Of a DNA stretch of 64,000 nucleotides, positions 1-64,000 are shown piece by piece. Source of the DNA: Chloroflexota bacterium (lineage in GTDB: Bacteria; Chloroflexota; Anaerolineae; Anaerolineales; Villigracilaceae); contig JACPYX010000007.1 in NCBI GenBank assembly GCA_016195815.1, forward strand, positions 62,001 through 126,000. Reading direction: 5' to 3'. The position numbers were made by a program, and so were the translations under genes. Under the pieces are notes generated by a model. The model did no database searches. It was not told the origin of the DNA and saw only the letters and a program-made list of their open reading frames with translations. Each line of letters opens with the position of its first letter. Position 1 is the first letter of the stretch.

Positions 1-2
1 CC

Positions 3-1148
3 ATGTATATTGACAAACCCATGCAGGGGCATGGCCTCATGCAAGCCATAGCCCGCGTCAACCGCGTCTACAAAGACAAGCCGGGCGGCTTGATCGTGGA
101 TTATCTCGGTCTCGCCTATCACCTGCAAAAAGCATTGGCTGCGTATACAGAGGCCCAACACCCCGCCGAAATCCCTGACCAGAACAAAGCCGTCAACGAA
201 CTGCTCAAACGCTATGAAATCTGCAAGGGCTTATTCGATGGTTTCAATTGGTCGAAATTCTTTACAGGCACCGCGCCGGAAAAACTTGGCGTGCTGCCGC
301 TTGCGCAAGAGCACATCTTAAAGCAGGATGACGGTAAAAAACGTTTGCTGCAGGCAGTAAGGGAATTATCACTCTCGTTTGCGTTGGCGGTGCCCGATGA
401 GCGCGCGCTTGCCATTCGTGATGATGTCTCATTCTTCCAGGATGTGCGTGCCGCGCTGGTCAAATCTACGGTGGAAGGTGAACGCGCTGCAGATGACTAC
501 GATCAAGCCATTCGGCAAATCCTGTCGCGTGCCGTTGCCGCCAGCGATCGAGTGATTGATATCTTTGCCGCCGCCGGCTTGCAGAAACCCGAAATATCCA
601 TTTTGTCCGAGGAGTTTCTGGCGGAAGTCAAAGGGATGCCGCAGAAAAACCTTGCCATTGAACTGCTCCGCAAACTGCTCAACGACGAACTCAAACTGCG
701 GATGAGAAAGAATTTGGTGCAGTCACGTTCTTTTACGGAACTTCTCGAACGCACCATCCGCTCCTACCAAAACCGAACGCTTGAGTCTGCTGAAGTCATT
801 GCCGAACTCATCAAACTGGCAGAAGAAATGCGCGAGGCACAAAAGCGCGGTGAAAAACTTGGCTTGGCGGAAGATGAGATCGCCTTTTATGATGCCCTCG
901 AGGTCAACGATAGCGCGGTCAAGGTGCTTGGAGACGATACACTCAGGAGCATTGCGCGCGAACTTGTGGAAACTGTCCGCATCAACGCAACGATAGATTG
1001 GACGGTGCGAGAAACTGTCCGTGCGAAATTGCGTATGATGGTGAAGAGAATATTGAGGAAGTACGGCTATCCACCCGATAAGCAGGAAAAGGCAACGATA
1101 ACTGTTATACAACAGGCAGAATTGATTGCAAGGGATTGGGCAGGATAG
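3..1148 (+). CDS. hsdR: Type I restriction enzyme R subunit (HsdR), C-terminal part, truncated by window start
   Basis: C-terminal portion of the ATP-dependent translocase/endonuclease subunit of a type I restriction-modification system. The visible start reads [19 protein letters not shown], which matches the last helicase motif (QAIARVNR, motif VI) followed by the VDYLG segment of HsdR proteins. The rest is the mostly helical C-terminal domain that contacts the methylase core. The N-terminal nuclease and the first RecA-like domain lie before the window, so the ATG at position 3 is an internal Met and not a start. No hsdS or hsdM follows downstream, so the system's other genes must lie upstream if present. 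A terminator follows at 1256-1295. Confidence 0.85.
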
Positions 1149-1255
1149 GGCGTTCAAAGAGGAGCTGTGGCACAGCCCCAAAACCTTCAGGGCCTTATCT
1201 CGAGTCGTCCAAGCGCGGCTCGTGCTAACTCACAGCGTTGAAAAATTTCGGCAAA

Positions 1256-1295
1256 GCCGCGTCCGTTTCAAGTCGGGAACGGACGTGGCTTTTTA
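1256..1295 (+). terminator. Rho-independent terminator after hsdR
   Basis: A 12-bp stem (arms 1256-1267 and 1278-1289, one G-U pair) with a 10-nt loop is followed by TTTTTATT. It lies about 110 bp after the hsdR stop and before the promoter of the AOR gene. Confidence 0.8.
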
Positions 1296-1323
1296 TTCCT
1301 CTGTAACTTTCGGAAATTTGCAA

Positions 1324-1352
1324 TTGCCATTTGCCAGTCGCGCCCGTATAAT
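1324..1352 (+). promoter_or_regulatory. Sigma-70-type promoter of the AOR/aminotransferase cluster
   Basis: -35 TTGCCA (1324-1329), 17-bp spacer, -10 TATAAT (1347-1352). This leaves a leader of about 24 nt before the ATG at 1383, with room for the GGAGGA ribosome site. Confidence 0.65.
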
Positions 1353-1382
1353 AATCAAAATTGATTTTGATTGGAGGAAGCC

Positions 1383-3296
1383 ATGCCCTTCGGCTATAAC
1401 GGAAAGATTTTGCATGTTGACCTGACGAAAGGCGCGCTGACGGTGGAGGAGCCGCCCGAGTCGTTTTATCGCAAGTACATGGGCGGGAGCGCGATGGGAC
1501 TGTATTACATCCTGAAGGAAATGCCCAAAGGCGCAGACGCGCTTTCGCCGGAGAATGTTTTGACGTTGATGTGCGGCGTGACCACCGGCGCGGCGATCTC
1601 GGGCCAAAGCCGCATCAATGCCAATGCCAAATCGCCGATCAGCGGCGGCATCGGCGATTCGCAGGGCGGCGGATATTTCCCGGCTGAGTTGAAATTTGCC
1701 GGCTTCGATGGCATCGTGATCAAAGGCAAATCGCCGAAGCCTGTTTATCTTTCCATTATTGACGGCCAGCCCGAACTGCGCGATGCCGCGCACTTGATGG
1801 GCAAGATCACGGGGGATGTGGATTCGATTTTGAAAAAGGAATTGAACGATAATAAAATCGAAATTTTGCAGCACGGCCCGGCCGCCGAGTATGGCGTGTT
1901 ATTCTCTTCGCTGTTGAGCATGTCGAACCGCAACAATGGGCGCACCGGCATGGGACTGGTGATGGCCTCCAAGAATCTCAAGGCCGTTGTGGCGCGCGGC
2001 CGAAAGAAAGTGGAACTGGCCGATCAAAAGATAGTTGTCGGTTTGAATCGCATCGGCCCGAAGGAAGTGCCGAACAATCCAGACATGGACGGCCTCGCCA
2101 AATACGGCACGGCCAGCGTGGTCATGCCGCAGAATACGAACGGCACGCTTCCCGCCTTCAACTACAACGAAGGCACGTTCGCGGATTGCGAGCCGATCAG
2201 CGGCGAGAAGATGGTCGAGACCATCTTGAAGGAACGCGAAACCTGCTACGCCTGCGTGGTGCGCTGCAAGCGCGTCGTGGAAGTCAAAGATGGCGCGTTC
2301 AAAGTGGATCCGTATTACGGCGGGCCCGAATACGAAACGCTCGGCACGTTCGGTTCTTATTGCGGCATCAGCGACCTCGACGCGATCGCATTTGCGAATC
2401 AGATCTGCAACCAGAACGGCGTGGATACGATTGCCTGCGGCGCGACGATTGCCTTTGCCATGGAATGTTTCGAGAAAGGCATCATCACCAAAGAGCAGGC
2501 CAATGGAATTGATTTGAAATTCGGAAACGTGGATGCCATGCTGGCCGCGCTCAATGCGATTGTCAAAGCTGAAGGATCGCTGGGCAAAGTGTTGTCGCAA
2601 GGCTCGGAGCGCGCTGCGAAAATCTGGGGCAATGGCGCGGACGAATGTCTCATCACGGTCAAAGGCGCGGAAGCGCCCGCGCACATGCCGCAGGCCAAAC
2701 GTTCGCTGGCGTTGATCTACGCGGTCAACCCGTTCGGCGCGGATCATCAATCCAGCGAACACGATTGGATGATCGAAGAAGGCATGGCATCCGATTTTTA
2801 TATGAATCGCCTTGCATTGCTTGGCATGCCCGACAAACTCGCGCCGCTTTCGCTCGACGCGGCCAAGGTCAAATATGCGTGGCTGACCGAAGTCTTCTAT
2901 TCGATGCTCGATACGGTCGAGTTGTGCCAGTTTGTTTGGGGGCCGGGCTGGACGCTCTACGGTCCGCAGGAAACGGTGGATTTCGTCAAAGGCGTCACGG
3001 GCTGGGACGTCACGCTGGATGAATTGATGCAGGTCGGGATGCGCCGTTTGAATCTCATGCGGACGTTCAATGCCCGCGAGGGACTCGACCGAAAGGCCGA
3101 CAAACTGCCAAAGAAATTTTTCAAAGCCCTGGGCGGGACCGGCCCGACGGCGGGCATCGCTCTGACTCACGAGGAAATTGATTCCGCCATAGACGAATAC
3201 TACAAGCTGGCAGGCTGGACTCCCAACGGCATCCCGACCAAAGATTCGCTCAAGAAACTCGATCTTGATTGGGCGGCGGAACTGCTACCTGCATAA
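1383..3296 (+). CDS. Aldehyde:ferredoxin oxidoreductase family protein (AOR 1)
   Basis: 637-residue member of the tungsten/molybdenum AOR family, which oxidises aldehydes to acids and reduces ferredoxin using a bis-pterin cofactor and one [4Fe-4S] cluster. The start at ATG 1383 follows TTGGAGGA closely; a TTG twelve bases earlier lies inside the ribosome site. The cluster ligands are visible as C288-x2-C291-x3-C295, with a distal C515 in the segment VELCQF. The N-terminal AOR beta domain (YNGKILHVDL, GGSAMG, SGQSR) is complete. It is the first gene of a four-gene row with two class III aminotransferases and a second AOR. The substrate cannot be read from sequence; the context suggests an aldehyde produced by transamination. 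Confidence 0.88.
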   Translation: MPFGYNGKILHVDLTKGALTVEEPPESFYRKYMGGSAMGLYYILKEMPKGADALSPENVLTLMCGVTTGAAISGQSRINANAKSPISGGIGDSQGGGYFPAELKFAGFDGIVIKGKSPKPVYLSIIDGQPELRDAAHLMGKITGDVDSILKKELNDNKIEILQHGPAAEYGVLFSSLLSMSNRNNGRTGMGLVMASKNLKAVVARGRKKVELADQKIVVGLNRIGPKEVPNNPDMDGLAKYGTASVVMPQNTNGTLPAFNYNEGTFADCEPISGEKMVETILKERETCYACVVRCKRVVEVKDGAFKVDPYYGGPEYETLGTFGSYCGISDLDAIAFANQICNQNGVDTIACGATIAFAMECFEKGIITKEQANGIDLKFGNVDAMLAALNAIVKAEGSLGKVLSQGSERAAKIWGNGADECLITVKGAEAPAHMPQAKRSLALIYAVNPFGADHQSSEHDWMIEEGMASDFYMNRLALLGMPDKLAPLSLDAAKVKYAWLTEVFYSMLDTVELCQFVWGPGWTLYGPQETVDFVKGVTGWDVTLDELMQVGMRRLNLMRTFNAREGLDRKADKLPKKFFKALGGTGPTAGIALTHEEIDSAIDEYYKLAGWTPNGIPTKDSLKKLDLDWAAELLPA

Positions 3297-3310
3297 GTTC
3301 ATAAAGATTT

Positions 3311-3375
3311 ACCGCGAAGGCCGCCAGACGTGCAAAGAAGAAAAATTTCTTCGCGATCTTGGCGTGCTTCGCGGT
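3311..3375. repeat. Imperfect intergenic inverted repeat
   Basis: The ends ACCGCGAAG (3311-3319) and CTTCGCGGT (3367-3375) are inverted. Inside are a second pair CGCCA/TGGCG (3322-3326, 3360-3364) and a central GAAGAAA/TTTCTTC pair, so the whole stretch can fold into one long interrupted hairpin. It lies between AOR 1 and the first aminotransferase. It resembles dispersed intergenic repeats; no coding function is seen. Confidence 0.5.
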
Positions 3376-3391
3376 TCAAAAAAGGTTCACC

Positions 3392-4672
3392 ATGACAGTC
3401 AAACTCTACGAAGAAAATTTTCCACACATGTCACCCGTCTGGGGACGCATCTTCAACTTCGTGGCCGAGCGCGCTGAAGGCTCCTACATTTACACCACCG
3501 ACGGGAAAAAACTGCTCGACTTCACCTGCGGCATCGGCGTGACCAACACCGGTCATTGCCATCCGAAAGTTGTCGAGGCCATCCGCGAACAGGCGGGACT
3601 CTTCCTCCACGCGCAAGCCAACATCGTCATCCACAAACCGATGCTGCAATTGATCGAGGAAGTCCGCAAAGTTGTCCCGTCTTCGATTGACGGATTCTTC
3701 TTTTCCAATTCCGGCGCAGAAGCGTTGGAAGGCGCGGTCAAATTGGCGCGTGCCGCGACCGGCAAACAAAATATCATCGTCTTCAACGGCTCCTTCCATG
3801 GACGCACCGCCGGCACAATGGCGCTGACAACATCAAAGACAATTTACCGCGCCGGCTTTGGGCCTCTGCCTTCGGGCGTGTTCGTCTCACCGTATCCCTA
3901 CGCGTTTCGTCTCGGCATGAGCGAAGAACAAGCCAGTCAATACGCGCTGAGCGCGCTCGAAGAACTTCTGCTTTCGCAGACTGCGCCGAAGGAGACCGCC
4001 GCGATTTTGATCGAACCCGTTTTAGGCGAAGGCGGATACGTTGTCCCGCCCGTTTCGTTTATGAAAGGCCTGCGCGAGATCGCAGACAAAAACGGCATCC
4101 TGCTGATCTTCGATGAGGTCCAATCGGGATTTGGGCGCACGGGCAAATGGTTCGCTTCTGAACATTTCGGCGTTGTTCCCGATATTATGACCGTCGCCAA
4201 AGGCATCGCCTCGGGCATGCCGCTTTCGGGCGTATTCAGCCGCCTTGACCTGATGAAGAAATGGGACGTCGGTTCGCACGGCGGGACCTACGGCGGCAAC
4301 GCGGTGGCTTGTGCGGCGGGCGTGGCCACCATCCGCGCCATGCGTGATGAAAAGATGATCGAGAACGCGGCCGAGCGCGGCATTCAATTAATGACCGGTC
4401 TCCGCAAGTTCCAGGAAGAGTATCCGCAGATCGGCGACGTGCGCGGGCTGGGTCTGATGATCGGCACGGAACTTGTTGACCAAAAAGGCAAACCTGATAA
4501 AAATTTATCGAAGGCACTGGCTCATTCCGCCGAAGAACACGACCTGCTTCTGCTCACCTGCGGCACCTACGACAACACGATCAGATGGATTCCGCCTTTG
4601 AATGTGACCAGCGCGCAGATCAATGATGGCCTGCAAATGTTTGGCGACTCTCTCAAAGCGACACTGGGCTGA
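3392..4672 (+). CDS. Class III pyridoxal-phosphate aminotransferase (4-aminobutyrate aminotransferase-like)
   Basis: 426-residue class III (acetylornithine/GABA type) aminotransferase. It moves an omega- or alpha-amino group to a keto acid and yields an aldehyde or ketone. The start is ATG 3392; an in-frame upstream extension to 3359 lies in the intergenic repeat and looks non-coding. Visible landmarks are FFSNSGAEALEGAVKLAR, the cofactor aspartate in IFDEVQSGFGRTG, and the Schiff-base lysine in VAKGIASGMPLSG. It follows AOR 1 by 95 bp and is followed by a second aminotransferase. An aldehyde product would be a natural AOR substrate, for example succinate or malonate semialdehyde, but that is inference. 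Confidence 0.88.
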   Translation: MTVKLYEENFPHMSPVWGRIFNFVAERAEGSYIYTTDGKKLLDFTCGIGVTNTGHCHPKVVEAIREQAGLFLHAQANIVIHKPMLQLIEEVRKVVPSSIDGFFFSNSGAEALEGAVKLARAATGKQNIIVFNGSFHGRTAGTMALTTSKTIYRAGFGPLPSGVFVSPYPYAFRLGMSEEQASQYALSALEELLLSQTAPKETAAILIEPVLGEGGYVVPPVSFMKGLREIADKNGILLIFDEVQSGFGRTGKWFASEHFGVVPDIMTVAKGIASGMPLSGVFSRLDLMKKWDVGSHGGTYGGNAVACAAGVATIRAMRDEKMIENAAERGIQLMTGLRKFQEEYPQIGDVRGLGLMIGTELVDQKGKPDKNLSKALAHSAEEHDLLLLTCGTYDNTIRWIPPLNVTSAQINDGLQMFGDSLKATLG

Positions 4673-4683
4673 TTTTATTTTGC

Positions 4684-4726
4684 TGAAAGATGTGAATGTT
4701 GGAAAGTTTAACATTCACATCTTTCA
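4684..4726. repeat. 17-bp perfect hairpin between the two aminotransferase genes
   Basis: Arms 4684-4700 and 4710-4726 are perfectly complementary around a 9-nt loop. No T run follows, so it is more likely an mRNA-processing or stability structure, or an intergenic repeat, than an intrinsic terminator. Confidence 0.6.
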
Positions 4727-4751
4727 ACTTTCAAACCTGCAATCAAAAATC

Positions 4752-6110
4752 ATGACACAATCTCTGGATCGTAATAAACTCTCACAACTTCTCAAGAACG
4801 AAGAACAACTCTTTCACAAAAACCACCCAAAGTCTTACGAACTTTACCAGCGCGCCCGCAAGTCACTGCATGGCGGCGTACCGATGCTGTGGATGATCCG
4901 CTGGGCGGGATCGTTTCCGGTTTTTGTTAAAGAAGCCAAAGGCGCGCGCTTCACTGACGTGGATGGAAATTCATACATTGATCTTTGTCTCGGTGATACC
5001 GGCGCGATGACCGGTCACGCGCCGGACGCAACGGTCAAGGCCATCAAAGAGCAAATTGAAAAAGGCATCACGTTGATGCTGCCTTATGAAGACGTGATCT
5101 GGGTCGGCGAAGAACTGCAGCGCCGCTTCGGCCTTCCATATTGGCAATTCGCTCTCACTGCCACCGACGCCAATCGTTTTGCGCTCCGCATGGCGCGTCT
5201 CATCACAGGCCGCCCGAAAATTCTTGTCTTCAATTATTGTTATCACGGCACGGTGGATGAGACCTTCATTACGCTTGATGAAGAAGGTACGCCAATCTCG
5301 CGCCCAAATAACATGGGGCCGCAGGTCAATCCAATATACACCACGAAGGTGATCGAGTTCAATGATGTGGCCGCACTTGAAACGGCGCTCTCTGCGGGTG
5401 ACGTGGCCGCCGTCCTGGCCGAGCCTGTGATGACCAACATCGGCATTATCCATCCCGATGCCGGTTATCACGATGCTCTGCGCGAGATTACGCGCCGCAC
5501 TGGGACTCTGCTCATTATTGACGAGACTCACACAATCTGCACAGGTCCCGGCGGATACACCGCCTCGCACCGACTTCAGCCGGATTTCCTGACCCTCGGC
5601 AAGCCTCTCGCTGGAGGCGTGCCTGCCGCGATCTATGGCTTCACCGAAGAAGTATCGAGGGCCTTTAACGAAAAACTTTCACTCGAAGATTCAGACGTGG
5701 GCGGCATCGGCGGGACGCTGGCGGGCAACGCCTTGTCCATTGCGGCGATGAAGGCCACGCTTCAACATGTCTTGACCGATGAGTTTTATTCAAAAGCCAC
5801 TGCGCTTCAAGAGCGTTTCACCCAGGGCGTTGAGTCGGTCATCAGCGAATTCGACCTGCCATGGATCGTCAAACGACTCGGCAACCGCTCGGAATATTGG
5901 TTTCGCCCCGCGCCGCCTAAAAACGGCGGAGAAGCGCATGCCGCCATTGACGCAGAACTTGATCGTTACATGCACTTATATACTCTCAATCGCGGCATCC
6001 TGATGACGCCCTTCCACAACATGGCTTTGATCTCTCCAGAGACAACTCAAGCCGATGTGGATTATCATACAAAGATATTCAAGGAAGCCGTGCACTCATT
6101 GTTTGGATGA
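4752..6110 (+). CDS. Class III aminotransferase, glutamate-1-semialdehyde aminomutase-like
   Basis: 452-residue PLP-dependent class III enzyme. The N-terminal part (YQRARKSLHGGVPMLWMIRW, then FTDVDGNSYIDLCLGD) has the layout of the glutamate-1-semialdehyde 2,1-aminomutase branch and of related beta-amino-acid transaminases. PLP contacts are visible in IIDETHTICTGPGG and in the lysine of LGKPLAGGVPAAIYG. The start is ATG 4752; the longer frame from 4623 would read back through the hairpin and the previous gene. It probably belongs to the same transcription unit as the preceding aminotransferase and the following AOR. A heme-pathway HemL role is unlikely given the neighbours, but cannot be excluded. 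Confidence 0.82.
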   Translation: MTQSLDRNKLSQLLKNEEQLFHKNHPKSYELYQRARKSLHGGVPMLWMIRWAGSFPVFVKEAKGARFTDVDGNSYIDLCLGDTGAMTGHAPDATVKAIKEQIEKGITLMLPYEDVIWVGEELQRRFGLPYWQFALTATDANRFALRMARLITGRPKILVFNYCYHGTVDETFITLDEEGTPISRPNNMGPQVNPIYTTKVIEFNDVAALETALSAGDVAAVLAEPVMTNIGIIHPDAGYHDALREITRRTGTLLIIDETHTICTGPGGYTASHRLQPDFLTLGKPLAGGVPAAIYGFTEEVSRAFNEKLSLEDSDVGGIGGTLAGNALSIAAMKATLQHVLTDEFYSKATALQERFTQGVESVISEFDLPWIVKRLGNRSEYWFRPAPPKNGGEAHAAIDAELDRYMHLYTLNRGILMTPFHNMALISPETTQADVDYHTKIFKEAVHSLFG

Positions 6111-6117
6111 TTGATAA

Positions 6118-6204
6118 TGTCATTGCGAGCGCTTTTTGCGAAGCAATCCCCACTCTGGGGAGGGGGATGGCTTTGCCGGGAAAATCGCCCTCCTCGCAAT
6201 GACA
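6118..6204. repeat. MITE/REP-like element, copy 1
   Basis: 87-bp element bounded by the inverted ends TGTCATTGCGAG (6118-6129) and CTCGCAATGACA (6193-6204). The interior contains GCGAAGCAATC, typical of this repeat class. The same ends occur at 42169-42263 and 54877-54967. No transposase is encoded. It sits 19 bp upstream of the second AOR start. Confidence 0.8.
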
Positions 6205-6222
6205 AATAGAGTTGGAGGAAGA

Positions 6223-7935
6223 ATGGACATCTGGCGCATCAACATTCGCAATCAGACCTTGAAATTGGAACCCGTTCCCGAAACCTGGCAACGCCTCGGT
6301 GGGCGCGGCCTATTGGCCCGCATCCTGCTCGATGAAGTGGACGCCAAATGCGATCCGCTCGGCCCGAAAAATAAATTGATTTTTGCGCCCGGTTTATTAG
6401 TGGGACACATGCTTTCGTCGAATGATCGTATCTCGGTGGGCGGCAAGTCCCCGCTGACGGGCGGCATCAAGGAATCCAACGCGGGCGGGCGTACCGGTTA
6501 TCACATGGCGTTCATGGGCATCCACGCGCTGATCATCGAAGATCAGCCCAAAGAAGATGGCTATTGGATTTTACATTTGAGTCTTCAAGGCGCAAAATGG
6601 GAAAAGGCCGATAACGTTGTCGGGCTGGGCGTTTACGAAACTGCGCCGAAACTGCTCGAAAAATACGGCGATAAAGTCGCCATCGCGTTGATCGGTCCCG
6701 GCGGCGAGATGAAGATGAAATCCGCGGGCATCCAGAATCTCGATAAAGACAAAGTCCCGGCGCGCATCGCGGCGCGCGGCGGACTCGGCGCTGTAATGGG
6801 CTCGAAGGGACTAAAAGCCATCGTGTTCGATCAGGCCGGTGGGCAGAAGCCGCCCATCGTCGAACCTGAAGCGTTTAAAGCCGCGCAGAAAGATTATACA
6901 AAAGCCGTCATGGAACATCCGCAATCCATCACGTATCGCGATTATGGCACGGCGGCCATCGCACAGATGTGCCAGGCATTCGGCGCGTTGCCGACGCGTA
7001 ATTTTTCGACGGGAAATTTTGAGCATGTGGACGATATCAGTGGTGAGAGCTTGCGCGACTTTACCCTGACGCGCGGCAAGCCGTCCGATCCGTCACATGC
7101 CTGCATGGCCGGATGCACGATCAAATGCTCGAATATCTTCGGCGGTGAAGATGGCAAGATCATTGTTTCGCCGCTCGAGTACGAGACCATCAGTTTGATG
7201 GGAACCAATCTCGGCATTCCGTCGTTGGACGTCATTGCGCGCTTGAATTGGGAAGTTAATGATCTTGGCCTGGACTCGATTGAGATCGGCGCGGCGCTTG
7301 GCGTCGCGGCGGACGCGAAACTGATGGAGTGGGGCGATGGTCAGCGCGCCCTGGAATTGCTCGGCGAGATCCGCAAAGGCACGGAGCTTGGACGCACACT
7401 TGGCGATGGCTCGGTTGCGACGGGCAGGAAACTCGGCATCGAACGCGTGCCGGCCGTGAAGGGACAGGCCATGTCGGGTTATGAACCGCGTGCCATTAAA
7501 GGTACAGGCTTGACTTATGCATCTTCGCCTCAAGGCGCGGACCATACGGCAGGGCTGACCATCCGCGCCAAGGTCAATCACCTTGACCCGAACGCACAGA
7601 AAGATGCTTCGCTCAACGCACAGTTAAACATGGCTGGTTACGATACAATCGGCGCGTGCATCTTCGCCGGCTTTGGATACGCGGCTACGCCCGATGCCGT
7701 GGTGAAACGCTTATTGTCGGCGCGTTATGGCTGGAACGATCTGCCTGATAATATTTTGCAGGAGCTGGGCAAACAGACGATCAAGATGGAGCGCGAATTC
7801 AACCGCCGCGCGGGCTTTACAAAAGCAGACGACCGCCTGCCCAAATGGATGACAAAAGAGATGCTTCCGCCGCACAACGCCGTGTTCGATGTGCCGGAAG
7901 AAGTGATCGATACTATTTTCGACGGGATCGAGTGA
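6223..7935 (+). CDS. Aldehyde:ferredoxin oxidoreductase family protein (AOR 2)
   Basis: 570-residue AOR-family protein, clearly a different subgroup from AOR 1 and about 67 residues shorter. The start is ATG 6223 with GTTGGAGGAAGA in front; the frame upstream of it runs through the MITE-like element. N-terminal GGRGLLARILLDEV and SVGGKSPLTGG are typical AOR pterin-domain segments. The presumed cluster ligands are spaced C294-x3-C298-x3-C302, with C479 in DTIGACIFAGF, so the first pair is one residue wider than the usual CxxC. It probably shares a transcript with the two aminotransferases. Substrate and metal (W or Mo) are unknown. Confidence 0.87.
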   Translation: MDIWRINIRNQTLKLEPVPETWQRLGGRGLLARILLDEVDAKCDPLGPKNKLIFAPGLLVGHMLSSNDRISVGGKSPLTGGIKESNAGGRTGYHMAFMGIHALIIEDQPKEDGYWILHLSLQGAKWEKADNVVGLGVYETAPKLLEKYGDKVAIALIGPGGEMKMKSAGIQNLDKDKVPARIAARGGLGAVMGSKGLKAIVFDQAGGQKPPIVEPEAFKAAQKDYTKAVMEHPQSITYRDYGTAAIAQMCQAFGALPTRNFSTGNFEHVDDISGESLRDFTLTRGKPSDPSHACMAGCTIKCSNIFGGEDGKIIVSPLEYETISLMGTNLGIPSLDVIARLNWEVNDLGLDSIEIGAALGVAADAKLMEWGDGQRALELLGEIRKGTELGRTLGDGSVATGRKLGIERVPAVKGQAMSGYEPRAIKGTGLTYASSPQGADHTAGLTIRAKVNHLDPNAQKDASLNAQLNMAGYDTIGACIFAGFGYAATPDAVVKRLLSARYGWNDLPDNILQELGKQTIKMEREFNRRAGFTKADDRLPKWMTKEMLPPHNAVFDVPEEVIDTIFDGIE

Positions 7936-7940
7936 CAAAG

Positions 7941-7976
7941 AAAAACTTCCGAAGCATCAGAGGCTTCGGAAGTTTA
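7941..7976. terminator. Bidirectional terminator between AOR 2 and tRNA-Thr
   Basis: A 13-bp perfect stem (7943-7955 with 7963-7975) and a 7-nt loop. It can end AOR 2 transcription rightward, and tRNA-Thr transcription leftward, where the A run 7941-7945 gives a T run. Confidence 0.75.
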
Positions 7977-7983
7977 ATGATTG

Positions 7984-8056
7984 AGCCACCGAAGGGATTC
8001 GAACCCTTGACCTGACGATTACGAATCGTCTGCTCTACCAGCTGAGCTACGGTGGC
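7984..8056 (-). tRNA. tRNA-Thr (anticodon CGT)
   Basis: 73-nt cloverleaf read on the minus strand. The acceptor stem is GCCACCG/CGGTGGC, the D arm has AGCTCAGCTGGTAGAGC, the anticodon loop is TTCGTAA (CGU, for ACG codons) and the T arm has GGTTCGAATCC. The 3' CCA is not encoded. Confidence 0.95.
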
Positions 8057-8074
8057 GTTTTGTAAGCGGCGGGG

Positions 8075-8103
8075 ATTATAAAGTATTCCAACTAATCCCG
8101 CAA
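8075..8103 (-). promoter_or_regulatory. Promoter of tRNA-Thr
   Basis: On the minus strand TTGCGG (8103-8098), 17-bp spacer, TATAAT (8080-8075). Transcription would start about 12 nt before the tRNA 5' end. Confidence 0.6.
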
Positions 8104-8131
8104 GTTTTTACCCGTTCATGTTGTCTGTTAG

Positions 8132-8157
8132 TCGGTGAATAATAAGATATTCACCGA
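8132..8157. repeat. 10-bp hairpin upstream of the glycosyltransferase
   Basis: TCGGTGAATA (8132-8141) and TATTCACCGA (8148-8157) form a perfect stem with a 6-nt loop, 27 bp before the ATG at 8185. No T run follows. It could be an mRNA 5' structure or an operator; function unknown. Confidence 0.5.
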
Positions 8158-8184
8158 ATCCTGAACTTTGAATCCTGGTAACCG

Positions 8185-9432
8185 ATGCTAAGAATTGCAA
8201 TGCTTTCCTATCACACCTGCCCGTTAGCCACCTTGGGCGGCAAAGACACGGGAGGAATGAACGTTTACGTCCGAGATCTGACGCGCGAGCTGGGGCGCAT
8301 GGGAATCCATGTGGACGTATTTACGCGTTCGCAGGATGAACACGTGCCGCACGTTTTGCACGATCTGGGTTATGGCAACCGAGTCGTTCACGTGGCGGCC
8401 GGCCCCGAGGTCCCGGTGGCGAAGCGTGAACTCGCCAACTATATTCCCGAATTTGTCGAGGGAATCAAAGCCTTCGCCGCCGAAAAAGGAATCCAGTACG
8501 ATCTCATCCACAGCCATTACTGGTTGTCGGGACTGGCGGCGGAATCATTGAAGCAGGCCTGGAATGTTCCTGTGGTGCATATGTTCCATACATTGGGTGA
8601 GATGAAGAACCGCATCGCGCGGACCGAGGCCGAACGCGAAAACCCGGAGCGGATCGAGGGCGAGAAGCGCGTACTCAAGATTGCAGACCGGATCATTGTC
8701 GCGACGCTGGCTGAACACAGCCAACTTCGTTTTCTATACAAAGCCGCTGGCCGCAAATTAACGGTGATCCCGCCGGGCGTGGACACCAGTCATTTTTATT
8801 CAATCCCTTCCGATGAAGCCAAACAATTTATCGGACTCAAGCCCGATGATCGCATGGTGTTGTTCGTGGGGCGCATCGAGGCGCTCAAAGGCGTGGACAC
8901 GTTGATTCGAGCGATGTCGTGCCTCAAGGTCAAGGATGCGCATCGCCCCGTGCACCTGGCAATTATCGGCGGCGAGCCGGAGGCCAGCCCGCGTGAGATG
9001 TCGGCTGAGATGGCGCGCCTGCAGATGTTGTGCGACGAACTTTGCATGGGACAAATGGTCGTATTCCTTGGCAAGCGCGGGCAGGATACGCTGCCGTATT
9101 ATTATTCTGCCGCCGAAGTGCTGGTCATGCCATCGCTTTATGAATCGTTTGGCATGGTGGCGCTCGAAGCGATGGCCTGTGGAACTCCCGTCATTGCCTC
9201 GGAAGTTGGCGGCTTGGGATTTCTTGTTCAGGATGGCGAGACCGGCTTCACGGTCCCCGACGGCGAACCGGATAAATTGTGCGAGAAACTTTCGCTCCTG
9301 CTGGGCGATCCGCATCTGCGCGCGACGATGGGGCGGCGTGCGGCGGAATATGCTTTATCTTATGATTGGGGAAAAATCACCGCGCAGATCGTCGATGTGT
9401 ACGAGAGTTTGGTGAACGTAAAAGAAGGGTAG
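8185..9432 (+). CDS. GT4-family glycosyltransferase
   Basis: 415-residue GT-B retaining glycosyltransferase of family GT4. The N-terminal domain opens with MLSYHTCPLATLGGKDTGGMNVYVRDLTREL, in which the GGMNVYV loop is shared with MshA and sucrose-phosphate-synthase-like enzymes. The C-terminal nucleotide-sugar domain has VGRIEALKGVDTLI and PSLYESFGMVALEAMACGTPVIAS, the E-x7-E donor motif. The closest functional types would be D-inositol-3-phosphate N-acetylglucosaminyltransferase-like or sucrose-phosphate-synthase-like enzymes, but donor and acceptor cannot be decided here. It stands alone, convergent with the next gene. Confidence 0.85.
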   Translation: MLRIAMLSYHTCPLATLGGKDTGGMNVYVRDLTRELGRMGIHVDVFTRSQDEHVPHVLHDLGYGNRVVHVAAGPEVPVAKRELANYIPEFVEGIKAFAAEKGIQYDLIHSHYWLSGLAAESLKQAWNVPVVHMFHTLGEMKNRIARTEAERENPERIEGEKRVLKIADRIIVATLAEHSQLRFLYKAAGRKLTVIPPGVDTSHFYSIPSDEAKQFIGLKPDDRMVLFVGRIEALKGVDTLIRAMSCLKVKDAHRPVHLAIIGGEPEASPREMSAEMARLQMLCDELCMGQMVVFLGKRGQDTLPYYYSAAEVLVMPSLYESFGMVALEAMACGTPVIASEVGGLGFLVQDGETGFTVPDGEPDKLCEKLSLLLGDPHLRATMGRRAAEYALSYDWGKITAQIVDVYESLVNVKEG

Positions 9433-9484
9433 CAGTTTATTAGCGATAATGGATTCGCCGCGCTTCGTCTCAACCGCCCGATTT

Positions 9485-10246
9485 TTATTCCTTCATCTTC
9501 ACAAAAAACAATGTCGAGCCGTTCAGTTCCTGCGGCTTGATCTCGAAGGAATCTTTCAGGCTGCGCACGAGGCGCGAGAGTTGTTTCTGTCCATAGGTGC
9601 GCGGGTCGAAGCCGGGGTCGAGTTGAATGAGGGCGTTTCCCAAACTTGCCAGCGAAGCCCAGCCGTCTTCCTGCACGGCCATCTCAAAGGCCTGACTGAG
9701 CAGAGGCATCGGGTCGGGTTCTTCCCTTCCATCTTTTTTCTTTCCCGTCTTGTTGGTTGGGACACGCTTTTGTTGCACGGCTTTTTTCTCGGCCACCAGA
9801 TTCTCGGTGTAGACAAAAACGTCGCAGGCGTTGACAAAAGGCTTGGGCGTTTTCTTCTCCCCAATTCCCATCACAAAAATACCGGTCTCGCGGATGCGGG
9901 TGGCGAGGCGCGTGTAATCGCTGTCAGACGAGACCAGGCAAAATCCCTCCACCACGCCCGAGTGCAGGATGTCCATTGCGTCAATGATCATGGCGCTGTC
10001 GGTGGCGTTCTTGCCGATCGTGTAGCGGAATTGCTGGATGGGTTGGAAGGCGTGGAAGTTAAGCGTCTCTTTCCACGAATTCATGTTGGCCGTCGTCCAA
10101 TCGCCGTAGATTCGTCTGACGGTGACTTGTCCGTAGCGGGCGGCTTCCACCAGCATTTGCGGAAGCAAAGCAGATTGGGCGTTGTCGCCATCAATCAACA
10201 TGGCGATTTTGTGACGCGGCAGGTTTGAGAGTTGATCGTCTGTCAT
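9485..10246 (-). CDS. NYN-domain (LabA/PIN-like) protein with C-terminal OST-HTH/LOTUS domain
   Basis: 253-residue protein. The N-terminal NYN nuclease-like domain (residues about 12-150) shows the acidic positions AMLIDGDNAQ, NATDSAMIIDAMD and LVSSDSDYTRLATRIRE typical of LabA-like PIN nucleases. A lysine-rich linker (KKAVQQKRVPTNKTGKKKDG) leads to a LOTUS/OST-HTH-like domain (about 185-250, GWASLASLGNALIQLDPGFDPRTYG). Such proteins are thought to cut or bind RNA. The start at 10246 rather than the in-frame ATG five codons earlier is chosen because a TATAAT box at 10258-10253 overlaps that earlier ATG and would start transcription at 10246. Confidence 0.82.
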   Translation of the reverse strand: MTDDQLSNLPRHKIAMLIDGDNAQSALLPQMLVEAARYGQVTVRRIYGDWTTANMNSWKETLNFHAFQPIQQFRYTIGKNATDSAMIIDAMDILHSGVVEGFCLVSSDSDYTRLATRIRETGIFVMGIGEKKTPKPFVNACDVFVYTENLVAEKKAVQQKRVPTNKTGKKKDGREEPDPMPLLSQAFEMAVQEDGWASLASLGNALIQLDPGFDPRTYGQKQLSRLVRSLKDSFEIKPQELNGSTLFFVKMKE

Positions 10247-10258
10247 ACGCTGATTATA
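10247..10258 (-). promoter_or_regulatory. -10 box placing the transcription start on the NYN ATG
   Basis: Minus-strand TATAAT (10258-10253), six bases, then ATG (10246-10244). With standard -10 geometry +1 falls on the A of ATG, so the mRNA would be leaderless. No clear -35 was found. Confidence 0.5.
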
Positions 10259-10282
10259 CATTGCTCAGGAGACAAAATAAAC

Positions 10283-10474
10283 ATGGAAATTGATCTCGTT
10301 TGCAAAATGGAAGTAAGCCCTGCCGCTACCTGTTATTTATGCGCGCCTGAGTGCGCGAGCCTGTTCGAAAAAGACTCTGTTCGAGTTGGCGTTTTTGCAA
10401 GGCGCAATGATACACTTTTGCAATCTATTCGGATAAACACGGTAAGGCTATCACGATATAATTCCGCCCGTTGA
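10283..10474 (+). CDS. Small YHS-like Cys-rich protein, possibly degenerate
   Basis: 63-codon frame starting at ATG 10283 with CAGGAG eleven bases upstream. The first 30 residues (DLVCKMEVSPAATCYLCAPEC) resemble a YHS metal-binding domain, DPVCGM-V-P followed by Y-F-C-x2-C, but the middle of a normal YHS domain is missing. The rest (VRVGVFARRNDTLLQ onward) has no recognisable similarity and runs into the promoter of the next gene. It could be a real mini-YHS protein that ends as written, or a frameshifted remnant. It is divergent from the NYN gene. Confidence 0.4.
   Translation: MEIDLVCKMEVSPAATCYLCAPECASLFEKDSVRVGVFARRNDTLLQSIRINTVRLSRYNSAR
10457..10462 (+). promoter_or_regulatory. -10 box of the transporter/YkgJ/GNAT/Cache operon
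   Basis: TATAAT about 55 bp upstream of the ATG at 10517; no convincing -35 hexamer at 16-18 bp. Confidence 0.4.
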
Positions 10475-10516
10475 CTGCCTCACCGCAGATGCCAGACTCA
10501 TTCCACAGGAAATGTT

Positions 10517-11866
10517 ATGTCTCTTGGACGCGCGCAATTTCTCAACATTAAGCCTGAAGAACGCAAACTCGTTTTTTCTTTGGTCGGAATATTGGCAATG
10601 GCGACTCTCGTCCTTGAGTTGTCCGATGTGATTGCCACCGGGGGATTTATCAGCAAGGTTGGCCCGAATAACATTATCTGGCTCTGGATCATAGACATGG
10701 TCATTTCAATATTTACAGCGGGCGTATATGCGCTGGCTGTGGATAAGACCGATCGCCTGCGGCTGGTCAAAGGGTTGACTCTCGGCTTTGCCATTCTGTT
10801 TCTGCTGCTGCGTTTCATATTTTCCGTCCGCGCGCCGGATTGGGTTTCGTATCCCGTCCTGTATATTCTGACCGACCAGTTCTACGTCATCTTTCCATTG
10901 GCATTCTGGGCAATGGTCAATGATCTGTTTACTTCTGCAGAAGCCAAACGCATCTATCCAATCATCACAATGGGGACGGCGCTTGGCAGCATTTTAGGAA
11001 ACGGATTCGCCGCGCTTTCAGGCTGGATACTTCAGCGCAGCGGAGGCGAGCCCGCTTCACTTCTTCCGATGGGAAGCCTGGTCCTGCTCTCCGGTCTGGT
11101 CGTGCTCGAAATCGCTTTTTCCCACCGAACCATCAATGCCCGCCAGTCGCGCGACGCCTTCGATCTCAAACAGACCGTCAACGTCGGCCTGGATTACATT
11201 AAGAATGTGCCGATCTTTACTTATCTGGCAATTTCCATGTTGCTTTCCGGCCTGGCCTTTACCGTGATTGAATATCATTTTCTGTTTTCTATAGATCAAT
11301 CTGTTTCCAAAGACCCGTTGCAATTTCAGGCTTTTTATGGGACATTCAAGATCGTGTTGATCGTCAGCATCCTGCTTGTGCAAGCCCTGGTTTCGAGCCG
11401 CTTCCTCGAAAAACTTGGTTTGAAAAATTCTTTTGTCATCCAACCCGTTGCTTTGGCGGTCGGGTCTGTTTTGGCATTAATTGTGCCGGGGGTCCTGGGG
11501 GCGGCGGGAGCGCGTTATTTGGTGCGACTCATCCAGCAGGCGTGGGACGAACCGGCGCGCAAATCCCTTGAAAACCTGATCCCTGATGAACGCCGCGGCC
11601 GCGTGGCGGTCATGATTGATCGTTACTTCTACGACGCATCCACGATTGCCGGCTCACTGGCGCTCGGTCTGCTTTTATTCCTGGGAACGACTACTTTGTT
11701 GACCCCAACCCAAATTTATATTGTGTATCTCGGTCTCGCTAGTGCCGCCTCAACTGCCGCGATCTGGTTCGCGTTGCGACTGCGAGCGCATTATGAAAAG
11801 AGTATGTTGGACTGGCGTCTTGCTCGTCCGCGCAGAAAAAGCGCCCTGGACGGCATCGAATTTTAA
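10517..11866 (+). CDS. Major-facilitator/NTT (Npt1/Npt2)-like nucleotide transporter family membrane protein
   Basis: 449-residue polytopic membrane protein with about 11-12 hydrophobic segments. The segment FWAMVNDLFTSAEAKRIYPIITMGTALGSILG is characteristic of the ATP/ADP-translocase-like (NTT, TLC) branch of the MFS clan. Free-living bacteria carry such proteins with unknown substrates, so nucleotide exchange should not be assumed. CAGGAA stands five bases before the ATG. It is the first of four tightly packed genes (10517-14270), followed after 20 bp by a YkgJ-type protein. Confidence 0.72.
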   Translation: MSLGRAQFLNIKPEERKLVFSLVGILAMATLVLELSDVIATGGFISKVGPNNIIWLWIIDMVISIFTAGVYALAVDKTDRLRLVKGLTLGFAILFLLLRFIFSVRAPDWVSYPVLYILTDQFYVIFPLAFWAMVNDLFTSAEAKRIYPIITMGTALGSILGNGFAALSGWILQRSGGEPASLLPMGSLVLLSGLVVLEIAFSHRTINARQSRDAFDLKQTVNVGLDYIKNVPIFTYLAISMLLSGLAFTVIEYHFLFSIDQSVSKDPLQFQAFYGTFKIVLIVSILLVQALVSSRFLEKLGLKNSFVIQPVALAVGSVLALIVPGVLGAAGARYLVRLIQQAWDEPARKSLENLIPDERRGRVAVMIDRYFYDASTIAGSLALGLLLFLGTTTLLTPTQIYIVYLGLASAASTAAIWFALRLRAHYEKSMLDWRLARPRRKSALDGIEF

Positions 11867-11886
11867 CGAATTTACAGGAGTCTTTT

Positions 11887-12492
11887 TTGGTTACTGATTT
11901 AATTGCCAGGCTCAAAGCAGAATGGTTTGAGCGGCTCGAACAAATTCTGGCGCGTGACAATACGATCCCCTCCAGCAATTTGAAGTGCCTCGAATTATGT
12001 GAGGCCCGCTGCTGTCCGCGTGAAGGAATGCGCCGCATGACATCCGAAAAAATTGCCAGTGCGATCGTGGTGTTGCTGCCGTTCGAGATGGAATACCTGA
12101 TCGAGAAAACGGGCGCATCCCCGAACGTGTTTCGCCGTTGGCCGATTGACCTGACGCCGGACGTTACGATTGAGATCGGCGTTCTCGACCTGGGCAAACC
12201 CTGCCCATTCCTGAAGGACAACCTGACGTGCGGCATTCACGAACACAACCCGTTGGACTGCCGCACCTTCCCTCTATTGCCCACCCAGAATTTTCATGGC
12301 GAATTGGAATGGTCTCTTGGCGAAAATTGTCCCTCATTGCATTTGCTCAGCCCGCAGTTTTCTGAACACATGAAACGCGTCTGGCGCGGCCTTTATCCGA
12401 TCCTGCCGCAAGCCTGGTGGGACCTCTATGCTTTTGCCGATCATTGGACAGGCTGGCCTGTTCCGGCGGAGACAGTTGATCATGTTGTTTGA
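11887..12492 (+). CDS. YkgJ-family cysteine cluster protein (TTG start)
   Basis: 201-residue protein of the YkgJ (UPF0153) family, which has conserved cysteines thought to bind Zn or an Fe-S cluster. Cysteines visible at 34, 38, 42 and 43, then C106-PF, C115-GIH and C125-RTFP, reproduce the family pattern. The likely start is TTG 11887, preceded by CAGGAG at 7-8 nt. The 3' end overlaps the next gene by 11 bp, suggesting translational coupling. The biochemical role of the family is not established. Confidence 0.78.
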   Translation: MVTDLIARLKAEWFERLEQILARDNTIPSSNLKCLELCEARCCPREGMRRMTSEKIASAIVVLLPFEMEYLIEKTGASPNVFRRWPIDLTPDVTIEIGVLDLGKPCPFLKDNLTCGIHEHNPLDCRTFPLLPTQNFHGELEWSLGENCPSLHLLSPQFSEHMKRVWRGLYPILPQAWWDLYAFADHWTGWPVPAETVDHVV

Positions 12493-13234
12493 TGTTACTG
12501 GTCCCGGCGGCGCGACGATTCACGAAGTGGCCGGCGCCGACTCGCCTTTGCTGGAAACCGCCTGTAATCTGTTCGAAGCGATCTTCCCAGACGAGGGGCG
12601 CTACCTTCCATATTTGCGTGCCTGCGCGCTGGGTCAGAATCCATCTCATCCAAACACATACGATCATGTCTGGCTGGTAAAGCAGGACGGAGAGTGGGCG
12701 GGTGTGCGCGTCTTCAGCTATATAACGTCTCGCAGTTTCGGTCACGGCGCGTATATTGGGTTAAAGTCCAATCATCGCGGACGCGGGTTGGGGAATTGGC
12801 TTGTCGGGCAGACGCTGGCGCAATTGGATGAAGACGCGCGTAAGTTTGGCAAACAGGGAGCAATCGGCTACCTGGTCGAAGTCGAGCGGCCGATGGATGC
12901 TTATAATGAAGAGGAGCGCGAATATCGCCGGAAGCGGCTCGAATTTCACCGCCGATGCGGCGGCATCGTATTGCCAATCTCCTATACTGAACCTGTCATG
13001 ATCGAAGATATTCATTATCTCGACCCTGCCAACCTGCAAGGCGAAGAGCCGCGGGCCATGCACCTGGTTTTTATTCCTTCAAAGTTGGGCGCATCCCTGC
13101 CTCATCTTGACTTGGCGGATCTTGTTCACGGCACTTATGTGGATGTCTACCGCCTCCAGCCTGACCATGAATTTATTCGCAAATCGCTTTCATTTCTAAA
13201 GGAGATTGTTTATGACCGAAACAATGAAATATGA
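12482..13234 (+). CDS. GNAT-family acetyltransferase-like protein
   Basis: 250-residue GNAT-fold protein. The acetyl-CoA-binding loop is seen in YIGLKSNHRGRGLGNWLVGQTL (R/Q-x-x-G-x-G/A pattern RGRGLG). The C-terminal third (EPVMIEDIHYLDPANLQGEEPRAMHLVF) is a longer extension than in small RimI-type enzymes. The start ATG 12482 lies inside the end of the YkgJ gene and is preceded by GGCGGAGA, so translation is probably coupled. It overlaps the following Cache-HAMP gene by 23 bp. Substrate unknown. Confidence 0.75.
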   Translation: MLFDVTGPGGATIHEVAGADSPLLETACNLFEAIFPDEGRYLPYLRACALGQNPSHPNTYDHVWLVKQDGEWAGVRVFSYITSRSFGHGAYIGLKSNHRGRGLGNWLVGQTLAQLDEDARKFGKQGAIGYLVEVERPMDAYNEEEREYRRKRLEFHRRCGGIVLPISYTEPVMIEDIHYLDPANLQGEEPRAMHLVFIPSKLGASLPHLDLADLVHGTYVDVYRLQPDHEFIRKSLSFLKEIVYDRNNEI

Positions 13235-14270
13235 AAACCACGCATTATTTGTCAGCCTGCGAACAAAGCTGATTATCGTTCTGGCCCTCTTATTCCTGGT
13301 TGCATTCTCCGCCATCTTTATATGGCTCGACCGGTTTGTAACAGACATGGCCATGAATAACCTGCAGACCAATCTCATTGCGACCGCCAAAACTGCGGCA
13401 GCGGGCATTGACGGCGACGCGCACACCAGCCTCTTCCAAAGCGGCAGGATTGACGATGCCGCATACACAAAAATTGCGGATTTTCTGCGCTCTGTAAAGA
13501 AAACCAACCCTCAAGCCTCCGGCGTTTATACCTATGTTCAACTGCCAGACAAGCCCGACCAGGTTCAACTGGTTGTCAGCGCTGCGCTTCCACCCGGATC
13601 CCAGCCGGATGCCGTTTCGCAGGCAAGCATCGGCGAATGCCTTGTTCCATCTTCGGAGCGCCCCGCACTGGGCCAGGATTACACGGATATTTCTCCGACC
13701 ATGGTCAATGGTCTTAAGCAGGCTGGCGCTGAAACCTTGCTATGGACTGATCGCTGGGGAACATGGCTATCGGGTTATGCGCCGATTTACAACTCCAAAG
13801 GAGAATCTGTTGGCGCAGTTGGCGTGGACATGTGTGCCAAAAATGTGATTGACCTGCAGCAGAATATCCGCCGTAATACTTTCATCGCTCTCGGGATTAC
13901 CCTGCTGATCTTGATTGTGGTGGTCGGTTTGGTGGCGGCTGGCTTTACCCGCCCCGTGCTTGAACTGACCCGTGTGGCGGACCGCATCGGCGGCGGCGAC
14001 TACGAATTAGACTTTACCAAACTCTATTCCACGCGCGTTCAAGATGAGGTGGATAAACTTGCCACAGTTTTTGAGTTGATGGTTAACAAGGTTTATACCC
14101 GTGAGCAGACCTTGCGCGCCCGCGTTCAGCAATTGGAGATTTTGATTGATAAATCCAAGTTGGAGACCCAGGTGCAGGAAATCGTGGATAGTGATTTCTT
14201 CCAGGATTTGCGCTCCAAAGTGCAGGACATGCGCAGCCGGTTTAAAGACAAGCCGGACGATCGGAAATAA
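13212..14270 (+). CDS. Cache-HAMP membrane receptor without a recognisable output domain
   Basis: 352-residue sensor-like protein. Residues about 15-37 form the first membrane segment (LIIVLALLFLVAFSAIFIWL), 40-215 an extracytoplasmic Cache-type ligand domain with GDAHTSLFQSG and LWTDRWGTWLSGYAPIYNSKG, and 220-243 the second membrane segment. A HAMP linker (RPVLELTRVADRIGGGDYELDF) follows, then a charged coiled coil ending KLETQVQEIVDSDFFQDLRSKVQ. No kinase, methyl-accepting, GGDEF or cyclase domain follows, so it must signal through a partner or the helical tail. The start is ATG 13212 with AAAGGAGA upstream. It is the last gene of the operon, before the palindromic terminator. Confidence 0.78.
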   Translation: MTETMKYENHALFVSLRTKLIIVLALLFLVAFSAIFIWLDRFVTDMAMNNLQTNLIATAKTAAAGIDGDAHTSLFQSGRIDDAAYTKIADFLRSVKKTNPQASGVYTYVQLPDKPDQVQLVVSAALPPGSQPDAVSQASIGECLVPSSERPALGQDYTDISPTMVNGLKQAGAETLLWTDRWGTWLSGYAPIYNSKGESVGAVGVDMCAKNVIDLQQNIRRNTFIALGITLLILIVVVGLVAAGFTRPVLELTRVADRIGGGDYELDFTKLYSTRVQDEVDKLATVFELMVNKVYTREQTLRARVQQLEILIDKSKLETQVQEIVDSDFFQDLRSKVQDMRSRFKDKPDDRK

Positions 14271-14291
14271 AAACCCCGACCTGTAATAAAA

Positions 14292-14335
14292 TAGACTCGA
14301 AGGTTTCATGAAACCTTCGAGTCTAACTATTTTTG
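14292..14335 (+). terminator. 34-bp perfect palindrome with T run
   Basis: Positions 14292-14325 are a perfect palindrome (17+17, centre CATG), followed by ACTATTTTT. It can end the upstream operon and stands 17 bp before the alr start. Confidence 0.75.
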
Positions 14336-14342
14336 GGAGCTT

Positions 14343-15452
14343 ATGCGTCCAACATATTTGGAAGTAAACCTGCCCCGCCTGAAACGGAATCTTGAAAATA
14401 TCCGCACACATGTTGCGCCCGCAAAAGTGATGGCTGTGCTCAAAGCCAATGCCTATGGCCACGGCGTGGACGGCGTTGCGTCGTTCATTGCGCCTTTCGT
14501 AGATTACATCGGCGTGGCGTTGGTGGAGGAGGGCGTCCATCTGCGTGAGCTTGGCATTGATAAACCAATCCTGGTCATGGGCGCGACTCTGCCCGAACAA
14601 GTCCCTGGGTTTATCAAATACAACTTGACGCTTGCGGCGGCATCGCCTGAACTGCTCGACGCGGCGGAAGAAACTGCGCGGGCCGCGCAGACAAAATTCA
14701 AAGTCCATCTCAAGATTGACACGGGCATGGAACGCATCGGCGTTCACGAGTACGAGGCCGGGCCTTTCATCGAAAAATCTCTGGCATGCAGGCACCTGGA
14801 TATAGAGGGAATATTTACCCACTTCGCAAATTCCGAATCTCCAGATCTGATTCACGCACGATTGCAGTTGGAAAGATTTCAGGAAGTTTTGGCGATTTAC
14901 GAAAAGCTCGGCGCACCTAATCCGCCAATCCGCCACGCGGCCAATTCGGGCGCGGTGCTGAATTTTCCGGAAAGCTATTTCGACATGGTGCGTCCGGGCG
15001 TGATGTTTTATGGCGTTTATCCGGGGCGCGATGCGCAGCGAACGGTTGTCGTCAGGCCAGCCCTGACATGGCGCTCGCAGGTTGCGTTCTCGAAAGTTAC
15101 GCGGCCCGGGCGGCCGGTCAGCTATGGATCGCTGTGGCAGGCTGAACGTCCCGCGCGAATCGTGACGGTTCCGTGCGGATACGCCGACGGCTATTTTCGC
15201 CGCATGACGAATCGGGCGCGCGTGATCGTCAATGGGAAAAAGTATCCGCAAGTCGGGCGCATCTGCATGGATCAGTTCATGGTCAATCTCGGTGACGACG
15301 AGGCGCGGATTGGCGATGAGATCATTTTATTGGGCCAGGCCGCGTCGGGCGAGAGAATCACGGTTGAAGATTTCGCGGAGTGGAGCGGCACGAACGAATA
15401 TGAAGTGATGACGAATATCAGCGCGCGCGTGCCGCGCGTATTTGTCGAATAA
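14343..15452 (+). CDS. alr: Alanine racemase
   Basis: 369-residue PLP-dependent alanine racemase, which makes D-alanine for peptidoglycan in the cytoplasm. The N-terminal TIM barrel carries the Schiff-base lysine K34 in AVLKANAYGHG; the C-terminal beta domain carries the catalytic tyrosine in CGYADGYFR and the CMDQFMVN segment. Length is normal for Alr. ATG 14343 follows GGGAGC. It is followed by lspA, a pseudouridine synthase and threonine aldolase on the same strand; lspA has its own putative -10. Confidence 0.95.
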   Translation: MRPTYLEVNLPRLKRNLENIRTHVAPAKVMAVLKANAYGHGVDGVASFIAPFVDYIGVALVEEGVHLRELGIDKPILVMGATLPEQVPGFIKYNLTLAAASPELLDAAEETARAAQTKFKVHLKIDTGMERIGVHEYEAGPFIEKSLACRHLDIEGIFTHFANSESPDLIHARLQLERFQEVLAIYEKLGAPNPPIRHAANSGAVLNFPESYFDMVRPGVMFYGVYPGRDAQRTVVVRPALTWRSQVAFSKVTRPGRPVSYGSLWQAERPARIVTVPCGYADGYFRRMTNRARVIVNGKKYPQVGRICMDQFMVNLGDDEARIGDEIILLGQAASGERITVEDFAEWSGTNEYEVMTNISARVPRVFVE

Positions 15453-15462
15453 GGCTGTGGGG

Positions 15463-15468
15463 TACAAT
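15463..15468 (+). promoter_or_regulatory. Putative -10 box of lspA
   Basis: TACAAT 44 bp upstream of the lspA start; a weak TTGTCG lies 15 bp before it. Confidence 0.35.
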
Positions 15469-15511
15469 AGGGCGCACGTTTTTGTCGTGTAATTCCTTTT
15501 GAGGTGAAACT

Positions 15512-16033
15512 TTGAACCGGTATTTCCGAAATTATGCAATGCTCCTGGGGCTGGCAGGGGTTGTGATCGCGCTCGATCAATGGACAAAGTGGTGGGTACG
15601 CGCGAATATTCCATTTCAACAATCATGGCTCCCCGATTTTCTTTCATGGCTCAGTCCGTATGCGCGCATCGTCCATTGGTCGAATAGCGGCGCGGCTTTT
15701 GGCTCATTTCAAAATGGCAATTCGGTTTTTACAGTGTTGGCGATTGTTGTCATTGGCGCGATCCTTTATTATTATCCGCGCGTGGAAGCCAGTGACTGGA
15801 CTCTGCGTCTTGCCATGAGTTTGCAGTTGGGCGGCGCGGCCGGAAACTTGATTGATCGCCTGATGGCAGGTAAGGTCACAGATTTTATTTCGATCGGCAA
15901 TTTCGCCGTTTTCAACCTGGCAGATTCTGCCATCTCGGTCGGCGTGGTTGTCCTGGTGCTTGGCGTTTGGGTGAAAGAAAGAAACGCTGGCAATCATTCT
16001 AAAGAGGATCCTGGAGCGGCTGAGGGTGAGTGA
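15512..16033 (+). CDS. lspA: Lipoprotein signal peptidase (signal peptidase II, TTG start)
   Basis: 173-residue four-helix membrane aspartyl protease that removes signal peptides from diacylglyceryl prolipoproteins made by Lgt (encoded at 29869). The catalytic aspartates are D124 (KVTDFI) and D138 (FNLADSA); the conserved N58SGAAFGS motif is present. The start is taken as TTG 15512, preceded by GAGGTG at five bases. The gene overlaps the pseudouridine synthase start by 8 bp. Window genes such as the lipoprotein at 35611 are expected substrates. Confidence 0.93.
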   Translation: MNRYFRNYAMLLGLAGVVIALDQWTKWWVRANIPFQQSWLPDFLSWLSPYARIVHWSNSGAAFGSFQNGNSVFTVLAIVVIGAILYYYPRVEASDWTLRLAMSLQLGGAAGNLIDRLMAGKVTDFISIGNFAVFNLADSAISVGVVVLVLGVWVKERNAGNHSKEDPGAAEGE

Positions 16034-16955
16034 CGAAGTTCTGACGTTCCGCTTTCAAAAACCGGACGATGAGCGGCTTGACCATTATTTGGTTGATTGC
16101 CTGCCCGATCTTTCGCGCGCTCGATTGCAAAGTCTCGTCAAGGACGGTTGTGTTCTGGTCAATGGCCTGTCCGCTAAAAAATCTGGACAGATGCTTGGGC
16201 ATGGCGCGCTGGTCGAAGTGCGGATTCCCCCCGTTGCGCCGACGACTCTGATCGGCGAAGATGTTCCGCTCGATATTATTTTTGAGAACGACGACCTGAT
16301 CGTGGTCAATAAACCAGCCGGCATGGTTGTCCATCCCGCCGCAGGACACAGCACGGGGACTCTCGTGCATGCCGTGCTTGGATACGATTCGGAAATGGAA
16401 GGCATCGGCGGTGAAGAACGTCCTGGCGTTGTGCATCGGTTGGATAAAGACACATCCGGCCTGATTGTGCTTGCAAAAAACGATAAATCCCATCGCTGGC
16501 TTCAGGACCAATTCCGTTTGCGGCTGGTTGAAAAGATATATTTAGCATTGGTGGACGGAAAGCCGCCCACGCCTTCGGGCCGCGTGGAAGCGGCCATCGG
16601 CCGCGACCCAAGCCATCGCAAACGAATGGCAATTGTCAGCGCGGCGAAAGGCCGCCAATCATCCAGCGAATATAAAACAATCGAATCTTTTCCCGAACAA
16701 ACTCTGTTGGAGTTCCATCCGCTGACTGGACGCACACACCAGATCCGTTTGCACTGTTCATTTCTGGGCTGTCCAATTGTTGGCGATGAAGTGTATGGCC
16801 GCAAGAAGCCGTCTATAAAAATCGGCAGGCATTTTTTGCACGCTTATAAGTTGAAGATCACTCTGCCGAACGAAACACACCCGCGCCAATTTGAAGCGCC
16901 CCTGCCCGCAGAATTGCAGAGCGTGCTCGAAAATTTGCGGCAGGCAGAAGAATAA
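16026..16955 (+). CDS. rluD: RluD-family 23S rRNA pseudouridine synthase (GTG start)
   Basis: 309-residue RluA/RluD-type enzyme that isomerises uridine to pseudouridine in large-subunit rRNA. An N-terminal S4 RNA-binding domain (about 15-75) is followed by the catalytic domain with HRLDKDTSGLIVLAKN, where D140 is the nucleophile, and a C-terminal GRTHQIRLH motif. GTG 16026 overlaps the end of lspA, a pairing very common in bacteria. RluD is a best guess within the family; the exact uridine cannot be read. Confidence 0.88.
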   Translation: MSDEVLTFRFQKPDDERLDHYLVDCLPDLSRARLQSLVKDGCVLVNGLSAKKSGQMLGHGALVEVRIPPVAPTTLIGEDVPLDIIFENDDLIVVNKPAGMVVHPAAGHSTGTLVHAVLGYDSEMEGIGGEERPGVVHRLDKDTSGLIVLAKNDKSHRWLQDQFRLRLVEKIYLALVDGKPPTPSGRVEAAIGRDPSHRKRMAIVSAAKGRQSSSEYKTIESFPEQTLLEFHPLTGRTHQIRLHCSFLGCPIVGDEVYGRKKPSIKIGRHFLHAYKLKITLPNETHPRQFEAPLPAELQSVLENLRQAEE

Positions 16956-16971
16956 ATAAGCGGAGATTGAA

Positions 16972-18009
16972 ATGGATCTCATTGACCTGCGCTCTGATAC
17001 TGTCACCAAACCTACGCCCGAAATGCGGGCGGCGATGGCGAAAGCCGAAGTGGGAGATGATGTCTATGAAGATGACCCGACTGTAAACAAGCTGCAGGAA
17101 ATGGCGGCGGAAATGCTCGGCAAGGAAGCCGCGCTCTTCGTCCCTTCGGGAACGATGGGAAATTTGCTGGCCCTGCTCGCGCACTGTCAGCGTGGCGAAG
17201 AGGTCATTGTGGGCGATCAGTCCCATATCTATTTGAATGAGGCGGGCGGGATGGCGGCGCTGGGCGGGATGCAGGCATGCCCGGTTAAAAATCGAAGTGA
17301 CGGCACGCTGGCGTTGGACGACATCCTGGCTTCGATTCGGAGCGAGGATGTGCACCACCCAATTACGCAGCTTATCTGCCTTGAGAATACTCAAAACATC
17401 TGCGGCGGGGTTCCGTTAACTGCGGCTTATACACGCGCGGTGGGCGAGTTGGCGCACAGCAATAATCTGCGCCTGCATGTTGACGGCGCGCGAATTTTTA
17501 ATTCGGCGGTCGCTCAGAATGTTTCGGCGAAAGAATTGGCTGCGCCCGCCGACTCTGTCATGTTTTGTTTGAGCAAAGGATTGTGCGCGCCAATCGGTTC
17601 GATGCTGGCCGGAACAAAAACTTTTATCAAACGTGCGCGGCATCTGCGCAAAATGGTTGGCGGGGGAATGCGCCAGGCCGGGATTGTCGCGGCGGCTGGA
17701 ATTTACTCGCTGGAAAATATGATCGAGCGGCTGGACGAAGATCATGCCCGGGCGCGGAAATTGGCCGATGGCCTGAGGCAGGTCAAAGGTCTGGTTGTGG
17801 ATGCGGGTTCTCCATCCACAAATATGGTGTATTTCAACCTGGCCGATGATGTTACGTTGAGCGCCGAACAGATTTCGCTCGAAATGGGAAAACGCGGCGT
17901 GATAATTGGCCCCGAGAACGAAAGGCGTTTCCGTTTTGTAACACATTATTGGATTGATGATGCCGCTGTGGAAAAAACCGTTTCTGCCTTCAACAAAATA
18001 ATCCAATAG
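16972..18009 (+). CDS. ltaE: Low-specificity threonine aldolase
   Basis: 345-residue fold-type I PLP enzyme that cleaves (allo-)threonine to glycine and acetaldehyde. It begins with [20 protein letters not shown], a hallmark of the family; the PLP lysine lies in [12 protein letters not shown] near residue 201, and the [10 protein letters not shown] segment supplies the cofactor aspartate. The ATG follows GCGGAGA. The acetaldehyde produced could be a substrate for the AORs nearby, though the loci are separate. Confidence 0.9.
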
Positions 18010-18029
18010 ACTTTATACCGGGTTTCCTG

Positions 18030-19577
18030 TTATTCGTTTTGCGTTTGTTTGATTGTGTTTGGCTCGATCTGATTGCGCCCGCGCTCTTTGGCAACGTAGA
18101 GGCGCTTGTCGGCCAGGTCAATTAATTTGATCACATCATCTGCTTCGATGGGATAGATGGCAAATCCCTGACTCACGGTGGGGCCTGGTATAGATTTTTC
18201 GTTGTCGCTGTATACGGTTAATGCCAGCATGGTCTGTTGAATGCGCTCGGCGATTTGCAGGGCATGTTCAGCACCTGCGTTGGGCAGGGAGATCACGAAT
18301 TCTTCGCCGCCCCAACGGCCCACTGCGTCGGTCGCTTTGATGTGTTGTTTGATGACGTTGCAAAGATTGGTCAGGATTTCGTCTCCAATTAAATGTCCGT
18401 AGGTATCATTGTATAGTTTGAAATGATCCACGTCCAGCATGATGAGACTCAGGGATTGTTTTTGCTCGAGGGCTTGATCGGCCTGTTCTTTCAGGATCTT
18501 CAGGAAACGTCCATGATTGTAAACACCCGTCAAACTGTCGAGCTGGGCCTGGAGTTCCACATCGGCATGATCGTACGAGTTGTGAAGCGCCTGGGCGGCG
18601 TGCAAGGCCAGGCTGGAGAGTAATTCCATATCGGCGCGGTTGAAGGCATTAGGCCGGTAAGAGCCAATGACAATAATGCCGTCTACGGTGCCGCTGCGCA
18701 TGGGAACGCCCATCCAGGAAAGGCTGGTCTTATGTTTTCCAATAAGTACAATGCGCACGCCGGGCAGGCGCACTTCTTTGCGTAAGTCGGGCAGGAAGAG
18801 GCTCTCATGATTTTCAAAGACCCAGCCCGAGAGAGAGCCGTCCAGGCTTGTGCGCTGATTTTCGTAATACTTACCATCGTCGTAAATTAATTCCAGCCTC
18901 ATTTCGTTGCCTTCGCGAATTCCAACGAAATAAGTATCGGCCTTGACCGCATTCTGCAGAGCGGCATTTAAAAGCGACATCACTTGCTTTGCGTTGAGCG
19001 ATGACGCGATCTGGCGGCTGAACTCGGTAATTATTTCCAGCCTGCGGATATGGTCGCGCGAAAGATTTTTTAATTGCCCGACCGTCTCGACTGTAACAAT
19101 GGCAATCAGCATAATGCTGAGGTGAAAAGTGAATTCTTGGATGTTGTATTTCTGCCCGATAAATATTTCTGTTGCAGTGCTAATCAATATCAGCGTGTAC
19201 GATGGGCCGCGCTCAGAAGTGATTGAACTGCTGATGACTGCGAGAATGAGCAGCACCCCGATGTAAATACCCAATTTTTCGGAAATCGCAAAGGTGAGCA
19301 ATCCCAGCTCAAGCGGAGTTACAAAGGCGTTCAGCCAATTAAAAAATGGGTTCAGGGTTGCGTTCGGAAGAACAAGAATATTCAAGACGATGATATATGC
19401 AATACCAATCATCCCTAATCCCGAAAGCAGCCTGGCTTTGAGAGGGTCTACGGGCCAGAGCAAACTGCCATTGAGCATGGTAAGCATCAACACGATGACG
19501 CTCGCCACCGTGGATGGCAGCGCGGAAATACGATGTTCCTGCGGTGTGAACCCAAAGCGGGACGGTTTTGTTCTCAT
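18030..19577 (-). CDS. Membrane GAF-GGDEF diguanylate cyclase
   Basis: 515-residue protein predicted to make cyclic-di-GMP. Five to six hydrophobic segments (about 20-165) precede a GAF-like domain (about 185-330) and a C-terminal GGDEF domain with an intact A-site RWGGEEF and the metal site MLDVDHFKLYNDTYGHLIGDE. The residue four positions before the usual inhibitory site reads KATD instead of RxxD, so product inhibition may be weak. The ATG lies 6 bp after the stop of the upstream HD-GYP gene, so the two enzymes of opposite sense are co-transcribed. Confidence 0.88.
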   Translation of the reverse strand: MRTKPSRFGFTPQEHRISALPSTVASVIVLMLTMLNGSLLWPVDPLKARLLSGLGMIGIAYIIVLNILVLPNATLNPFFNWLNAFVTPLELGLLTFAISEKLGIYIGVLLILAVISSSITSERGPSYTLILISTATEIFIGQKYNIQEFTFHLSIMLIAIVTVETVGQLKNLSRDHIRRLEIITEFSRQIASSLNAKQVMSLLNAALQNAVKADTYFVGIREGNEMRLELIYDDGKYYENQRTSLDGSLSGWVFENHESLFLPDLRKEVRLPGVRIVLIGKHKTSLSWMGVPMRSGTVDGIIVIGSYRPNAFNRADMELLSSLALHAAQALHNSYDHADVELQAQLDSLTGVYNHGRFLKILKEQADQALEQKQSLSLIMLDVDHFKLYNDTYGHLIGDEILTNLCNVIKQHIKATDAVGRWGGEEFVISLPNAGAEHALQIAERIQQTMLALTVYSDNEKSIPGPTVSQGFAIYPIEADDVIKLIDLADKRLYVAKERGRNQIEPNTIKQTQNE

Positions 19578-19583
19578 CGCTAT

Positions 19584-21773
19584 TTATCCGGATGCGAGCA
19601 GGTCTGATGCCCGGCCTTCCAGAACAAGCTTCTCGAACTCAAACACAATGTCCGGATCGAACAATATTCCGGCCTGTTCACGCAAATACTCAAGAGCCTG
19701 TTCGGCCGTGATCTTCTGCCGGTATGGGCGGTGGCTGGTCAGCGCATCGAATGCGTCCACAACTGCGAACATGCGCGCAAGGAGCGGAATTTCCTTTCCA
19801 GACAGTCCTGTCGGATAACCGCTTCCGTTCCAGCGTTCTTGGTGAAATTGAATGACGGGCATGGTATCCTGCAGGAATGGAATGTCTTCCACAATGCGCG
19901 CTCCAATATCCGGATGCAGGCGCATGATTTTCCATTCGGCTTCATTCAGCGGGCCGGGCTTGTGGAGGATCGTATCGCTGATGCCGATCTTGCCGATGTC
20001 ATGTAAGAGCGAGCCGCGTTCGAGCGCTTTAAGCTCGTGAACGTCTAATTTCATCGCTTCGCCTAGATAACAGGCCATCTGGCTGACACGTATGCTATGT
20101 CCCTCGGTTTCCCGGTCGCGCGCATCCAATGCCGACATCAGGGCTGCCAGCGTGCGATCATAGGTAACTTCAAGCTCTTCGTAAGCCTCTTCGATCTTCC
20201 TGGCCTGGCTTCGAGATTCGATCAACAGGATGGCGCGTTCCAATTGATTGGCCAGTGTCTGTAGAGCGGCCGTGTGGCGGGAATCGTAGTTGATACTTTC
20301 AGAGACCTTAAGCCATAATCCGCCATATTTGCGAAGATGAGTCTGTATGGGAAAGCAGACCTGGGTGGTGGATTGATCGGATAAGAAAATGCTCGTTCCG
20401 CTCGACATAGCCTGTTCGATCAAGTTCATCGGATGTTGGATATCATCTTGAATGCCGTTTGCATCCGCTCCGGCCTTGATCTCGATCTCGTGATCCTGCG
20501 TGAATAAAACAACCCCGGCAGAACTTGCATTCGCTACCTTGCAAGCCGCTTCCAGAATCACTTTAACCGCCTGTTCCAATCCTTCGGTTTGCAGGATCTG
20601 AAAACTGACTTGATACAACTGGGTGGTGGTGGCAAGAGTGCTTCTTAGTTCTTGATATAGCCAGGTGCTTTCAACCGCCGCCGCAGACTGCGATGAAAGT
20701 AATGTGGCGAGCGATTCGTCGCTTTCGTTGAAGAAAATTTCCCCTTCCTTGCCGAAAGCCAGGATCGTCCCGATGCTCAAACGGTGCAAGCGTATCGGAA
20801 TTGCTATCACGCTTCGCAAATTGCTGTTATCAATGTCCATCCCAGACGTTAATGGGTTTTTGCGAATATCGCGTATTCGGAAAGATTGAGATGCGTTCAG
20901 CGCCGCCTGCGCCAGGCTGTTTTCAAGCGGCTGTTTCTCCAGATACTTATGAAGCCTGGGGGCATGGCCGGACGATGCCTTTTGAGTGAAATGTCCGGCC
21001 TGGTCGAGCAGGGTAACGCTGACATAACGCGCCTGCAGGGCCTGGCGCGTCATGGTTGCGATTTCCTGAACGACCGTCTGCGGCTCGACCATCGTCGAAA
21101 GTGAAATGCCAGCCTGAATAAGTTCCTTCAAGTGTTGGTGATAACTTGATCGCTCCCAGGCCCGCACGAGTTCTGTCGCAACCGCTTCGGCTAATGTGAC
21201 GTCGCTGCCGTAAAAGGTATCCACATTGTCGTTGTTGATTTCAAGCATTCCTTTGAGATGCCCGTTATAAATTAAAGGAACAACCAGCGTGGAGAGGCTG
21301 GTATCGTTAACAAAGGAAAAATAATCCGTATCAAGGCGCGTGTCGTTTGCGATCTGGGTTTTCTGTAAGCGCGCCGCCCTTCCTAAAATTCCGCGAGCCG
21401 AATTTTGACGGTAGCCGGGCTGGAGCAGATGGGCCTTCTTCCCGGTGGATGCCAGGGCGATAAATTCATTTCGCTCTTCATCATGGATATACAAACATAC
21501 ATACGAACAGTCAATGCCGCGCTCAAGGGTGTTGACAGCCAGTTGCGCGATAACCGGTTCGTCGAGCAGGGTCTCCAATTGCTGGCTTAATTCCCATAGC
21601 AAAGTCAATTGTATGTTTCGGTGCTTTTCTGTTTCCAATTGCCGGGTAAGCGCCGCAATCTGATCCAATTGTATGTCCTTAGATTCAGACTCGACGATTC
21701 CTTGTCCGCCATGGTGATTGGATCGTTTGAAAGCCCCGGCCAGCTTCTTGGTAAAAGATGTGCTTTGTCCCAT
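19584..21773 (-). CDS. GAF-GAF-GAF-HD-GYP phosphodiesterase
   Basis: 729-residue soluble protein with three GAF-type sensory regions (about 45-200, 215-375, 385-525) and a C-terminal HD-GYP domain (about 540-725). Motifs SLLHDIGKIG and HQERWNGSGYPTGL, the GYP signature, are intact, so cyclic-di-GMP hydrolysis to pGpG/GMP is likely. No membrane segment is seen. It is the first gene of a minus-strand pair with the GGDEF protein, divergent from the purine nucleoside phosphorylase. The ligands of the GAF domains are unknown. Confidence 0.88.
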   Translation of the reverse strand: MGQSTSFTKKLAGAFKRSNHHGGQGIVESESKDIQLDQIAALTRQLETEKHRNIQLTLLWELSQQLETLLDEPVIAQLAVNTLERGIDCSYVCLYIHDEERNEFIALASTGKKAHLLQPGYRQNSARGILGRAARLQKTQIANDTRLDTDYFSFVNDTSLSTLVVPLIYNGHLKGMLEINNDNVDTFYGSDVTLAEAVATELVRAWERSSYHQHLKELIQAGISLSTMVEPQTVVQEIATMTRQALQARYVSVTLLDQAGHFTQKASSGHAPRLHKYLEKQPLENSLAQAALNASQSFRIRDIRKNPLTSGMDIDNSNLRSVIAIPIRLHRLSIGTILAFGKEGEIFFNESDESLATLLSSQSAAAVESTWLYQELRSTLATTTQLYQVSFQILQTEGLEQAVKVILEAACKVANASSAGVVLFTQDHEIEIKAGADANGIQDDIQHPMNLIEQAMSSGTSIFLSDQSTTQVCFPIQTHLRKYGGLWLKVSESINYDSRHTAALQTLANQLERAILLIESRSQARKIEEAYEELEVTYDRTLAALMSALDARDRETEGHSIRVSQMACYLGEAMKLDVHELKALERGSLLHDIGKIGISDTILHKPGPLNEAEWKIMRLHPDIGARIVEDIPFLQDTMPVIQFHQERWNGSGYPTGLSGKEIPLLARMFAVVDAFDALTSHRPYRQKITAEQALEYLREQAGILFDPDIVFEFEKLVLEGRASDLLASG

Positions 21774-21871
21774 GATTAATTAGCCATAGCATAGCATAAG
21801 TATCCGTTTTTTTCTACCTTACCCTGCTGTCAATATCTTTAGTTTGCCTTTCAAAAGTGAATTGTGATTTC

Positions 21872-21880
21872 TGATATAAT
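21872..21880 (+). promoter_or_regulatory. Extended -10 promoter of the purine nucleoside phosphorylase gene
   Basis: TGATATAAT matches TGnTATAAT. Downstream, before the ATG, lies a run of eight G (21903-21910), an odd homopolymer in a 5' leader and a possible site of length error. Confidence 0.6.
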
Positions 21881-21931
21881 CTTCCTCGCAGGCGGCTTCA
21901 TCGGGGGGGGATTGCCCTCTGTGAGACTTTA

Positions 21932-22792
21932 ATGCCAGACAGGTTAAAACAAAACATGACTGCCCATTTTACTCTTCAACAAATTGACGACGTTGCCAAA
22001 GCGGTTCAAGCGCGGACCTCACGCCGGCCGCGTGTTTCAATCATCCTCGGCTCAGGCTTGAACGATTTAGCGGGTTCCGTTCAAAATCCCGATCTGATCC
22101 CGTTTGGCGACCTGCCAAATTTCCCGGTTTCAACCGTCTTTGGTCATTCCGGCCGTCTTGTCATTGGTGAACTCGAAGGCCGGTCTGTCTTCGTCATGCA
22201 GGGCCGTATCCATTTTTACGAAGGGTATACCATGGCACAGGTCACCTTGCCGATACGCGTCATGCAGCGTTTGGGCATCGAAACGTTGATTGTTACCAAC
22301 GCCGCAGGCGGGGTCAATCCTGATTTCCTGCCCGGTGATGTCATGTTGATCACTGACAACCTGAACTTAATGGGCATGACCGGGCACAACCCTCTGATGG
22401 GCCCGAATTATGACGAAATAGGTCCGCGCTTTCCTGATATGAGCCAACCTTACGATCGCGCTTTGAACGATATTGCGCGCAATGTCGCAAAAAAAGAAAA
22501 GCTGATTTTACGCGAAGGCACTTATGCCGGTCTTAGCGGCCCATCGTTTGAAGGGCCGGCCGATCTGCGTTTCCTGCGCCTGGCCGGAGCGGATTCAGTG
22601 GGGATGTCCACCGTCCCTGAGGTGTTGGTCGCGCGTCACGGTGGGATGAGGGTGTTGGGCTTTTCGGGTATCAGCAACAAGGCCAACCTTGATGGCTCCA
22701 CTGTCACCACACATGAGGAAGTGATTGAAGCGGGCAAGATCATCACGCCTAAAATGGAAACGCTGATCCGCGGCGTTTTGCGGCAGTTGTAA
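21932..22792 (+). CDS. punA: Purine nucleoside phosphorylase
   Basis: 286-residue trimeric-type purine nucleoside phosphorylase, which splits (deoxy)inosine and guanosine with phosphate. Signature parts are SIILGSGLNDLAG, FGHSGRLVIG, GRIHFYEGY, TNAAGGVNPDFLPGD and GPSFEGPADLRFLRLAGADSVGMSTVPE, with the purine-binding SNKANLDG near the C terminus. ATG 21932 was chosen; ATG 21956 eight codons later is possible, as neither has a strong ribosome site. It probably belongs to purine salvage. The following genes are closely spaced on the same strand. Confidence 0.9.
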   Translation: MPDRLKQNMTAHFTLQQIDDVAKAVQARTSRRPRVSIILGSGLNDLAGSVQNPDLIPFGDLPNFPVSTVFGHSGRLVIGELEGRSVFVMQGRIHFYEGYTMAQVTLPIRVMQRLGIETLIVTNAAGGVNPDFLPGDVMLITDNLNLMGMTGHNPLMGPNYDEIGPRFPDMSQPYDRALNDIARNVAKKEKLILREGTYAGLSGPSFEGPADLRFLRLAGADSVGMSTVPEVLVARHGGMRVLGFSGISNKANLDGSTVTTHEEVIEAGKIITPKMETLIRGVLRQL

Positions 22793-22805
22793 ATATTCTA
22801 TTATT

Positions 22806-23486
22806 ATGGCGGCAATCTATAAATTCCTCAGCGCTTATGAACCGCTGATCTATATCGGGCTGGCGATTGGCGGACTTTTCGCCTTCCGCTGGCTTTGGCA
22901 GTCGTGGAATGAATGGCGCCGGGCTGTTTACAGCCTCGAGAGGGAATTTGCCTTGGGCCGGATGGGCAGGTCTGTCTTCGTTGTAATACTGATCCTGGCT
23001 CTATTTTTCGGAGAATTGATTGCGGCTTCGTTCATCGTGCCGAATTTACCAGCATCTTATTTTCTTCCCACCGCGACTCTTGACCTGCTTGCCACGCCTA
23101 CCGGAACGATCTCACCTCAACTGGCTACTCAACTGGCGCTGACGCCTCGTCCTGTGCCGACTCTTAGTAATGCCAGCGGCTGTATTTCCGGCAAGTTGAT
23201 CATTGACTCTCCCAAGCCCGGTACTGAAATAAAAGGCTCGATTGATATTAAAGGCACAGTCAATATCGTAAATTTTGGCTTTTATAAATATGAAGTTGCG
23301 CCTCTCAATACCGAAACATGGGCCACCATCGCCGCTGATCGTAAGCCCAAGCAAAACGAATCGCTCGGCGCCTGGGATACAACAGTCCTCACGCCCGGCG
23401 ATTACCAACTGCGTCTTGTTGCATACGACAACCAGGGGCAATCCACGCCGCCCTGCGTTATCCCTGTGCGGGTTGTCCCGCCTTAA
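22806..23486 (+). CDS. Uncharacterised membrane protein with C-terminal beta-rich domain
   Basis: 226-residue protein not recognised as a named family. Two hydrophobic stretches (about 15-35 and 57-80) flank a basic loop (WNEWRRAVYSLEREFALGRMGR). A Thr/Pro-rich region follows, then a C-terminal beta-rich domain (about 125-226) containing SGCISGKLIIDSPKPGTEIKGSIDIKGTV and ending LRLVAYDNQGQSTPPCVIPVRV. The two Cys of the outer domain could form a disulphide. It is 13 bp after the phosphorylase gene and 11 bp before a GNAT gene. The layout suggests a membrane-anchored extracytoplasmic binding domain; function unknown. Confidence 0.65.
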   Translation: MAAIYKFLSAYEPLIYIGLAIGGLFAFRWLWQSWNEWRRAVYSLEREFALGRMGRSVFVVILILALFFGELIAASFIVPNLPASYFLPTATLDLLATPTGTISPQLATQLALTPRPVPTLSNASGCISGKLIIDSPKPGTEIKGSIDIKGTVNIVNFGFYKYEVAPLNTETWATIAADRKPKQNESLGAWDTTVLTPGDYQLRLVAYDNQGQSTPPCVIPVRVVPP

Positions 23487-23497
23487 ATTAGGAAACC

Positions 23498-24034
23498 ATG
23501 TCTGCTGTTCAAATCCGCCCTGCCGTTGCCGCCGACCTTCCCCGCCTGATGGGAATGGATCATTCAATTGCCAGTGAGTACGTTTGGCAATTGGAATTGC
23601 GCCGCGATTCTGGCCAGCTGGTCGCTACGTTTCGTGACGTGCGGCTGCCGCGCCCCATTTCGCTGGCTTATCCCCGGAATCCTTTTTCTCTCGCAGATGA
23701 ATGGAAGCAAAAAGCCGCGCTATTGGTTGCCGCATCCGGGAATGAACCGGTTGGCTATCTTTGCATTGCCGAGAACCCCGCTTCGGCCGCCTGGGTAACT
23801 GACCTGGTTATCGCCACCGAGTGGAGACGCCGCGGGGTGGCAAGCGCTCTCTTAACTGCCGCGCACGAATGGGGTCCCGCGCGCGGCCACCGCAAGTTGT
23901 TCCTTGAAATGCAATCCAAAAATCATCCCGCTATTCGTTTGGCTCAAAAGCACGGCTATGAATTCTGCGGGTATAATGACCATTATTATCAATCGCAAGA
24001 CGTGGCTTTATTCTTTGCGAGGGCATTGAAATAA
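23498..24034 (+). CDS. GNAT-family N-acetyltransferase (RimI-like)
   Basis: 178-residue GNAT enzyme. The acetyl-CoA loop is seen in VIATEWRRRGVASALLTAAHEW (RRRGVA) and a conserved region follows at KLFLEMQSKNHPAIRLAQKHGYEFCGYND. ATG 23498 has TTAGGAAA upstream. It acts on an unknown amine, possibly a protein N terminus or small molecule. It lies in a run of same-strand genes between two membrane proteins. Confidence 0.82.
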   Translation: MSAVQIRPAVAADLPRLMGMDHSIASEYVWQLELRRDSGQLVATFRDVRLPRPISLAYPRNPFSLADEWKQKAALLVAASGNEPVGYLCIAENPASAAWVTDLVIATEWRRRGVASALLTAAHEWGPARGHRKLFLEMQSKNHPAIRLAQKHGYEFCGYNDHYYQSQDVALFFARALK

Positions 24035-24055
24035 CAAGCCGCCCGGGAAGGCTGT

Positions 24056-25969
24056 ATGTTTAACGGTTGGGCCGACAATCTATTGGCGGGAATAAAGATT
24101 ATCAATCAAATTCTAACGGCCGGGATCGCCATCACGGCGTTCTCGTTGTTCCTCTATTCATTATCTTTTAATTTACGAGATCGAGTTGCCCGTTCGTTCG
24201 CCATTATTCTGTTGTGCGTTGTGGTGATCTTTACTACTGAAGCTTTACAAAACAAGACCGTTCCTGATTGGGGGATTGATGCGCTTCTGCGCCTGCAATG
24301 GCTTGGGATCGTTTTCCTGCCCGCTTCTTACCTTCATCTCTCAGATGCCGTGCTTGTAACGGCAGGCCGCCCATCGCGCGGACGCCGCCGATTCGCGGTG
24401 CGATTCATATATGCCATCTCAGCCGGATTCCTACTCCTGCTGGCTTTCGGCTACCTGCTCGGCCCGCTCGTCCCGGATGGGAAACCGGCTCCTCACCTTC
24501 AGCGGACTGTGTGGGCCGAGGCTTTTACCGTTTACTATGTGGCCGCCATGATCTGGGCGGGCGTAAATTTTGGGCGTGCCTATGCGCGCATGTTGACGCG
24601 TTCCGGCCGCCGCCGTATGTTGTATCTGATGGCGGGCGCGACCGCTCCGGCGCTGGGTTCTTATCCCTATCTGCTTTATGGATATTCATTGGCCGCGCAA
24701 TATCCGCTTTTATTCTGGATTGTGGCGACCATTATCAATATACTGGTCGGCGGCCTGGTGATTGTCATGGCGTATGCTGTGGCTTTCTTTGGGGTTTCAT
24801 GGCCTGACCGGGTGGTGAAGAGCCGACTCTTTAAATGGATCATGCGCGGCCCGGTAACTGCTTCTCTTGCGCTGGCCATTATGACTATCGTCCGGCGCGC
24901 AGGCGTATTGATGGGCGCTGAATATTCAGCCTTTGTGCCCCTGACAATGGTCGCCACAGTTCTGCTGTTTGAACATGCCATCACTCTTTTTTCTCCGCTA
25001 TGGGAGCGGTATCTGTTCTTTGGCCGGGATCGGGCTGAATTGCAGTTTTTCCAAAACGTGGAAGAGCGCCTTTTGACCAAAGGAGATTTACAGCAATTCC
25101 TCGAGGCGGTGTTAGCCGCGGTTCGCGATCATTTGCAATCACCTTCAGCCTTTGTTGCCGCGTTGGACGGACAAGACCTGTCCATGATTGTCATGGCGGG
25201 CAACCGCACCATGATAGATCAGGGTGGGCTTTCTGGCGCCCTTGAAATGTTTAGTAATGGGAACGGCGGCGATCACCACGAATTCGCTTGGGGCAGGTTT
25301 TGGGTTTTGCCGCTTCATCAACGCAAGCGCAGTGAAATGGACCGCGATGAAGTCCCGCCCCTGCTCGGTTTATTGGGCGTGGCTCGCCGCGAGGGCCAAA
25401 CCATGGAACGCGATCAGCGCGATGCCTTATGGCTTCTGGCTGACCGCGTCGCGCTGGCTTTGGAAGATCGCATCATGCAGCAGCGCGTCTTCCGTTCTTT
25501 ACAGGATATCCAGCCGCAGGTCGATTTGATTCAGCGGATGCGCGCAGCAGGCCGCTATGATTCGCGCGCCAGCGTCATGACTGAAGACCTGCCTCCCGAA
25601 GCGGATCTGGCGGATTGGGTGAAGGACGCGTTGACGCATTATTGGGGCGGACCCAAACTGACGAACAGCCCGCTGATGCGGCTGCGCGTGGTACAGGAGC
25701 TTGCCCGTGATCATGATGGCAATACTCCAACTGCTTTGCGCGCGCTGCTTCGTAAAGCAGTTGACCAGGTGCGGCCGGAAGGCGAACGGCGGTTTACGAC
25801 CGAGTGGATTCTTTACAATATCCTTGAGATGAAATTTATCGAAGGACGCAAAGTGCGCGATGTGGCGGGGAGGCTGGCAATGTCGGAAGCGGATCTATAT
25901 CGCAAGCAGCGCGTGGCCGTGGAAGCAGTTGCCAAATCCATCCTTGAGATGGAATTACAAACGAGGTAA
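24056..25969 (+). CDS. Multi-spanning membrane sensor with GAF-like region and C-terminal helix-turn-helix-like segment
   Basis: 637-residue protein. The first 300 residues hold about eight to nine hydrophobic segments with the look of the 7TM region placed before histidine kinases. A GAF-like region follows (about 325-480), then a helical part. The last 60 residues (RFTTEWILYNILEMKFIEGRKVRDVAGRLAMSEADLYRKQR) look like a helix-turn-helix of sigma-factor region-4 or LuxR type. No H-box or ATPase domain is present. It may be a one-component membrane-bound transcription regulator. GGGAAGG precedes the ATG. Domain names are tentative. Confidence 0.6.
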   Translation: MFNGWADNLLAGIKIINQILTAGIAITAFSLFLYSLSFNLRDRVARSFAIILLCVVVIFTTEALQNKTVPDWGIDALLRLQWLGIVFLPASYLHLSDAVLVTAGRPSRGRRRFAVRFIYAISAGFLLLLAFGYLLGPLVPDGKPAPHLQRTVWAEAFTVYYVAAMIWAGVNFGRAYARMLTRSGRRRMLYLMAGATAPALGSYPYLLYGYSLAAQYPLLFWIVATIINILVGGLVIVMAYAVAFFGVSWPDRVVKSRLFKWIMRGPVTASLALAIMTIVRRAGVLMGAEYSAFVPLTMVATVLLFEHAITLFSPLWERYLFFGRDRAELQFFQNVEERLLTKGDLQQFLEAVLAAVRDHLQSPSAFVAALDGQDLSMIVMAGNRTMIDQGGLSGALEMFSNGNGGDHHEFAWGRFWVLPLHQRKRSEMDRDEVPPLLGLLGVARREGQTMERDQRDALWLLADRVALALEDRIMQQRVFRSLQDIQPQVDLIQRMRAAGRYDSRASVMTEDLPPEADLADWVKDALTHYWGGPKLTNSPLMRLRVVQELARDHDGNTPTALRALLRKAVDQVRPEGERRFTTEWILYNILEMKFIEGRKVRDVAGRLAMSEADLYRKQRVAVEAVAKSILEMELQTR

Positions 25970-25987
25970 TGGGAAGGGAAGGCAGAA

Positions 25988-26962
25988 ATGACAAATCGAA
26001 AGAATGATTCGCAAACCCCAATGCCAGTCGTGGATGATGGCTGGTGGGAATCGGTTTTGACGGAGGAAGGACATTATGTGGCGCGTCCGGCTCATGGTAC
26101 GCAGACCCGGCCTGAGTTCCGATCTGCAGCCAAGCCGGATGTCAAACCAGAGGAACCGCACAGACCGCCTCCAGATTGGCTTCATGTCAAGGATCTCTAC
26201 TTGCGCGATCAAATCATCAGCTTGAATGTGACGGGATGCAATCGGGGCGGATTGCTCGTCGAGGGTAACGGCTTATACGGTTTTGTTCCGTTTTCACATT
26301 TGACAGAGATGGCCGGGCAGGGCGATGCGCCTGACCGCGAAAAATGTATGGAGTCTTATATTGGGCGCGACCTCAAACTGAAAGTGATCGAGTGCGTGCC
26401 TGAGGATGGCCGTATCGTTTTTTCGGAACGCGCCGCGCAAGCCGAGCCGGGCAAGCGCGCTGAGTTATTTCATTCGCTTCAGGCGGGCGAACGCGTCAAT
26501 GGCACGGTTACGAATATTACCGATTTCGGCGTGTTCGTTGATCTGGGCGGTGTCGAAGGCCTGATCCACATCTCCGAACTTTCCTGGGGACGCGTAGTGC
26601 ATCCGACTTGTATTGTGCATATCGGCCAGGTTGTTGAAGTTCAAGTGCTTGAACTTTCTCCACAGCGCTGCCGCGTGGCTCTCAGCCTTAAGCGCCTGTT
26701 TCCCAACCCGTGGACAAAGATTGGAACAGAGTTGGCGGTCAACCAGGTTGTGCCGGCCACTATTACCAGCGTGCTTTCGTACGGTGCATTTGCCAAACTT
26801 GATCTCGGTGTCGAGGGACTTATCCACGCTTCCGAAATACCCATCGGCGCAGGACAAGCCGTAAAGGATATCTTGCATGAAGGCCAGCAGGTCCAGGTCA
26901 GAATTTTGCATGTGGACGCTTCTCATCAACGCATGGGCTTGAGTATGCAATTGGAAGCTTGA
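25988..26962 (+). CDS. S1 RNA-binding domain protein (three S1-like repeats)
   Basis: 324-residue protein with a disordered acidic N terminus (1-65) and three S1-type OB-folds at about 70-155, 165-235 and 250-324. The second is the best, with GTVTNITDFGVFVDLGGVEGLIHISELSW. It resembles a short ribosomal protein S1 or a general S1-domain RNA-binding factor. Four to six S1 domains are usual in RpsA, so it is not called rpsA here. GGGAAGG precedes ATG 25988. It is followed after 12 bp by ftsK. Confidence 0.85.
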   Translation: MTNRKNDSQTPMPVVDDGWWESVLTEEGHYVARPAHGTQTRPEFRSAAKPDVKPEEPHRPPPDWLHVKDLYLRDQIISLNVTGCNRGGLLVEGNGLYGFVPFSHLTEMAGQGDAPDREKCMESYIGRDLKLKVIECVPEDGRIVFSERAAQAEPGKRAELFHSLQAGERVNGTVTNITDFGVFVDLGGVEGLIHISELSWGRVVHPTCIVHIGQVVEVQVLELSPQRCRVALSLKRLFPNPWTKIGTELAVNQVVPATITSVLSYGAFAKLDLGVEGLIHASEIPIGAGQAVKDILHEGQQVQVRILHVDASHQRMGLSMQLEA

Positions 26963-26974
26963 TCCACTCTGTCA

Positions 26975-29167
26975 ATGACCAATAAACCCTCGCACCGTTA
27001 CCAACAGCAACATCCGCCGTCCAATGATTGGCTGGATCGTTTGGCGCGCTTCAATTTGCACTTTGGCCGTTTCTTTAGCGATGTGGCGGGTGTGTTTCTC
27101 ATCGCGCTGGCATTGATGTCATTGCTGGCGATCCTGAAATTTACCGGCGGGATTTTGCTAACCCCATGGGCTTCGGCATTGTCAACCTGGTTTGGCTGGG
27201 GAAGCTATCTGTTAATCTTTGTCATCGGATACGGCGGATTTACACTCGTTCGCCGCGATAGCGGACGCCTGAGTTGGGGGCGACTCTTATCTCTCGAACT
27301 CGCCTCTCTCCTGACCTTGGGCCTGCTCGCCATTTTCGGAGGCAATTCTCTCGTCCGGGCTGAGGCCGGCAATGATGGCGGGCGATTGGGTTGGGGGCTG
27401 GCTTATCTGGTCAGCCAGTATGCCGGGATGTTGTGGGGCGGGATTTTGCTCTTCGTATTATGGTTCCTGGCCGCACTGACAGGCCTCGGGCTGTGGTCTG
27501 TGCTGGAAGGGTGGCTGCGCGGGGTGGCGGGCGAATCTCCAATGCCGCGCCCGCTTGACGTTCAGAAAGAAGCGGACACTGCTGTGGCTGTCGAGCCGAC
27601 AGATTCGCAGGTCAGCGCTCCTGCAAAAAAGAAACCCGCGCCTATTCCGGCAGAATTCCGCGCATCCTTGAAGGCGCCAGACAAGAAAAGCGAGAAACCC
27701 GTAAAGCCCATCCAGCGCGAAGAAGGTTTGCCGCCGCTGACTGTATTGCTGGCCGACCAGGCGGTGCGCGCCGACGAGCGCACGATCAATCAAACCGCCG
27801 GTATGATCATGAAGACGCTTTCGGAGTTCGGTATTCCGGCGACCGTAATCGGTTATCGCGTTGGCCCGTCTGTGACGCAGTTCGCGGTGCAGCCTGGTTT
27901 TATCAAGAAGCCTGGCGCGTCGGAGGACGATGAAGCTCAACAGATGAAGGTGCGCGTGGCGCAAATTGCCAGCTTGCAGAAAGACCTGACATTGGCGCTT
28001 TCGGCGCAACGTTTACGAATCGAAGCGCCTGTGCCTGGCAAGCCGTATGTGGGTATCGAGGTTCCGAATCCACATTCGTCTGTGGTACGCATGAAACCGA
28101 TCTTGGAAAGTGAGGCCTTTCATCGCATTGGCGCGCCGCTGGCCCTGACACTCGGCCGCGACGTCTCAGGCCACCCGCTGGTCGCGGACTTGGCGCGCAT
28201 GCCGCATGTGTTGATTGCAGGCGCCACCGGTTCCGGTAAGTCGGTCTGCATCACGGCTTTCGCGGCCTGTCTTGCGATGAACAACACGCCCGAAGACCTG
28301 CGCATGGTAATGATCGATTCCAAAATGGTGGAGTTGTTGCGCTTCAATGGCCTTCCGCATTTATATGGAAAAGTTGAGACTAATATTGATCGCATCCTCG
28401 GCGTGTTACGCTGGCTGGTGGTTGAGATGGAACATCGCTATCGCTTGCTCGAAGCCGCCAATGCGCGCGACCTTGAATCGTATAACAGAAAGCAGCTGAA
28501 AAAAACAGACGGGCAAACTTTGCCGCGCATTGTGGTGCTGATTGACGAACTGGCCGATTTGATGATGTCTGCGCCCGACCAGACCGAACACAACCTGGTC
28601 CGACTGGCTCAGATGGCGCGCGCCACCGGAATCCACCTGGTCGTTGCAACTCAACGCCCCTCAACCGACGTGGTAACGGGCCTCATTAAAGCGAACTTCC
28701 CGGCCCGCCTGGCTTTCGCCGTTGCCTCCGGCGTGGACAGCCGCGTCATTCTCGATACCACCGGCGCAGAGACCCTGCTTGGGCGCGGCGACATGCTCTT
28801 CCTCAATCCTGAGGTTGGCAACCCGATGCGCGCGCAGGGCGTTATGATCACGGACATGGAAATCGAGCGCATCATTGATTACTGGCAGAAGAACAGCGAG
28901 ACGGAAGTGGATGATGCCGCGCCGTGGGAGAAACTGCTCAGTGAGCCCGACGAGAATGAAGACGACGGTTTGATCGAGCAGGCCATTTCGATTGTGCGCG
29001 GCAGTCAGCGCGCTTCGGCCTCTATGTTGCAGCGCCGCCTGCGAATCGGCTATCCGCGCGCGGCGCGTCTGCTCGATCAACTTGAAGAGATGGGCGTGGT
29101 CGGCCCGCCGCAGGGCGGGGGCAGGGAGCGGGACGTCATGCCATCTGATGAAGAAGGCGAGAACTGA
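26975..29167 (+). CDS. ftsK: FtsK/SpoIIIE-family DNA translocase
   Basis: 730-residue septal DNA pump for chromosome segregation. About four membrane segments lie at residues 30-185, followed by a charged linker with KKKPAPIPAEFRASLKAPDKK (about 195-260). The RecA-like motor has Walker A GATGSGKS near 413-420 and Walker B VVLIDELADLMM near 522. The C-terminal gamma winged helix (about 665-728, SMLQRRLRIGYPRAARLLDQLEEMGVVGP) reads DNA polarity sequences (KOPS/SRS-like). It probably acts with XerC/D, which are not in this window. Confidence 0.93.
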   Translation: MTNKPSHRYQQQHPPSNDWLDRLARFNLHFGRFFSDVAGVFLIALALMSLLAILKFTGGILLTPWASALSTWFGWGSYLLIFVIGYGGFTLVRRDSGRLSWGRLLSLELASLLTLGLLAIFGGNSLVRAEAGNDGGRLGWGLAYLVSQYAGMLWGGILLFVLWFLAALTGLGLWSVLEGWLRGVAGESPMPRPLDVQKEADTAVAVEPTDSQVSAPAKKKPAPIPAEFRASLKAPDKKSEKPVKPIQREEGLPPLTVLLADQAVRADERTINQTAGMIMKTLSEFGIPATVIGYRVGPSVTQFAVQPGFIKKPGASEDDEAQQMKVRVAQIASLQKDLTLALSAQRLRIEAPVPGKPYVGIEVPNPHSSVVRMKPILESEAFHRIGAPLALTLGRDVSGHPLVADLARMPHVLIAGATGSGKSVCITAFAACLAMNNTPEDLRMVMIDSKMVELLRFNGLPHLYGKVETNIDRILGVLRWLVVEMEHRYRLLEAANARDLESYNRKQLKKTDGQTLPRIVVLIDELADLMMSAPDQTEHNLVRLAQMARATGIHLVVATQRPSTDVVTGLIKANFPARLAFAVASGVDSRVILDTTGAETLLGRGDMLFLNPEVGNPMRAQGVMITDMEIERIIDYWQKNSETEVDDAAPWEKLLSEPDENEDDGLIEQAISIVRGSQRASASMLQRRLRIGYPRAARLLDQLEEMGVVGPPQGGGRERDVMPSDEEGEN

Positions 29168-29249
29168 TTATTGCTCCATTTGAGAAACCTATTTCTATGC
29201 TCGCGATGTTTTCGGGTATCATTGGGCAATCTTGTTTGTGAGGATGCGA

Positions 29250-29864
29250 GTGAAGAAAACATTCACTGATTTTTTGAGGATTACTTTCAAGTGGGTTCTT
29301 GATCCGCTTGGCCGTTTTTTTAATCATATCGGGTTGACACCTAACACCGTGACCTTGCTTGGGGTGGCTGGAAACATCGTGGCCGCATACTTCGTAGCCC
29401 GCGGTCAGATCATGATCGGCGGTATCGTCATGCTGGTCGTGTGGCCGGTGGATGCGCTGGACGGGACAATGGCGCGCCTGCGTGGCGAAGCCAGCGACTG
29501 GGGCGCCTTCGTTGATTCGGTCAGCGATCGTTATTCCGAGCTGATCATCCTCGGCGGGCTGCTTTATTATTTTGCAGCGACGAATCAAAACGCGGCGGAA
29601 ATTGTTACGTTTGCCGCCGCGGCCGGCTCTATTCTTGTCTCATACGTCAAGGCTCGCGCCGAAGCGCAAAGTTTCAGCGCCAAAGAAGGATTGTTAACGC
29701 GCGCCGAGCGTTATTTTGTTTTGGGGCCGTCGCTGGTGTTTGGTATCCCCGTCATCGGCGTTTGGATCATCGCCATACTCGCCAATTTCACTGCGCTCCA
29801 GCGTATCTGGGTCGTCCGTTCCCAGGCGCATGAGCGCGCAAAGAAAACATTCGCCAAGGAGTAG
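29250..29864 (+). CDS. CDP-alcohol phosphatidyltransferase family protein
   Basis: Integral membrane enzyme of the class that joins a CDP-diacylglycerol-type donor to an alcohol, such as glycerol phosphate or inositol phosphate. The full catalytic motif D-x2-DG-x2-AR-x8-G-x3-D-x3-D is visible in VDALDGTMARLRGEASDWG followed by AFVDSVSD. Five to six hydrophobic helices follow. GTG 29250 is preferred because GAGGA is placed six bases before it; ATG 29244 in the same frame is possible. The alcohol cannot be told from sequence (PgsA-like or archaetidylinositol-phosphate-synthase-like). It is followed by lgt after 4 bp. Confidence 0.85.
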   Translation: MKKTFTDFLRITFKWVLDPLGRFFNHIGLTPNTVTLLGVAGNIVAAYFVARGQIMIGGIVMLVVWPVDALDGTMARLRGEASDWGAFVDSVSDRYSELIILGGLLYYFAATNQNAAEIVTFAAAAGSILVSYVKARAEAQSFSAKEGLLTRAERYFVLGPSLVFGIPVIGVWIIAILANFTALQRIWVVRSQAHERAKKTFAKE

Positions 29865-29868
29865 AAAA

Positions 29869-30849
29869 ATGATAGATGGTTTTGCTTTAGGTCCGTTGTA
29901 TGTCCGCTTTTATGGAATTGTGTTAATGCTCGGTACTGTCGCGGGCGGTTTCCTGGCCGCAAGTGAATTGAAACGGCGGGGACGCGACCCTGAAATGGTA
30001 TGGGATTTGCTGGTCTATCTCATCATTGGCGGCGTGATCGGCGCGCGCCTGTGGCATGTCTTCACCCCGTCGCCCAGCGCGTTGGTTCCCGATCCCGCTA
30101 CCGGGCAACTGGTCAACCCATATTTTGCGGGGGGCACGGTTCGCATTCTTGATATCCTCAGCATTTGGAAAGGTGGGCTTGGAATTCCCGGAGCGGTCAT
30201 GGGCGGGTTGATCGCGTTGTATTTCTATGTCCGCAAAAACGGCCTGATCAGTTTCGCTGAATGGACTGACATCGCCGCGCCCGGCCTCGCACTGGGCCAG
30301 GCCATTGGACGTTGGGGCAACTTTTTCAACCAGGAACTTTACGGCGCGCCGACCAGCCTGCCGTGGAAAATTTATATTGATCCAACGCATCGCCTGGCAG
30401 GATTCGAAAACGAATCCTACTATCATCCGCTCTTTTTATATGAGTCGCTCCTCAGTTTGTTGAACATGCTCTTCCTGTTGTGGATTGCCCGCCAATATTC
30501 TGGCAAGCTCAAGAAGGGCGACGTGTTCAACATTTATCTGATCATCTATCCCGTTATCCGCTTCTCCCTTGACTTTTTGCGGCTCGACGCTTCGAGAGTC
30601 TTTTCCATCAACATCAACCAGACTCTGATGGCGGTGGTGGCTGTCGCTGCCGCGCTGGTGCTGATTTGGCGGCATCGCCCCGGAACGGGCGAAGCGGCTG
30701 AAGTCCAGGTGACGGACGCGAATAATGTTGAGATCGCCGCGCCCAAACCTCAACTCGAGTCAAAACGAATTGTGAAGAAGACCGTTGCAAAGCCTGTTGT
30801 AAAGAAGCCTGCCGCAAAAAAATCGGTTAAGAAGAAAACCGCCAAATAA
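29869..30849 (+). CDS. lgt: Prolipoprotein diacylglyceryl transferase with lysine-rich C-terminal tail
   Basis: 326-residue membrane enzyme that transfers diacylglyceryl from phosphatidylglycerol to the lipobox cysteine. The Lgt signature is present as GQAIGRWGNFFNQELYG, and the N-terminal FALGPLYVRFYGI is typical. The last 60 residues are an unusual soluble tail ending in Lys/Ala/Val repeats (KKTVAKPVVKKPAAKKSVKKK), which normal Lgt proteins lack. ATG 29869 has AAGGAG ten bases upstream; the frame before it overlaps the previous gene. It works upstream of LspA (15512). Confidence 0.92.
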   Translation: MIDGFALGPLYVRFYGIVLMLGTVAGGFLAASELKRRGRDPEMVWDLLVYLIIGGVIGARLWHVFTPSPSALVPDPATGQLVNPYFAGGTVRILDILSIWKGGLGIPGAVMGGLIALYFYVRKNGLISFAEWTDIAAPGLALGQAIGRWGNFFNQELYGAPTSLPWKIYIDPTHRLAGFENESYYHPLFLYESLLSLLNMLFLLWIARQYSGKLKKGDVFNIYLIIYPVIRFSLDFLRLDASRVFSININQTLMAVVAVAAALVLIWRHRPGTGEAAEVQVTDANNVEIAAPKPQLESKRIVKKTVAKPVVKKPAAKKSVKKKTAK

Positions 30850-30897
30850 ACTTCAATCATCCGTCAGGTATCACTTTTCTGGAGGACTGTTGTCTTA

Positions 30898-30926
30898 TTG
30901 ACGCTGTCCTCCTGCGCTTTTATGCT
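30898..30926 (+). promoter_or_regulatory. Promoter of the ABC exporter pair
   Basis: TTGACG (30898-30903), 17-bp spacer, TATGCT (30921-30926). +1 would be near 30933, only about three bases before the ATG at 30936. The -35 and part of the spacer lie within a GGAGGAC/GTCCTCC inverted repeat that begins just upstream (about 30882-30912). Confidence 0.5.
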
Positions 30927-30935
30927 GGACAAACA

Positions 30936-31880
30936 ATGATAGAAACCGAAGATCTGAGTAAACAATTCAATGACTTTTGGGCCGTGGATGGTGTGACATT
31001 GTCTGTGAAGCCGGGCCAGATTCTTGGACTTCTCGGCCAGAATGGCGCAGGAAAAACCACGACCGTGCGCATGTTGACATCACTGCTTACGCCTACGCGC
31101 GGCTGGGCGCGCGTAGGCGGTTACGATGTGACGCAAGACGGCGATAAGGTGCGCGCTTCGGTCGGCGTGTTGACCGAGCAGCATGGTTTGTACATGCGCA
31201 TGACGGGCGCTGAATATTTGGAATTCTTCGGACGGGTTTATAGTCTTGACGTGCACAAGCGCAGGTTACGCAGTGATTATCTGTTGGAATATTTTGGATT
31301 GGCCCGGGCGGCTGGACGGCGCATCGGCGAATATTCAAAAGGGATGCGGCAGAAGCTGGCATTGGCGCGGGCTTTGATGCACGAGCCGCCGGTCCTACTG
31401 CTCGACGAGCCGACCTCTGCCATGGATCCTGAATCGGCGCGGCTGGTGCGGGACGAAATCGCCCGCTTGAAATCGTCCCAGCGCACGATCGTGATCTGCA
31501 CACATAATCTGGTTGAAGCGGAAGCGCTGGCCGATATTATTGCTATTATTTTCAAAGGCCGTATCTTGATGTCTGGCAGTCTCGAAGAGTTGAAACGAAA
31601 GGTACTGGGCGTGAACGAGTATGAAGCCAAATTCTCTTCGTCGTGGGCCGGTGATGCGCTGAAAATACCGCAGGGTGCTATCCTGCGTGAGCGCCGTGAG
31701 ACGGGGATGCGATTTCAAATTGAGAATCCGGGTGAGACCAATCCGCGCTTGGTGCGCGAATTGGCGTCTGCGCATGCGCCGTTGGTGGCATTCCAGGAAG
31801 TGCCGCGCACGCTGGAGCAGGTTTATCTCAAAGCAATGGCTGATGTGCAATCGTCTCACGCGGAGGCGCTTCATGCGTAA
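30936..31880 (+). CDS. ABC transporter ATP-binding protein (ABC-2 / NatA type)
   Basis: 314-residue ATPase subunit of an exporter. Walker A GQNGAGKTTT, Q-loop region SVGVLTEQHGLY, signature YSKGMRQKLALARAL, and Walker B VLLLDEPTSAMDP are intact. A C-terminal extension of about 90 residues is typical of NatA- or drug-efflux-type ATPases. It is followed with 8-bp overlap by its permease. There is no Shine-Dalgarno site because the predicted transcript starts almost at the ATG. Confidence 0.9.
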   Translation: MIETEDLSKQFNDFWAVDGVTLSVKPGQILGLLGQNGAGKTTTVRMLTSLLTPTRGWARVGGYDVTQDGDKVRASVGVLTEQHGLYMRMTGAEYLEFFGRVYSLDVHKRRLRSDYLLEYFGLARAAGRRIGEYSKGMRQKLALARALMHEPPVLLLDEPTSAMDPESARLVRDEIARLKSSQRTIVICTHNLVEAEALADIIAIIFKGRILMSGSLEELKRKVLGVNEYEAKFSSSWAGDALKIPQGAILRERRETGMRFQIENPGETNPRLVRELASAHAPLVAFQEVPRTLEQVYLKAMADVQSSHAEALHA

Positions 31881-33309
31881 CGACCTGCAAATGATCTGGC
31901 TGGTGGCGGGCCGTGAACTGCGCGATCAATTCCGCGATTGGCGGATTCTCTCTCCATTAATTATCCTAACTCTGTCATTTCCGTTTTTGATGAATGAAGT
32001 CGCAGGCCAGGCAGTGGCCTTCTTCGCCAAATACGGAACGAATCTTATTGCCGACCGGTTGGTGCCGTTCTCTGTGTTGATCATTGGATTCTTTCCAATT
32101 ACGATCTCGCTGGTAGTGGCGTTGGAGTCGTTTGTCGGTGAAAAGGAACGCGGTACGATTGAACCCCTTTTAAGTTCGCCGATGAAAGACTGGCATATAT
32201 ATTTTGGCAAAGTGCTGGTTGGTATTCTTACACCTTTGATTGCCAGTTATACATCCATTGCTTTTTACCTGGTGATGGTGTCGCGCCAACATCTCCAAAT
32301 GCCTAATTCGTATACATTGCTCCTGCTGTTCATGTTGACGACTGCCCATGCTGTGTTGATGGTCAGCGCCGCGATTGTCATCTCGGTGCAGTCCACTTCG
32401 GTGCGGGCGGCGAACTTGCTGGCTTCGTTTATCGTCATCCCGGTGGCGATCATGATGCAGGGCGAAAGCGTCTTGTTATTTTGGGGCACAGACCAGGTTC
32501 TATGGCTGGCCGTTGCGGCTGTGGGAATTATTTCGGGATTGCTCATCCGTTTGGGAATTGCTCATTTTCAGCGTGAGTATCTTCTTGGCCGGGAGTTCGA
32601 CTCTTTGAATGTGCGTTGGGTATGGCAGACGTTCTGGCGTGCGCTCAAGGGCGAGGGAGATTCAGTTTTTAGCTGGTACCGGCTGGAGATTCCAAAAGTG
32701 ATGCGGAAGTTGGTTTTCCCGATTCTGATCATGCTTGTTGTTGCCGTTGTCGGTTCATGGTTGAGCTATCAGTGGGCGACAGTCGCGGTCCCCAGGATGC
32801 TTCCCGCGGCGACAACCAGGGATTTTGAAGATGTCGTGAAGGGCGCCAGGCAGTCTATTGGGTTGGCGCAGGCCAATCAGCGTTTATCGGCATTATATAT
32901 TTTTGCAAACAATGTACGCGCTGTTTTGCTGATTATGCTGGGCGGCCTTGTTTCCTTCGGTGTGCTTGGAATGCTCCTCTACATGTTAAACATCAGTTTG
33001 GTTGGAGGCGTTCTGGGCATATTCAACCTGATCGGTTTTTCCCCGCTCAAACTGTTTGCGGCGGGCCTGCTTCCGCATGGCATCTTCGAGATACCGGCAT
33101 TGATCATTGCCAGCGCCATTGTTTTGAGAATGGCTGTGATACTGGTAACGCCTCAACTGGGCAAATCAATGGGGCAGGTGATCCTGGAGTTGCTGGCTGA
33201 TTGGACCAAGGTTTTTCTGGGTGTGGTGCTGCCTTTGCTGGCAATCGCGGCGATGGTCGAAACATATATTACGCCGTTCATCCTGATGAGCGCTTTAAAT
33301 TTAAAATAG
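31873..33309 (+). CDS. ABC-2 type transporter permease
   Basis: 478-residue permease with about nine to eleven hydrophobic segments and an ABC-2 start (WLVAGRELRDQFRDWRILSPLIILTL). The cytoplasmic motif ESFVGEKERGTIEPLLSSPM is characteristic of NatB/CcmB-like permeases. A second block of helices near the C terminus resembles SpoIIM-like exporters (NVRAVLLIMLGGLVSFGVLG, AGLLPHGIFEIPALIIAS), so this may be a fusion of an ABC-2 domain with a SpoIIM-type domain. The start ATG 31873 with GGAGG upstream overlaps the ATPase gene. Confidence 0.85.
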   Translation: MRNDLQMIWLVAGRELRDQFRDWRILSPLIILTLSFPFLMNEVAGQAVAFFAKYGTNLIADRLVPFSVLIIGFFPITISLVVALESFVGEKERGTIEPLLSSPMKDWHIYFGKVLVGILTPLIASYTSIAFYLVMVSRQHLQMPNSYTLLLLFMLTTAHAVLMVSAAIVISVQSTSVRAANLLASFIVIPVAIMMQGESVLLFWGTDQVLWLAVAAVGIISGLLIRLGIAHFQREYLLGREFDSLNVRWVWQTFWRALKGEGDSVFSWYRLEIPKVMRKLVFPILIMLVVAVVGSWLSYQWATVAVPRMLPAATTRDFEDVVKGARQSIGLAQANQRLSALYIFANNVRAVLLIMLGGLVSFGVLGMLLYMLNISLVGGVLGIFNLIGFSPLKLFAAGLLPHGIFEIPALIIASAIVLRMAVILVTPQLGKSMGQVILELLADWTKVFLGVVLPLLAIAAMVETYITPFILMSALNLK

Positions 33310-33316
33310 GTGCATT

Positions 33317-34075
33317 ATGCCCAAGGTTATTATCCTAGGCTCATCGAATGCCATTCCATCAACTGATCATGAAAACACGCACATGGTGGTGGTCGGCCAG
33401 GAACGTACCGTGCTGGTGGACTGCGTCAGCAACCCGATCCTGCGCCTTGAAAAAGCGGGCCTGGATTTCAATAACCTGACCGACTTGATCGTGACTCACT
33501 TCCATCCCGACCATGTTTCGGGCCTGCCGCTTCTGCTGATGGACATGTGGCTGATGGGACGCCGCAAGCCGATCAACATTTACGGCCTGCATCATACGCT
33601 CGATCGCATCGAAAACCTGATGGGCTTTTACGGCTGGGCCGACTGGCCGGATTTTTTCCCGGTTGCATTTTATCGCCTGCCGGCCCAGGAAATGACGACT
33701 GTAATAGACAGCGCTGATTTTCGTATCTTCTCTTCGCCGGTCCGCCATTTTCTGCCTACCATCGGCCTGCGTTTTGAATTCAACCATACAAAGAAGGTCA
33801 TGGCCTACTCGTGCGACACCGAACCCTGTGCTCAGGTCATTCGCCTGGCAGACGGCGCGGACGTGCTGATCCACGAGGCGGCAGGCCCAGTGCGCGGACA
33901 TTCGTCTGCGGCACAGGCGGGTGAGATCGCCAGCCAGGCTGAAGCCGGAAAGTTATACTTGATCCATTACCCGACCGGAAGATATGCCGGCGGCGATCTG
34001 GTTGCAGAGGCCAAACAGCGTTATCAAGGTGAAGTCGCCCTGGCCCATGATTTCATGGAACTGGATTTCAATTAG
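33317..34075 (+). CDS. Metallo-beta-lactamase fold hydrolase (RNase Z-like)
   Basis: 252-residue MBL-fold protein. The metal-binding motif H61-F-H63-P-D65-H66 is present in VTHFHPDHVSGLPLL, with further ligands likely in AYSCDTEPC and IHYPTGRYAG. It resembles ribonuclease Z and cyclic-phosphodiesterase-type members, but no exosite arm of RNase Z is evident, so tRNA 3' processing is not claimed. It starts 7 bp after the ABC permease and is ended by the hairpin at 34104-34128. Confidence 0.82.
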   Translation: MPKVIILGSSNAIPSTDHENTHMVVVGQERTVLVDCVSNPILRLEKAGLDFNNLTDLIVTHFHPDHVSGLPLLLMDMWLMGRRKPINIYGLHHTLDRIENLMGFYGWADWPDFFPVAFYRLPAQEMTTVIDSADFRIFSSPVRHFLPTIGLRFEFNHTKKVMAYSCDTEPCAQVIRLADGADVLIHEAAGPVRGHSSAAQAGEIASQAEAGKLYLIHYPTGRYAGGDLVAEAKQRYQGEVALAHDFMELDFN

Positions 34076-34103
34076 CGGCTTATCGCTCAGATTCTTAAAA
34101 TCA

Positions 34104-34134
34104 AACGGCGCGGACACTCCGCGCCGTTCTTGTT
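34104..34134. terminator. Terminator between convergent metallo-hydrolase and HNH genes
   Basis: An 11-bp perfect GC-rich stem (34104-34114 with 34118-34128) and a 3-nt loop, followed by CTTGTTTT. It probably serves the plus-strand gene and partly the minus-strand HNH gene. Confidence 0.7.
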
Positions 34135-34136
34135 TT

Positions 34137-34640
34137 CTACCAGCCGATAATATATGGAGACCATTCATCATTTTCGCTCAGGTGCCGCCCGAAAATATAG
34201 GCGGCATTGGCGGGCGGCTCTTTCGGAATATGCTTGAGCAGCATGTGGGCTTCTTCAGGACTGCGTCCGCCTTTGCGGTGATTGCAGGGCGGGCAGGCCG
34301 CCACCACGTTCGTCCAGGTATGTTGGCCGCCCTGATGTTTTGGGAATACATGATCCACCGTCAGGCCTCCGTCGTGCCGTCCGCAGTACTGGCAGGTATA
34401 ATTGTCGCGGCGGAAGACCTCGCGGCGAGTCAGCTTTACGTGCGGGCGCGGACGATGAATTTGCGCTTCGAGGCGGATGACCGACGGTCTCGGAATTTGC
34501 CTTTGTACGGTTTGAATATAGCCGCGGCCATTTGCCACCATCGCCGCTTTACCCCCCATGATCAGACCGATGGCGCGCCGGGTGGAGCAAATGTTGATTG
34601 GCTCAAAATTTGCATTGAGCACTAAGACCGGCTCTTGCAT
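34137..34640 (-). CDS. HNH endonuclease family protein
   Basis: 167-residue HNH protein. The zinc-binding and catalytic part reads CQYCGRHDGGLTVDHVFPKHQGG and then CPPCNHRKGGRSP, giving two CxxC pairs and the DH catalytic residues. The N-terminal part (VLVLNANFEPINICSTRRAIGLIMGGKA) is typical of the widespread single-gene HNH family in Chloroflexota and Actinobacteria. It stands alone, not beside a restriction or phage gene. It is read from its own extended -10 promoter. Confidence 0.88.
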   Translation of the reverse strand: MQEPVLVLNANFEPINICSTRRAIGLIMGGKAAMVANGRGYIQTVQRQIPRPSVIRLEAQIHRPRPHVKLTRREVFRRDNYTCQYCGRHDGGLTVDHVFPKHQGGQHTWTNVVAACPPCNHRKGGRSPEEAHMLLKHIPKEPPANAAYIFGRHLSENDEWSPYIIGW

Positions 34641-34661
34641 GGTAACTCCGCAATAGGCACG

Positions 34662-34670
34662 ATTATAGCA
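34662..34670 (-). promoter_or_regulatory. Extended -10 promoter of the HNH gene
   Basis: TGCTATAAT on the minus strand (34670-34662), 21 bp before the ATG at 34640. Confidence 0.6.
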
Positions 34671-34693
34671 TAATGGTCAATGGAGAATCTGGA

Positions 34694-35584
34694 ATGAAAA
34701 TCCTGATAGCGGGCGGTTCCGGATTTCTTGGAACAGCCCTTCAACTCTCGCTTAAAGAGAAACAACACGAAACTTATGTCTTAACCCGTCGCGTTCCGAA
34801 TCGTCCAAATGAAATTCAATGGGACGGACGGAGCATGGGCGAGTGGGCAAAGCGTCTCGAAGAAATGGATGCAGTCGTCAATCTAACCGGATTCGGACTC
34901 GAACACTGGCCATGGACGAAATCCCAGAAGCGGCGTTTTTACGATTCCCGCGTCCATCCCGGACGCGCGCTGGTCTCCGCTATAAAAGACTCTGCGCGCC
35001 GCCCGAAGATTTTTCTGCAAATCTCCGGCATCAATCATTATGGCCTGCGCGGAAATACCATTGCCGACGAATCAACACCGCCCGCTGATGATTATCTCGC
35101 GCAGCTGACCGTGCAATGGGAGGCCGCCACGCAGCCGGTGGAAGAATTGGGCGTGCGGCGTATTGTGGCCCGCACGGCGGTGGTGTTGGATACCCATGGA
35201 GGATTGTTCCCGTTGATGGCTTTACCCGTGCGACTCTTTGTCGGTGGCCCGCTTGGCGGCGGACAACAGGCTGTGCCGTGGATCCACCTTGCCGATCTGG
35301 TCGGAGCGTTTCGGTTTCTGCTTGAAAATCAAAAAGCGAGCGGTGTCTTCAATCTGATCGCCCCCGCGCCGACCTCCAACGCCGATTTTATGCGCGCCAT
35401 CGCCAAAGCCGTTCATCGTCCTTATTGGTTTCCTGTGCCTGCTTTTCTGCTTCGGCTGATATTGGGCGAAATGAGCGCGCTCGTCGTAGATGGACGATAT
35501 TCTCAGCCGAAGCGCCTCCTTGAATTGGGTTATCAGTTCAAATTTCCTTCGGTCGTAGAAGCATTCGAAAACCTATTTGGCTAA
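34694..35584 (+). CDS. NAD(P)-dependent epimerase/dehydratase, TIGR01777 (SDR39U1) type
   Basis: 296-residue extended short-chain dehydrogenase-like protein. The N-terminal nucleotide fold is ILIAGGSGFLGTAL; the family marker GFGLEHWPWTKSQKRRFYDSRV and the C-terminal DUF1731-type segment (FPVPAFLLRLILGEMSALVVDGRYSQPKRLLELGY) identify the TIGR01777 group. The group's substrate is unknown. The start is taken at ATG 34694 (TGGAGAA upstream); the frame upstream would start in the divergent promoter region. Confidence 0.87.
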   Translation: MKILIAGGSGFLGTALQLSLKEKQHETYVLTRRVPNRPNEIQWDGRSMGEWAKRLEEMDAVVNLTGFGLEHWPWTKSQKRRFYDSRVHPGRALVSAIKDSARRPKIFLQISGINHYGLRGNTIADESTPPADDYLAQLTVQWEAATQPVEELGVRRIVARTAVVLDTHGGLFPLMALPVRLFVGGPLGGGQQAVPWIHLADLVGAFRFLLENQKASGVFNLIAPAPTSNADFMRAIAKAVHRPYWFPVPAFLLRLILGEMSALVVDGRYSQPKRLLELGYQFKFPSVVEAFENLFG

Positions 35585-35610
35585 AATGGATTTCTTGAAG
35601 GAGAAATAAA

Positions 35611-36276
35611 ATGAAATGGTTTTTCACATCTTTGATTGTGATTGCCCTGGTCTCCTCTGCTTGCAGCCCGGGCGTTCCTGCGCAATCCGATCTGTCCACC
35701 CCGGTGATTGACACGACATCCTATCCAACCATGTTGTCTCCGCAGTCTAACGCCAGCCAATCGGTCAGCGGATATATTGTAAATCTTCAGCGCGCCTGGC
35801 GCGATGGAAAGCAGGTCTATGCCGACGTTTGCTTTACGCTTCCAGATGCGTCCGATTGGACAATATGGAATGCGAACTTTGTGTATGGCGGGCAGGCGCT
35901 CTCTGAATTTAGTTTGTCCATGTTGAGCAATCAACCCGCCACCAACGGTCAGCCCGCTCAACGCTGCGATGAGTTAAGCTTTTACGTCCCGCCTGATGCG
36001 GATCTCTCCGCTGCTTCTTTGACGATCGAATCATTGGGGGCGCCGCCGAGCGAAGGGGAATATTGTTCGCTATACATGCCAAAGATACAGGAGGCATTAA
36101 ACCAACGCGGACTTGGCATTACCCTCGGCTGTGTGGAAGTAAATGGAGTGTTGACCATGCAGATCGTGGGGAAACCCGATAACATGTCTCGGGACGAAGC
36201 AGAACAAGCCGTCTTCAGCGATGAATTTTATACCGTCAAAGGCCCGTGGACTTTCCAGGTCAGCCTCGGGCAGTAA
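35611..36276 (+). CDS. Putative lipoprotein
   Basis: 221-residue protein with a lipoprotein signal peptide: a basic/aromatic start (MKWFF), hydrophobic LIVIALV and lipobox SSAC with the modified Cys at position 18. A Ser/Thr/Pro-rich stretch follows, then a beta-rich domain of unknown family with three further cysteines. It is expected to be anchored on the outside of the cytoplasmic membrane. AAGGAG precedes the ATG. It is the gene just before the tyrS leader. Function not recognised. Confidence 0.72.
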   Translation: MKWFFTSLIVIALVSSACSPGVPAQSDLSTPVIDTTSYPTMLSPQSNASQSVSGYIVNLQRAWRDGKQVYADVCFTLPDASDWTIWNANFVYGGQALSEFSLSMLSNQPATNGQPAQRCDELSFYVPPDADLSAASLTIESLGAPPSEGEYCSLYMPKIQEALNQRGLGITLGCVEVNGVLTMQIVGKPDNMSRDEAEQAVFSDEFYTVKGPWTFQVSLGQ

Positions 36277-36282
36277 GTTTGG

Positions 36283-36288
36283 TATAAT
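36283..36288 (+). promoter_or_regulatory. -10 box of the tyrS transcript
   Basis: TATAAT, with the last T seven bases before 36295. This would place +1 on the A of the leader-peptide ATG. No good -35 is seen. Confidence 0.6.
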
Positions 36289-36294
36289 GCGGCC

Positions 36295-36339
36295 ATGTTT
36301 ATTCACCGTCCTTTCTCGTACTATTATTCCCGCGCATGA
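36295..36339 (+). CDS. Candidate tyrS leader peptide, three consecutive Tyr codons
   Basis: A 14-codon open frame reads MFIHRPFSYYYSRA and stops at TGA 36337. Codons 9-11 are TAC TAT TAT (36319-36327). It begins about where transcription should begin, lacks a Shine-Dalgarno site, and is followed by overlapping hairpins and a T-run terminator, then tyrS 77 bp after its stop codon. This is the form of a transcription-attenuation leader: scarce charged tRNA-Tyr stalls the ribosome on the Tyr run and frees the antiterminator. It is too short for homology evidence; the call rests on composition and context. Confidence 0.68.
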   Translation: MFIHRPFSYYYSRA

Positions 36340-36384
36340 TCTCTTGTGAGGGAATCTTGACGCGCCCTCGCGGGCGCGTTTTTA
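36326..36384 (+). promoter_or_regulatory. Attenuator of tyrS: competing hairpins and terminator
   Basis: Three mutually exclusive pairings are visible. 1:2 pairs ATTCCC (36326-36331, starting inside the last Tyr codon) with GGGAAT (36350-36355). 2:3, the antiterminator, pairs 36346-36352 with 36365-36371 (7 bp, one G-U). 3:4, the terminator, pairs CGCGCCC (36361-36367) with GGGCGCG (36372-36378), followed by TTTTTATTT. A ribosome stalled on Tyr codons 36319-36327 would cover segment 1 and favour 2:3. No T-box sequence is seen. Confidence 0.68.
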
Positions 36385-36416
36385 TTTGTCATCGTTTGGA
36401 TTTTTGAGGAGGCAGT

Positions 36417-37628
36417 ATGAATATTGATCAGCAGGTCGAACTTTTGATGCAAGGCACTGAATATGGCGATGATGACTTGAAAAAAGCCATGGCAACCGAA
36501 CTTCGCCAGCGGCTGATGGAAGCAGAGAAAGAGAAACGTCCGCTGCGCGTGTATTGCGGCTACGATCCCACATCAAAAGATTTGCATCTGGGACACACGA
36601 TTACCATGCGGAAACTGCGCCAGTTTCAGGAGCTGGGTCACGAGGTGACTTTTTTAATTGGAAGTTACACCGCACTGGTGGGCGATCCTTCGGATAAAAA
36701 TAAAGCGCGTCCGGTCCTGACCCTGGAGCAGGTCTCCGAAAATGCCAAGACCTACACCGAACAGGCTTTTCGGGTGCTCGACCGCGCGAAGACGAAAGTT
36801 CGTTACAACGGCGAATGGTTGAGCGAGCTTTCGCTGGTTGACTTGATCAAGCTGGGCCAGAATTTTACGGTGCAGCAATTTTTGGCGCGCGAAAACTTTG
36901 CAAAGCGGTTGGAGAAGGATGAGCCAATTTACCTGCATGAAACTTTTTATGCCTTGATGCAGGGTTACGATGCCGTTGCAATGCAGACCGATGTGCAAGT
37001 CGGCGGCACGGATCAGTTGTTCAACATTATTGTGGCCGGGCGCAAGCTGCAGGAAGCCATGGGGCAGAAACCGCTGGTGGGTGTGATCTGCGGCATCCTG
37101 CCCGGCACGGACGGCGTCCAGCGCATGTCCAAGTCCACGGGCAATATCGTGCCGATCAATAGCGGCGCGGAAGATATGTATGGCAAGCTGATGTCTATGC
37201 CAGATTTTGCGATGGAAAAATATATGCAGCTTGTAACGCGCTGGCCGCCGAATGAGATTGATGCGCTGCTCAAGGCATTAGAGTCGGGCAATATCCATCC
37301 GCGCGATGCCAAGATGAAGCTGGCGCGCGAGATCGTCAGTATTTTCTATGGCGAGGCGGAGGCTGGGCCGGCGGAAGAATCGTTCGTGAAATTATTCCAA
37401 CAGAAGGAGGTGCCGGACGAGATGCCTGAGTTCGCGCTTCAGCCGGGGATGACGGTCATGGATGTTTTAACGGGGGCCGCTTTGGTGTCCAGCAAGAGCG
37501 AGGCCAAACGTCTGATTGACCAAAAGGGTATCCGTTTGGATGGCGATGCGCTGGAACGCGGTGATGTCCTGTTTCCACACCCCGGCGTGTTACAGGCAGG
37601 CAAACGCCGATTTGTAAGGGTCAAGTAG
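36417..37628 (+). CDS. tyrS: Tyrosyl-tRNA synthetase
   Basis: 403-residue class Ic synthetase that charges tRNA-Tyr. The ATP-binding HIGH-type motif is HLGH (57-60) in GYDPTSKDLHLGH; the KMSKS-type loop is RMSKS (236-240). A C-terminal S4-like domain (about 340-400, LVSSKSEAKRLIDQKGIRLDG) contacts the tRNA. GAGGAGG precedes ATG 36417. Expression is probably controlled by the leader peptide and attenuator at 36295-36384. A bidirectional terminator follows. Confidence 0.95.
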   Translation: MNIDQQVELLMQGTEYGDDDLKKAMATELRQRLMEAEKEKRPLRVYCGYDPTSKDLHLGHTITMRKLRQFQELGHEVTFLIGSYTALVGDPSDKNKARPVLTLEQVSENAKTYTEQAFRVLDRAKTKVRYNGEWLSELSLVDLIKLGQNFTVQQFLARENFAKRLEKDEPIYLHETFYALMQGYDAVAMQTDVQVGGTDQLFNIIVAGRKLQEAMGQKPLVGVICGILPGTDGVQRMSKSTGNIVPINSGAEDMYGKLMSMPDFAMEKYMQLVTRWPPNEIDALLKALESGNIHPRDAKMKLAREIVSIFYGEAEAGPAEESFVKLFQQKEVPDEMPEFALQPGMTVMDVLTGAALVSSKSEAKRLIDQKGIRLDGDALERGDVLFPHPGVLQAGKRRFVRVK

Positions 37629-37630
37629 CG

Positions 37631-37669
37631 AAAAAATAAGACGAGTTGCTCTCGTCTTATTTTTTGTTT
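37631..37669. terminator. Bidirectional terminator between tyrS and the PAS/GAF/HD-GYP gene
   Basis: A 15-bp perfect stem (37631-37645 with 37651-37665) and a 5-nt loop. The stem has an A6 and a T6 end, so it works for both converging genes. The stop codon of the minus-strand gene (37657) lies in the right arm. Confidence 0.9.
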
Positions 37670-40600
37670 TCTTCCTGGATCATTTTCAGGAAGGCGTCCA
37701 CAATTTCGGGATCGAAATGAATACCGGCTTGTTCGCGCAGGTAGTTGATTATTTTTTTCTTCGTCCATGCTTTTCGATATGGCCGTTCGTAAAGCAGGGC
37801 GTCCCAAACATCTACCACGGCAAAGATGCGCGCGGCTAAAGGAATTTGCGTTTCCCGCAAGCCGCGCGGATAGCCGCTGCCGTCCCACCATTCGTGGTGG
37901 CAATAGGGGATATCAAGGGCGGGACGCAGGTAGGTGATTGGATATAAAAGATTGAACGCATATTGTGGGTGCTTGCGCATTTCCTCCCACTCTTTTTTGG
38001 TGAGTGAGCCTTTTTTTTGCAGGATGCTGTCCGGGACACCCATCTTGCCGATATCGTGAACGAGCACTCCGCGTCGAAGCTGGACCAGTTGTTCTTTGCT
38101 AAACCCAAGCCTGCGCGCCAGTTTCAAGGTCAGTGCAGTGACGCGCAGTGTGTGGCCTTGCGTTTCCTTATCTTTTAGTTCGAGAGCCTGCCCCCAGCCT
38201 TCGAGGGTGGTGTCGTAGGCTTGCGAGAGCTCCAGGTTGGATTTTTGCAAGCTCTCAAAGAGTTGGGCCTTTTCTATCGCCGTGGCGGCCTGATGGGCAA
38301 ATGATTGCGCCAAAAAGGCTTTGTCAGAGTCGAATGCCCCAGGTGTAATGCTGTCGAGGGTGATGAATCCAAAAACTTGCCCGCGCGCCACCAGGGGGAT
38401 GCCCATCCAGCCGCGTACGAAGCCTGATGCGGCCCATTTCTCGAAACGATCATCCAATTGCGCATCTGCGATGATCAGAGGCTGGTTGTCTGCCAGGATA
38501 TGCTGTAAAAGTTTGTTGCTGGCGGGAAATAGTTCGTTGAGCGCCCGATCCTGGTCTGGGAGTCCGTGTGCGGCAACGATGCGAACCTGCTCGCCTTCAG
38601 GTAACAGAATTGATGCGCTGTCGTAAGGCACAACGTCTTTCAATGCCTTTAGGAGTATGTCGAGCACTTCCTTCAAGTTGAGGGAGGATGCAATGGTTGT
38701 GGCGGCCAGCCTCAATTTCTCTGCTTCCTGGTAGCGGCGTTGCTCAGACTTGTATAGGAACGCGTTTTCTATCGCGATTGCGGCTTGGTTTCCCAATGTC
38801 TGCGCCAGGGCTGCGTGTTCTTTTGTATAAAATCCAACAACTGAGCTGTCGAGGTTTAGAAATCCGATCACCTTGCCTCGTGTAAACATCGGTATGCCCA
38901 TCCAGCTGCGAATGTATTCTGTTCCCTTAAGTTTTTTGAAGCGGTCATCTTTCATGACATCTGCGACAATGATCGGCTCCCGCATTTTTTCAGGCCCAGC
39001 CCATTTCTCCGGCGAGCTTGGATATCTTATGCCAATATACTGGTTTTCAGTGGGCAGGCCGCGCGCCGCGACTATTTCGATGTACCCGTTATTAAATAAT
39101 TCTATGGATGCGCTTTCGTAAGGCAGTAATTTCTGAATGGCGTCCAGAATGATCTCAAAAAGTTCTTTCGGTTCCAGGGTTGTTGTTAACGCCAGAGTCG
39201 TTTCACGCAGGTGTTCTGCTTGTTTACGCCCGTTTTGTTCCGCCTTAAAAAGCCGGATCCGTTCGATGGCCGTGCCGAGAGTTCCGGCCAGTGTGTTCAT
39301 AACGCGCTCGTCTTCCTCGTCAAACCCGTTTAACTTTCGGCTCTCGGCATTGAGAACGCCAATAATGTGTTCGTTGACGCGGATCGGGACACAAAGTTCG
39401 GAGCAAATACCAGCCGCGTCCTCAATGTAGGCCGGTTCCGTGCTGATGTCGTTGATACGGATTGGGTGTCCGCTGGCGGCCACCTTGCCTGTTATGCCTT
39501 TCGTTATGGGAAACGCCTCATTGATCATCTCGAGCGATGAGCCTCGATAGGATTTATGCGGTTTGAGCATCGTGCCTTCCTGGTTGAGCATCAGAATGCC
39601 GCAATTGTCGGGATACAATATCCCGCCGATGATTTGAGTAGCGTTTCCGATGACCTCGTCTTCGCTGTTGCTTTGCGAGCTGGCTGTGGCAACTGCATGG
39701 AGGACGGTCAATTCAGCCAATTGCCGTTCCATCCGCTCCTCAGCTTCTTTCCGTTCCGTGATATCGATCAACACACCGACAATGGATACCGTTTTTCCGT
39801 CCCGGACGATCGGCGTCTCACGCACCTCCACCCAAACGCGGTGTCCATCTTTGGCTTTTAATTCCAGGACATACGGTTCTTGCGCCTCCCCGGTGTCTAT
39901 TGCCCTTTGGGTCAGCAATAAGCCTCGCTGGTTTATCGGGTGGTCGGTCAGGAAATTCTTCCAATTGATCAGCGCTTCATTGGCCTCGTAACCCAAAATG
40001 TTCTTTGTTTGTCCGCTCATGTAGGTGAGAATATGGTCGGCATTATGTGAGTAATAAATGTTTTGAGTATGGTCAATGATTGCCCGTAATTTTTCTTCAT
40101 TGAAGCGGATTGCTTCCTGCGCCTGTTTTTGTTCTGTCCTGTCATGGAACATGGACAAGATGCAAGGCTGACCGCCGATATCGATCATCTCGTAAAAGGA
40201 GGCTACGTCAAATTCCTCGCCAAGCGAGTTGACGAACTTGTTTTCCTCACCCTGCGTGATTTGGCGTTTAAGTAACCTTTCCAGAAATTTTTCCCGGTTG
40301 TCGAATTTGTAGATGTTTAATTCTTGTGTTGTGCGTCCTATGATATCTTTACGCTGCCATTTTGAAAGTTTCAAAAAAGCATCATTGGCATCTATAAAGC
40401 GGCCATCCTGCATGGTTGTAATACAAGTTGGAATCGGGCTGGCGTGAAAGGCCTTGCTGAAACGTTCCTCACTGGCCCGGATGGCTTGTTCCGCCGCCTT
40501 TTGTTCGGTCAGATCCCGGATGATAACCTGAACAGCTGGCTTGTTTTGGTAAGTAAATAGGTAGGCGCTTACTTCAACATCCAGGATGGACCCGTTTTTC

Positions 40601-41448
40601 CGTATGAATTTTTCCCTGAGGGGCGGAGCTTCTTTGCCAAGCGCAAGCTCCTGCACGCGTTTAATCGCTTCTGGCCGTGAGTCTGGATGCACAAAATTCA
40701 TGATGGGCGTGCCGTAAAGCTCATTCGCGCTATCCGCACCCACCAGTTTTACCCCGGCTTGATTGAGATATACCAATAATCCCTGGCTGTGAACAGCCAC
40801 CGCATACGGCGAGTGTTCCACCAGGCGGCGGTATTGATCCTCGCTTGCCTGCAGGGCGTCTTTGGCTAGTTTGCTGTCTGTGATTTCAGTGATGAATCCT
40901 TCAATATACAGCGGCGCCCCGTTCTGGTCCCGGACGAGGCGGGCGTTCATGGATGTCCAAAAGATCGTGCCGTCTTTGCGGTAATTTTGATTCTCGAATT
41001 TTTCAACCGCCCCGCTTTTCAGAAGTTCTGCAATAAAGTATTCACGCATCTGCGGATCAACATATATCTGCCTGCCTATGCTTTGGACGGATTCGATCAT
41101 CTCGCGGGCCGAGTCGTAGCCAAACAAGGTGGTCATAGCCGGGTTGACGGTGATGAAGCGTCCTTCAAGTGTCGATTGAAAAATCCCCTCCAGGGCATGT
41201 TCGAAAATGCTGCTGAAGTTTTCCTCCGCTGCCTTGTGTTTCTTGTTTTCCCGGGTAATGTACAAAAACAGCAGCAAGCCGGTTGCTAAAATAAAAAACC
41301 AGTCTTTGTATATTTGAACGGTCACCATTTGAAGCGGGTCTTTGACCACTGCATTAACAACGCGATGAGATGCAAGGACCCAGACCCCCCCAATCAGCGC
41401 GTAAAGTATTACGGTTCGTGCGGCTAATGTTATCCGTATACCTTTCAT
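37657..41448 (-). CDS. Large PAS(x4)-GAF(x3)-HD-GYP sensor phosphodiesterase
   Basis: 1263-residue signalling protein. Two N-terminal hydrophobic segments (about 10-30 and 45-62) are followed by four PAS domains (about 75-190, 200-315, 325-440, 450-565; each ends in a PAC-like segment such as IVGVLIDITERKEAEER), three GAF domains (about 580-735, 755-905, 925-1075) and an HD-GYP domain (about 1090-1255). VHDIGKMG and HHEWWDGSGYPRGL are intact, so cyclic-di-GMP hydrolysis is likely. It is much larger than the HD-GYP protein at 19584. CCAGGAG precedes the ATG. No paired GGDEF gene is adjacent. Confidence 0.88.
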   Translation of the reverse strand: MKGIRITLAARTVILYALIGGVWVLASHRVVNAVVKDPLQMVTVQIYKDWFFILATGLLLFLYITRENKKHKAAEENFSSIFEHALEGIFQSTLEGRFITVNPAMTTLFGYDSAREMIESVQSIGRQIYVDPQMREYFIAELLKSGAVEKFENQNYRKDGTIFWTSMNARLVRDQNGAPLYIEGFITEITDSKLAKDALQASEDQYRRLVEHSPYAVAVHSQGLLVYLNQAGVKLVGADSANELYGTPIMNFVHPDSRPEAIKRVQELALGKEAPPLREKFIRKNGSILDVEVSAYLFTYQNKPAVQVIIRDLTEQKAAEQAIRASEERFSKAFHASPIPTCITTMQDGRFIDANDAFLKLSKWQRKDIIGRTTQELNIYKFDNREKFLERLLKRQITQGEENKFVNSLGEEFDVASFYEMIDIGGQPCILSMFHDRTEQKQAQEAIRFNEEKLRAIIDHTQNIYYSHNADHILTYMSGQTKNILGYEANEALINWKNFLTDHPINQRGLLLTQRAIDTGEAQEPYVLELKAKDGHRVWVEVRETPIVRDGKTVSIVGVLIDITERKEAEERMERQLAELTVLHAVATASSQSNSEDEVIGNATQIIGGILYPDNCGILMLNQEGTMLKPHKSYRGSSLEMINEAFPITKGITGKVAASGHPIRINDISTEPAYIEDAAGICSELCVPIRVNEHIIGVLNAESRKLNGFDEEDERVMNTLAGTLGTAIERIRLFKAEQNGRKQAEHLRETTLALTTTLEPKELFEIILDAIQKLLPYESASIELFNNGYIEIVAARGLPTENQYIGIRYPSSPEKWAGPEKMREPIIVADVMKDDRFKKLKGTEYIRSWMGIPMFTRGKVIGFLNLDSSVVGFYTKEHAALAQTLGNQAAIAIENAFLYKSEQRRYQEAEKLRLAATTIASSLNLKEVLDILLKALKDVVPYDSASILLPEGEQVRIVAAHGLPDQDRALNELFPASNKLLQHILADNQPLIIADAQLDDRFEKWAASGFVRGWMGIPLVARGQVFGFITLDSITPGAFDSDKAFLAQSFAHQAATAIEKAQLFESLQKSNLELSQAYDTTLEGWGQALELKDKETQGHTLRVTALTLKLARRLGFSKEQLVQLRRGVLVHDIGKMGVPDSILQKKGSLTKKEWEEMRKHPQYAFNLLYPITYLRPALDIPYCHHEWWDGSGYPRGLRETQIPLAARIFAVVDVWDALLYERPYRKAWTKKKIINYLREQAGIHFDPEIVDAFLKMIQEENKK

Positions 41449-41479
41449 GCATACTCCTGGCTCGACGAGAAGTAATTTA

Positions 41480-41485
41480 ATTATA
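41480..41485 (-). promoter_or_regulatory. -10 box of the large HD-GYP gene
   Basis: Minus-strand TATAAT (41485-41480), 31 bp before the ATG at 41448; no strong -35. Confidence 0.4.
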
Positions 41486-41574
41486 GGTCTATTTCATTAA
41501 AATTTTATAGAATGTGGATTGCCGTTTGCTATTAATATGAAACGGGCGGGTGATACTTTTGGGTTTGTATGCAA

Positions 41575-41603
41575 ACAAAAAAAGCGAGTCGCCAGACTCG
41601 CTT
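41575..41603 (-). terminator. Terminator after the tRNA cluster
   Basis: Minus-strand hairpin AAGCGAGTC / GACTCGCTT (41603-41595 with 41590-41582), 4-nt loop, followed by a T run read from 41583 to about 41577. It directly follows tRNA-Cys. Confidence 0.85.
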
Positions 41604-41607
41604 GCAG

Positions 41608-41678
41608 AGGCGTCGACGGGATTCGGACCCGTGATCAGGGTTTTGCAGACCCTTGCCTTACCACTTGGCCACGACGCC
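41608..41678 (-). tRNA. tRNA-Cys (anticodon GCA)
   Basis: 71-nt cloverleaf; acceptor GGCGTCG/CGACGCC, anticodon loop CTGCAAA in stem AGGGT/ACCCT, T arm GGGTCCGAATCCC. CCA is not encoded. Third gene of the Phe-Gly-Cys row. Confidence 0.95.
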
Positions 41679-41693
41679 ATATCTTTATTATAA

Positions 41694-41742
41694 ATTGAGG
41701 ACTGCTGATTGACAATCCAATCATCAATCTGCAATCCTCAAT
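41694..41742. repeat. Inverted repeat between tRNA-Cys and tRNA-Gly
   Basis: ATTGAGGA (41694-41701) and TCCTCAAT (41735-41742) with further partly paired TGATTG/CAATCA inside. It would be cut out as the tRNA precursor is processed; function unclear. Confidence 0.5.
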
Positions 41743-41748
41743 CATTTG

Positions 41749-41820
41749 AGCGGGCGATGGGATTCGAACCCACGACCTTCTCCTTGGCAAGGAGACGTAC
41801 TACCACTGTACTACGCCCGC
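41749..41820 (-). tRNA. tRNA-Gly (anticodon GCC)
   Basis: 72-nt cloverleaf; acceptor GCGGGCG/CGCCCGC, anticodon loop TTGCCAA in stem CTCCT/AGGAG, T arm GGGTTCGAATCCC. CCA is not encoded. Confidence 0.95.
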
Positions 41821-41849
41821 GTTTCCCTGGCTAAACTTTCAGCCGAGAG

Positions 41850-41922
41850 TGCCGAGACCCAGGATCGAACTGGGGACACCGCGATTTTCAGTCGCGTGCT
41901 CTACCAACTGAGCTATCTCGGC
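41850..41922 (-). tRNA. tRNA-Phe (anticodon GAA)
   Basis: 73-nt cloverleaf; acceptor GCCGAGA/TCTCGGC, D arm TAGCTCAGTTGGTAGAGC, anticodon loop CTGAAAA in stem GCGA/TCGC, T arm CCAGTTCGATCCTGG. First gene of the three-tRNA unit. Confidence 0.95.
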
Positions 41923-41948
41923 CGGTATTCGGTTGTTAAGCGTGCGGA

Positions 41949-41977
41949 ATTTTACTTGACGACTATGAGATTGTCAA
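41949..41977 (-). promoter_or_regulatory. Strong promoter of the Phe-Gly-Cys tRNA unit
   Basis: Minus-strand TTGACA (41977-41972), exactly 17 bp, then TAAAAT (41954-41949). +1 would be about 20 nt before the tRNA-Phe 5' end. The best -35/-10 pair in the window. Confidence 0.85.
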
Positions 41978-41997
41978 GCAAGGGATGCGTATTGCGT

Positions 41998-42116
41998 ATG
42001 TCATTGCGACGAGCGTTCGTTGCGACGCGGCAATCTCCTCACCAATAGGGGATTGCTTCGCGAAGCGCGCTCGCATGTGTGCCTGTGGCTCAGTGCAGGC
42101 AATGACGAGCACACGC
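41998..42116. repeat. Degenerate MITE/REP-like element
   Basis: Begins ATGTCATTGCGA (41998), contains GGCAATCTCCT...AGGGGATTGC as inner inverted arms, and ends near GCAATGACGAG. It is a diverged relative of the element just downstream; right end uncertain. Confidence 0.5.
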
Positions 42117-42168
42117 GCTCTTCTCTTGACCTCAACCTGCTTCCGCACTACAATGCCCGCCTGTGCTG

Positions 42169-42263
42169 ATGTCATTGCGAGCGCCAAAGGCGCGTGGCAA
42201 TCTCAAGTAACATTCAAAAACGAGATTGCCACGTCGGCTCTACGAGCCTCCTCGCAATGACAT
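42169..42263. repeat. MITE/REP-like element, copy 2
   Basis: 95 bp with perfect 13-bp inverted ends ATGTCATTGCGAG (42169-42181) and CTCGCAATGACAT (42251-42263). An inner perfect pair GTGGCAATCTC (42194-42204) / GAGATTGCCAC (42222-42232) lets the whole element fold. It ends 11 bp before the ffh start. Confidence 0.85.
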
Positions 42264-42274
42264 GGAATAATCAT

Positions 42275-43597
42275 ATGTTTGAAACCCTCACCTCACGACT
42301 CAACCAGGTCTTTGACCAACTCCGCCGGCGCGGAAAATTGTCCGAAGCGGACGTGGACGCGGCTATGCGCGAAGTGCGCCTTGCCTTGCTCGAAGCGGAC
42401 GTACATTTCAGCGTTGTCAAAACTTTCATCGCGCGCGTGCGCGAACGCGCGGTTGGCGCGGAAGTCTCGAAGGCGTTGAATCCCGGCCAGCAGGTCATCA
42501 AGATCGTCAACGAAGAGTTGATCGCCACACTCGGCGAACCTGCGCCATTAAATATGACCGGCCCAAAACCGCGCGTGATTATGATGGTCGGTTTGCAGGG
42601 TTCCGGTAAAACCACTGCTTCTGGAAAGTTGGCGCGCCTGCTTCGCTCGAAAGGAGAGCGCGTCATGTTGGTGGCCGGCGACCCATATCGCCCCGCGGCG
42701 GTGCAACAGTTGCAACAACTCGGCGAGCGACTCGACGTGCCCGTTGAATCTGATTTGAATATCAAGCCGCCGGAACTGGTAAAGCGTGCTTTTGAAAAAG
42801 CCGAAAAGGGTGGATTCACCGTCATGATCGTGGACACCGCCGGTCGGTCGCAGTTAGACGCGGAGCTAATGAGCGAGTTAAAGTCTATCGTGGCAAAAGT
42901 CCCGCCTGTGGAAACGTTGCTCGTCGTGGATTCGATGCTCGGCCAGGAAGCGTTGAACATCGCGCAGGGTTTTCGCGATAACGTGTCTATCACCGGTTTG
43001 ATCCTGACCAAGATGGACGGCGACTCGCGCGGCGGCGCGGCCATCTCGATTCGATCAGTGACGGGTGTGCCAATTAAATTTATCGGCACGGGCGAAAAAC
43101 TCGACGCGCTCGAAACCTATGACCCAGCGCGGCTGTCTTCGCGCATTTTGGGCATGGGCGACATGATCGGCCTGATCGAAAAAGCCGAAGCCGCCTTTGA
43201 CCAGCAATCCGCGCAAAAGTCTGCCGAGAAAATGATGAAGGGCTCGTTTACGCTCGAGGATTTTCTTGAGCAGATGAAACAGATGAAAAAGATGGGGCCG
43301 CTCAGCCAGATCATGGACATGCTTCCCGGGCAAATGGGGCAGGCCGCGCGTCAGGCCGACCCGAAGGAAATCGAAAAAGGCATGAAGCAATCCGAAGCTA
43401 TCATTTCTTCGATGACGTTGAAGGAACGCCGCAACCCCGATCTGTTGAACGCCTCACGCCGACGAAGAATCGCGGCTGGCTCCGGCGTCGAAGTGCAGGA
43501 TGTCAATAAACTGATCAAGCAATTCCGCGAAGCGCAGAAGATGATGAAGATGTTCCAGAAAACAGGCGGCAGGGGAATGGGAAATTTGTTTGGCTAA
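42275..43597 (+). CDS. ffh: Signal recognition particle protein Ffh
   Basis: 440-residue SRP54 GTPase that, with SRP RNA and FtsY, takes nascent membrane proteins to the translocon. The N domain (1-85, LTSRLNQVFDQLRRRGKLSE), G domain with GLQGSGKTTASGK near 107, DTAGR and TKMDGDSRGGAA, and a Met-rich M domain (about 325-440, MKQMKKMGPLSQIMDMLPGQM) are all present. ATG 42275 matches the usual N terminus; the longer frame from 42194 is just the repeat element. No good ribosome site is seen, perhaps because of the repeat. SRP RNA was not found here. Confidence 0.95.
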   Translation: MFETLTSRLNQVFDQLRRRGKLSEADVDAAMREVRLALLEADVHFSVVKTFIARVRERAVGAEVSKALNPGQQVIKIVNEELIATLGEPAPLNMTGPKPRVIMMVGLQGSGKTTASGKLARLLRSKGERVMLVAGDPYRPAAVQQLQQLGERLDVPVESDLNIKPPELVKRAFEKAEKGGFTVMIVDTAGRSQLDAELMSELKSIVAKVPPVETLLVVDSMLGQEALNIAQGFRDNVSITGLILTKMDGDSRGGAAISIRSVTGVPIKFIGTGEKLDALETYDPARLSSRILGMGDMIGLIEKAEAAFDQQSAQKSAEKMMKGSFTLEDFLEQMKQMKKMGPLSQIMDMLPGQMGQAARQADPKEIEKGMKQSEAIISSMTLKERRNPDLLNASRRRRIAAGSGVEVQDVNKLIKQFREAQKMMKMFQKTGGRGMGNLFG

Positions 43598-43636
43598 AGA
43601 GTGCGTCGCACTCGCGTTGCCCGCGAAGCGTAGAAG

Positions 43637-43680
43637 TTGATGAATTGCTCCCTCGGCGCGGCGAGGACATTGATCAATTT
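43637..43680 (+). terminator. Probable terminator of ffh
   Basis: Imperfect hairpin: TTGATGAAT (43637-43645) with ATTGATCAA (43669-43677, one mismatch) and inner CCTCG/CGAGG, followed by TTT. Weaker than other terminators of the window. Confidence 0.5.
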
Positions 43681-43761
43681 TAGCATTTTCTCCCTCCTCA
43701 CTTCACACCCAATTCACAACCGAATCCTATACTCTGTTCATAATTCACAAAGGAGTGAAAA

Positions 43762-44145
43762 ATGAACGGAAAAATTGCTTTACGAATCTTTGCCGGGCTG
43801 GTGCTGATCGCCGCAATTGCAGGCATCGCCTTCCTGGCCTTCAATGCGGGCGTGGCGCAGGGCGCCGCGGCCCAATTGCCCGCATCGCAATCAGGGAACA
43901 TGCCATATGTGTTTTATGGCGCGCCGTTTTTCTGGCATCCCTTTTGGGGCTTTGGTTTTTTCGGCCCGTTGATCGCATTGTTTCTGTTTTTCATCGCCTT
44001 GCGCGTCCTGCGCGTCATCTTCTGGGGTCCGCGCTGGGGACGTCACATGCGCGGCCATTGGCATGATGAAGATGGAGTCCCGCCGATGTTCAAGGAAATG
44101 CACGACCGCGCGCATGGACAGCCGATGAAAGACAAGAAGGAATAA
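43762..44145 (+). CDS. Small membrane protein preceding a two-component system
   Basis: 127-residue protein of unrecognised family. Two hydrophobic segments (about 7-30 and 60-85) flank an aromatic loop (YVFYGAPFFWHPFWGFGFFG). The tail is basic and His-rich (GRHMRGHWHDEDGVPPMFKEMHDRAHG). Similar small Gly/Phe/Trp-rich membrane proteins often sit beside OmpR-type regulators; here the response regulator follows 102 bp later and is followed by a kinase with its own Trp/Pro-rich start. It could be part of the sensed signal, perhaps metal or envelope state (inference). AAAGGAG precedes the ATG. Confidence 0.65.
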   Translation: MNGKIALRIFAGLVLIAAIAGIAFLAFNAGVAQGAAAQLPASQSGNMPYVFYGAPFFWHPFWGFGFFGPLIALFLFFIALRVLRVIFWGPRWGRHMRGHWHDEDGVPPMFKEMHDRAHGQPMKDKKE

Positions 44146-44150
44146 GAACG

Positions 44151-44156
44151 TATAAT
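44151..44156 (+). promoter_or_regulatory. Putative -10 box of the two-component operon
   Basis: TATAAT just after the membrane-protein gene, upstream of the inverted repeat at 44168-44218 and the ATG at 44248. Confidence 0.35.
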
Positions 44157-44167
44157 TGCAGCATCTT

Positions 44168-44218
44168 GGTCTCGATACGGCGGCGTTGGTCGGGTAGGAC
44201 GAAGTCCGTATCGAGACC
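44168..44218. repeat. Inverted repeat upstream of the response regulator
   Basis: GGTCTCGATACGG (44168-44180) and CCGTATCGAGACC (44206-44218) are perfect 13-bp arms around GTCGGGTAGGACGAAG. This matches a common bacterial palindromic intergenic repeat class (GGTCGAGTAG...CGTATCGAGACC). A related shorter piece lies at 44943-44969. Confidence 0.65.
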
Positions 44219-44247
44219 CGCCGCCTACTCGACCGGCATGTGGAATT

Positions 44248-44934
44248 ATGAAAACCATTCTCGTTGTTGACGACGAACCCAAGATCACTCAACTCGTGCG
44301 CGATTATCTGGAGCGCGCGGGTTTTGGCGTTCTTATCGCATACGATGGCAAGTCCGCGCTCTCACATGCAAAAACCGACAAGCCTGATATGGTCATCCTC
44401 GATCTTGGCCTGCCGCAAATGGACGGCCTCGATTTCACGCGCGAGTTCCGCAAAACATCCAACGCGCCGATCATCATGCTGACCGCGCGCTCCGACGAAT
44501 CCGATAAACTCATCGGTCTCGAACTCGGCGCGGACGATTACATGACCAAGCCGTTCAGCCCGAAGGAATTGGTTGCCAGAGTGCGCGTGGTGTTTCGACG
44601 CATAGAAAACGCGTCAACTTCCAGCGATGACATTATCCGCATCGCCGATCTGACTCTTGATATCCCGCGTCTGCGCGTGACTTCAAGCGGGCGCGGCCTC
44701 GAAGAGCTGACTCCCACCGAATTCGAATTATTGGTCGTGCTGGCGCGCCAGCCTGGGCGCGTCTTCACCCGCGCCCAGCTTTTGAATGCAATTCACGGCG
44801 TGGCATTTGAATCCTATGAGCGCGCCATTGATGCGCACGTCAAGAATATCCGCCGCAAGATCGAAGTCAAGCCGAACGAGCCAAAGTATGTTCTGACTGT
44901 TTATAGCGTGGGTTATAAATTTGCGGATAAATGA
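44248..44934 (+). CDS. OmpR/PhoB-family response regulator
   Basis: 228-residue regulator. The receiver domain has the acidic pair in VVDDEPKI, phospho-acceptor D52 in VILDLGLPQMDG, and the conserved K in TKPFSPKELVARV. The C-terminal winged helix (about 130-228, LEELTPTEFELLVVLARQPGRVFTRAQLL) binds DNA as a dimer. It is paired with the kinase at 44984. Target genes cannot be named; the membrane protein at 43762 is a candidate. Confidence 0.93.
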   Translation: MKTILVVDDEPKITQLVRDYLERAGFGVLIAYDGKSALSHAKTDKPDMVILDLGLPQMDGLDFTREFRKTSNAPIIMLTARSDESDKLIGLELGADDYMTKPFSPKELVARVRVVFRRIENASTSSDDIIRIADLTLDIPRLRVTSSGRGLEELTPTEFELLVVLARQPGRVFTRAQLLNAIHGVAFESYERAIDAHVKNIRRKIEVKPNEPKYVLTVYSVGYKFADK

Positions 44935-44942
44935 ATGACTCT

Positions 44943-44969
44943 GCTGGTTGAGCAGGCGTCGAAACCAGC
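44943..44969. repeat. Short palindromic repeat between regulator and kinase
   Basis: GCTGGTT (44943-44949) / AACCAGC (44963-44969) around GAGCAGGCGTCGA. A short relative of the repeat class at 44168-44218, sitting in the 49-bp gap of one operon. Confidence 0.45.
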
Positions 44970-44983
44970 GCGATAAATTATTG

Positions 44984-46123
44984 ATGAAACATCGCTTTCA
45001 CTTTTCCGAACACGAACGTCCGCCGTGGTGGCCCGAGAATGAAGAATGGCCGCCGCGTGATCGCCGTCACTGGCGGCGGATGGGCAGGCGCAATCCATTC
45101 TTCCGCAGGTTGGGCTGCCTGTTTGCGGTATTTAATTTATTTGGCCTGGTATTTTTTCTTGCAATTCTCGGATTGATTCTCAACGCGTTTGGAATTGCCA
45201 GTTTTCCATTCGGCCAATTCCAATGGCTTTTGCCCGTCGGCGGGGTACTGTTCGCTTTTACGGTTGCGGTGTTAATTCTGGCGGGAATGAATTTGCGCCG
45301 CATGACCACGCGGCTGGACGGTCTGCTGTCCGCCTCCAATCGCGTGGCGGACGGTGATTATGCCGTCCGCGTGGAGGAGAAGGGCTTGCCCGAAGTCCGC
45401 TCGATGGCGCGGGCGTTCAACGCAATGGCTTCTCGTTTGCAGGCGAACGACAGCCAGCGCCGCGCCATGCTGGCCGATATTTCGCACGAACTCCGCACAC
45501 CATTGACGGTGATTCAGGGAAATGTCGAAGGCATGTTGGATGGCGTGTATCCCGCTGATGAAAAACGACTCAAGTCCATTTTTGAAGAGACACAAGTTCT
45601 ATCGCGCCTGGTGGACGACTTGCGGACGCTGGCTGTTGCGGAAAGCGGCGCGCTGCAACTCAAACGCGAACCGACCGATCTGGCTTTGTTGATCCGTGAA
45701 ATTGTTTCTTCTTTTCAATCGCGCGCGGATAATTCCGGTGTGAAGTTTGAATTATTTTTGGCGGATATTCCTCCGCTGGAAATTGACCCGTGGCGCATGC
45801 GTGAAGTTTTATCGAACCTGATCGGCAACGCGCTGCGCTATTCGCTGCGCCCGCCGCTCGCGGGCGTGGTCGAAATCAATTTGACGGAGTCCGCTGTGGG
45901 CGGGGAAGGAAGCGCACAGATCTCCGTGGCGGATAACGGGCGCGGCATCGCACCTGATGACCTGCCGCATATCTTTAACCGATTTTACAAATCCAGTGAT
46001 TCGGGTGGGATGGGTTTGGGTTTATCCATTGCGAAGTATTTAGTGGAAGCGCATGGCGGGAAGATTTGGGCAGAAAGTGAAATGGGAAAGGGAACCCGGA
46101 TTTCGTTCACACTGCCTCAGTAA
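44984..46123 (+). CDS. Sensor histidine kinase
   Basis: 379-residue membrane kinase. A cytoplasmic Trp/Pro/Arg-rich start ([18 protein letters not shown]) precedes two membrane segments (about 45-68 and 75-97) with almost no extracytoplasmic loop, so it probably senses within the membrane. A HAMP domain (about 100-155) follows, then the H-box [14 protein letters not shown] with H168 and an ATPase domain with [25 protein letters not shown] and [13 protein letters not shown]. It pairs with the regulator upstream. No clear ribosome site precedes ATG 44984. Confidence 0.92.
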
Positions 46124-46243
46124 TTCTCTGGTAAAATATGCGCCTGTGGATTAAGGTTGGCGAGCGCGTCCTTTCACGCACCCCTCTCTCTCGCTTACCG
46201 ATCCATCCAAACTTGACAATAAATTTGAAGGAGAACGTTCTAG

Positions 46244-46588
46244 ATGGTTCGTATTCGTTTTCGCCGTATCGGCTTGAAGGGCCAGCCTTCCTATCGCATT
46301 GTTGCGGCAGATAAGGAAGCTCCCCGCGATGGCCGCTTTCTCGAAATTTTGGGCTTCTACAATCCGCGCACTGACCCCTCGACTCTGACAGTCAAAGAGG
46401 ACCGCATTTATCACTGGATGAAGAACGGCGCTTTGCCGACTGAATCAGTTGGGCAGGTTTTCAAAAGCGCAGGAATTCTGGACCGCTTCGAGCGTTTCAA
46501 AAAGGGCGAGTTGGTTGAGACTCTTTTGCAGGAAGCGACTGAAGCCACCACCAAACGCGCTGCGCCCGTTAGAACGCGTAAGGATTAG
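46244..46588 (+). CDS. rpsP: Ribosomal protein S16
   Basis: 114-residue S16 of the small ribosomal subunit. It starts MVRIRFRRIGLKGQPSYRIVAADKEAPRDGRFLEILGFYNP, the classic S16 N terminus, and has a C-terminal tail of about 25 residues beyond the core. GAAGGAG is eleven bases before the ATG. It heads the row rpsP-khpA-rimM, the standard bacterial order. A TAAAAT -10 candidate lies at 46132-46137. Confidence 0.95.
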   Translation: MVRIRFRRIGLKGQPSYRIVAADKEAPRDGRFLEILGFYNPRTDPSTLTVKEDRIYHWMKNGALPTESVGQVFKSAGILDRFERFKKGELVETLLQEATEATTKRAAPVRTRKD

Positions 46589-46602
46589 TTCATCACCCCT
46601 GG

Positions 46603-46627
46603 CCGCTCTTCTTAAAAGGGAGAGCGG
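46603..46627 (+). promoter_or_regulatory. Hairpin over the khpA ribosome site
   Basis: CCGCTCT (46603-46609) pairs with AGAGCGG (46621-46627); the GGGAGA that serves as khpA ribosome site lies in the loop and right arm. It could lower khpA translation relative to rpsP. Inference from pairing only. Confidence 0.4.
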
Positions 46628-46632
46628 AACGA

Positions 46633-46875
46633 ATGTTTATGAAAGAACTCATCGAATTCATTGCCAAATCCCTGGTTGAGCACCCCGAACAGGTTGAAGT
46701 TAAAGAGTATGGAGGCGGTGATCGCATTCGTCTTGAGTTGAACGTGGCCAAAGATGATATGGGCCGCGTGATCGGCAAGAGCGGAAAAGTTGCCAATTCC
46801 ATTCGTGCGCTCTTGCGAGTGGCCGCCGAACGCGAAGGCAAACAAGTGACTCTCGACGTGGTTGAGCCGCAATAA
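46633..46875 (+). CDS. khpA: KH-domain RNA-binding protein KhpA
   Basis: 80-residue single KH domain with the GxxG-type loop in RVIGKSGKVANSIRALLR. It begins MFMKELIEFIAKSLVEHPEQVEV, so the start may be ATG 46633 or 46639. KhpA, with KhpB/Jag, binds many RNAs and affects cell elongation in Gram-positives. Its stop codon overlaps the rimM ATG by one base (TAATG), so they are coupled. Confidence 0.93.
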   Translation: MFMKELIEFIAKSLVEHPEQVEVKEYGGGDRIRLELNVAKDDMGRVIGKSGKVANSIRALLRVAAEREGKQVTLDVVEPQ

Positions 46876-47441
46876 TGCCTTCCAGGAAATCCTCCAGTCA
46901 TGCTGATTCAGGCTCGCCGTCCGCTGGCGAGCCTGTCTATTTAGCCATCGGCCACTTGCGTCGTCCGCATGGGGTGCGCGGCGAAATAGTGATGGAAGTC
47001 CACACAGATTTTCCGGAACGTATCAAACCGGGCATGAAGGTCTTTGTCGGCGAGTCGCATGACGCGATGGTGGTTGACGGGGCTCGTTTTCACAACGAAG
47101 GCCTGATCATAAAATTCCGGGGCGTGGAAACGCCCGAAGATGCCGGCCGTTACCGAAACCTGTGGGTATATGTCGCCAGCGCGGATCGTCCGCCGCTGCC
47201 CGAGGGGCAATATTATTTTCATGAACTGATCGGACTTCAAGTGGTGGACGACAGGGATGAGCTGCTCGGCGAGTTGACTGAGATCGTAGAAACGGGCGCG
47301 AACAATGTTTATGTGGTGACGCGCGCTGACGGAAGCGAAATATTATTGCCCGCCATTCCTTCGGTCATTCTGGACGTGGAAATGGGCCGCCGTTTAATGC
47401 GCGTTCATCTGTTGGATGGATTGCTTGACAGCCCCAACTGA
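46875..47441 (+). CDS. rimM: 16S rRNA processing protein RimM
   Basis: 188-residue ribosome maturation factor that acts on the 30S head together with S19. The N-terminal RimM domain (VYLAIGHLRRPHGVRGEIVMEVHTDFPERI) follows a disordered start of about 20 residues, and the C-terminal PRC-barrel domain (about 95-185) holds YYFHELIGLQVVDDRDELLGEL and LLPAIPSVILDVEMGRRLMRV. trmD, often the next gene, is missing; dprA follows instead. Confidence 0.93.
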   Translation: MPSRKSSSHADSGSPSAGEPVYLAIGHLRRPHGVRGEIVMEVHTDFPERIKPGMKVFVGESHDAMVVDGARFHNEGLIIKFRGVETPEDAGRYRNLWVYVASADRPPLPEGQYYFHELIGLQVVDDRDELLGELTEIVETGANNVYVVTRADGSEILLPAIPSVILDVEMGRRLMRVHLLDGLLDSPN

Positions 47442-47471
47442 TATTCGATCTTTGAATCTCGATTGAAGAAC

Positions 47472-48578
47472 ATGGACCAAAAACGCTATTGGGTCGGATT
47501 TAATCTCGCGCGCGGGATCGGAGCCGTTCGTCTGCAAGCCCTGATCCAGTATTTTGGCGACGCTGAGTCTGCATGGCAGGCTTCGCCGGATGAATTGCGC
47601 GCGGCTGGCCTGGGGCCGAAGGTCATCGAGCGTTTTCTTGAAATTCGTAAATCCGTTGATCTTGATAAACTGTGGGATAAGATCGCCGCGCAAGGCATTC
47701 AGGTCCTAACGTGGGACGATGAGAATTATCCGCCGCGCTTGAAAGAGATCGAACAGCCGCCGCCCGTTTTATACGTGCGCGGCAGCGTGTTGACCGAAGA
47801 TCATTTCGCGGTGGCAATTGTCGGAACGCGCAAAGTCACATCTTATGGGCGTCAGGTTACGGAAGAGTTATCCGCGTTTCTGGCGGCGAATGGAATTACG
47901 GTGGTCAGCGGCCTGGCGCGCGGCGTGGACGCAGTGGCGCATTCAGCCGCGTTGAAAGCCGGCGGGCGAACGGTGGCCGTTTTAGGGTCCGGTGTGGATC
48001 GAATTTATCCGCCTGAGAATCGCGCCTTAGCCGAACAGATGATGTCGCGCGGCGCGGTCGTCAGCGATTATCCGGTTGGCAGCGCGCCGGAGAGCAGTAA
48101 CTTTCCGCCGCGCAATCGAATCATCTCCGGTTTATCCATGGCGGTGGTTGTCGTTGAAGCCGGAGAAACGAGCGGCGCGTTGATCACGGCCGAGTTTGCC
48201 GCGGAACATGGACGCGAAATTTTTGCTGTACCGGGAAGCATCCTTGCACCGCAAAGTAAGGGTACGAACAAGTTGATACAAAATGGAGCCTTGCCTTTGT
48301 TGACGCCGCAAGATATTATGCAGGCGTTAAACCTGACGCGCGTGGGCGAACAAAAAGCCGCCCGTAAGATTCTGCCTGCCGACGCGGTCGAAGCGCAACT
48401 GTTGAATTTGCTGAATCACGAACCGATTCATGTGGATGAAATTCGTAATCAAACCGGTTTGCCCGTCGAAAAAGTTTCGGCGGCTTTGGTGATGATGGAA
48501 CTCAAGGGGATGGTACGCCAGGTGGGTGGGATGAACTATGTGGCTGTTCGTGAGGTACAATCTGGCTATTCGGCATAA
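47472..48578 (+). CDS. dprA: DNA-processing protein DprA (Smf)
   Basis: 368-residue DprA, which binds incoming single-stranded DNA in transformation and loads RecA. An N-terminal helix-hairpin-helix-like part (about 1-65) leads to a Rossmann-type domain with VAIVGTRKVTSYGRQ, VVSGLARGVDAVAHSAAL and SNFPPRNRIISGLS. A C-terminal winged helix (about 305-365) completes the protein. ATG 47472 is used; a TTG three codons earlier is less likely. No other competence genes are visible here. Confidence 0.92.
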   Translation: MDQKRYWVGFNLARGIGAVRLQALIQYFGDAESAWQASPDELRAAGLGPKVIERFLEIRKSVDLDKLWDKIAAQGIQVLTWDDENYPPRLKEIEQPPPVLYVRGSVLTEDHFAVAIVGTRKVTSYGRQVTEELSAFLAANGITVVSGLARGVDAVAHSAALKAGGRTVAVLGSGVDRIYPPENRALAEQMMSRGAVVSDYPVGSAPESSNFPPRNRIISGLSMAVVVVEAGETSGALITAEFAAEHGREIFAVPGSILAPQSKGTNKLIQNGALPLLTPQDIMQALNLTRVGEQKAARKILPADAVEAQLLNLLNHEPIHVDEIRNQTGLPVEKVSAALVMMELKGMVRQVGGMNYVAVREVQSGYSA

Positions 48579-48619
48579 CCTGGGAATGGTGCCTGGTTAT
48601 TCAAATGGGAGAGATTGAT

Positions 48620-49711
48620 ATGAACAAGCATACATATGCGGTTATCATGGCTGGCGGAGGCGGGACGCGTTTATGGCCTGTCTCGCGCAAGAACAGGCCG
48701 AAACAACTTTTGCCTTTGCTCGGCGAGGAAACTTTGTTCCAAAGCACGGTTAATCGGCTGACAGATCTGCTTCCGCCGGAACGTATTTTGGTGGTGACGG
48801 TGGCGGAGCAGGCAAGTGAGATGCAAGTGCAGTCGCCATCCATTCCGCTTGAGAACTATTTGATCGAACCCGCGCCGCGCGGTACGGCCGCTGTTGTTGG
48901 GCTGGCCGCGGCTATTTTGAATAAACGCGATCCCGAAGCGATGATGGCGATTCTGCCGTCGGATCATTTTATTCGCAACCGCGATTTGTTCCATTACTTG
49001 TTACGGACAGCGTTTAGTATTGCCAGCCAGAAATACCTGGTGACGCTTGGCATCACACCCTTGCATCCATCCACTGCTTATGGATATATTCAGCAGGGCG
49101 AATTGTTGGATGGCGATTTCAAGTATCCGGTTTATAAAGTGCGGCGCTTCAAGGAAAAACCGGACGAAAAAACCGCTCAAGAGTTCTTGCGGTCGGGAGA
49201 TCATTCCTGGAACAGCGGGATGTTCGTCTGGCGGGCAGACGCGATCCTGAACGAGATCAATAGGCAGATGCCGGCGCTGGCCGGCGTGCTTGACAAGATT
49301 TCTGCATTATGGAATACATCCAGTCATGCGGAAGTGATCCAGTCTTTGTGGCATGATCTCGAGATCGAGACGATTGACTATGGAATTATGGAGCAAGCCG
49401 AGCGTGTGGCGGTGCTGCCGGCCGGCGGACTGGGCTGGAGCGATGTAGGCGCGTGGGATAGTCTGTTCGAAGTATTGTTTCCTGACATGAACGGCAATGT
49501 TGCGGTAAACTCCCAGCACCTCGCGCTTGAAACCCGCAACGTGTTGGTCTATGGAAATAACCCGGATCGCCTGATCGTTACGATTGGATTGGACGATATG
49601 GTGGTTGTGGATGTGGATGATGTATTGTTGGTCTGCAAAGTGGATCAGGCGCAAAAGGTCCGCGATGTTGTGGAACATTTGAAGAAACATCGGCAGGAGA
49701 ATTATCTTTAG
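48620..49711 (+). CDS. manC: Mannose-1-phosphate guanylyltransferase
   Basis: 363-residue nucleotidyltransferase that makes GDP-mannose from GTP and mannose 1-phosphate. The signature AVIMAGGGGTRLWPVSRKNRPKQLLPLLGE, the ILPSDHFI loop, the FKEKPDEKTAQEFL motif and the SWNSGMFVWRAD segment are all typical. The short form lacks the C-terminal isomerase domain of bifunctional ManC/AlgA. GGGAGA lies upstream of ATG 48620. GDP-mannose could feed glycosyltransferases such as the one at 8185 (inference). Confidence 0.92.
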   Translation: MNKHTYAVIMAGGGGTRLWPVSRKNRPKQLLPLLGEETLFQSTVNRLTDLLPPERILVVTVAEQASEMQVQSPSIPLENYLIEPAPRGTAAVVGLAAAILNKRDPEAMMAILPSDHFIRNRDLFHYLLRTAFSIASQKYLVTLGITPLHPSTAYGYIQQGELLDGDFKYPVYKVRRFKEKPDEKTAQEFLRSGDHSWNSGMFVWRADAILNEINRQMPALAGVLDKISALWNTSSHAEVIQSLWHDLEIETIDYGIMEQAERVAVLPAGGLGWSDVGAWDSLFEVLFPDMNGNVAVNSQHLALETRNVLVYGNNPDRLIVTIGLDDMVVVDVDDVLLVCKVDQAQKVRDVVEHLKKHRQENYL

Positions 49712-49716
49712 AAATT

Positions 49717-49763
49717 CCCTCACCTGCAAACCTTCGTTGTGGAAAACGGAAGGTAGGTGAGGG
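49717..49763. repeat. Hairpin between guanylyltransferase gene and topA
   Basis: CCCTCACCT (49717-49725) with AGGTGAGGG (49755-49763), plus inner ACCTTC/GAAGGT, separated by a 4-nt bulge. No T run follows. It ends ten bases before the topA ATG and could affect its translation. Confidence 0.55.
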
Positions 49764-49773
49764 TGGAGAATAA

Positions 49774-52077
49774 ATGGAAGCATATTGCATGAAGTGCAAG
49801 ACCAAACGTGAAATAAAAGAGCCTGTGGCCGCGTTCAACGCCAGGGGGTCTGCAGTGACGCTTGGAACTTGCCCGGTCTGTGGAACAAAACTTTATCGAA
49901 TGGGTAAAACGCCCGCTCACGATGGAATGACCCCGCCCGAAAAGCCTGTCAAGGTGGAGAAGCGCGATGGAAAACTGGTGATCGTCGAATCTCCGGCCAA
50001 AGCCAAAACGGTCGGGCGTTTTCTCGGCAAAGGCTACACGGTCAGGGCTTCAGTGGGACACGTGCGCGACCTGCTGCGTTCGCAGCTTTCTGTGGATGTG
50101 GAAAACAATTTCGAGCCGAAGTATCGCGTTCCCAATGAGAAGAAAGAAGTCATTAAAGAACTCAAGAAACTGGCAAAGACCGCCGAAGCGATTTATCTTG
50201 CGACCGACCCCGACCGCGAAGGCGAATCCATTTCATGGCATTTGATGGAAGCCGCGGAGATCGAACCGGCGCGCACCAAACGCGTGGTCTTTCATGAAAT
50301 CACCGAGCCTGCCATCAACGAAGCCTTTTCTCATCCGCGCGATATCAACATGGACCTGGTCAATGCCCAGCAGGCGCGGCGCGTGCTGGATCGTCTGGTT
50401 GGATACAGCATCAGCCCGATTCTGTGGGAGAAAGTACGCAGCCGCCTTTCGGCTGGCCGCGTTCAATCGGTGGCGCTCCGTATCATCGTCGAGAGAGAGC
50501 GGGAGATCGAAGATTTTATCCCGGTTGAATATTGGACGATCGGTGCAGAATTCAAGCCCGAAGGAATTAAATCCGCTTTTATCACGAAGCTGGCGAGGAT
50601 TGACGATAAAGAACCCGAACTGCCGGATGAAGCAACGGTCAAACCGATTTTAATTGACCTGGAAACCGCCGCGTTTGCCATCACAAAAGTCAAACGCGGC
50701 GAACGGCGACGCAAGCCGCTGGCGCCGTTCACGACTTCGACTCTACAGCAGGAGGCCTCGCGCAAACTCGGCTTCACGGCCAAGCGCACGATGGCCCTGG
50801 CGCAGGGACTCTACGAAGGCCAGGATGTCGGTGAGGGCGGCGCAACCGGTTTGATCACTTATATGCGTACCGACTCGACCAATGTATCGGAGATCGCGCA
50901 AAAAGACGCGCGCAATTATGTGGCGGGAAAATACGGCGCGGATTATTTGCCGGCCGAATCGCCTCAATATAAAACGAAATCCATGGGCGCGCAGGAAGCG
51001 CACGAAGCCATTCGCCCAACGTCGGTGCCGCGCGAGCCGGAGAAGGTCAGGCCTTTTCTGGAGCCGGCCATGTATAAACTTTACAACTTGATCTGGCAGC
51101 GTTTCGTTGCATCGCAAATGGAAACTGCGGTGTATGATACGCTGCAAGTCGAAGTGACTGGAAAAACTTCAGCGCATGAATACTTGTTGCGCGCTTCAGG
51201 CTCGGCGGTCAGGTTCCCCGGCTTTTTGGTTGTTTATGAAGAAGCGAAAAATGAAGATGTCGCGGCCGAAGAGGATGAAAATGTCCGCATCCCGGCGGGT
51301 GTGGCAGAAGGGCAGAAGCAAAGCCTGGTGAGGCTTATTCCTGAACAACATTTCACCCAACCGCCGCCGCGTTTCTCTGAAGCTTCGCTGGTGCAAATAC
51401 TCGAAGAAAACGGGATTGGCCGCCCGTCCACATATGCGCCGACGATTTCAACCATCCAACAGCGTGGATACGTCGAACGCGTAGACCGCCGCCTCATCCC
51501 GACCGAAATCGGTTTGCACGTCAACGATCTGATGGTGCAATATTTCCCCGAAGTAGTGGACGTTAACTTTACGGCTCACATGGAAGACGATCTCGATAAA
51601 GTGGCCTCGGGTGAAATGCTGTGGACCGATGCAATGCGTGAATTTTATACGCCATTCGCCGAACAGGTGGCAAAGGCCCAGGCTGAGATGCCCGTCACGA
51701 AGTCCGGGCCGGAGCCGATTGGAAGAAAATGCCCGGAAGATGGCGGCGAACTCGTCCTCCGTTATGGACGCTTCGGCAAATTCATATCCTGTTCCAATTT
51801 TCCAACCTGCCGTTATACCGAACCGTGGCTCGAAAAGATCGGCGTGAAATGTCCGAAGGACGGCGGAGAATTGGTCGAACGCAAGACTCGCAAAGGCCGG
51901 ACATTCTTCGGATGTATCAATTACCCGAATTGTGATTTCACATCCTGGAAGCGACCGCTTGCACAGCCGTGTCCAAAATGCGGCGGCCTGCTGGTGATTG
52001 CAAATAAACGCGAGGCGCAATGCACGAATTGCCAGGAAAGCTTCCTGCTGGAAGAGATCGTTCCAGAATCTGTGTAA
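49774..52077 (+). CDS. topA: DNA topoisomerase I with an extra N-terminal zinc ribbon
   Basis: 767-residue type IA topoisomerase that relaxes negative supercoils. Residues 1-45 form an unusual zinc ribbon (C5-x2-C8 and C33-x2-C36) before the normal start of TopA, KLVIVESPAKAKTVGRFLG near 68. The Toprim acidic residues lie in LATDPDREGESISWHL, and the active-site tyrosine is Y363 in LITYMRTDST. Three C-terminal zinc fingers (about 650-765) follow. GGAGAATAA precedes the ATG, so the ribbon is translated in frame and is not a separate gene. Confidence 0.94.
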   Translation: MEAYCMKCKTKREIKEPVAAFNARGSAVTLGTCPVCGTKLYRMGKTPAHDGMTPPEKPVKVEKRDGKLVIVESPAKAKTVGRFLGKGYTVRASVGHVRDLLRSQLSVDVENNFEPKYRVPNEKKEVIKELKKLAKTAEAIYLATDPDREGESISWHLMEAAEIEPARTKRVVFHEITEPAINEAFSHPRDINMDLVNAQQARRVLDRLVGYSISPILWEKVRSRLSAGRVQSVALRIIVEREREIEDFIPVEYWTIGAEFKPEGIKSAFITKLARIDDKEPELPDEATVKPILIDLETAAFAITKVKRGERRRKPLAPFTTSTLQQEASRKLGFTAKRTMALAQGLYEGQDVGEGGATGLITYMRTDSTNVSEIAQKDARNYVAGKYGADYLPAESPQYKTKSMGAQEAHEAIRPTSVPREPEKVRPFLEPAMYKLYNLIWQRFVASQMETAVYDTLQVEVTGKTSAHEYLLRASGSAVRFPGFLVVYEEAKNEDVAAEEDENVRIPAGVAEGQKQSLVRLIPEQHFTQPPPRFSEASLVQILEENGIGRPSTYAPTISTIQQRGYVERVDRRLIPTEIGLHVNDLMVQYFPEVVDVNFTAHMEDDLDKVASGEMLWTDAMREFYTPFAEQVAKAQAEMPVTKSGPEPIGRKCPEDGGELVLRYGRFGKFISCSNFPTCRYTEPWLEKIGVKCPKDGGELVERKTRKGRTFFGCINYPNCDFTSWKRPLAQPCPKCGGLLVIANKREAQCTNCQESFLLEEIVPESV

Positions 52078-52093
52078 AATAACCAAGATGGTT

Positions 52094-52121
52094 TTGAGAA
52101 TTGATCGAGATTCTGTATAAT
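52094..52121 (+). promoter_or_regulatory. Promoter of the membrane protein at 52149
   Basis: TTGAGA (52094-52099), 16-bp spacer, TATAAT (52116-52121); +1 near 52128, about 21 nt before the ATG, with GAAGGAG between. Confidence 0.65.
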
Positions 52122-52148
52122 TAGACAGAACCACTTGAAGGAGCATCC

Positions 52149-53168
52149 ATGACTTCTCCGCTTGATATTCTTAAGAAACCGCTGGTAATTGCCCTGCTGG
52201 CAGTGATTGTCGGGATCGTGATTGGCCTGACCTGGGCCTGGGCGATTCAGCCGCCTGTGGTCACCAATACAACCCCCGAGGTCATGCGCGCCGACTTGCA
52301 GGAAGATTACCTGCGCATGACAATTGATTCCTTTCGCGTCAATCGCGACCCGAACCTGGCCGTTCAACGATGGGAGCAGCTCGGCAATGCGGCCGCTCCG
52401 ATGTATGCTGTGATTCAGAGTAAACCGAATGGGATTGATCCGGCTGTTATCACTGCATACGGCCAGGTTATCCAGGCTGTCAAAGGGCCGAACGCGCTTG
52501 TGCCTGCCGGTCCAGCCTCAGCCGCGCCCTCTGCAGGAGGCCCATTTAGCGGGTCAACAGTTCTGATTACGGCCGTCCTGGTACTATTGCTGGTGGGCGG
52601 CGTGGCGGCCTTCATTTTCCTGAGAAGGCTGCTTGTCAATCGTTCCACGGGCGAAGTCACACCTACCATGCAGATGGTGGAAATTAATAAGGAAGCCGCC
52701 AAGAACAAGACCAATTTCGAATCCCTGGGTGTTGCGCCTCCCATCACACAAAACATGACGACTTATGTACTCGGCGACGATCTCTACGACGAATCTTTCA
52801 GCATTGATTTGCCCGGCGGTGATTTCCTTGGCGAGTACGGCGTCGGCGTTTCTGAAACGATCGGCATCGGAGACCCAAAGAAAGTCACTGCATTGGAGAT
52901 TTGGTTGTTCGATAAGAACGATATCAAAACCGCCACAAAAGTCTTGATGAGCGCGAATGCCTTTGCCGATGCGGGCATCCGTGCCCGGCTTGAAGCGAAA
53001 GGCGAGCTTATTCAAGTCGAGCCGCAGAAGCAGATCATGCTCGAAACCGAAACCCTGCAGTTGTTAGCCACGGTTGTAGACCTGCAATATGGCAATGGCG
53101 CCATGCCCAATAAAAGTTATTTCGAACGCCTGACGTTGGAATTGGCGCTCTGGCCGAAAGCAAAATAG
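52149..53168 (+). CDS. Uncharacterised two-segment membrane protein
   Basis: 339-residue protein of no recognised family. The first membrane segment (about 12-35) is followed by an outer helical part with RADLQEDYLRMTIDSFRVNRDPNLAVQRWEQLG and an Ala/Pro-rich stretch. The second segment (about 140-162) leads to a soluble domain (about 165-339) that includes SFSIDLPGGDFLGEYGVGVSETIGIGDPKKVTALEIWLFDKNDIKTATKVL. Its own strong promoter and AAGGAG suggest good expression. Similar proteins seem typical of Anaerolineae (recollection, not a search). Function unknown. Confidence 0.72.
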   Translation: MTSPLDILKKPLVIALLAVIVGIVIGLTWAWAIQPPVVTNTTPEVMRADLQEDYLRMTIDSFRVNRDPNLAVQRWEQLGNAAAPMYAVIQSKPNGIDPAVITAYGQVIQAVKGPNALVPAGPASAAPSAGGPFSGSTVLITAVLVLLLVGGVAAFIFLRRLLVNRSTGEVTPTMQMVEINKEAAKNKTNFESLGVAPPITQNMTTYVLGDDLYDESFSIDLPGGDFLGEYGVGVSETIGIGDPKKVTALEIWLFDKNDIKTATKVLMSANAFADAGIRARLEAKGELIQVEPQKQIMLETETLQLLATVVDLQYGNGAMPNKSYFERLTLELALWPKAK

Positions 53169-53181
53169 AAATTGGATATAT

Positions 53182-53213
53182 AAAACAGGCTGGCAATTTT
53201 GCCAGCCTGTTTT
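53182..53213. terminator. Bidirectional terminator between the membrane protein and greA
   Basis: A 15-bp perfect stem (53182-53196 with 53199-53213) with a tiny loop, A4 before and T4 after. It serves both converging genes. Confidence 0.9.
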
Positions 53214-53228
53214 CGCTTCTTTCCCGGC

Positions 53229-53693
53229 TCATTCGATTTTCAGAATTTTGAACCTGATCTTGCCCCCGGGCGTTTCCGCTTCGACCACATCCCCGATCTT
53301 GTGCTCCATCAGCGCGCGGCCGATTGGCGACTCGTTGGAAATCCGGCCATTGCGCGGGTCTGCTTCGCGCGCACCGACAACGTGATACGTCTCGGGCGGA
53401 AGGCTTTCTTCCTGGATGGTTACATAGTTTCCAACGCTGACGACATCCCGGTTGACGTTTTTCTCGATGGTCACCACGTTCCGTAAAAGAGATTCGATCT
53501 CCTGGATGCGGCCTTCGAGAAAGCCCTGGTCTTCTTTGGCTTTGTGATAATCTGCGTTCTCTGAAAGATCGCCCATTTGGATCGCCGAGCGCAGGCGCAT
53601 GGAAAGTTCCTCCCGTTTGGGGCCTTTCAGTTCTTCGAGCTCTGCCCGTAATTTGGCTTCGCCTTCAGGAGTAAGATAGGTGGGTTCAGGCAT
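53229..53693 (-). CDS. greA: Transcription elongation factor GreA
   Basis: 154-residue factor that rescues backtracked RNA polymerase by stimulating transcript cleavage. The N-terminal coiled coil (about 8-78; LRAELEELKGPKREELSMRLRSAIQMGDLSENADYHKAKEDQ) carries the acidic tip DLSENADYH. The C-terminal FKBP-like domain ends ISNESPIGRALMEHKIGDVVEAETPGGKIRFKILKIE. Its ATG lies 10 bp after the dGTPase gene, with TTAGGAG upstream, so both share an mRNA. Confidence 0.96.
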   Translation of the reverse strand: MPEPTYLTPEGEAKLRAELEELKGPKREELSMRLRSAIQMGDLSENADYHKAKEDQGFLEGRIQEIESLLRNVVTIEKNVNRDVVSVGNYVTIQEESLPPETYHVVGAREADPRNGRISNESPIGRALMEHKIGDVVEAETPGGKIRFKILKIE

Positions 53694-53703
53694 GACGCGG
53701 CTC

Positions 53704-54855
53704 CTAAGGTTTTTCTGATGGATCGAACAGCTTCTGATATTCTTCGATCGCGAAGCGATCGGTCATTCCGGCAATGTAGTCGCATATTGTACGCTCGAGG
53801 CCGCGTTTGTCAATGAATTTTTGCGCGCTGTCGGGCAGGATGGACGGTTCGGCTTTATAGGCGTTGAAGAGTTCCGAGATGACCTTCTCTGCTTTGACTG
53901 CCATACGGACGACGCGATAGTGGCTGTACATGTGTTTATAAAGAAAATCCTTTAGCTCACGGTTGCGGCGTTGGGCGTCTTCGCTGTAGCCGATGACGTT
54001 CGTCTTCATCTTCTGCAGGTCGAGCGGAGATTTTGCGCCGCTTTCTTTCAAGCGTCTATCTGTTGCTTCGATCATATCGGTCACCAGCAAACCAACCAGG
54101 TGGCGGATCAGGCGGTGGCGCGCCATTTCGTCCAGGATTGGGCCATGCCAGTTGAAAGTTTCGCGCATGATCTCCCACAATGCAATGCCATCCAGCATCT
54201 GAGGCGTGATCATTCCAGAGCGCAAGCCATCGTCGAGATCGTGTGTAGTGTAGGCCAGTTCGTCGGCGACATTGGCAATCTGTGTTTCAAGATTACCGCG
54301 TAAGCCCGGTTCGTAATCGCGCGCGTCCGATATGTCGTACTCGGATTCGTGCTTGACCATGCCCTCGCGCACTTCCCACGTCAGGTTGAGGCCGGGAAAT
54401 TCGGGGTAACGCTGTTCGAGTTCGGTAACGATGCGAAGCGATTGTTTGTTGTGATCGAAGCCGCCCGCGTCTTTCATCAAACGCGCCAGCGCGACTTCGC
54501 CGGAATGTCCGAAAGGCGAGTGGCCGAGATCGTGCGCGAGGCAAATCGCCTCGACCAGGTCTTCGTTGCCGCCGAGGGCGCGCGCAAGTGTTCTTCCAAT
54601 TTGGGCCACTTCAAGCGTGTGCGTGAGCCGCGTGCGGAAGTAATCGCCTTCAAAATTGATGAAGACCTGTGTCTTATATTCGAGTCGGCGAAAGGCGGTG
54701 GTATGGATGATGCGGTCGCGGTCGCGTTGAAAGGCTGTGCGGTATTCAGGCTCGTCGTCGAGATAGGCGCGGCCTTTGCCATCCTTGCTGCGCACGCCGT
54801 AAGGAGCCAGCGCCTTGTCTTCCAACTCTTCCAGTTTTTGGCGGTCGAAAAACAT
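53704..54855 (-). CDS. dgt: Deoxyguanosinetriphosphate triphosphohydrolase-like protein
   Basis: 383-residue HD-domain dNTP triphosphohydrolase that cleaves dNTP to nucleoside and triphosphate. The HD metal site is visible as RLTHTLEVAQIGRTLARAL and CLAHDLGHSPFGHSGE. ANVADELAYTTHDLDDGLRSG gives the further ligand. Length and a C-terminal helical part match the Dgt-like type 2 family rather than the longer E. coli enzyme. AGGAAAGG precedes the ATG. It is followed by greA. Confidence 0.9.
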   Translation of the reverse strand: MFFDRQKLEELEDKALAPYGVRSKDGKGRAYLDDEPEYRTAFQRDRDRIIHTTAFRRLEYKTQVFINFEGDYFRTRLTHTLEVAQIGRTLARALGGNEDLVEAICLAHDLGHSPFGHSGEVALARLMKDAGGFDHNKQSLRIVTELEQRYPEFPGLNLTWEVREGMVKHESEYDISDARDYEPGLRGNLETQIANVADELAYTTHDLDDGLRSGMITPQMLDGIALWEIMRETFNWHGPILDEMARHRLIRHLVGLLVTDMIEATDRRLKESGAKSPLDLQKMKTNVIGYSEDAQRRNRELKDFLYKHMYSHYRVVRMAVKAEKVISELFNAYKAEPSILPDSAQKFIDKRGLERTICDYIAGMTDRFAIEEYQKLFDPSEKP

Positions 54856-54876
54856 GGTTTACCTTTCCTGTAAAAA

Positions 54877-54967
54877 ATGTCATTGCGAGAAGCGCGTCTA
54901 CGCGACGAAGCAATCTTTTTGTGAAGAGATTGCCGCGCCGCCAAAAAACGGCGGCTCGCAATGACAT
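54877..54967. repeat. MITE/REP-like element, copy 3
   Basis: 91 bp with perfect 13-bp ends ATGTCATTGCGAG (54877-54889) and CTCGCAATGACAT (54955-54967), the same as copy 2. Inside, GCAATCT and AGATTGC are inverted. It lies between tRNA-Leu and the dGTPase gene. Confidence 0.85.
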
Positions 54968-54976
54968 GCGAAATTA

Positions 54977-55060
54977 TGGGGCGAGAGGGGGTCGAACCCT
55001 CAAGGTATTTCTACCGGCGGATTTTAAGTCCGCTGCGTCTGCCGATTCCGCCATCGCCCC
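54977..55060 (-). tRNA. tRNA-Leu (anticodon TAA)
   Basis: 84-nt class II tRNA with long variable arm. Acceptor GGGGCGA/TCGCCCC, anticodon loop CTTAAAA in stem GCGGA/TCCGC, T arm GGGTTCGACCC. CCA is not encoded. The repeat element starts 9 bp after its end. Confidence 0.95.
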
Positions 55061-55149
55061 GGTGAAACTAATTGTAACGCAAAGTGGTTCGTTTTGCGAC
55101 GAGAACGGTTTGTCGCTGGGGCGGGGTGCGCGAGTTTGGGAATCTGAGT

Positions 55150-56187
55150 TTATGCTTTTGCATCTGCGGCGCGCAGGCGGTGTAAAACGTAAATCGTGGC
55201 CGAGAACAATGCCAGCGCGTTGGCCTGATGGAGGAGCGCCAGCGTGATGTCAACGCGATAGATGACAACCATGATGCCCAGTGCGATCTGCGCAACGACG
55301 AGAATCAACACAAGGTTGATGCCTTTCATAATCTCGACTTGAAAATTTTGTTTGCGAATTAACCAATAGATCCATATTGCAACGATCAGGCCGACAAAAG
55401 CGAACCAACGGTGAATGAACATGACCGTAAGGGGCGCACTGACGAGATTTAATAGCGGCGGCTGGGTCTGACTCAGCAATCCGTTCGGGATGAGTTGTCC
55501 GAGCATGAGTGGCCAGGTATCGGAAACGCGCCCCGCTTTGAGTCCGGCGGTGAATCCACCGTATGCGATCTGGATCAGAAGGACGACCAGCCCGGCCGTG
55601 ACCAGCTTGCTGGCTGAAGACCATTTGGCCTGGTTGTCGGGAAAGCCAAAACGGTGGCCGAAAGCCGTCCATAACGACAAGCCGATCAAGGTCAGGGCAA
55701 GGAAGAGGTGGGCGGTCAGGGCGTAATGGCTGACGGCCGGACGTTCATCGAGTCCCGATGCGACCATGATCCATCCCATGATGGCTTGTGCGATGAATAA
55801 AAATCCCATCACAACATACAACCCCGCTTCCTTCGCTGGGATGGTTTTCTTGAAGTAGAACACGAAGAAAGGAATCGCAAAAATCAACCCGGCCAGGCGG
55901 GCGACGAGGCGGTGAAACCATTCGAGCAGGAAGATGATTTTATATTGGTCGAGCGTCATGCCGGAATTGACTTTGATGTATTCGGGCGTGAGCTGGTATT
56001 TGGCGAATTCCGTTTGCCAGGCCTGCTGGTTGAGCGGCGGCACTGCGCCATAGACTGGATTCCATTCGACGATGGACAAGCCGGAGCGCGTAAGGCGCAC
56101 GAGACCCCCAAAGACGACGAGAAAGGCCGCAACGGATGCAAACGTAAATATCCAGTTCATTACGGCGCGGTTTTGAGTTTTTGGCAT
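55150..56187 (-). CDS. ctaA: Heme A synthase (CtaA/COX15 family)
   Basis: 345-residue membrane enzyme that oxidises the C8 methyl of heme O to make heme A for cytochrome c oxidase. Eight hydrophobic helices are seen. Candidate heme-ligand histidines lie in FLLEWFHRLVARLAG, VSHYALTAHLFLAL, VMFIHRWFAFVG and LLHQANALALF, and the segment SIVEWNPVYGAVPP with its conserved Glu is present. ATG 56187 has TTGGAG upstream; a longer frame begins in the promoter. It implies a heme-A-type oxidase elsewhere in the genome. Confidence 0.92.
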   Translation of the reverse strand: MPKTQNRAVMNWIFTFASVAAFLVVFGGLVRLTRSGLSIVEWNPVYGAVPPLNQQAWQTEFAKYQLTPEYIKVNSGMTLDQYKIIFLLEWFHRLVARLAGLIFAIPFFVFYFKKTIPAKEAGLYVVMGFLFIAQAIMGWIMVASGLDERPAVSHYALTAHLFLALTLIGLSLWTAFGHRFGFPDNQAKWSSASKLVTAGLVVLLIQIAYGGFTAGLKAGRVSDTWPLMLGQLIPNGLLSQTQPPLLNLVSAPLTVMFIHRWFAFVGLIVAIWIYWLIRKQNFQVEIMKGINLVLILVVAQIALGIMVVIYRVDITLALLHQANALALFSATIYVLHRLRAADAKA

Positions 56188-56215
56188 ATCTGCTCCAACG
56201 TATGAGATCGGTGGG

Positions 56216-56224
56216 ATTATAGCA
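56216..56224 (-). promoter_or_regulatory. Extended -10 promoter of ctaA
   Basis: TGCTATAAT on the minus strand (56224-56216), 28 bp before the ATG at 56187. The same TGCTATAAT box occurs before the HNH gene. Confidence 0.6.
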
Positions 56225-56324
56225 TTTGCGGCTTGAATCTTTCCGCCTGTCACTTTAAAAAAACGGATTCTCTCGTTCTATTTTTTACCAGACATCAAAC
56301 TGTCAGGCGGCTGGGTTGGAATTG

Positions 56325-56355
56325 AAAAAATCGCCGGGCTGGAGCTCCCGGCGAT
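56325..56355 (-). terminator. Terminator after the F420-dependent oxidoreductase
   Basis: Minus-strand ATCGCCGGG / CCCGGCGAT stem (56355-56347 with 56338-56330) with an 8-nt loop and a T6 run. It ends the gene at 56395. Confidence 0.85.
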
Positions 56356-56394
56356 GATCGAATTGGCTGAATAGCCTGAAAGAAACTACACAAC

Positions 56395-57393
56395 TTACTT
56401 TTGTGCGAAGGTGTCAATCAGCAATTTGAAATTCCCGCCGACCGGGTAAAGGATCGGACAGGTGCATCCGCGCTTTTTGTATTCTTCCACTTTGGCGCGC
56501 GCTTCCTCCGGCGTGCCGGAGGCTGTAATTTTGTAGACCAATTCGTCTGGCACGAGGTGCTTGGCCTTGTTGATCTGTTCTTTCGTGGCGGGCCACCCAA
56601 GAGTGGACTGGATTTCGTCAATCACTTCCTGCGAAACGCCCGAAGCTTTGGCGATATGCGGCTGTTGAGCGAGATATTGGCATAACAATTCTTTGGTGTA
56701 TTCGATGGCCTTGTCATGGTCCTGATCCACCGAGCAGACGATTAGCTGCGGGCGGTCAAGGTCGGCGAGTTTGCGCCCGGCTTTCTTCGCGCCTTTTTCG
56801 AGCAGTTCAAGCGCCTTGTCGTTGTATTCAGGCGGAACACAGTAATTCATCACACATCCATCTGCAATTTCGCCCGTCATTTCCATCATCAGGTCGCCGG
56901 TTGCGCCGATCATGATCGGGACGTTGCGCGGCTCGCGGCGGCCATGCACCACGTCCAACTCGATACCGTCAACGTGATGAAATTCGCCGTGAAAAGTGAC
57001 GCGCTCCATTCTCAAAAGGCGGCGCATCACTTCGACAGTCTCGCGCATGGCGAGCAAAGGCTTCTTGCGGTCAATGCCGACGTTCTTGGCCAGCGGATCC
57101 CACCATGCGCCGATGCCGCAGATGATGCGATTCGGGGCCAGATCGTCCAACGTCAGGAAGGTAGCGGCCAGCAGCCCGATGTTGCGCGTCCAGTTGTTGA
57201 TCACGCCCGATCCAACCTTGAGCCTGGTTGTCACTGCGGCGTAGGCCGCCATTGGAACAATGGCATCGCGTACCAATCTTGACTCGGCTTGCCAGACAGC
57301 TTCAAAGCCTTTTTCTTCCGCATAACGAACGTAATCCAATCCATCGCGCAGGTCGTGCGAATCTTGCAGGTAAAGAGCAACGCGTTCAGCCAT
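56395..57393 (-). CDS. LLM-class F420-dependent oxidoreductase
   Basis: 332-residue bacterial-luciferase-like TIM-barrel protein using F420H2. The N-terminal [40 protein letters not shown] and [15 protein letters not shown] resemble the Mer/5,10-methylene-tetrahydromethanopterin reductase-like branch (MtdR types of F420-using bacteria). GGAGGA precedes the ATG. It lies 27 bp downstream of cofC and is probably co-transcribed with F420 synthesis genes. The substrate is not known; Mer activity is only one option. Confidence 0.88.
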
Positions 57394-57419
57394 GCTTCCT
57401 CCGGTTTAAAGTTTTAAGC

Positions 57420-58052
57420 CTAAGGTTTAAAAGTTGAAGGTTCTTCAACTTTTAAACCTTCCAGCTTTCTAACTAAATCAAGGTCTTCGGGCAAATCAAG
57501 ATCGAGTCCGAGTGAGGGCAATTTTACGATTTCCAAACGCGCGCCGGCCTTCTTTGCGTGCTCACAATGTCGTCCAAAAGAGTCTTCGCCGAAATCGTAC
57601 TCGATTAAATCGGCAGGCGAGAGCAGTAATGCGTTCGTCCCCTTTTCGTGGCGGTCGGGCGCAATGACCACGACCGGCGGATTAGCCGCCCGATTGATCA
57701 ACGTCAAAATATCTTCATGTGAAAGCAACGGCAAATCGGCAGGCAGGATCAACACGCCGCGCGAAGCATAAACCTGGGCCACCACGGTTGCGCGCTTGAG
57801 TGCGGTGTTCAAGTGCGGCGCGCCGTCTTCCTGGACGGTGCGCGCTCCCAGGTCACGCGCGAGCGCCAATGCGGATGGGTCCCGGCTGACGACCAGCACC
57901 TGTTCAACTTCCTTCATGTCGGCCAGTGTTCTTAACGTGCGTTCAAGCAAAAGGCGGTTGAGGTTCGCTCGTTCGTCATCTGTCAGTGTGCCTGCTAATC
58001 GTGACTTGCCATTTCGCAGCGGTTTTACGGGGACGATGGCCCAAAGTGTCAT
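57420..58052 (-). CDS. cofC: 2-phospho-L-lactate (or PEP) guanylyltransferase
   Basis: 210-residue nucleotidyltransferase of coenzyme F420 synthesis (CofC/FbiD). It activates 2-phospholactate or phosphoenolpyruvate with GTP, and the product is used by CofD. The start WAIVPVKPLRNGKSRLAGTLTDDERANL and GVLILPADLPLLSHEDI are typical. The ATG overlaps the cofD stop by four bases (ATGA), so translation is coupled. The last ten residues are encoded in a perfect hairpin and probably are a late addition. Confidence 0.92.
   Translation of the reverse strand: MTLWAIVPVKPLRNGKSRLAGTLTDDERANLNRLLLERTLRTLADMKEVEQVLVVSRDPSALALARDLGARTVQEDGAPHLNTALKRATVVAQVYASRGVLILPADLPLLSHEDILTLINRAANPPVVVIAPDRHEKGTNALLLSPADLIEYDFGEDSFGRHCEHAKKAGARLEIVKLPSLGLDLDLPEDLDLVRKLEGLKVEEPSTFKP
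57422..57460. repeat. 18-bp perfect hairpin at the 3' end of cofC
   Basis: Arms 57422-57439 and 57443-57460 are fully complementary around a 3-nt loop. It encodes the last codons of cofC (KVEEPSTFKP) and covers its stop. It lies between cofC and the LLM gene, so it could stabilise or cut the operon mRNA. Confidence 0.65.
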
Positions 58053-58978
58053 GTGATGTTTCCGGCAAAGTTTAGCACATCTTCGGCGAGACGCTTGCGG
58101 TCATCCGCTGTTTTCATCAGCGTATTCGTGACGAGCGTACGCATACTTAAACGCTGAACATGTGCTTCTAGTTGCGAATCAATTTTGTCTAGAACATAAT
58201 AGTTGACCAGACCGCGATACTGTTCGGCGACGGCCAATGCCGAAGGCTGGATGCCAAGCTCATCGAACATCTTCGCGGCCGGACCTTTGACAGCCCGACC
58301 CCCGATGATCGGCGATACTGCCGCGACTTGCTTCGCTTCCATTTCAGGCCTGAGGCCGGGTACCGCTAAAATGGGCGCGATGCTCACCCACGGATTCGAT
58401 GGGCAGATAATGATCGCATCTGCAGACTGGATCGCTTCACGCGCGCCGGGAGCGGCTTTTGCTTCTTCGACTCCGTCAAACCGAAAGGCTTTGACGCGCG
58501 GCTCGCAGCGCTGGTGGACGAAATATTCCTGAAATGCGAGCTCACCCTGATCGGTCTTCACGATGGTTCTGACGGGATTATCACTCATCGGGATGACAGT
58601 ATGATTAATTCCCCATGCTTTGCAGAAATCACGCGTGACCTGCGAAAGACTTTGTCCGGCTTTCAATCGCCGCATGCGCTCGATGTGCGTGGCGAAATCC
58701 TGGTCGCCGAGGCGGAACCAGCTTGGCCCGCCGAGTTTTTCGATGTTCGAAATGGTTTGCCATGTCTCGCCTGTGCGGCCCCAGCCGGTTTCCGGGTTTG
58801 CGAGTCCGGCCAATGTGTAGCAGACTGTGTCGAGATCGGGGCAAATGTATAAACCGAGATGCTCGAAATCATCGCCGGTGTTAACGATGATGGTCAAGTC
58901 TTCAGGTGGCAGGATTTGGGCGAGTCCGTGCGCGAGTTTCGCACCGCCGACTCCGCCTGCTAATGCTGTAATTTTCAT
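58049..58978 (-). CDS. cofD: 2-phospho-L-lactate transferase (CofD/FbiA)
   Basis: 309-residue enzyme that transfers phospholactate or phosphoenolpyruvate from the CofC product to the deazaflavin Fo, giving F420-0 or dehydro-F420-0. It begins KITALAGGVGGAKLAHGLAQ and holds VNTGDDFEHLGLYICPDLDTVCYTLAG and CPSNPWVSIAPIL, all CofD landmarks. The start overlaps the nitroreductase stop by 4 bp. Fo synthase (cofG/cofH) is not in this window. Confidence 0.95.
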   Translation of the reverse strand: MKITALAGGVGGAKLAHGLAQILPPEDLTIIVNTGDDFEHLGLYICPDLDTVCYTLAGLANPETGWGRTGETWQTISNIEKLGGPSWFRLGDQDFATHIERMRRLKAGQSLSQVTRDFCKAWGINHTVIPMSDNPVRTIVKTDQGELAFQEYFVHQRCEPRVKAFRFDGVEEAKAAPGAREAIQSADAIIICPSNPWVSIAPILAVPGLRPEMEAKQVAAVSPIIGGRAVKGPAAKMFDELGIQPSALAVAEQYRGLVNYYVLDKIDSQLEAHVQRLSMRTLVTNTLMKTADDRKRLAEDVLNFAGNIT

Positions 58979-59568
58979 AAATAAACTGAAATTTTATTCA
59001 GAGGTTTTAATTCTTTTTCTTTCGGCTCTTCATCAGCATACCCGGCAATTAACATTGCTTGCGGTTCCCATGTTTCGGGCAAATCCAACGCCGCGCGCGT
59101 TTCTTCCTTTGCATATAACGGCCAGCAAATCCAATTTGCATCGAGACCTTCGGCGCGCGCGGCGAGCAAAATATTCATCCCGGCCAGCGCAGTGGATTGA
59201 ATGTTCATGACCATTTCTTCGGGTGTGTTTACTCGAATGGTGGTCACATCACGGCATAAAAGAATCAAAGCCGGCGCTTCGTCAATGCGGCGTAGAGAAC
59301 GGCTTGCGCGCGATTCGATTTCGGATGTTGGCGCGCCATCGGCCTGCATGTCGGCGCACATTTTTGTCGTCAGCGCCGTGCCTAGCCGCGTTCGGGCTTC
59401 TGGATTTTTGACGACGACGAATCTCCATGGCTGAAGGTTATGTGCGGAGGGGGCGAAGGCCGCGGTGGCGAGGACGCGTTCGATAACGGAATCCGGAATC
59501 GGGTCCGCTATGAAGCGACGGACGGAACGCCGCGAGCGCAGGAAATCATGCAGGTCAGTGTTCGTCAA
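58975..59568 (-). CDS. Nitroreductase-family protein, candidate dehydro-F420-0 reductase
   Basis: 197-residue FMN-type nitroreductase fold. RSRRSVRRFIADPIPDSVIERVLATAAFAPSAHNLQPWRFVVV is the family N terminus, and LAARAEGLDANWICWPLYAKEETRAALDLP is close in style to the C-terminal half of actinobacterial FbiB, which reduces dehydro-F420-0. Here it is a separate gene between the PPOX gene and cofD, overlapping both neighbours. The position supports a role in F420 synthesis rather than general nitro reduction (inference from context). Confidence 0.82.
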   Translation of the reverse strand: MTNTDLHDFLRSRRSVRRFIADPIPDSVIERVLATAAFAPSAHNLQPWRFVVVKNPEARTRLGTALTTKMCADMQADGAPTSEIESRASRSLRRIDEAPALILLCRDVTTIRVNTPEEMVMNIQSTALAGMNILLAARAEGLDANWICWPLYAKEETRAALDLPETWEPQAMLIAGYADEEPKEKELKPLNKISVYL

Positions 59569-59947
59569 AGTGAGTCGGCTTGATCTTGAATATGATCCGT
59601 TTCTGTCCCGCGCGATATTTCCACGGCTTGCCGTCGTATTTCATCGAAAGCCGGCTGATGTGTTCGTCCGCGCCTTCGGCGGTGTATGAAGCAGCTTCGC
59701 CGCGGATTTGAATGTAGCGATATGGGGTTTCGGGATCTTGAATGACCATGGCAACTTTCGGGCGGGCCTTCATGTTGCGATCTTTGATGCGGCCCTCGTT
59801 GGTGTTGATGAGAATATATTCATCATCGGTGTTGAACCAAACGGGTGTGACTTGCGGAGAGCCGTCGTCCATCGTGGTGGCAAGAAAGAGATAAGCTCTT
59901 TTGTCATCTTTGAGCAGATCGAGATATTCTGCGGGAAAATTTTTCAA
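59555..59947 (-). CDS. PPOX-class F420-dependent oxidoreductase (pyridoxamine 5'-phosphate oxidase fold)
   Basis: 130-residue split-barrel protein. FPAEYLDLLKDDKRAYLFLATTMDDGSPQVTPVWFNTDDEYILINTNEGRIKDRNMKARPKVAMVI is the typical F420-binding PPOX pattern. The start is taken at TTG 59947, with GGAG eight bases upstream and the family's N terminus. An ATG at 60001 in frame, overlapping the cofE stop (TAATG), is the alternative and would add 18 residues. It overlaps the nitroreductase gene by 14 bp. Substrate unknown. Confidence 0.85.
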   Translation of the reverse strand: MKNFPAEYLDLLKDDKRAYLFLATTMDDGSPQVTPVWFNTDDEYILINTNEGRIKDRNMKARPKVAMVIQDPETPYRYIQIRGEAASYTAEGADEHISRLSMKYDGKPWKYRAGQKRIIFKIKPTHFDEH

Positions 59948-60000
59948 CGCACCATCTCCAATGTTTTTCTGAAAGATACCAGATGAATATTGGAAATTCA

Positions 60001-60789
60001 TTAGCGAAACAGATCTTGATCTTTTGGGCGGATGATTTCCTCGAGCGAACCTTCGCGCAGTGGATATGGAAATCCGCGCGCGTGGACGGCAGGTCTTCCC
60101 TCCGCGGCCTGTCCCATAACGAGCGAAGCGGCCGCGGCCAATTCATCGGCCACGCCGACGACGGTGACGCGCAAAGTGTAGCCGAATAAGTCTTTCCAGC
60201 CGCGTTCGTCAATCACGCCGGGCAGGCCGCTCAGGCCAATGCAGACTCCTTGTGTGCCGATGCGCCAGGCGCGTCCGTGCGAGTCGATGATCATCACGCC
60301 AATCTTTTTGCCAGTCTTTGATTCGATTTTCGCGCGGATATCGCTGGCAGATCGATCGGGATTTTCGGGAAGAAGTAAAACAAATTCTTCCTCCAAATTA
60401 GAGGAATTTTGCGGGAGATGGTGGGGGGACACGTTGGAATGGTCAATGCCGGCGTTGGCGCAGACAAATCCCAGCTTGTGCTCAACGATGATTGTGCCGG
60501 GACGAGTCCGCAGAACGGCGTTGCTTTCCTGCAGCATCAACTCGACGACGCGCGCATCTTTGCCGGCTTGCGTAGCAAGTTCTTTGGCGCGTTCGCCGGG
60601 CGTAACCGTTGCGAGGTTGACCATCCGGCCTTCGGCCTTGCTGACGATTTTCTGCGCCAGGACGAGAATATCATTATTTTCAAGCCTCAGATTTGAAGAG
60701 TGAAGCGAATTTAGAATAACATCCGCCAGGTCGTCGCCGTGGCGGATGAGGGGAATGTCTTGCAGAGGAGTAAGGGTAAGAGTCGCCAT
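60001..60789 (-). CDS. cofE: Coenzyme F420:L-glutamate ligase CofE
   Basis: 262-residue ligase that adds glutamates to F420-0 with GTP. TLTPLQDIPLIRHGDDLADVIL, QKIVSKAEGRMVNLATVTPGERA, ESNAVLRTRPGTIIVEHKLGFVCANAGIDHSN and MIIDSHGRAWRIGTQGVCIG are all CofE landmarks. It lacks the C-terminal nitroreductase domain of mycobacterial FbiB, which is encoded separately two genes later. ATG 60789 is used; the longer frame to 61002 is antisense-like reading of the previous gene. It starts 8 bp after the npdG stop. Confidence 0.93.
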   Translation of the reverse strand: MATLTLTPLQDIPLIRHGDDLADVILNSLHSSNLRLENNDILVLAQKIVSKAEGRMVNLATVTPGERAKELATQAGKDARVVELMLQESNAVLRTRPGTIIVEHKLGFVCANAGIDHSNVSPHHLPQNSSNLEEEFVLLLPENPDRSASDIRAKIESKTGKKIGVMIIDSHGRAWRIGTQGVCIGLSGLPGVIDERGWKDLFGYTLRVTVVGVADELAAAASLVMGQAAEGRPAVHARGFPYPLREGSLEEIIRPKDQDLFR

Positions 60790-60797
60790 CTTGCGGA

Positions 60798-61472
60798 TTA
60801 TCTTGGAACGCCGGTTATTTTTATGCCGGCATGTGTCGAGCCGTATTGTTTGTTGATGTTGATCAGCACGCTGGTCAGGCCTTCGATGACGACCGAGTTT
60901 TCGATGGGACCGGCGTCCCAACCGGTCAGTCCCGTCGCGGCAACAAGTTTCAAAGCCTCGGCGCGCGTCTCTTTGCTTGTGCCTGTGACAAGCACGTCGC
61001 ATTCGATATCTTCGTCCTGCAATAAATGTTCATGCGAAATATTCTGGAACGCGGCCGCGACTTCCGCGCCCTCGCCCAGGATTTGTTTCGCTTCCTGCGC
61101 CGCAGACCCGGCGGCGGGCATCTGAACTTTGGTCACTTTCGGCGGGACGAGGGGGACGGTTACATCAACCAGCAACTTGCCTTTGAGCGCCTCTTTCACA
61201 GACTCAAGTGTGTTACGGTGAGCGGCATAAGGCACGGCCAGTACAACAATATTCGCCTGTTGCGCCGCTTCGAGATTCGTCATGCCCACTATCGAAGCGG
61301 CCCCATCCAAAAGTTCGACGATCTCCGATGCGGCGGTAATTGCTTTTTCTTCAACGCGCGAGCCGATCAACACGCGATAGCCGGCCTTGGCCCAGCGATA
61401 CGCCAGGCCTTTTCCTTCTTTGCCGGTTCCGCCGAGTACGGCGATGGTTAACAAAATGGACGGATCGGTCAT
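60798..61472 (-). CDS. npdG: F420H2:NADP oxidoreductase (NADPH-dependent F420 reductase)
   Basis: 224-residue Rossmann protein that passes hydride between NADPH and F420. The N-terminal IAVLGGTGKEGKGLAYRWAKAGYRVLIGSR with GGTGKEG is typical of Fno/NpdG. The later part LVTGTSKETRAEALKLVAATGLTGWDAGPIENSVVIEGLTSVLININKQYGSTHAGIKITG matches the family's end. ATG 61472 has CTGGAGCC upstream. It leads the F420 row npdG-cofE-PPOX-nitroreductase-cofD-cofC. Confidence 0.92.
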   Translation of the reverse strand: MTDPSILLTIAVLGGTGKEGKGLAYRWAKAGYRVLIGSRVEEKAITAASEIVELLDGAASIVGMTNLEAAQQANIVVLAVPYAAHRNTLESVKEALKGKLLVDVTVPLVPPKVTKVQMPAAGSAAQEAKQILGEGAEVAAAFQNISHEHLLQDEDIECDVLVTGTSKETRAEALKLVAATGLTGWDAGPIENSVVIEGLTSVLININKQYGSTHAGIKITGVPR

Positions 61473-61605
61473 TGTGGCTCCAGGTATTGTCAAATGTGTC
61501 GAGGAATGGTTGTTTGGATGGAATCTTGAGGGACCGTTTGAAGGCGTTGATCATACCTTTTGTTACGCGGCATTTTCGTCTCCTGCGAATGGTGTCCTTT
61601 CGACG

Positions 61606-62958
61606 CTACGACACCTTCGAAACTTCTTTTTCGTATCGTTTCCAGACCTTTGGCGCAAGTTCTCTAGCGCGCGCCGCAATTTCTGTTTCATCGAGCGTCG
61701 TGAGTTGGCGGTCTTTCATCAACACCTTTCCGGCGACGATGGTCGTTGTGATCATGCTTGATTGAAATCCGAAAATGATGTGCCAGGGCAGGTTATCGGC
61801 GTTGACGGGAGTCGGCGATTGGTAATCAACGAAGATCAAATCTGCAAAAGCACCGGGGACGATCTGTCCGATTGGCGCGGCCGGGAAGAAAACATTGGCC
61901 AGTGCCGAATTATTCTGAATCGCCATTTGTGCGACATCGTATCCGCCCATGCGGCGCGGGTCGCGGGTTGTGACTTTGTGCAGGAAATATGCCGCCTTCC
62001 ATTCATCCCACATCGCGTTGCTAAAACCGTCGTTGCCAAGGCAGGCTTTGATGCCGTTGCGCATCATCGCTTCGACCGGCGCGGCGCCGACCGCATTGTT
62101 CATGTTCGAGCGCGGCTGGTGCGTGACCCATGTGCCGGTGTCTTTGAGAATTTCAATTTCGCGCGCGTCAATATGAATGCAATGCGCCGTGATTGTCTTT
62201 GGGCCGAGAATGGCATGATTTTGCAAACGATCAATGACTCGCATGTTGGATTTTTTCAAACTGTCGTACTCGTCCGCTTCATGTTCAGCGACGTGGATGT
62301 GGAATCCTGTTTCGTCGGGCGCGGCGGCGCGGCAGGCTTGCAGGGTGGCGCCTGAAAGCGTCAGGCTGGCGTGCAGGCCAAAGGTCCCGGCCAGGCGCGG
62401 ATGCGGGTTGGCCGCCAGCCGTTTCAAGAATCGGACGTTCTCTTTAATTCCTGCGTCGGCCTTGTCAGGCCCATCGCGATCGGTGACTTCATAACACAAC
62501 ACAGCGCGCAGGCCGGATTTGTCAACCGCGTCGGCGATAATGTCTAGCGAGCCGTCAATCGCGTTGGGCGAGGCGTGATGGTCAATGAGAGTGGTCGTGC
62601 CGTGCTTGATGGCGTCTATCAAGCAAACCAGGGCTGAATATCGCACATCTTCATCGAGCAGGGATTTATCGAGCGGCCACCATAGTTTTTCAAGAATTTC
62701 AGGGAAGTCTTTTGGCGCAGCGCCGGGAATTGCCATGCCGCGCGCGAACGCGCCGTAAAAATGGGTGTGGGCGCAGATTCCGCCAGGCATCACGAGTTGG
62801 CCGTGTGCGTCGAATTTCTTGACCTTGGGATACAGTTTCTCCAGTTTGGATGTCGGCCCAATTTCGTGAATATGATCGCCGGCAATATAGATGGCGTGAT
62901 TTTCAAGAACGCGATTGGGCGTTTCCCATGTAATGATGGCGGCGTTTGTGATCAACAT
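61606..62958 (-). CDS. ssnA: SsnA-like aminohydrolase (amidohydrolase superfamily)
   Basis: 450-residue TIM-barrel metal hydrolase. The metal site begins H64-T-H66 in MPGGICAHTHFYGAFARG, followed by FHIHVAEHEADE, ITAHCIHI and LGNDGFSNAMWDEWK, matching the cytosine-deaminase/SsnA/chlorohydrolase branch. Its start directly follows the stop of the upstream HEAT gene (TAAATG). The name is by family; in E. coli ssnA sits with selenium-related hydroxylase genes, which are absent here. Substrate unknown. Confidence 0.85.
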   Translation of the reverse strand: MLITNAAIITWETPNRVLENHAIYIAGDHIHEIGPTSKLEKLYPKVKKFDAHGQLVMPGGICAHTHFYGAFARGMAIPGAAPKDFPEILEKLWWPLDKSLLDEDVRYSALVCLIDAIKHGTTTLIDHHASPNAIDGSLDIIADAVDKSGLRAVLCYEVTDRDGPDKADAGIKENVRFLKRLAANPHPRLAGTFGLHASLTLSGATLQACRAAAPDETGFHIHVAEHEADEYDSLKKSNMRVIDRLQNHAILGPKTITAHCIHIDAREIEILKDTGTWVTHQPRSNMNNAVGAAPVEAMMRNGIKACLGNDGFSNAMWDEWKAAYFLHKVTTRDPRRMGGYDVAQMAIQNNSALANVFFPAAPIGQIVPGAFADLIFVDYQSPTPVNADNLPWHIIFGFQSSMITTTIVAGKVLMKDRQLTTLDETEIAARARELAPKVWKRYEKEVSKVS

Positions 62959-63996
62959 TTAACTATATCCATATTGTGTGGGGTGGGGGAGTTTGTAGCC
63001 TGATGCGCCGATTTCCCAAAGCGCAATGTATGCGGCTTCGCGTACTTCGGTATCGTCGCCGTACATTGCGCCGTAAATTTGCTTGATGACGCCATCGCTT
63101 GGGCTTTTCTTGAGATAAGCCAGCGCAGCCAATCGTTCTTCATCTTTTGGACTTTTGAGCGCGGCCACCAGGACATCGGTGGCGGGCGAGCCGGGCGAGA
63201 TGCCGGTGCCTTGTGTCCCGGCGAATTCGATCAGCCACGGCGTTTCAGATGGAACTTTGAGCGGGCGCGGCACACGAGGGTCTTCGCTGGATTGCCGGGC
63301 TTCAAGCACTTCGCTGGCAGAATTGCGCACAACCCATTGATCGTCTTCGACTTGCATCTTTTGGAGAGTCTCGGTGGCCCAGGGCGCATCCACGCGCGCC
63401 AGCCCATAGACCACCGCGCGCCGCAGGAGAATATCGGCCAGCGTTGCGCCGTCTTTCAGCATGGCATGTCCTTCGTTAGGGTCGTTTGCCAGTGCTTCGG
63501 CGGCAGCGCGGCGCAAGTCTTCGTCTGCATTGAGAAGGGCGTGCGCGACTGTTTCAAGCGTATCATTCGTTCCGAGGGCAACCAATGCGAGACATGCCGC
63601 TCGCCGCGCGGATATGCTCGGCGCGGATAGAACGTTCTCGAGTGTCTGTGCGGATTTTATATCGCGTAAAGCGCCGCTCCCCAATGCAGAGAGTCTGATC
63701 AATTCGAACGAAAGCGTCGTCATAAATTGGCGGAAGAGCGCCGTCACAGCCGGGTCGTTGCTGTACACAAAAGCGGCCAACGCCTGACCGCGCAGACCGA
63801 GAGGCAAGCCTTCGGTTCGGATGAGTTCTGCCAGGGCCGCCATGATTTTTCCGCGCCAGGGCGCATCACGCGGAGCGTCGCGCAGCCAGCGGGCGGCGGA
63901 CAGCAAGGGCCTGTGCATTGGAAGTCTTGAGAATTCCAAGATGCTCTTTATAAGATTGCTCACGTCTCCGTGCGCGGCCAGATAACGCATTGCCAA
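62959..63996 (-). CDS. HEAT-repeat protein, probably cut by the window end
   Basis: 345 visible residues, almost all paired helices of HEAT/PBS-lyase type. Repeat-like units are seen in SARRAACLALVALGTNDTLETVAHALLNADEDLRRAAAEALANDP and DERLAALAYLKKSPSDGVIKQIYGAMYGDDTEVREAAYIALWEIG. Such proteins serve as scaffolds. The start lies four bases from the window edge (M at 63996) with no visible ribosome site, so the true N terminus is probably beyond the window. The ssnA-like gene follows with no gap. Confidence 0.72.
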   Translation of the reverse strand: MAMRYLAAHGDVSNLIKSILEFSRLPMHRPLLSAARWLRDAPRDAPWRGKIMAALAELIRTEGLPLGLRGQALAAFVYSNDPAVTALFRQFMTTLSFELIRLSALGSGALRDIKSAQTLENVLSAPSISARRAACLALVALGTNDTLETVAHALLNADEDLRRAAAEALANDPNEGHAMLKDGATLADILLRRAVVYGLARVDAPWATETLQKMQVEDDQWVVRNSASEVLEARQSSEDPRVPRPLKVPSETPWLIEFAGTQGTGISPGSPATDVLVAALKSPKDEERLAALAYLKKSPSDGVIKQIYGAMYGDDTEVREAAYIALWEIGASGYKLPHPTQYGYS

Positions 63997-64000
63997 TAAC

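Follow-up and report, generated by a model that had tools for sequence, protein, structure and literature searches.

The pheST attenuator of Escherichia coli uses the pheM leader peptide. Ribosome-mediated attenuators are also described for trpS and leuS of Streptomyces (PMC1262725); in Actinobacteria, that paper reports no conserved RNA structure upstream of operons for tyrosine, for which it names T-boxes elsewhere. The ribosome-mediated attenuator of Sinorhizobium meliloti trpLE(G) has a 14-residue leader whose ATG is the 5′ end of the RNA (PMC7298713), and at E. coli rph-pyrE an attenuator between the cistrons is linked to translation that reaches the end of the real gene upstream (PMC2784333). 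Bacillus subtilis tyrS carries a T-box, through which the charging of tRNA-Tyr sets termination or antitermination (PMC2494555), and T-boxes have been described in Chloroflexi (PMC3766115; PMC2494555). Rfam lists amino-acid attenuators for His, Leu, Thr and Trp, and others, for Ile/Val and Phe, are known outside it (PMC3766115). Among the papers searched, no title or opening of an abstract reports a leader with Tyr codons upstream of tyrS, or attenuators of this type in Anaerolineae; the Lopatovskaya 2010 survey (cited in PMC4833913) possibly mentions one.

Here the region upstream of tyrS was analysed in a 64-kb stretch of Chloroflexota DNA (referred to below as the window) and in relatives of its source genome. 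The comparison makes it very likely that this tyrS is under a ribosome-mediated transcription attenuator of the trp/pheST type, which would read the supply of Tyr-tRNA.

Anatomy and folding of the tyrS leader

The features of the locus are listed in Table 1. The TATAAT hexamer, the 14-codon frame with TAC TAT TAT and the start of tyrS were read directly where the sequence-only reading had placed them. As in classical attenuators, the short leader frame, which is predicted, is rich in the relevant codons (three for Tyr), and an intrinsic terminator precedes the start of a gene for Tyr metabolism. The gap between the end of TATAAT and the leader ATG was 6 nt. A gap of this size after the -10 element places the usual transcription start on the A of the ATG, and with this promoter geometry the leader mRNA would be leaderless; the Tyr leader is thus probably translated from leaderless mRNA, with a start site that we infer from the gap.

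Table 1. Features of the tyrS leader region, in window coordinates
Feature	Position	Strand	Evidence
Extended -10 promoter element TGGTATAAT (TATAAT at 36283-36288, TGG just 5′)	36280..36288	+	read from sequence; predicted
Leader peptide MFIHRPFSYYYSRA, 14 codons, predicted (ATG 36295; stop TGA 36337-36339)	36295..36339	+	read directly; relatives
Regulatory Tyr codons TAC TAT TAT	36319..36327	+	read directly
1:2 protector hairpin (36326-36331 with 36350-36355, plus inner 4 bp)	36326..36355	+	MFE fold; swap test
2:3 antiterminator (36343-36352 with 36365-36374, 10 bp)	36343..36374	+	nascent folds
3:4 intrinsic terminator (hairpin 36359-36380; stem of 9 bp, 36359-36367 with 36372-36380; T-rich tail to 36387)	36359..36387	+	read directly; folds
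T-rich tail of terminator	36379-36387	+	read directly
Shine-Dalgarno-like GAGGAGG of tyrS	36406..36412	+	read directly
tyrS, tyrosyl-tRNA synthetase, 403 aa, controlled gene (ATG 36417)	36417..37628	+	Pfam tRNA-synt_1b, E 4.8e-69

Region 36295-36390 folded at -30.3 kcal/mol (z -3.8), a value as good as which was obtained in 0 of 200 shuffles. The two strands of the window hold 619 ATG-initiated frames of 10-30 codons, and the MFIHRPFSYYYSRA frame alone combined a triplet run or a nearby -10 element with a strong downstream terminator. A consensus scan gave no sigma-70 -35/-10 pair at the leader site, and the terminator count of the leader region, 7, was within reach of shuffled sequences (mean 4.3, sd 3.0); the case for the leader element therefore rests on conservation. 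With conservation included (see below), the observation made in the window, a Tyr frame and mutually exclusive pairings with a terminator before tyrS, is confirmed and is not a product of chance. Three clustered tRNA genes were also seen in the window (41608-41922, minus strand).

The pairings proposed by the sequence-only reading were recovered, in part longer than claimed. The 1:2 pairing was found in the minimum free energy fold together with the inner 4 bp, and segment 1 begins inside the last Tyr codon, as had been said. The 2:3 core (36346-36352 with 36365-36371) extends to 10 bp and the GC stem given for 3:4 (36361-36367 with 36372-36378) to 9 bp. Folding of the nascent RNA yielded the three states of a classical attenuator. 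When the RNA was free from 36340, as with a ribosome stalled on Tyr, the antiterminator held until 36376; when it was free only from 36350, as with a ribosome on the stop codon, 3:4 formed alone; and with the ribosome left out, 1:2 formed and then 3:4. Mutually exclusive 1:2, 2:3 and 3:4 pairings, in which stalling would free segment 2, were thus found in the folds, with covariation as further evidence for 2:3 and 3:4 and the swap test for 1:2. The antiterminator had an energy of -14.1 kcal/mol and the fully transcribed terminator one of -20.5 kcal/mol; because the terminator is the more stable once complete, the choice made by the switch must be kinetic. Known attenuators likewise switch kinetically.

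From this anatomy, and from the conservation and covariation described below, we infer a transcription start, ribosome stalling and a response to tyrosine as follows. Transcription would probably begin at the first base of the leader ATG, and a ribosome would load on the leaderless mRNA and trail the RNA polymerase. With charged Tyr-tRNA in short supply, the ribosome would stall on the Tyr run and cover segment 1, whereupon 2:3 would pair, the terminator would be blocked and tyrS would be transcribed. With ample Tyr-tRNA, the ribosome would run three codons to the stop and cover the start of segment 2, and 3:4 would form; the extent of this blocking by a terminating ribosome is an estimate, since segment 2 begins, by its first column, 4-8 nt beyond the stop codon in the 52 aligned leaders. 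With no ribosome present, 1:2 and 3:4 would both form and transcription would also end. Ribosome-mediated attenuation by Tyr-tRNA, as the sequence-only reading had proposed, is supported by the conserved Tyr codons, their spacing, the compensatory changes and the result that no T-box was found.

Conservation and covariation in relatives

Of 120 genomes sampled from the same family, 110 gave a tyrS match. The same-family set consisted of 110 loci, from 109 genomes and a second copy in one of them; one genome, with a C-terminal fragment only, was omitted. Another 60 loci from other families of the order and 40 from the rest of the class were chosen by hand from the search matches, favouring loci with an intact N-terminus and a broad range of families; two of the latter align only from residue 29, which leaves their real start uncertain, and the same holds for several of 20 loci from outside the class. 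Most of the named relatives are metagenome assemblies. A locus was scored positive when at least two Tyr codons lay in the last nine codons before a stop and a terminator started 3-75 nt further on. By this joint rule, 96 of the 110 same-family loci were positive, as were 28 of 60 in other families of the order and 4 of 40 in the rest of the class, a few being doubtful yet counted (L221, which lies by a tRNA gene, and L218 among the 28; L253 among the 4). The 14 same-family failures included one locus with only 30 nt upstream and one at a contig end that shows YYPAFS and a terminator. L064 has a Tyr tail without a terminator, and L057 has YY far from the stop and no terminator. The element was absent in ten loci (L029, L045, L058, L063, L065, L069, L101, L103, L105 and L109), so it is dispensable.

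As an amino-acid control, doublets were counted in the last nine codons of frames ending just before a terminator, at loci with at least 120 nt upstream (L076 and L207 were too short). A terminator was found in 100 of 109 same-family loci, and the doublets there were Tyr in 89 of the 100, Leu in 9, Ile in 8 and Ser in 7. Other families of the order had a terminator in 39 of 59 loci, with Tyr doublets in 25 and Leu next with 6; the rest of the class had one in 18 of 39 loci, with 0 Tyr doublets. The 20 upstream regions from outside the class showed no clear Tyr doublet tail with a terminator. Among these, L371 has YY ten residues before the stop and a weak hairpin with a score of 17, below the threshold used, and L368 has a Tyr-rich frame ending MLFACYLPVARPLCYYRY about 90-150 nt before tyrS, where no terminator was found.

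Alignment of the regions upstream of tyrS, the comparison by which the attenuator was to be judged, showed that the Tyr codons and their spacing are kept and that compensatory changes occur in both antiterminator and terminator. Between the last Tyr codon and the stop lay exactly three codons in 78 of the 96 same-family positives and 20 of the 28 from the rest of the order. TATAAT with at most 1 mismatch stood 6-9 nt 5′ of an in-frame start in 90 of these 124 loci. The spacing was exactly 6 nt for 62 of them, and a length of 12-17 codons was seen for 87 of the 90 frames so preceded. Tyr was encoded by TAT 254 times and by TAC 89 times over the 124 loci, 72 of which use both; what is kept is therefore the amino acid and not one string of bases.

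Covariation was measured on 52 of 67 non-redundant same-family leaders; 12 gene-tail rows (see below) and L035, L048 and L060 were left out, so the results speak almost only for the short-leader form. The antiterminator was paired in 86.7% of cells vs 25-59% when slid. Cells changed on both sides numbered 71 vs 29.7 in shuffles, the covariation score was 0.477 vs 0.259, and three of five measures exceeded all 500 shuffles. The other two were reached more often: pairs changed on both sides (6 of 8 vs 4.6) in 84 of 500 shuffles, and pair types (17 vs 15.7 expected) in 136 of 500. For the terminator, 98.1% of cells were paired, 4 of 8 pairs changed on both sides, and the five measures beat every shuffle. 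Nascent folds of the 124 positive loci of the order joined segments 2 and 3 by 8.5 pairs on average, vs 6.2 with segment 2 shuffled, the own sequence being higher in 102, and by at least 6 pairs in 114. When segments were swapped between loci, mean pairing became weaker; the own 2:3 pairing was better in 102 of 124 and the own 1:2 pairing in 88 of 122. The 1:2 pairing, whose register shifts between clades, thus has the weaker support, through fold and swap test.

A covariance model searched against the own genome and 25 relatives gave 10 matches with E below 1e-6, all just upstream of tyrS; five of the ten genomes had supplied rows of the model. The search scored 150 of up to several thousand first-look candidates per genome, so that matches at tyrS only are no proof of uniqueness and further copies are possible. 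Weaker matches away from tyrS had E values of 3.7e-4 and above. Eleven of them were read, including L342 and L344, and none was taken for a Tyr leader. In one (L357, own genome, about 1440-1570), a frame with the C-terminus SYYTPET stops about 60 nt 5′ of a terminator, next to an apparent tRNA gene on the other strand; this is probably due to chance. Another, in a genome of the same genus (L359, about 1530-1600), is a terminator directly before an apparent isopropylmalate or homocitrate synthase gene, named by eye, and is perhaps another attenuator.

Different Tyr peptides were seen before tyrS elsewhere. Five loci from other families of the class (L270, L271, L275, L279 and L285) have a peptide ending Y-x-Y-x-S-G-L-stop, the last codons of which are mostly AGCGGATTGTAG and recur about 25-40 nt downstream as an inverted or almost inverted copy, CTACAATCCGCT; by the rule used here, a terminator follows in 3 of the 5. 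These are possibly a second, independent Tyr attenuator. YSYSxGG(D)YAP peptides with a T-tailed hairpin (AGCGTGGC...) were observed before tyrS at L255 and L278 (families f35 and f45), a possible third form.

Tyr codons at the end of an upstream membrane protein

Several genera of the same family, and families f6, f7, f8, f9, f12 and f14 of the order, carry the Tyr codons at the C-terminus of an upstream membrane protein of about 165-185 residues, in which PF10756 (bPH_6) scored over the cut-off in the one copy scanned. Its stop stands just before the same kind of antiterminator and terminator, and tyrS follows; tails include ...KGRYYYSRP, ...DGMVYYARA and ...EQYAYYSRA. Exactly three codons and the stop followed the Tyr run in 30 of 32 gene-tail rows, and in 28 of 32 the pairing of segments 2 and 3 was better than shuffled. 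Homologues of bPH_6 were found in 28 of 121 genomes of the order, and in 24 of these they lie immediately 5′ of tyrS on the same contig (coordinates compared by eye); none was found in the window's own genome.

The 57 distinct bPH_6 frames were classified automatically as having both terminator and YY (35), terminator only (5), YY only (1) or neither (16). L078 and L092, in which a separate leader lies between, and L304, with no tyrS downstream, were moved by hand to the class of frames that do not stand directly before the attenuator, and L208 was omitted as a truncated copy of L292. The corrected counts were 34, 2, 1 and 19 (Fisher p 9e-12, which overstates the case since the sequences are related); that is, the YY tail was kept in 34 of 36 bPH_6 frames directly before the attenuator vs 1 of 20 otherwise. 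On the bPH_6 tree YY changes 8 times. Among 6 independent pairs, the attenuator changed in step with YY in 4.9 on average and in no case against it, with a median p of 0.0625 in a test that can hardly reach 0.05 with so few pairs.

Seven loci (L073, L078, L082, L089, L090, L092 and L106) are intermediates. Their bPH_6 ends in YSR or similar with no Tyr doublet, and a separate Tyr leader lies behind it, with its own TATAAT 6-8 nt before the ATG in 7 of 7. The 80 named loci comprised 54 with the short leader, 15 with the gene tail, 3 with bPH_6 but no attenuator call, and 8 with none of these (one of which has 55 nt upstream). On the TyrS tree, 8 changes are required for the short form and 7 for the tail form, the direction not being fixed by these data, and one well-supported clade (100/99) holds both forms.

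On balance these observations favour the view that in Anaerolineae relatives the Tyr codons lie either in a stand-alone leaderless leader or in the tail of bPH_6, with the same geometry, and that lineages switch between the two, the intermediates having a doublet-free bPH_6 and, behind it, a separate promoter and leader. If true, selection for sensing tRNA charging would have shaped the tail of a working protein, and leader peptides that stand alone would arise by takeover from a gene tail, or the reverse. The alternation, with its intermediates and repeated switches, would offer a comparative route to how leader peptides arise.

Alternative explanations and comparison with known systems

Nascent-peptide arrest is known from the tnaC and erm leaders. 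Arrest here by the peptide sequence, for example at a final Pro, in place of codon-specific stalling, would fit the 46 of 92 positive rows outside the gene-tail set that end in Pro just before the stop. This explanation is nevertheless very unlikely, as the peptides vary widely outside the Tyr run, the residues before it are those of another protein in the gene-tail form, and the Pro codon lies within pairing segment 1, which gives another reason for its presence. The final Pro of the short leaders may slow release or serve the pairing of segment 1.

A metabolite riboswitch or a protein-binding attenuator could gate the same hairpins with the peptide being incidental, and two alternative folds are also typical of riboswitches. 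No aptamer-like core was apparent, however, in the element alignment, in which mean column identity was 58% and the invariant columns were those of the terminator with its tail. What is conserved is a Tyr run, in frame and in synonymous codons, at a fixed distance from the stop, a distance also kept in the quite different protein of the gene-tail rows, and this makes such gating less likely still than peptide arrest. Less credible again is a plain terminator belonging to the upstream gene, beside which a promoter and a Tyr-rich frame lie by chance. The upstream reading frame does end at 36276, about 80 nt 5′ of the hairpin, but the Tyr run, spacing, antiterminator and terminator recur across families, the antiterminator covaries though a plain terminator has no need of it, and the loss of conservation was not seen within the families of the order that carry the element.

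T-boxes are carried by B. subtilis tyrS (PMC2494555) and by pheS and thrS of the window's own genome (RF00230 above gathering score). A T-box that senses uncharged tRNA-Tyr directly at the window's tyrS is the least probable explanation of all, as Rfam gave no T-box at gathering score in the window or in L001, none at E up to 10 within 36200-36500, and none in the 20 of 40 other-class upstream regions searched or in the 20 from outside the class, and as the leader measures less than 100 nt from ATG to T tail vs 219 positions in the T-box model. The absence of a T-box core at tyrS noted by the sequence-only reading was thus borne out by the RF00230 search, and the 20 out-of-class regions gave no Rfam match of any kind at E 0.1. 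That reading had the attenuator anatomy right but missed the probable leaderless start, the gene-tail form and the T-boxes on other synthetase genes.

The pheS and thrS loci of the own genome with RF00230 are L319 and L326; L320, L321 and L327 were noted together with them. T-box-like TGGTACC or TGGCACC strings, below the Rfam threshold, were noticed by eye before other synthetase genes of this genome, and an FMN riboswitch lies near a synthetase gene (L320, 333-449, minus strand). With T-boxes at pheS and thrS and none at tyrS, one genome would use T-boxes for some synthetases and a leader peptide for tyrS, and so hold both kinds of sensor.

Among known systems, the T-box of B. subtilis tyrS shares the target gene and the tRNA-Tyr signal but, as described (PMC2494555), senses the tRNA with neither ribosome nor leader peptide. 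The bPH_6-tail form of the relatives resembles rph-pyrE by the position of a real gene's stop before the attenuator, the coupling here being putative; the signal given for rph-pyrE is the uracil/UTP pool (PMC2784333), whereas the bPH_6 tail would carry specific Tyr codons and an antiterminator. The leader of S. meliloti trpLE(G) likewise has 14 residues and is leaderless, as the tyrS leader probably is, with a 5′ end that is stated there (PMC7298713) and predicted here, but it serves Trp and a biosynthesis gene. Closest are E. coli pheST and Streptomyces trpS and leuS (PMC1262725), where a synthetase gene is attenuated through a leader rich in its own amino acid. In the anatomical features that can be tested on sequence, the tyrS locus is of this kind, and it would work in the same way. 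It differs from pheST, trpS and leuS in concerning tyrosine and tyrS, in lying in Chloroflexota, in having a probably leaderless leader and in alternating with a gene-tail form in relatives, and it would extend ribosome-mediated attenuation to tyrosine and tyrS, in a phylum for which T-boxes have been described.
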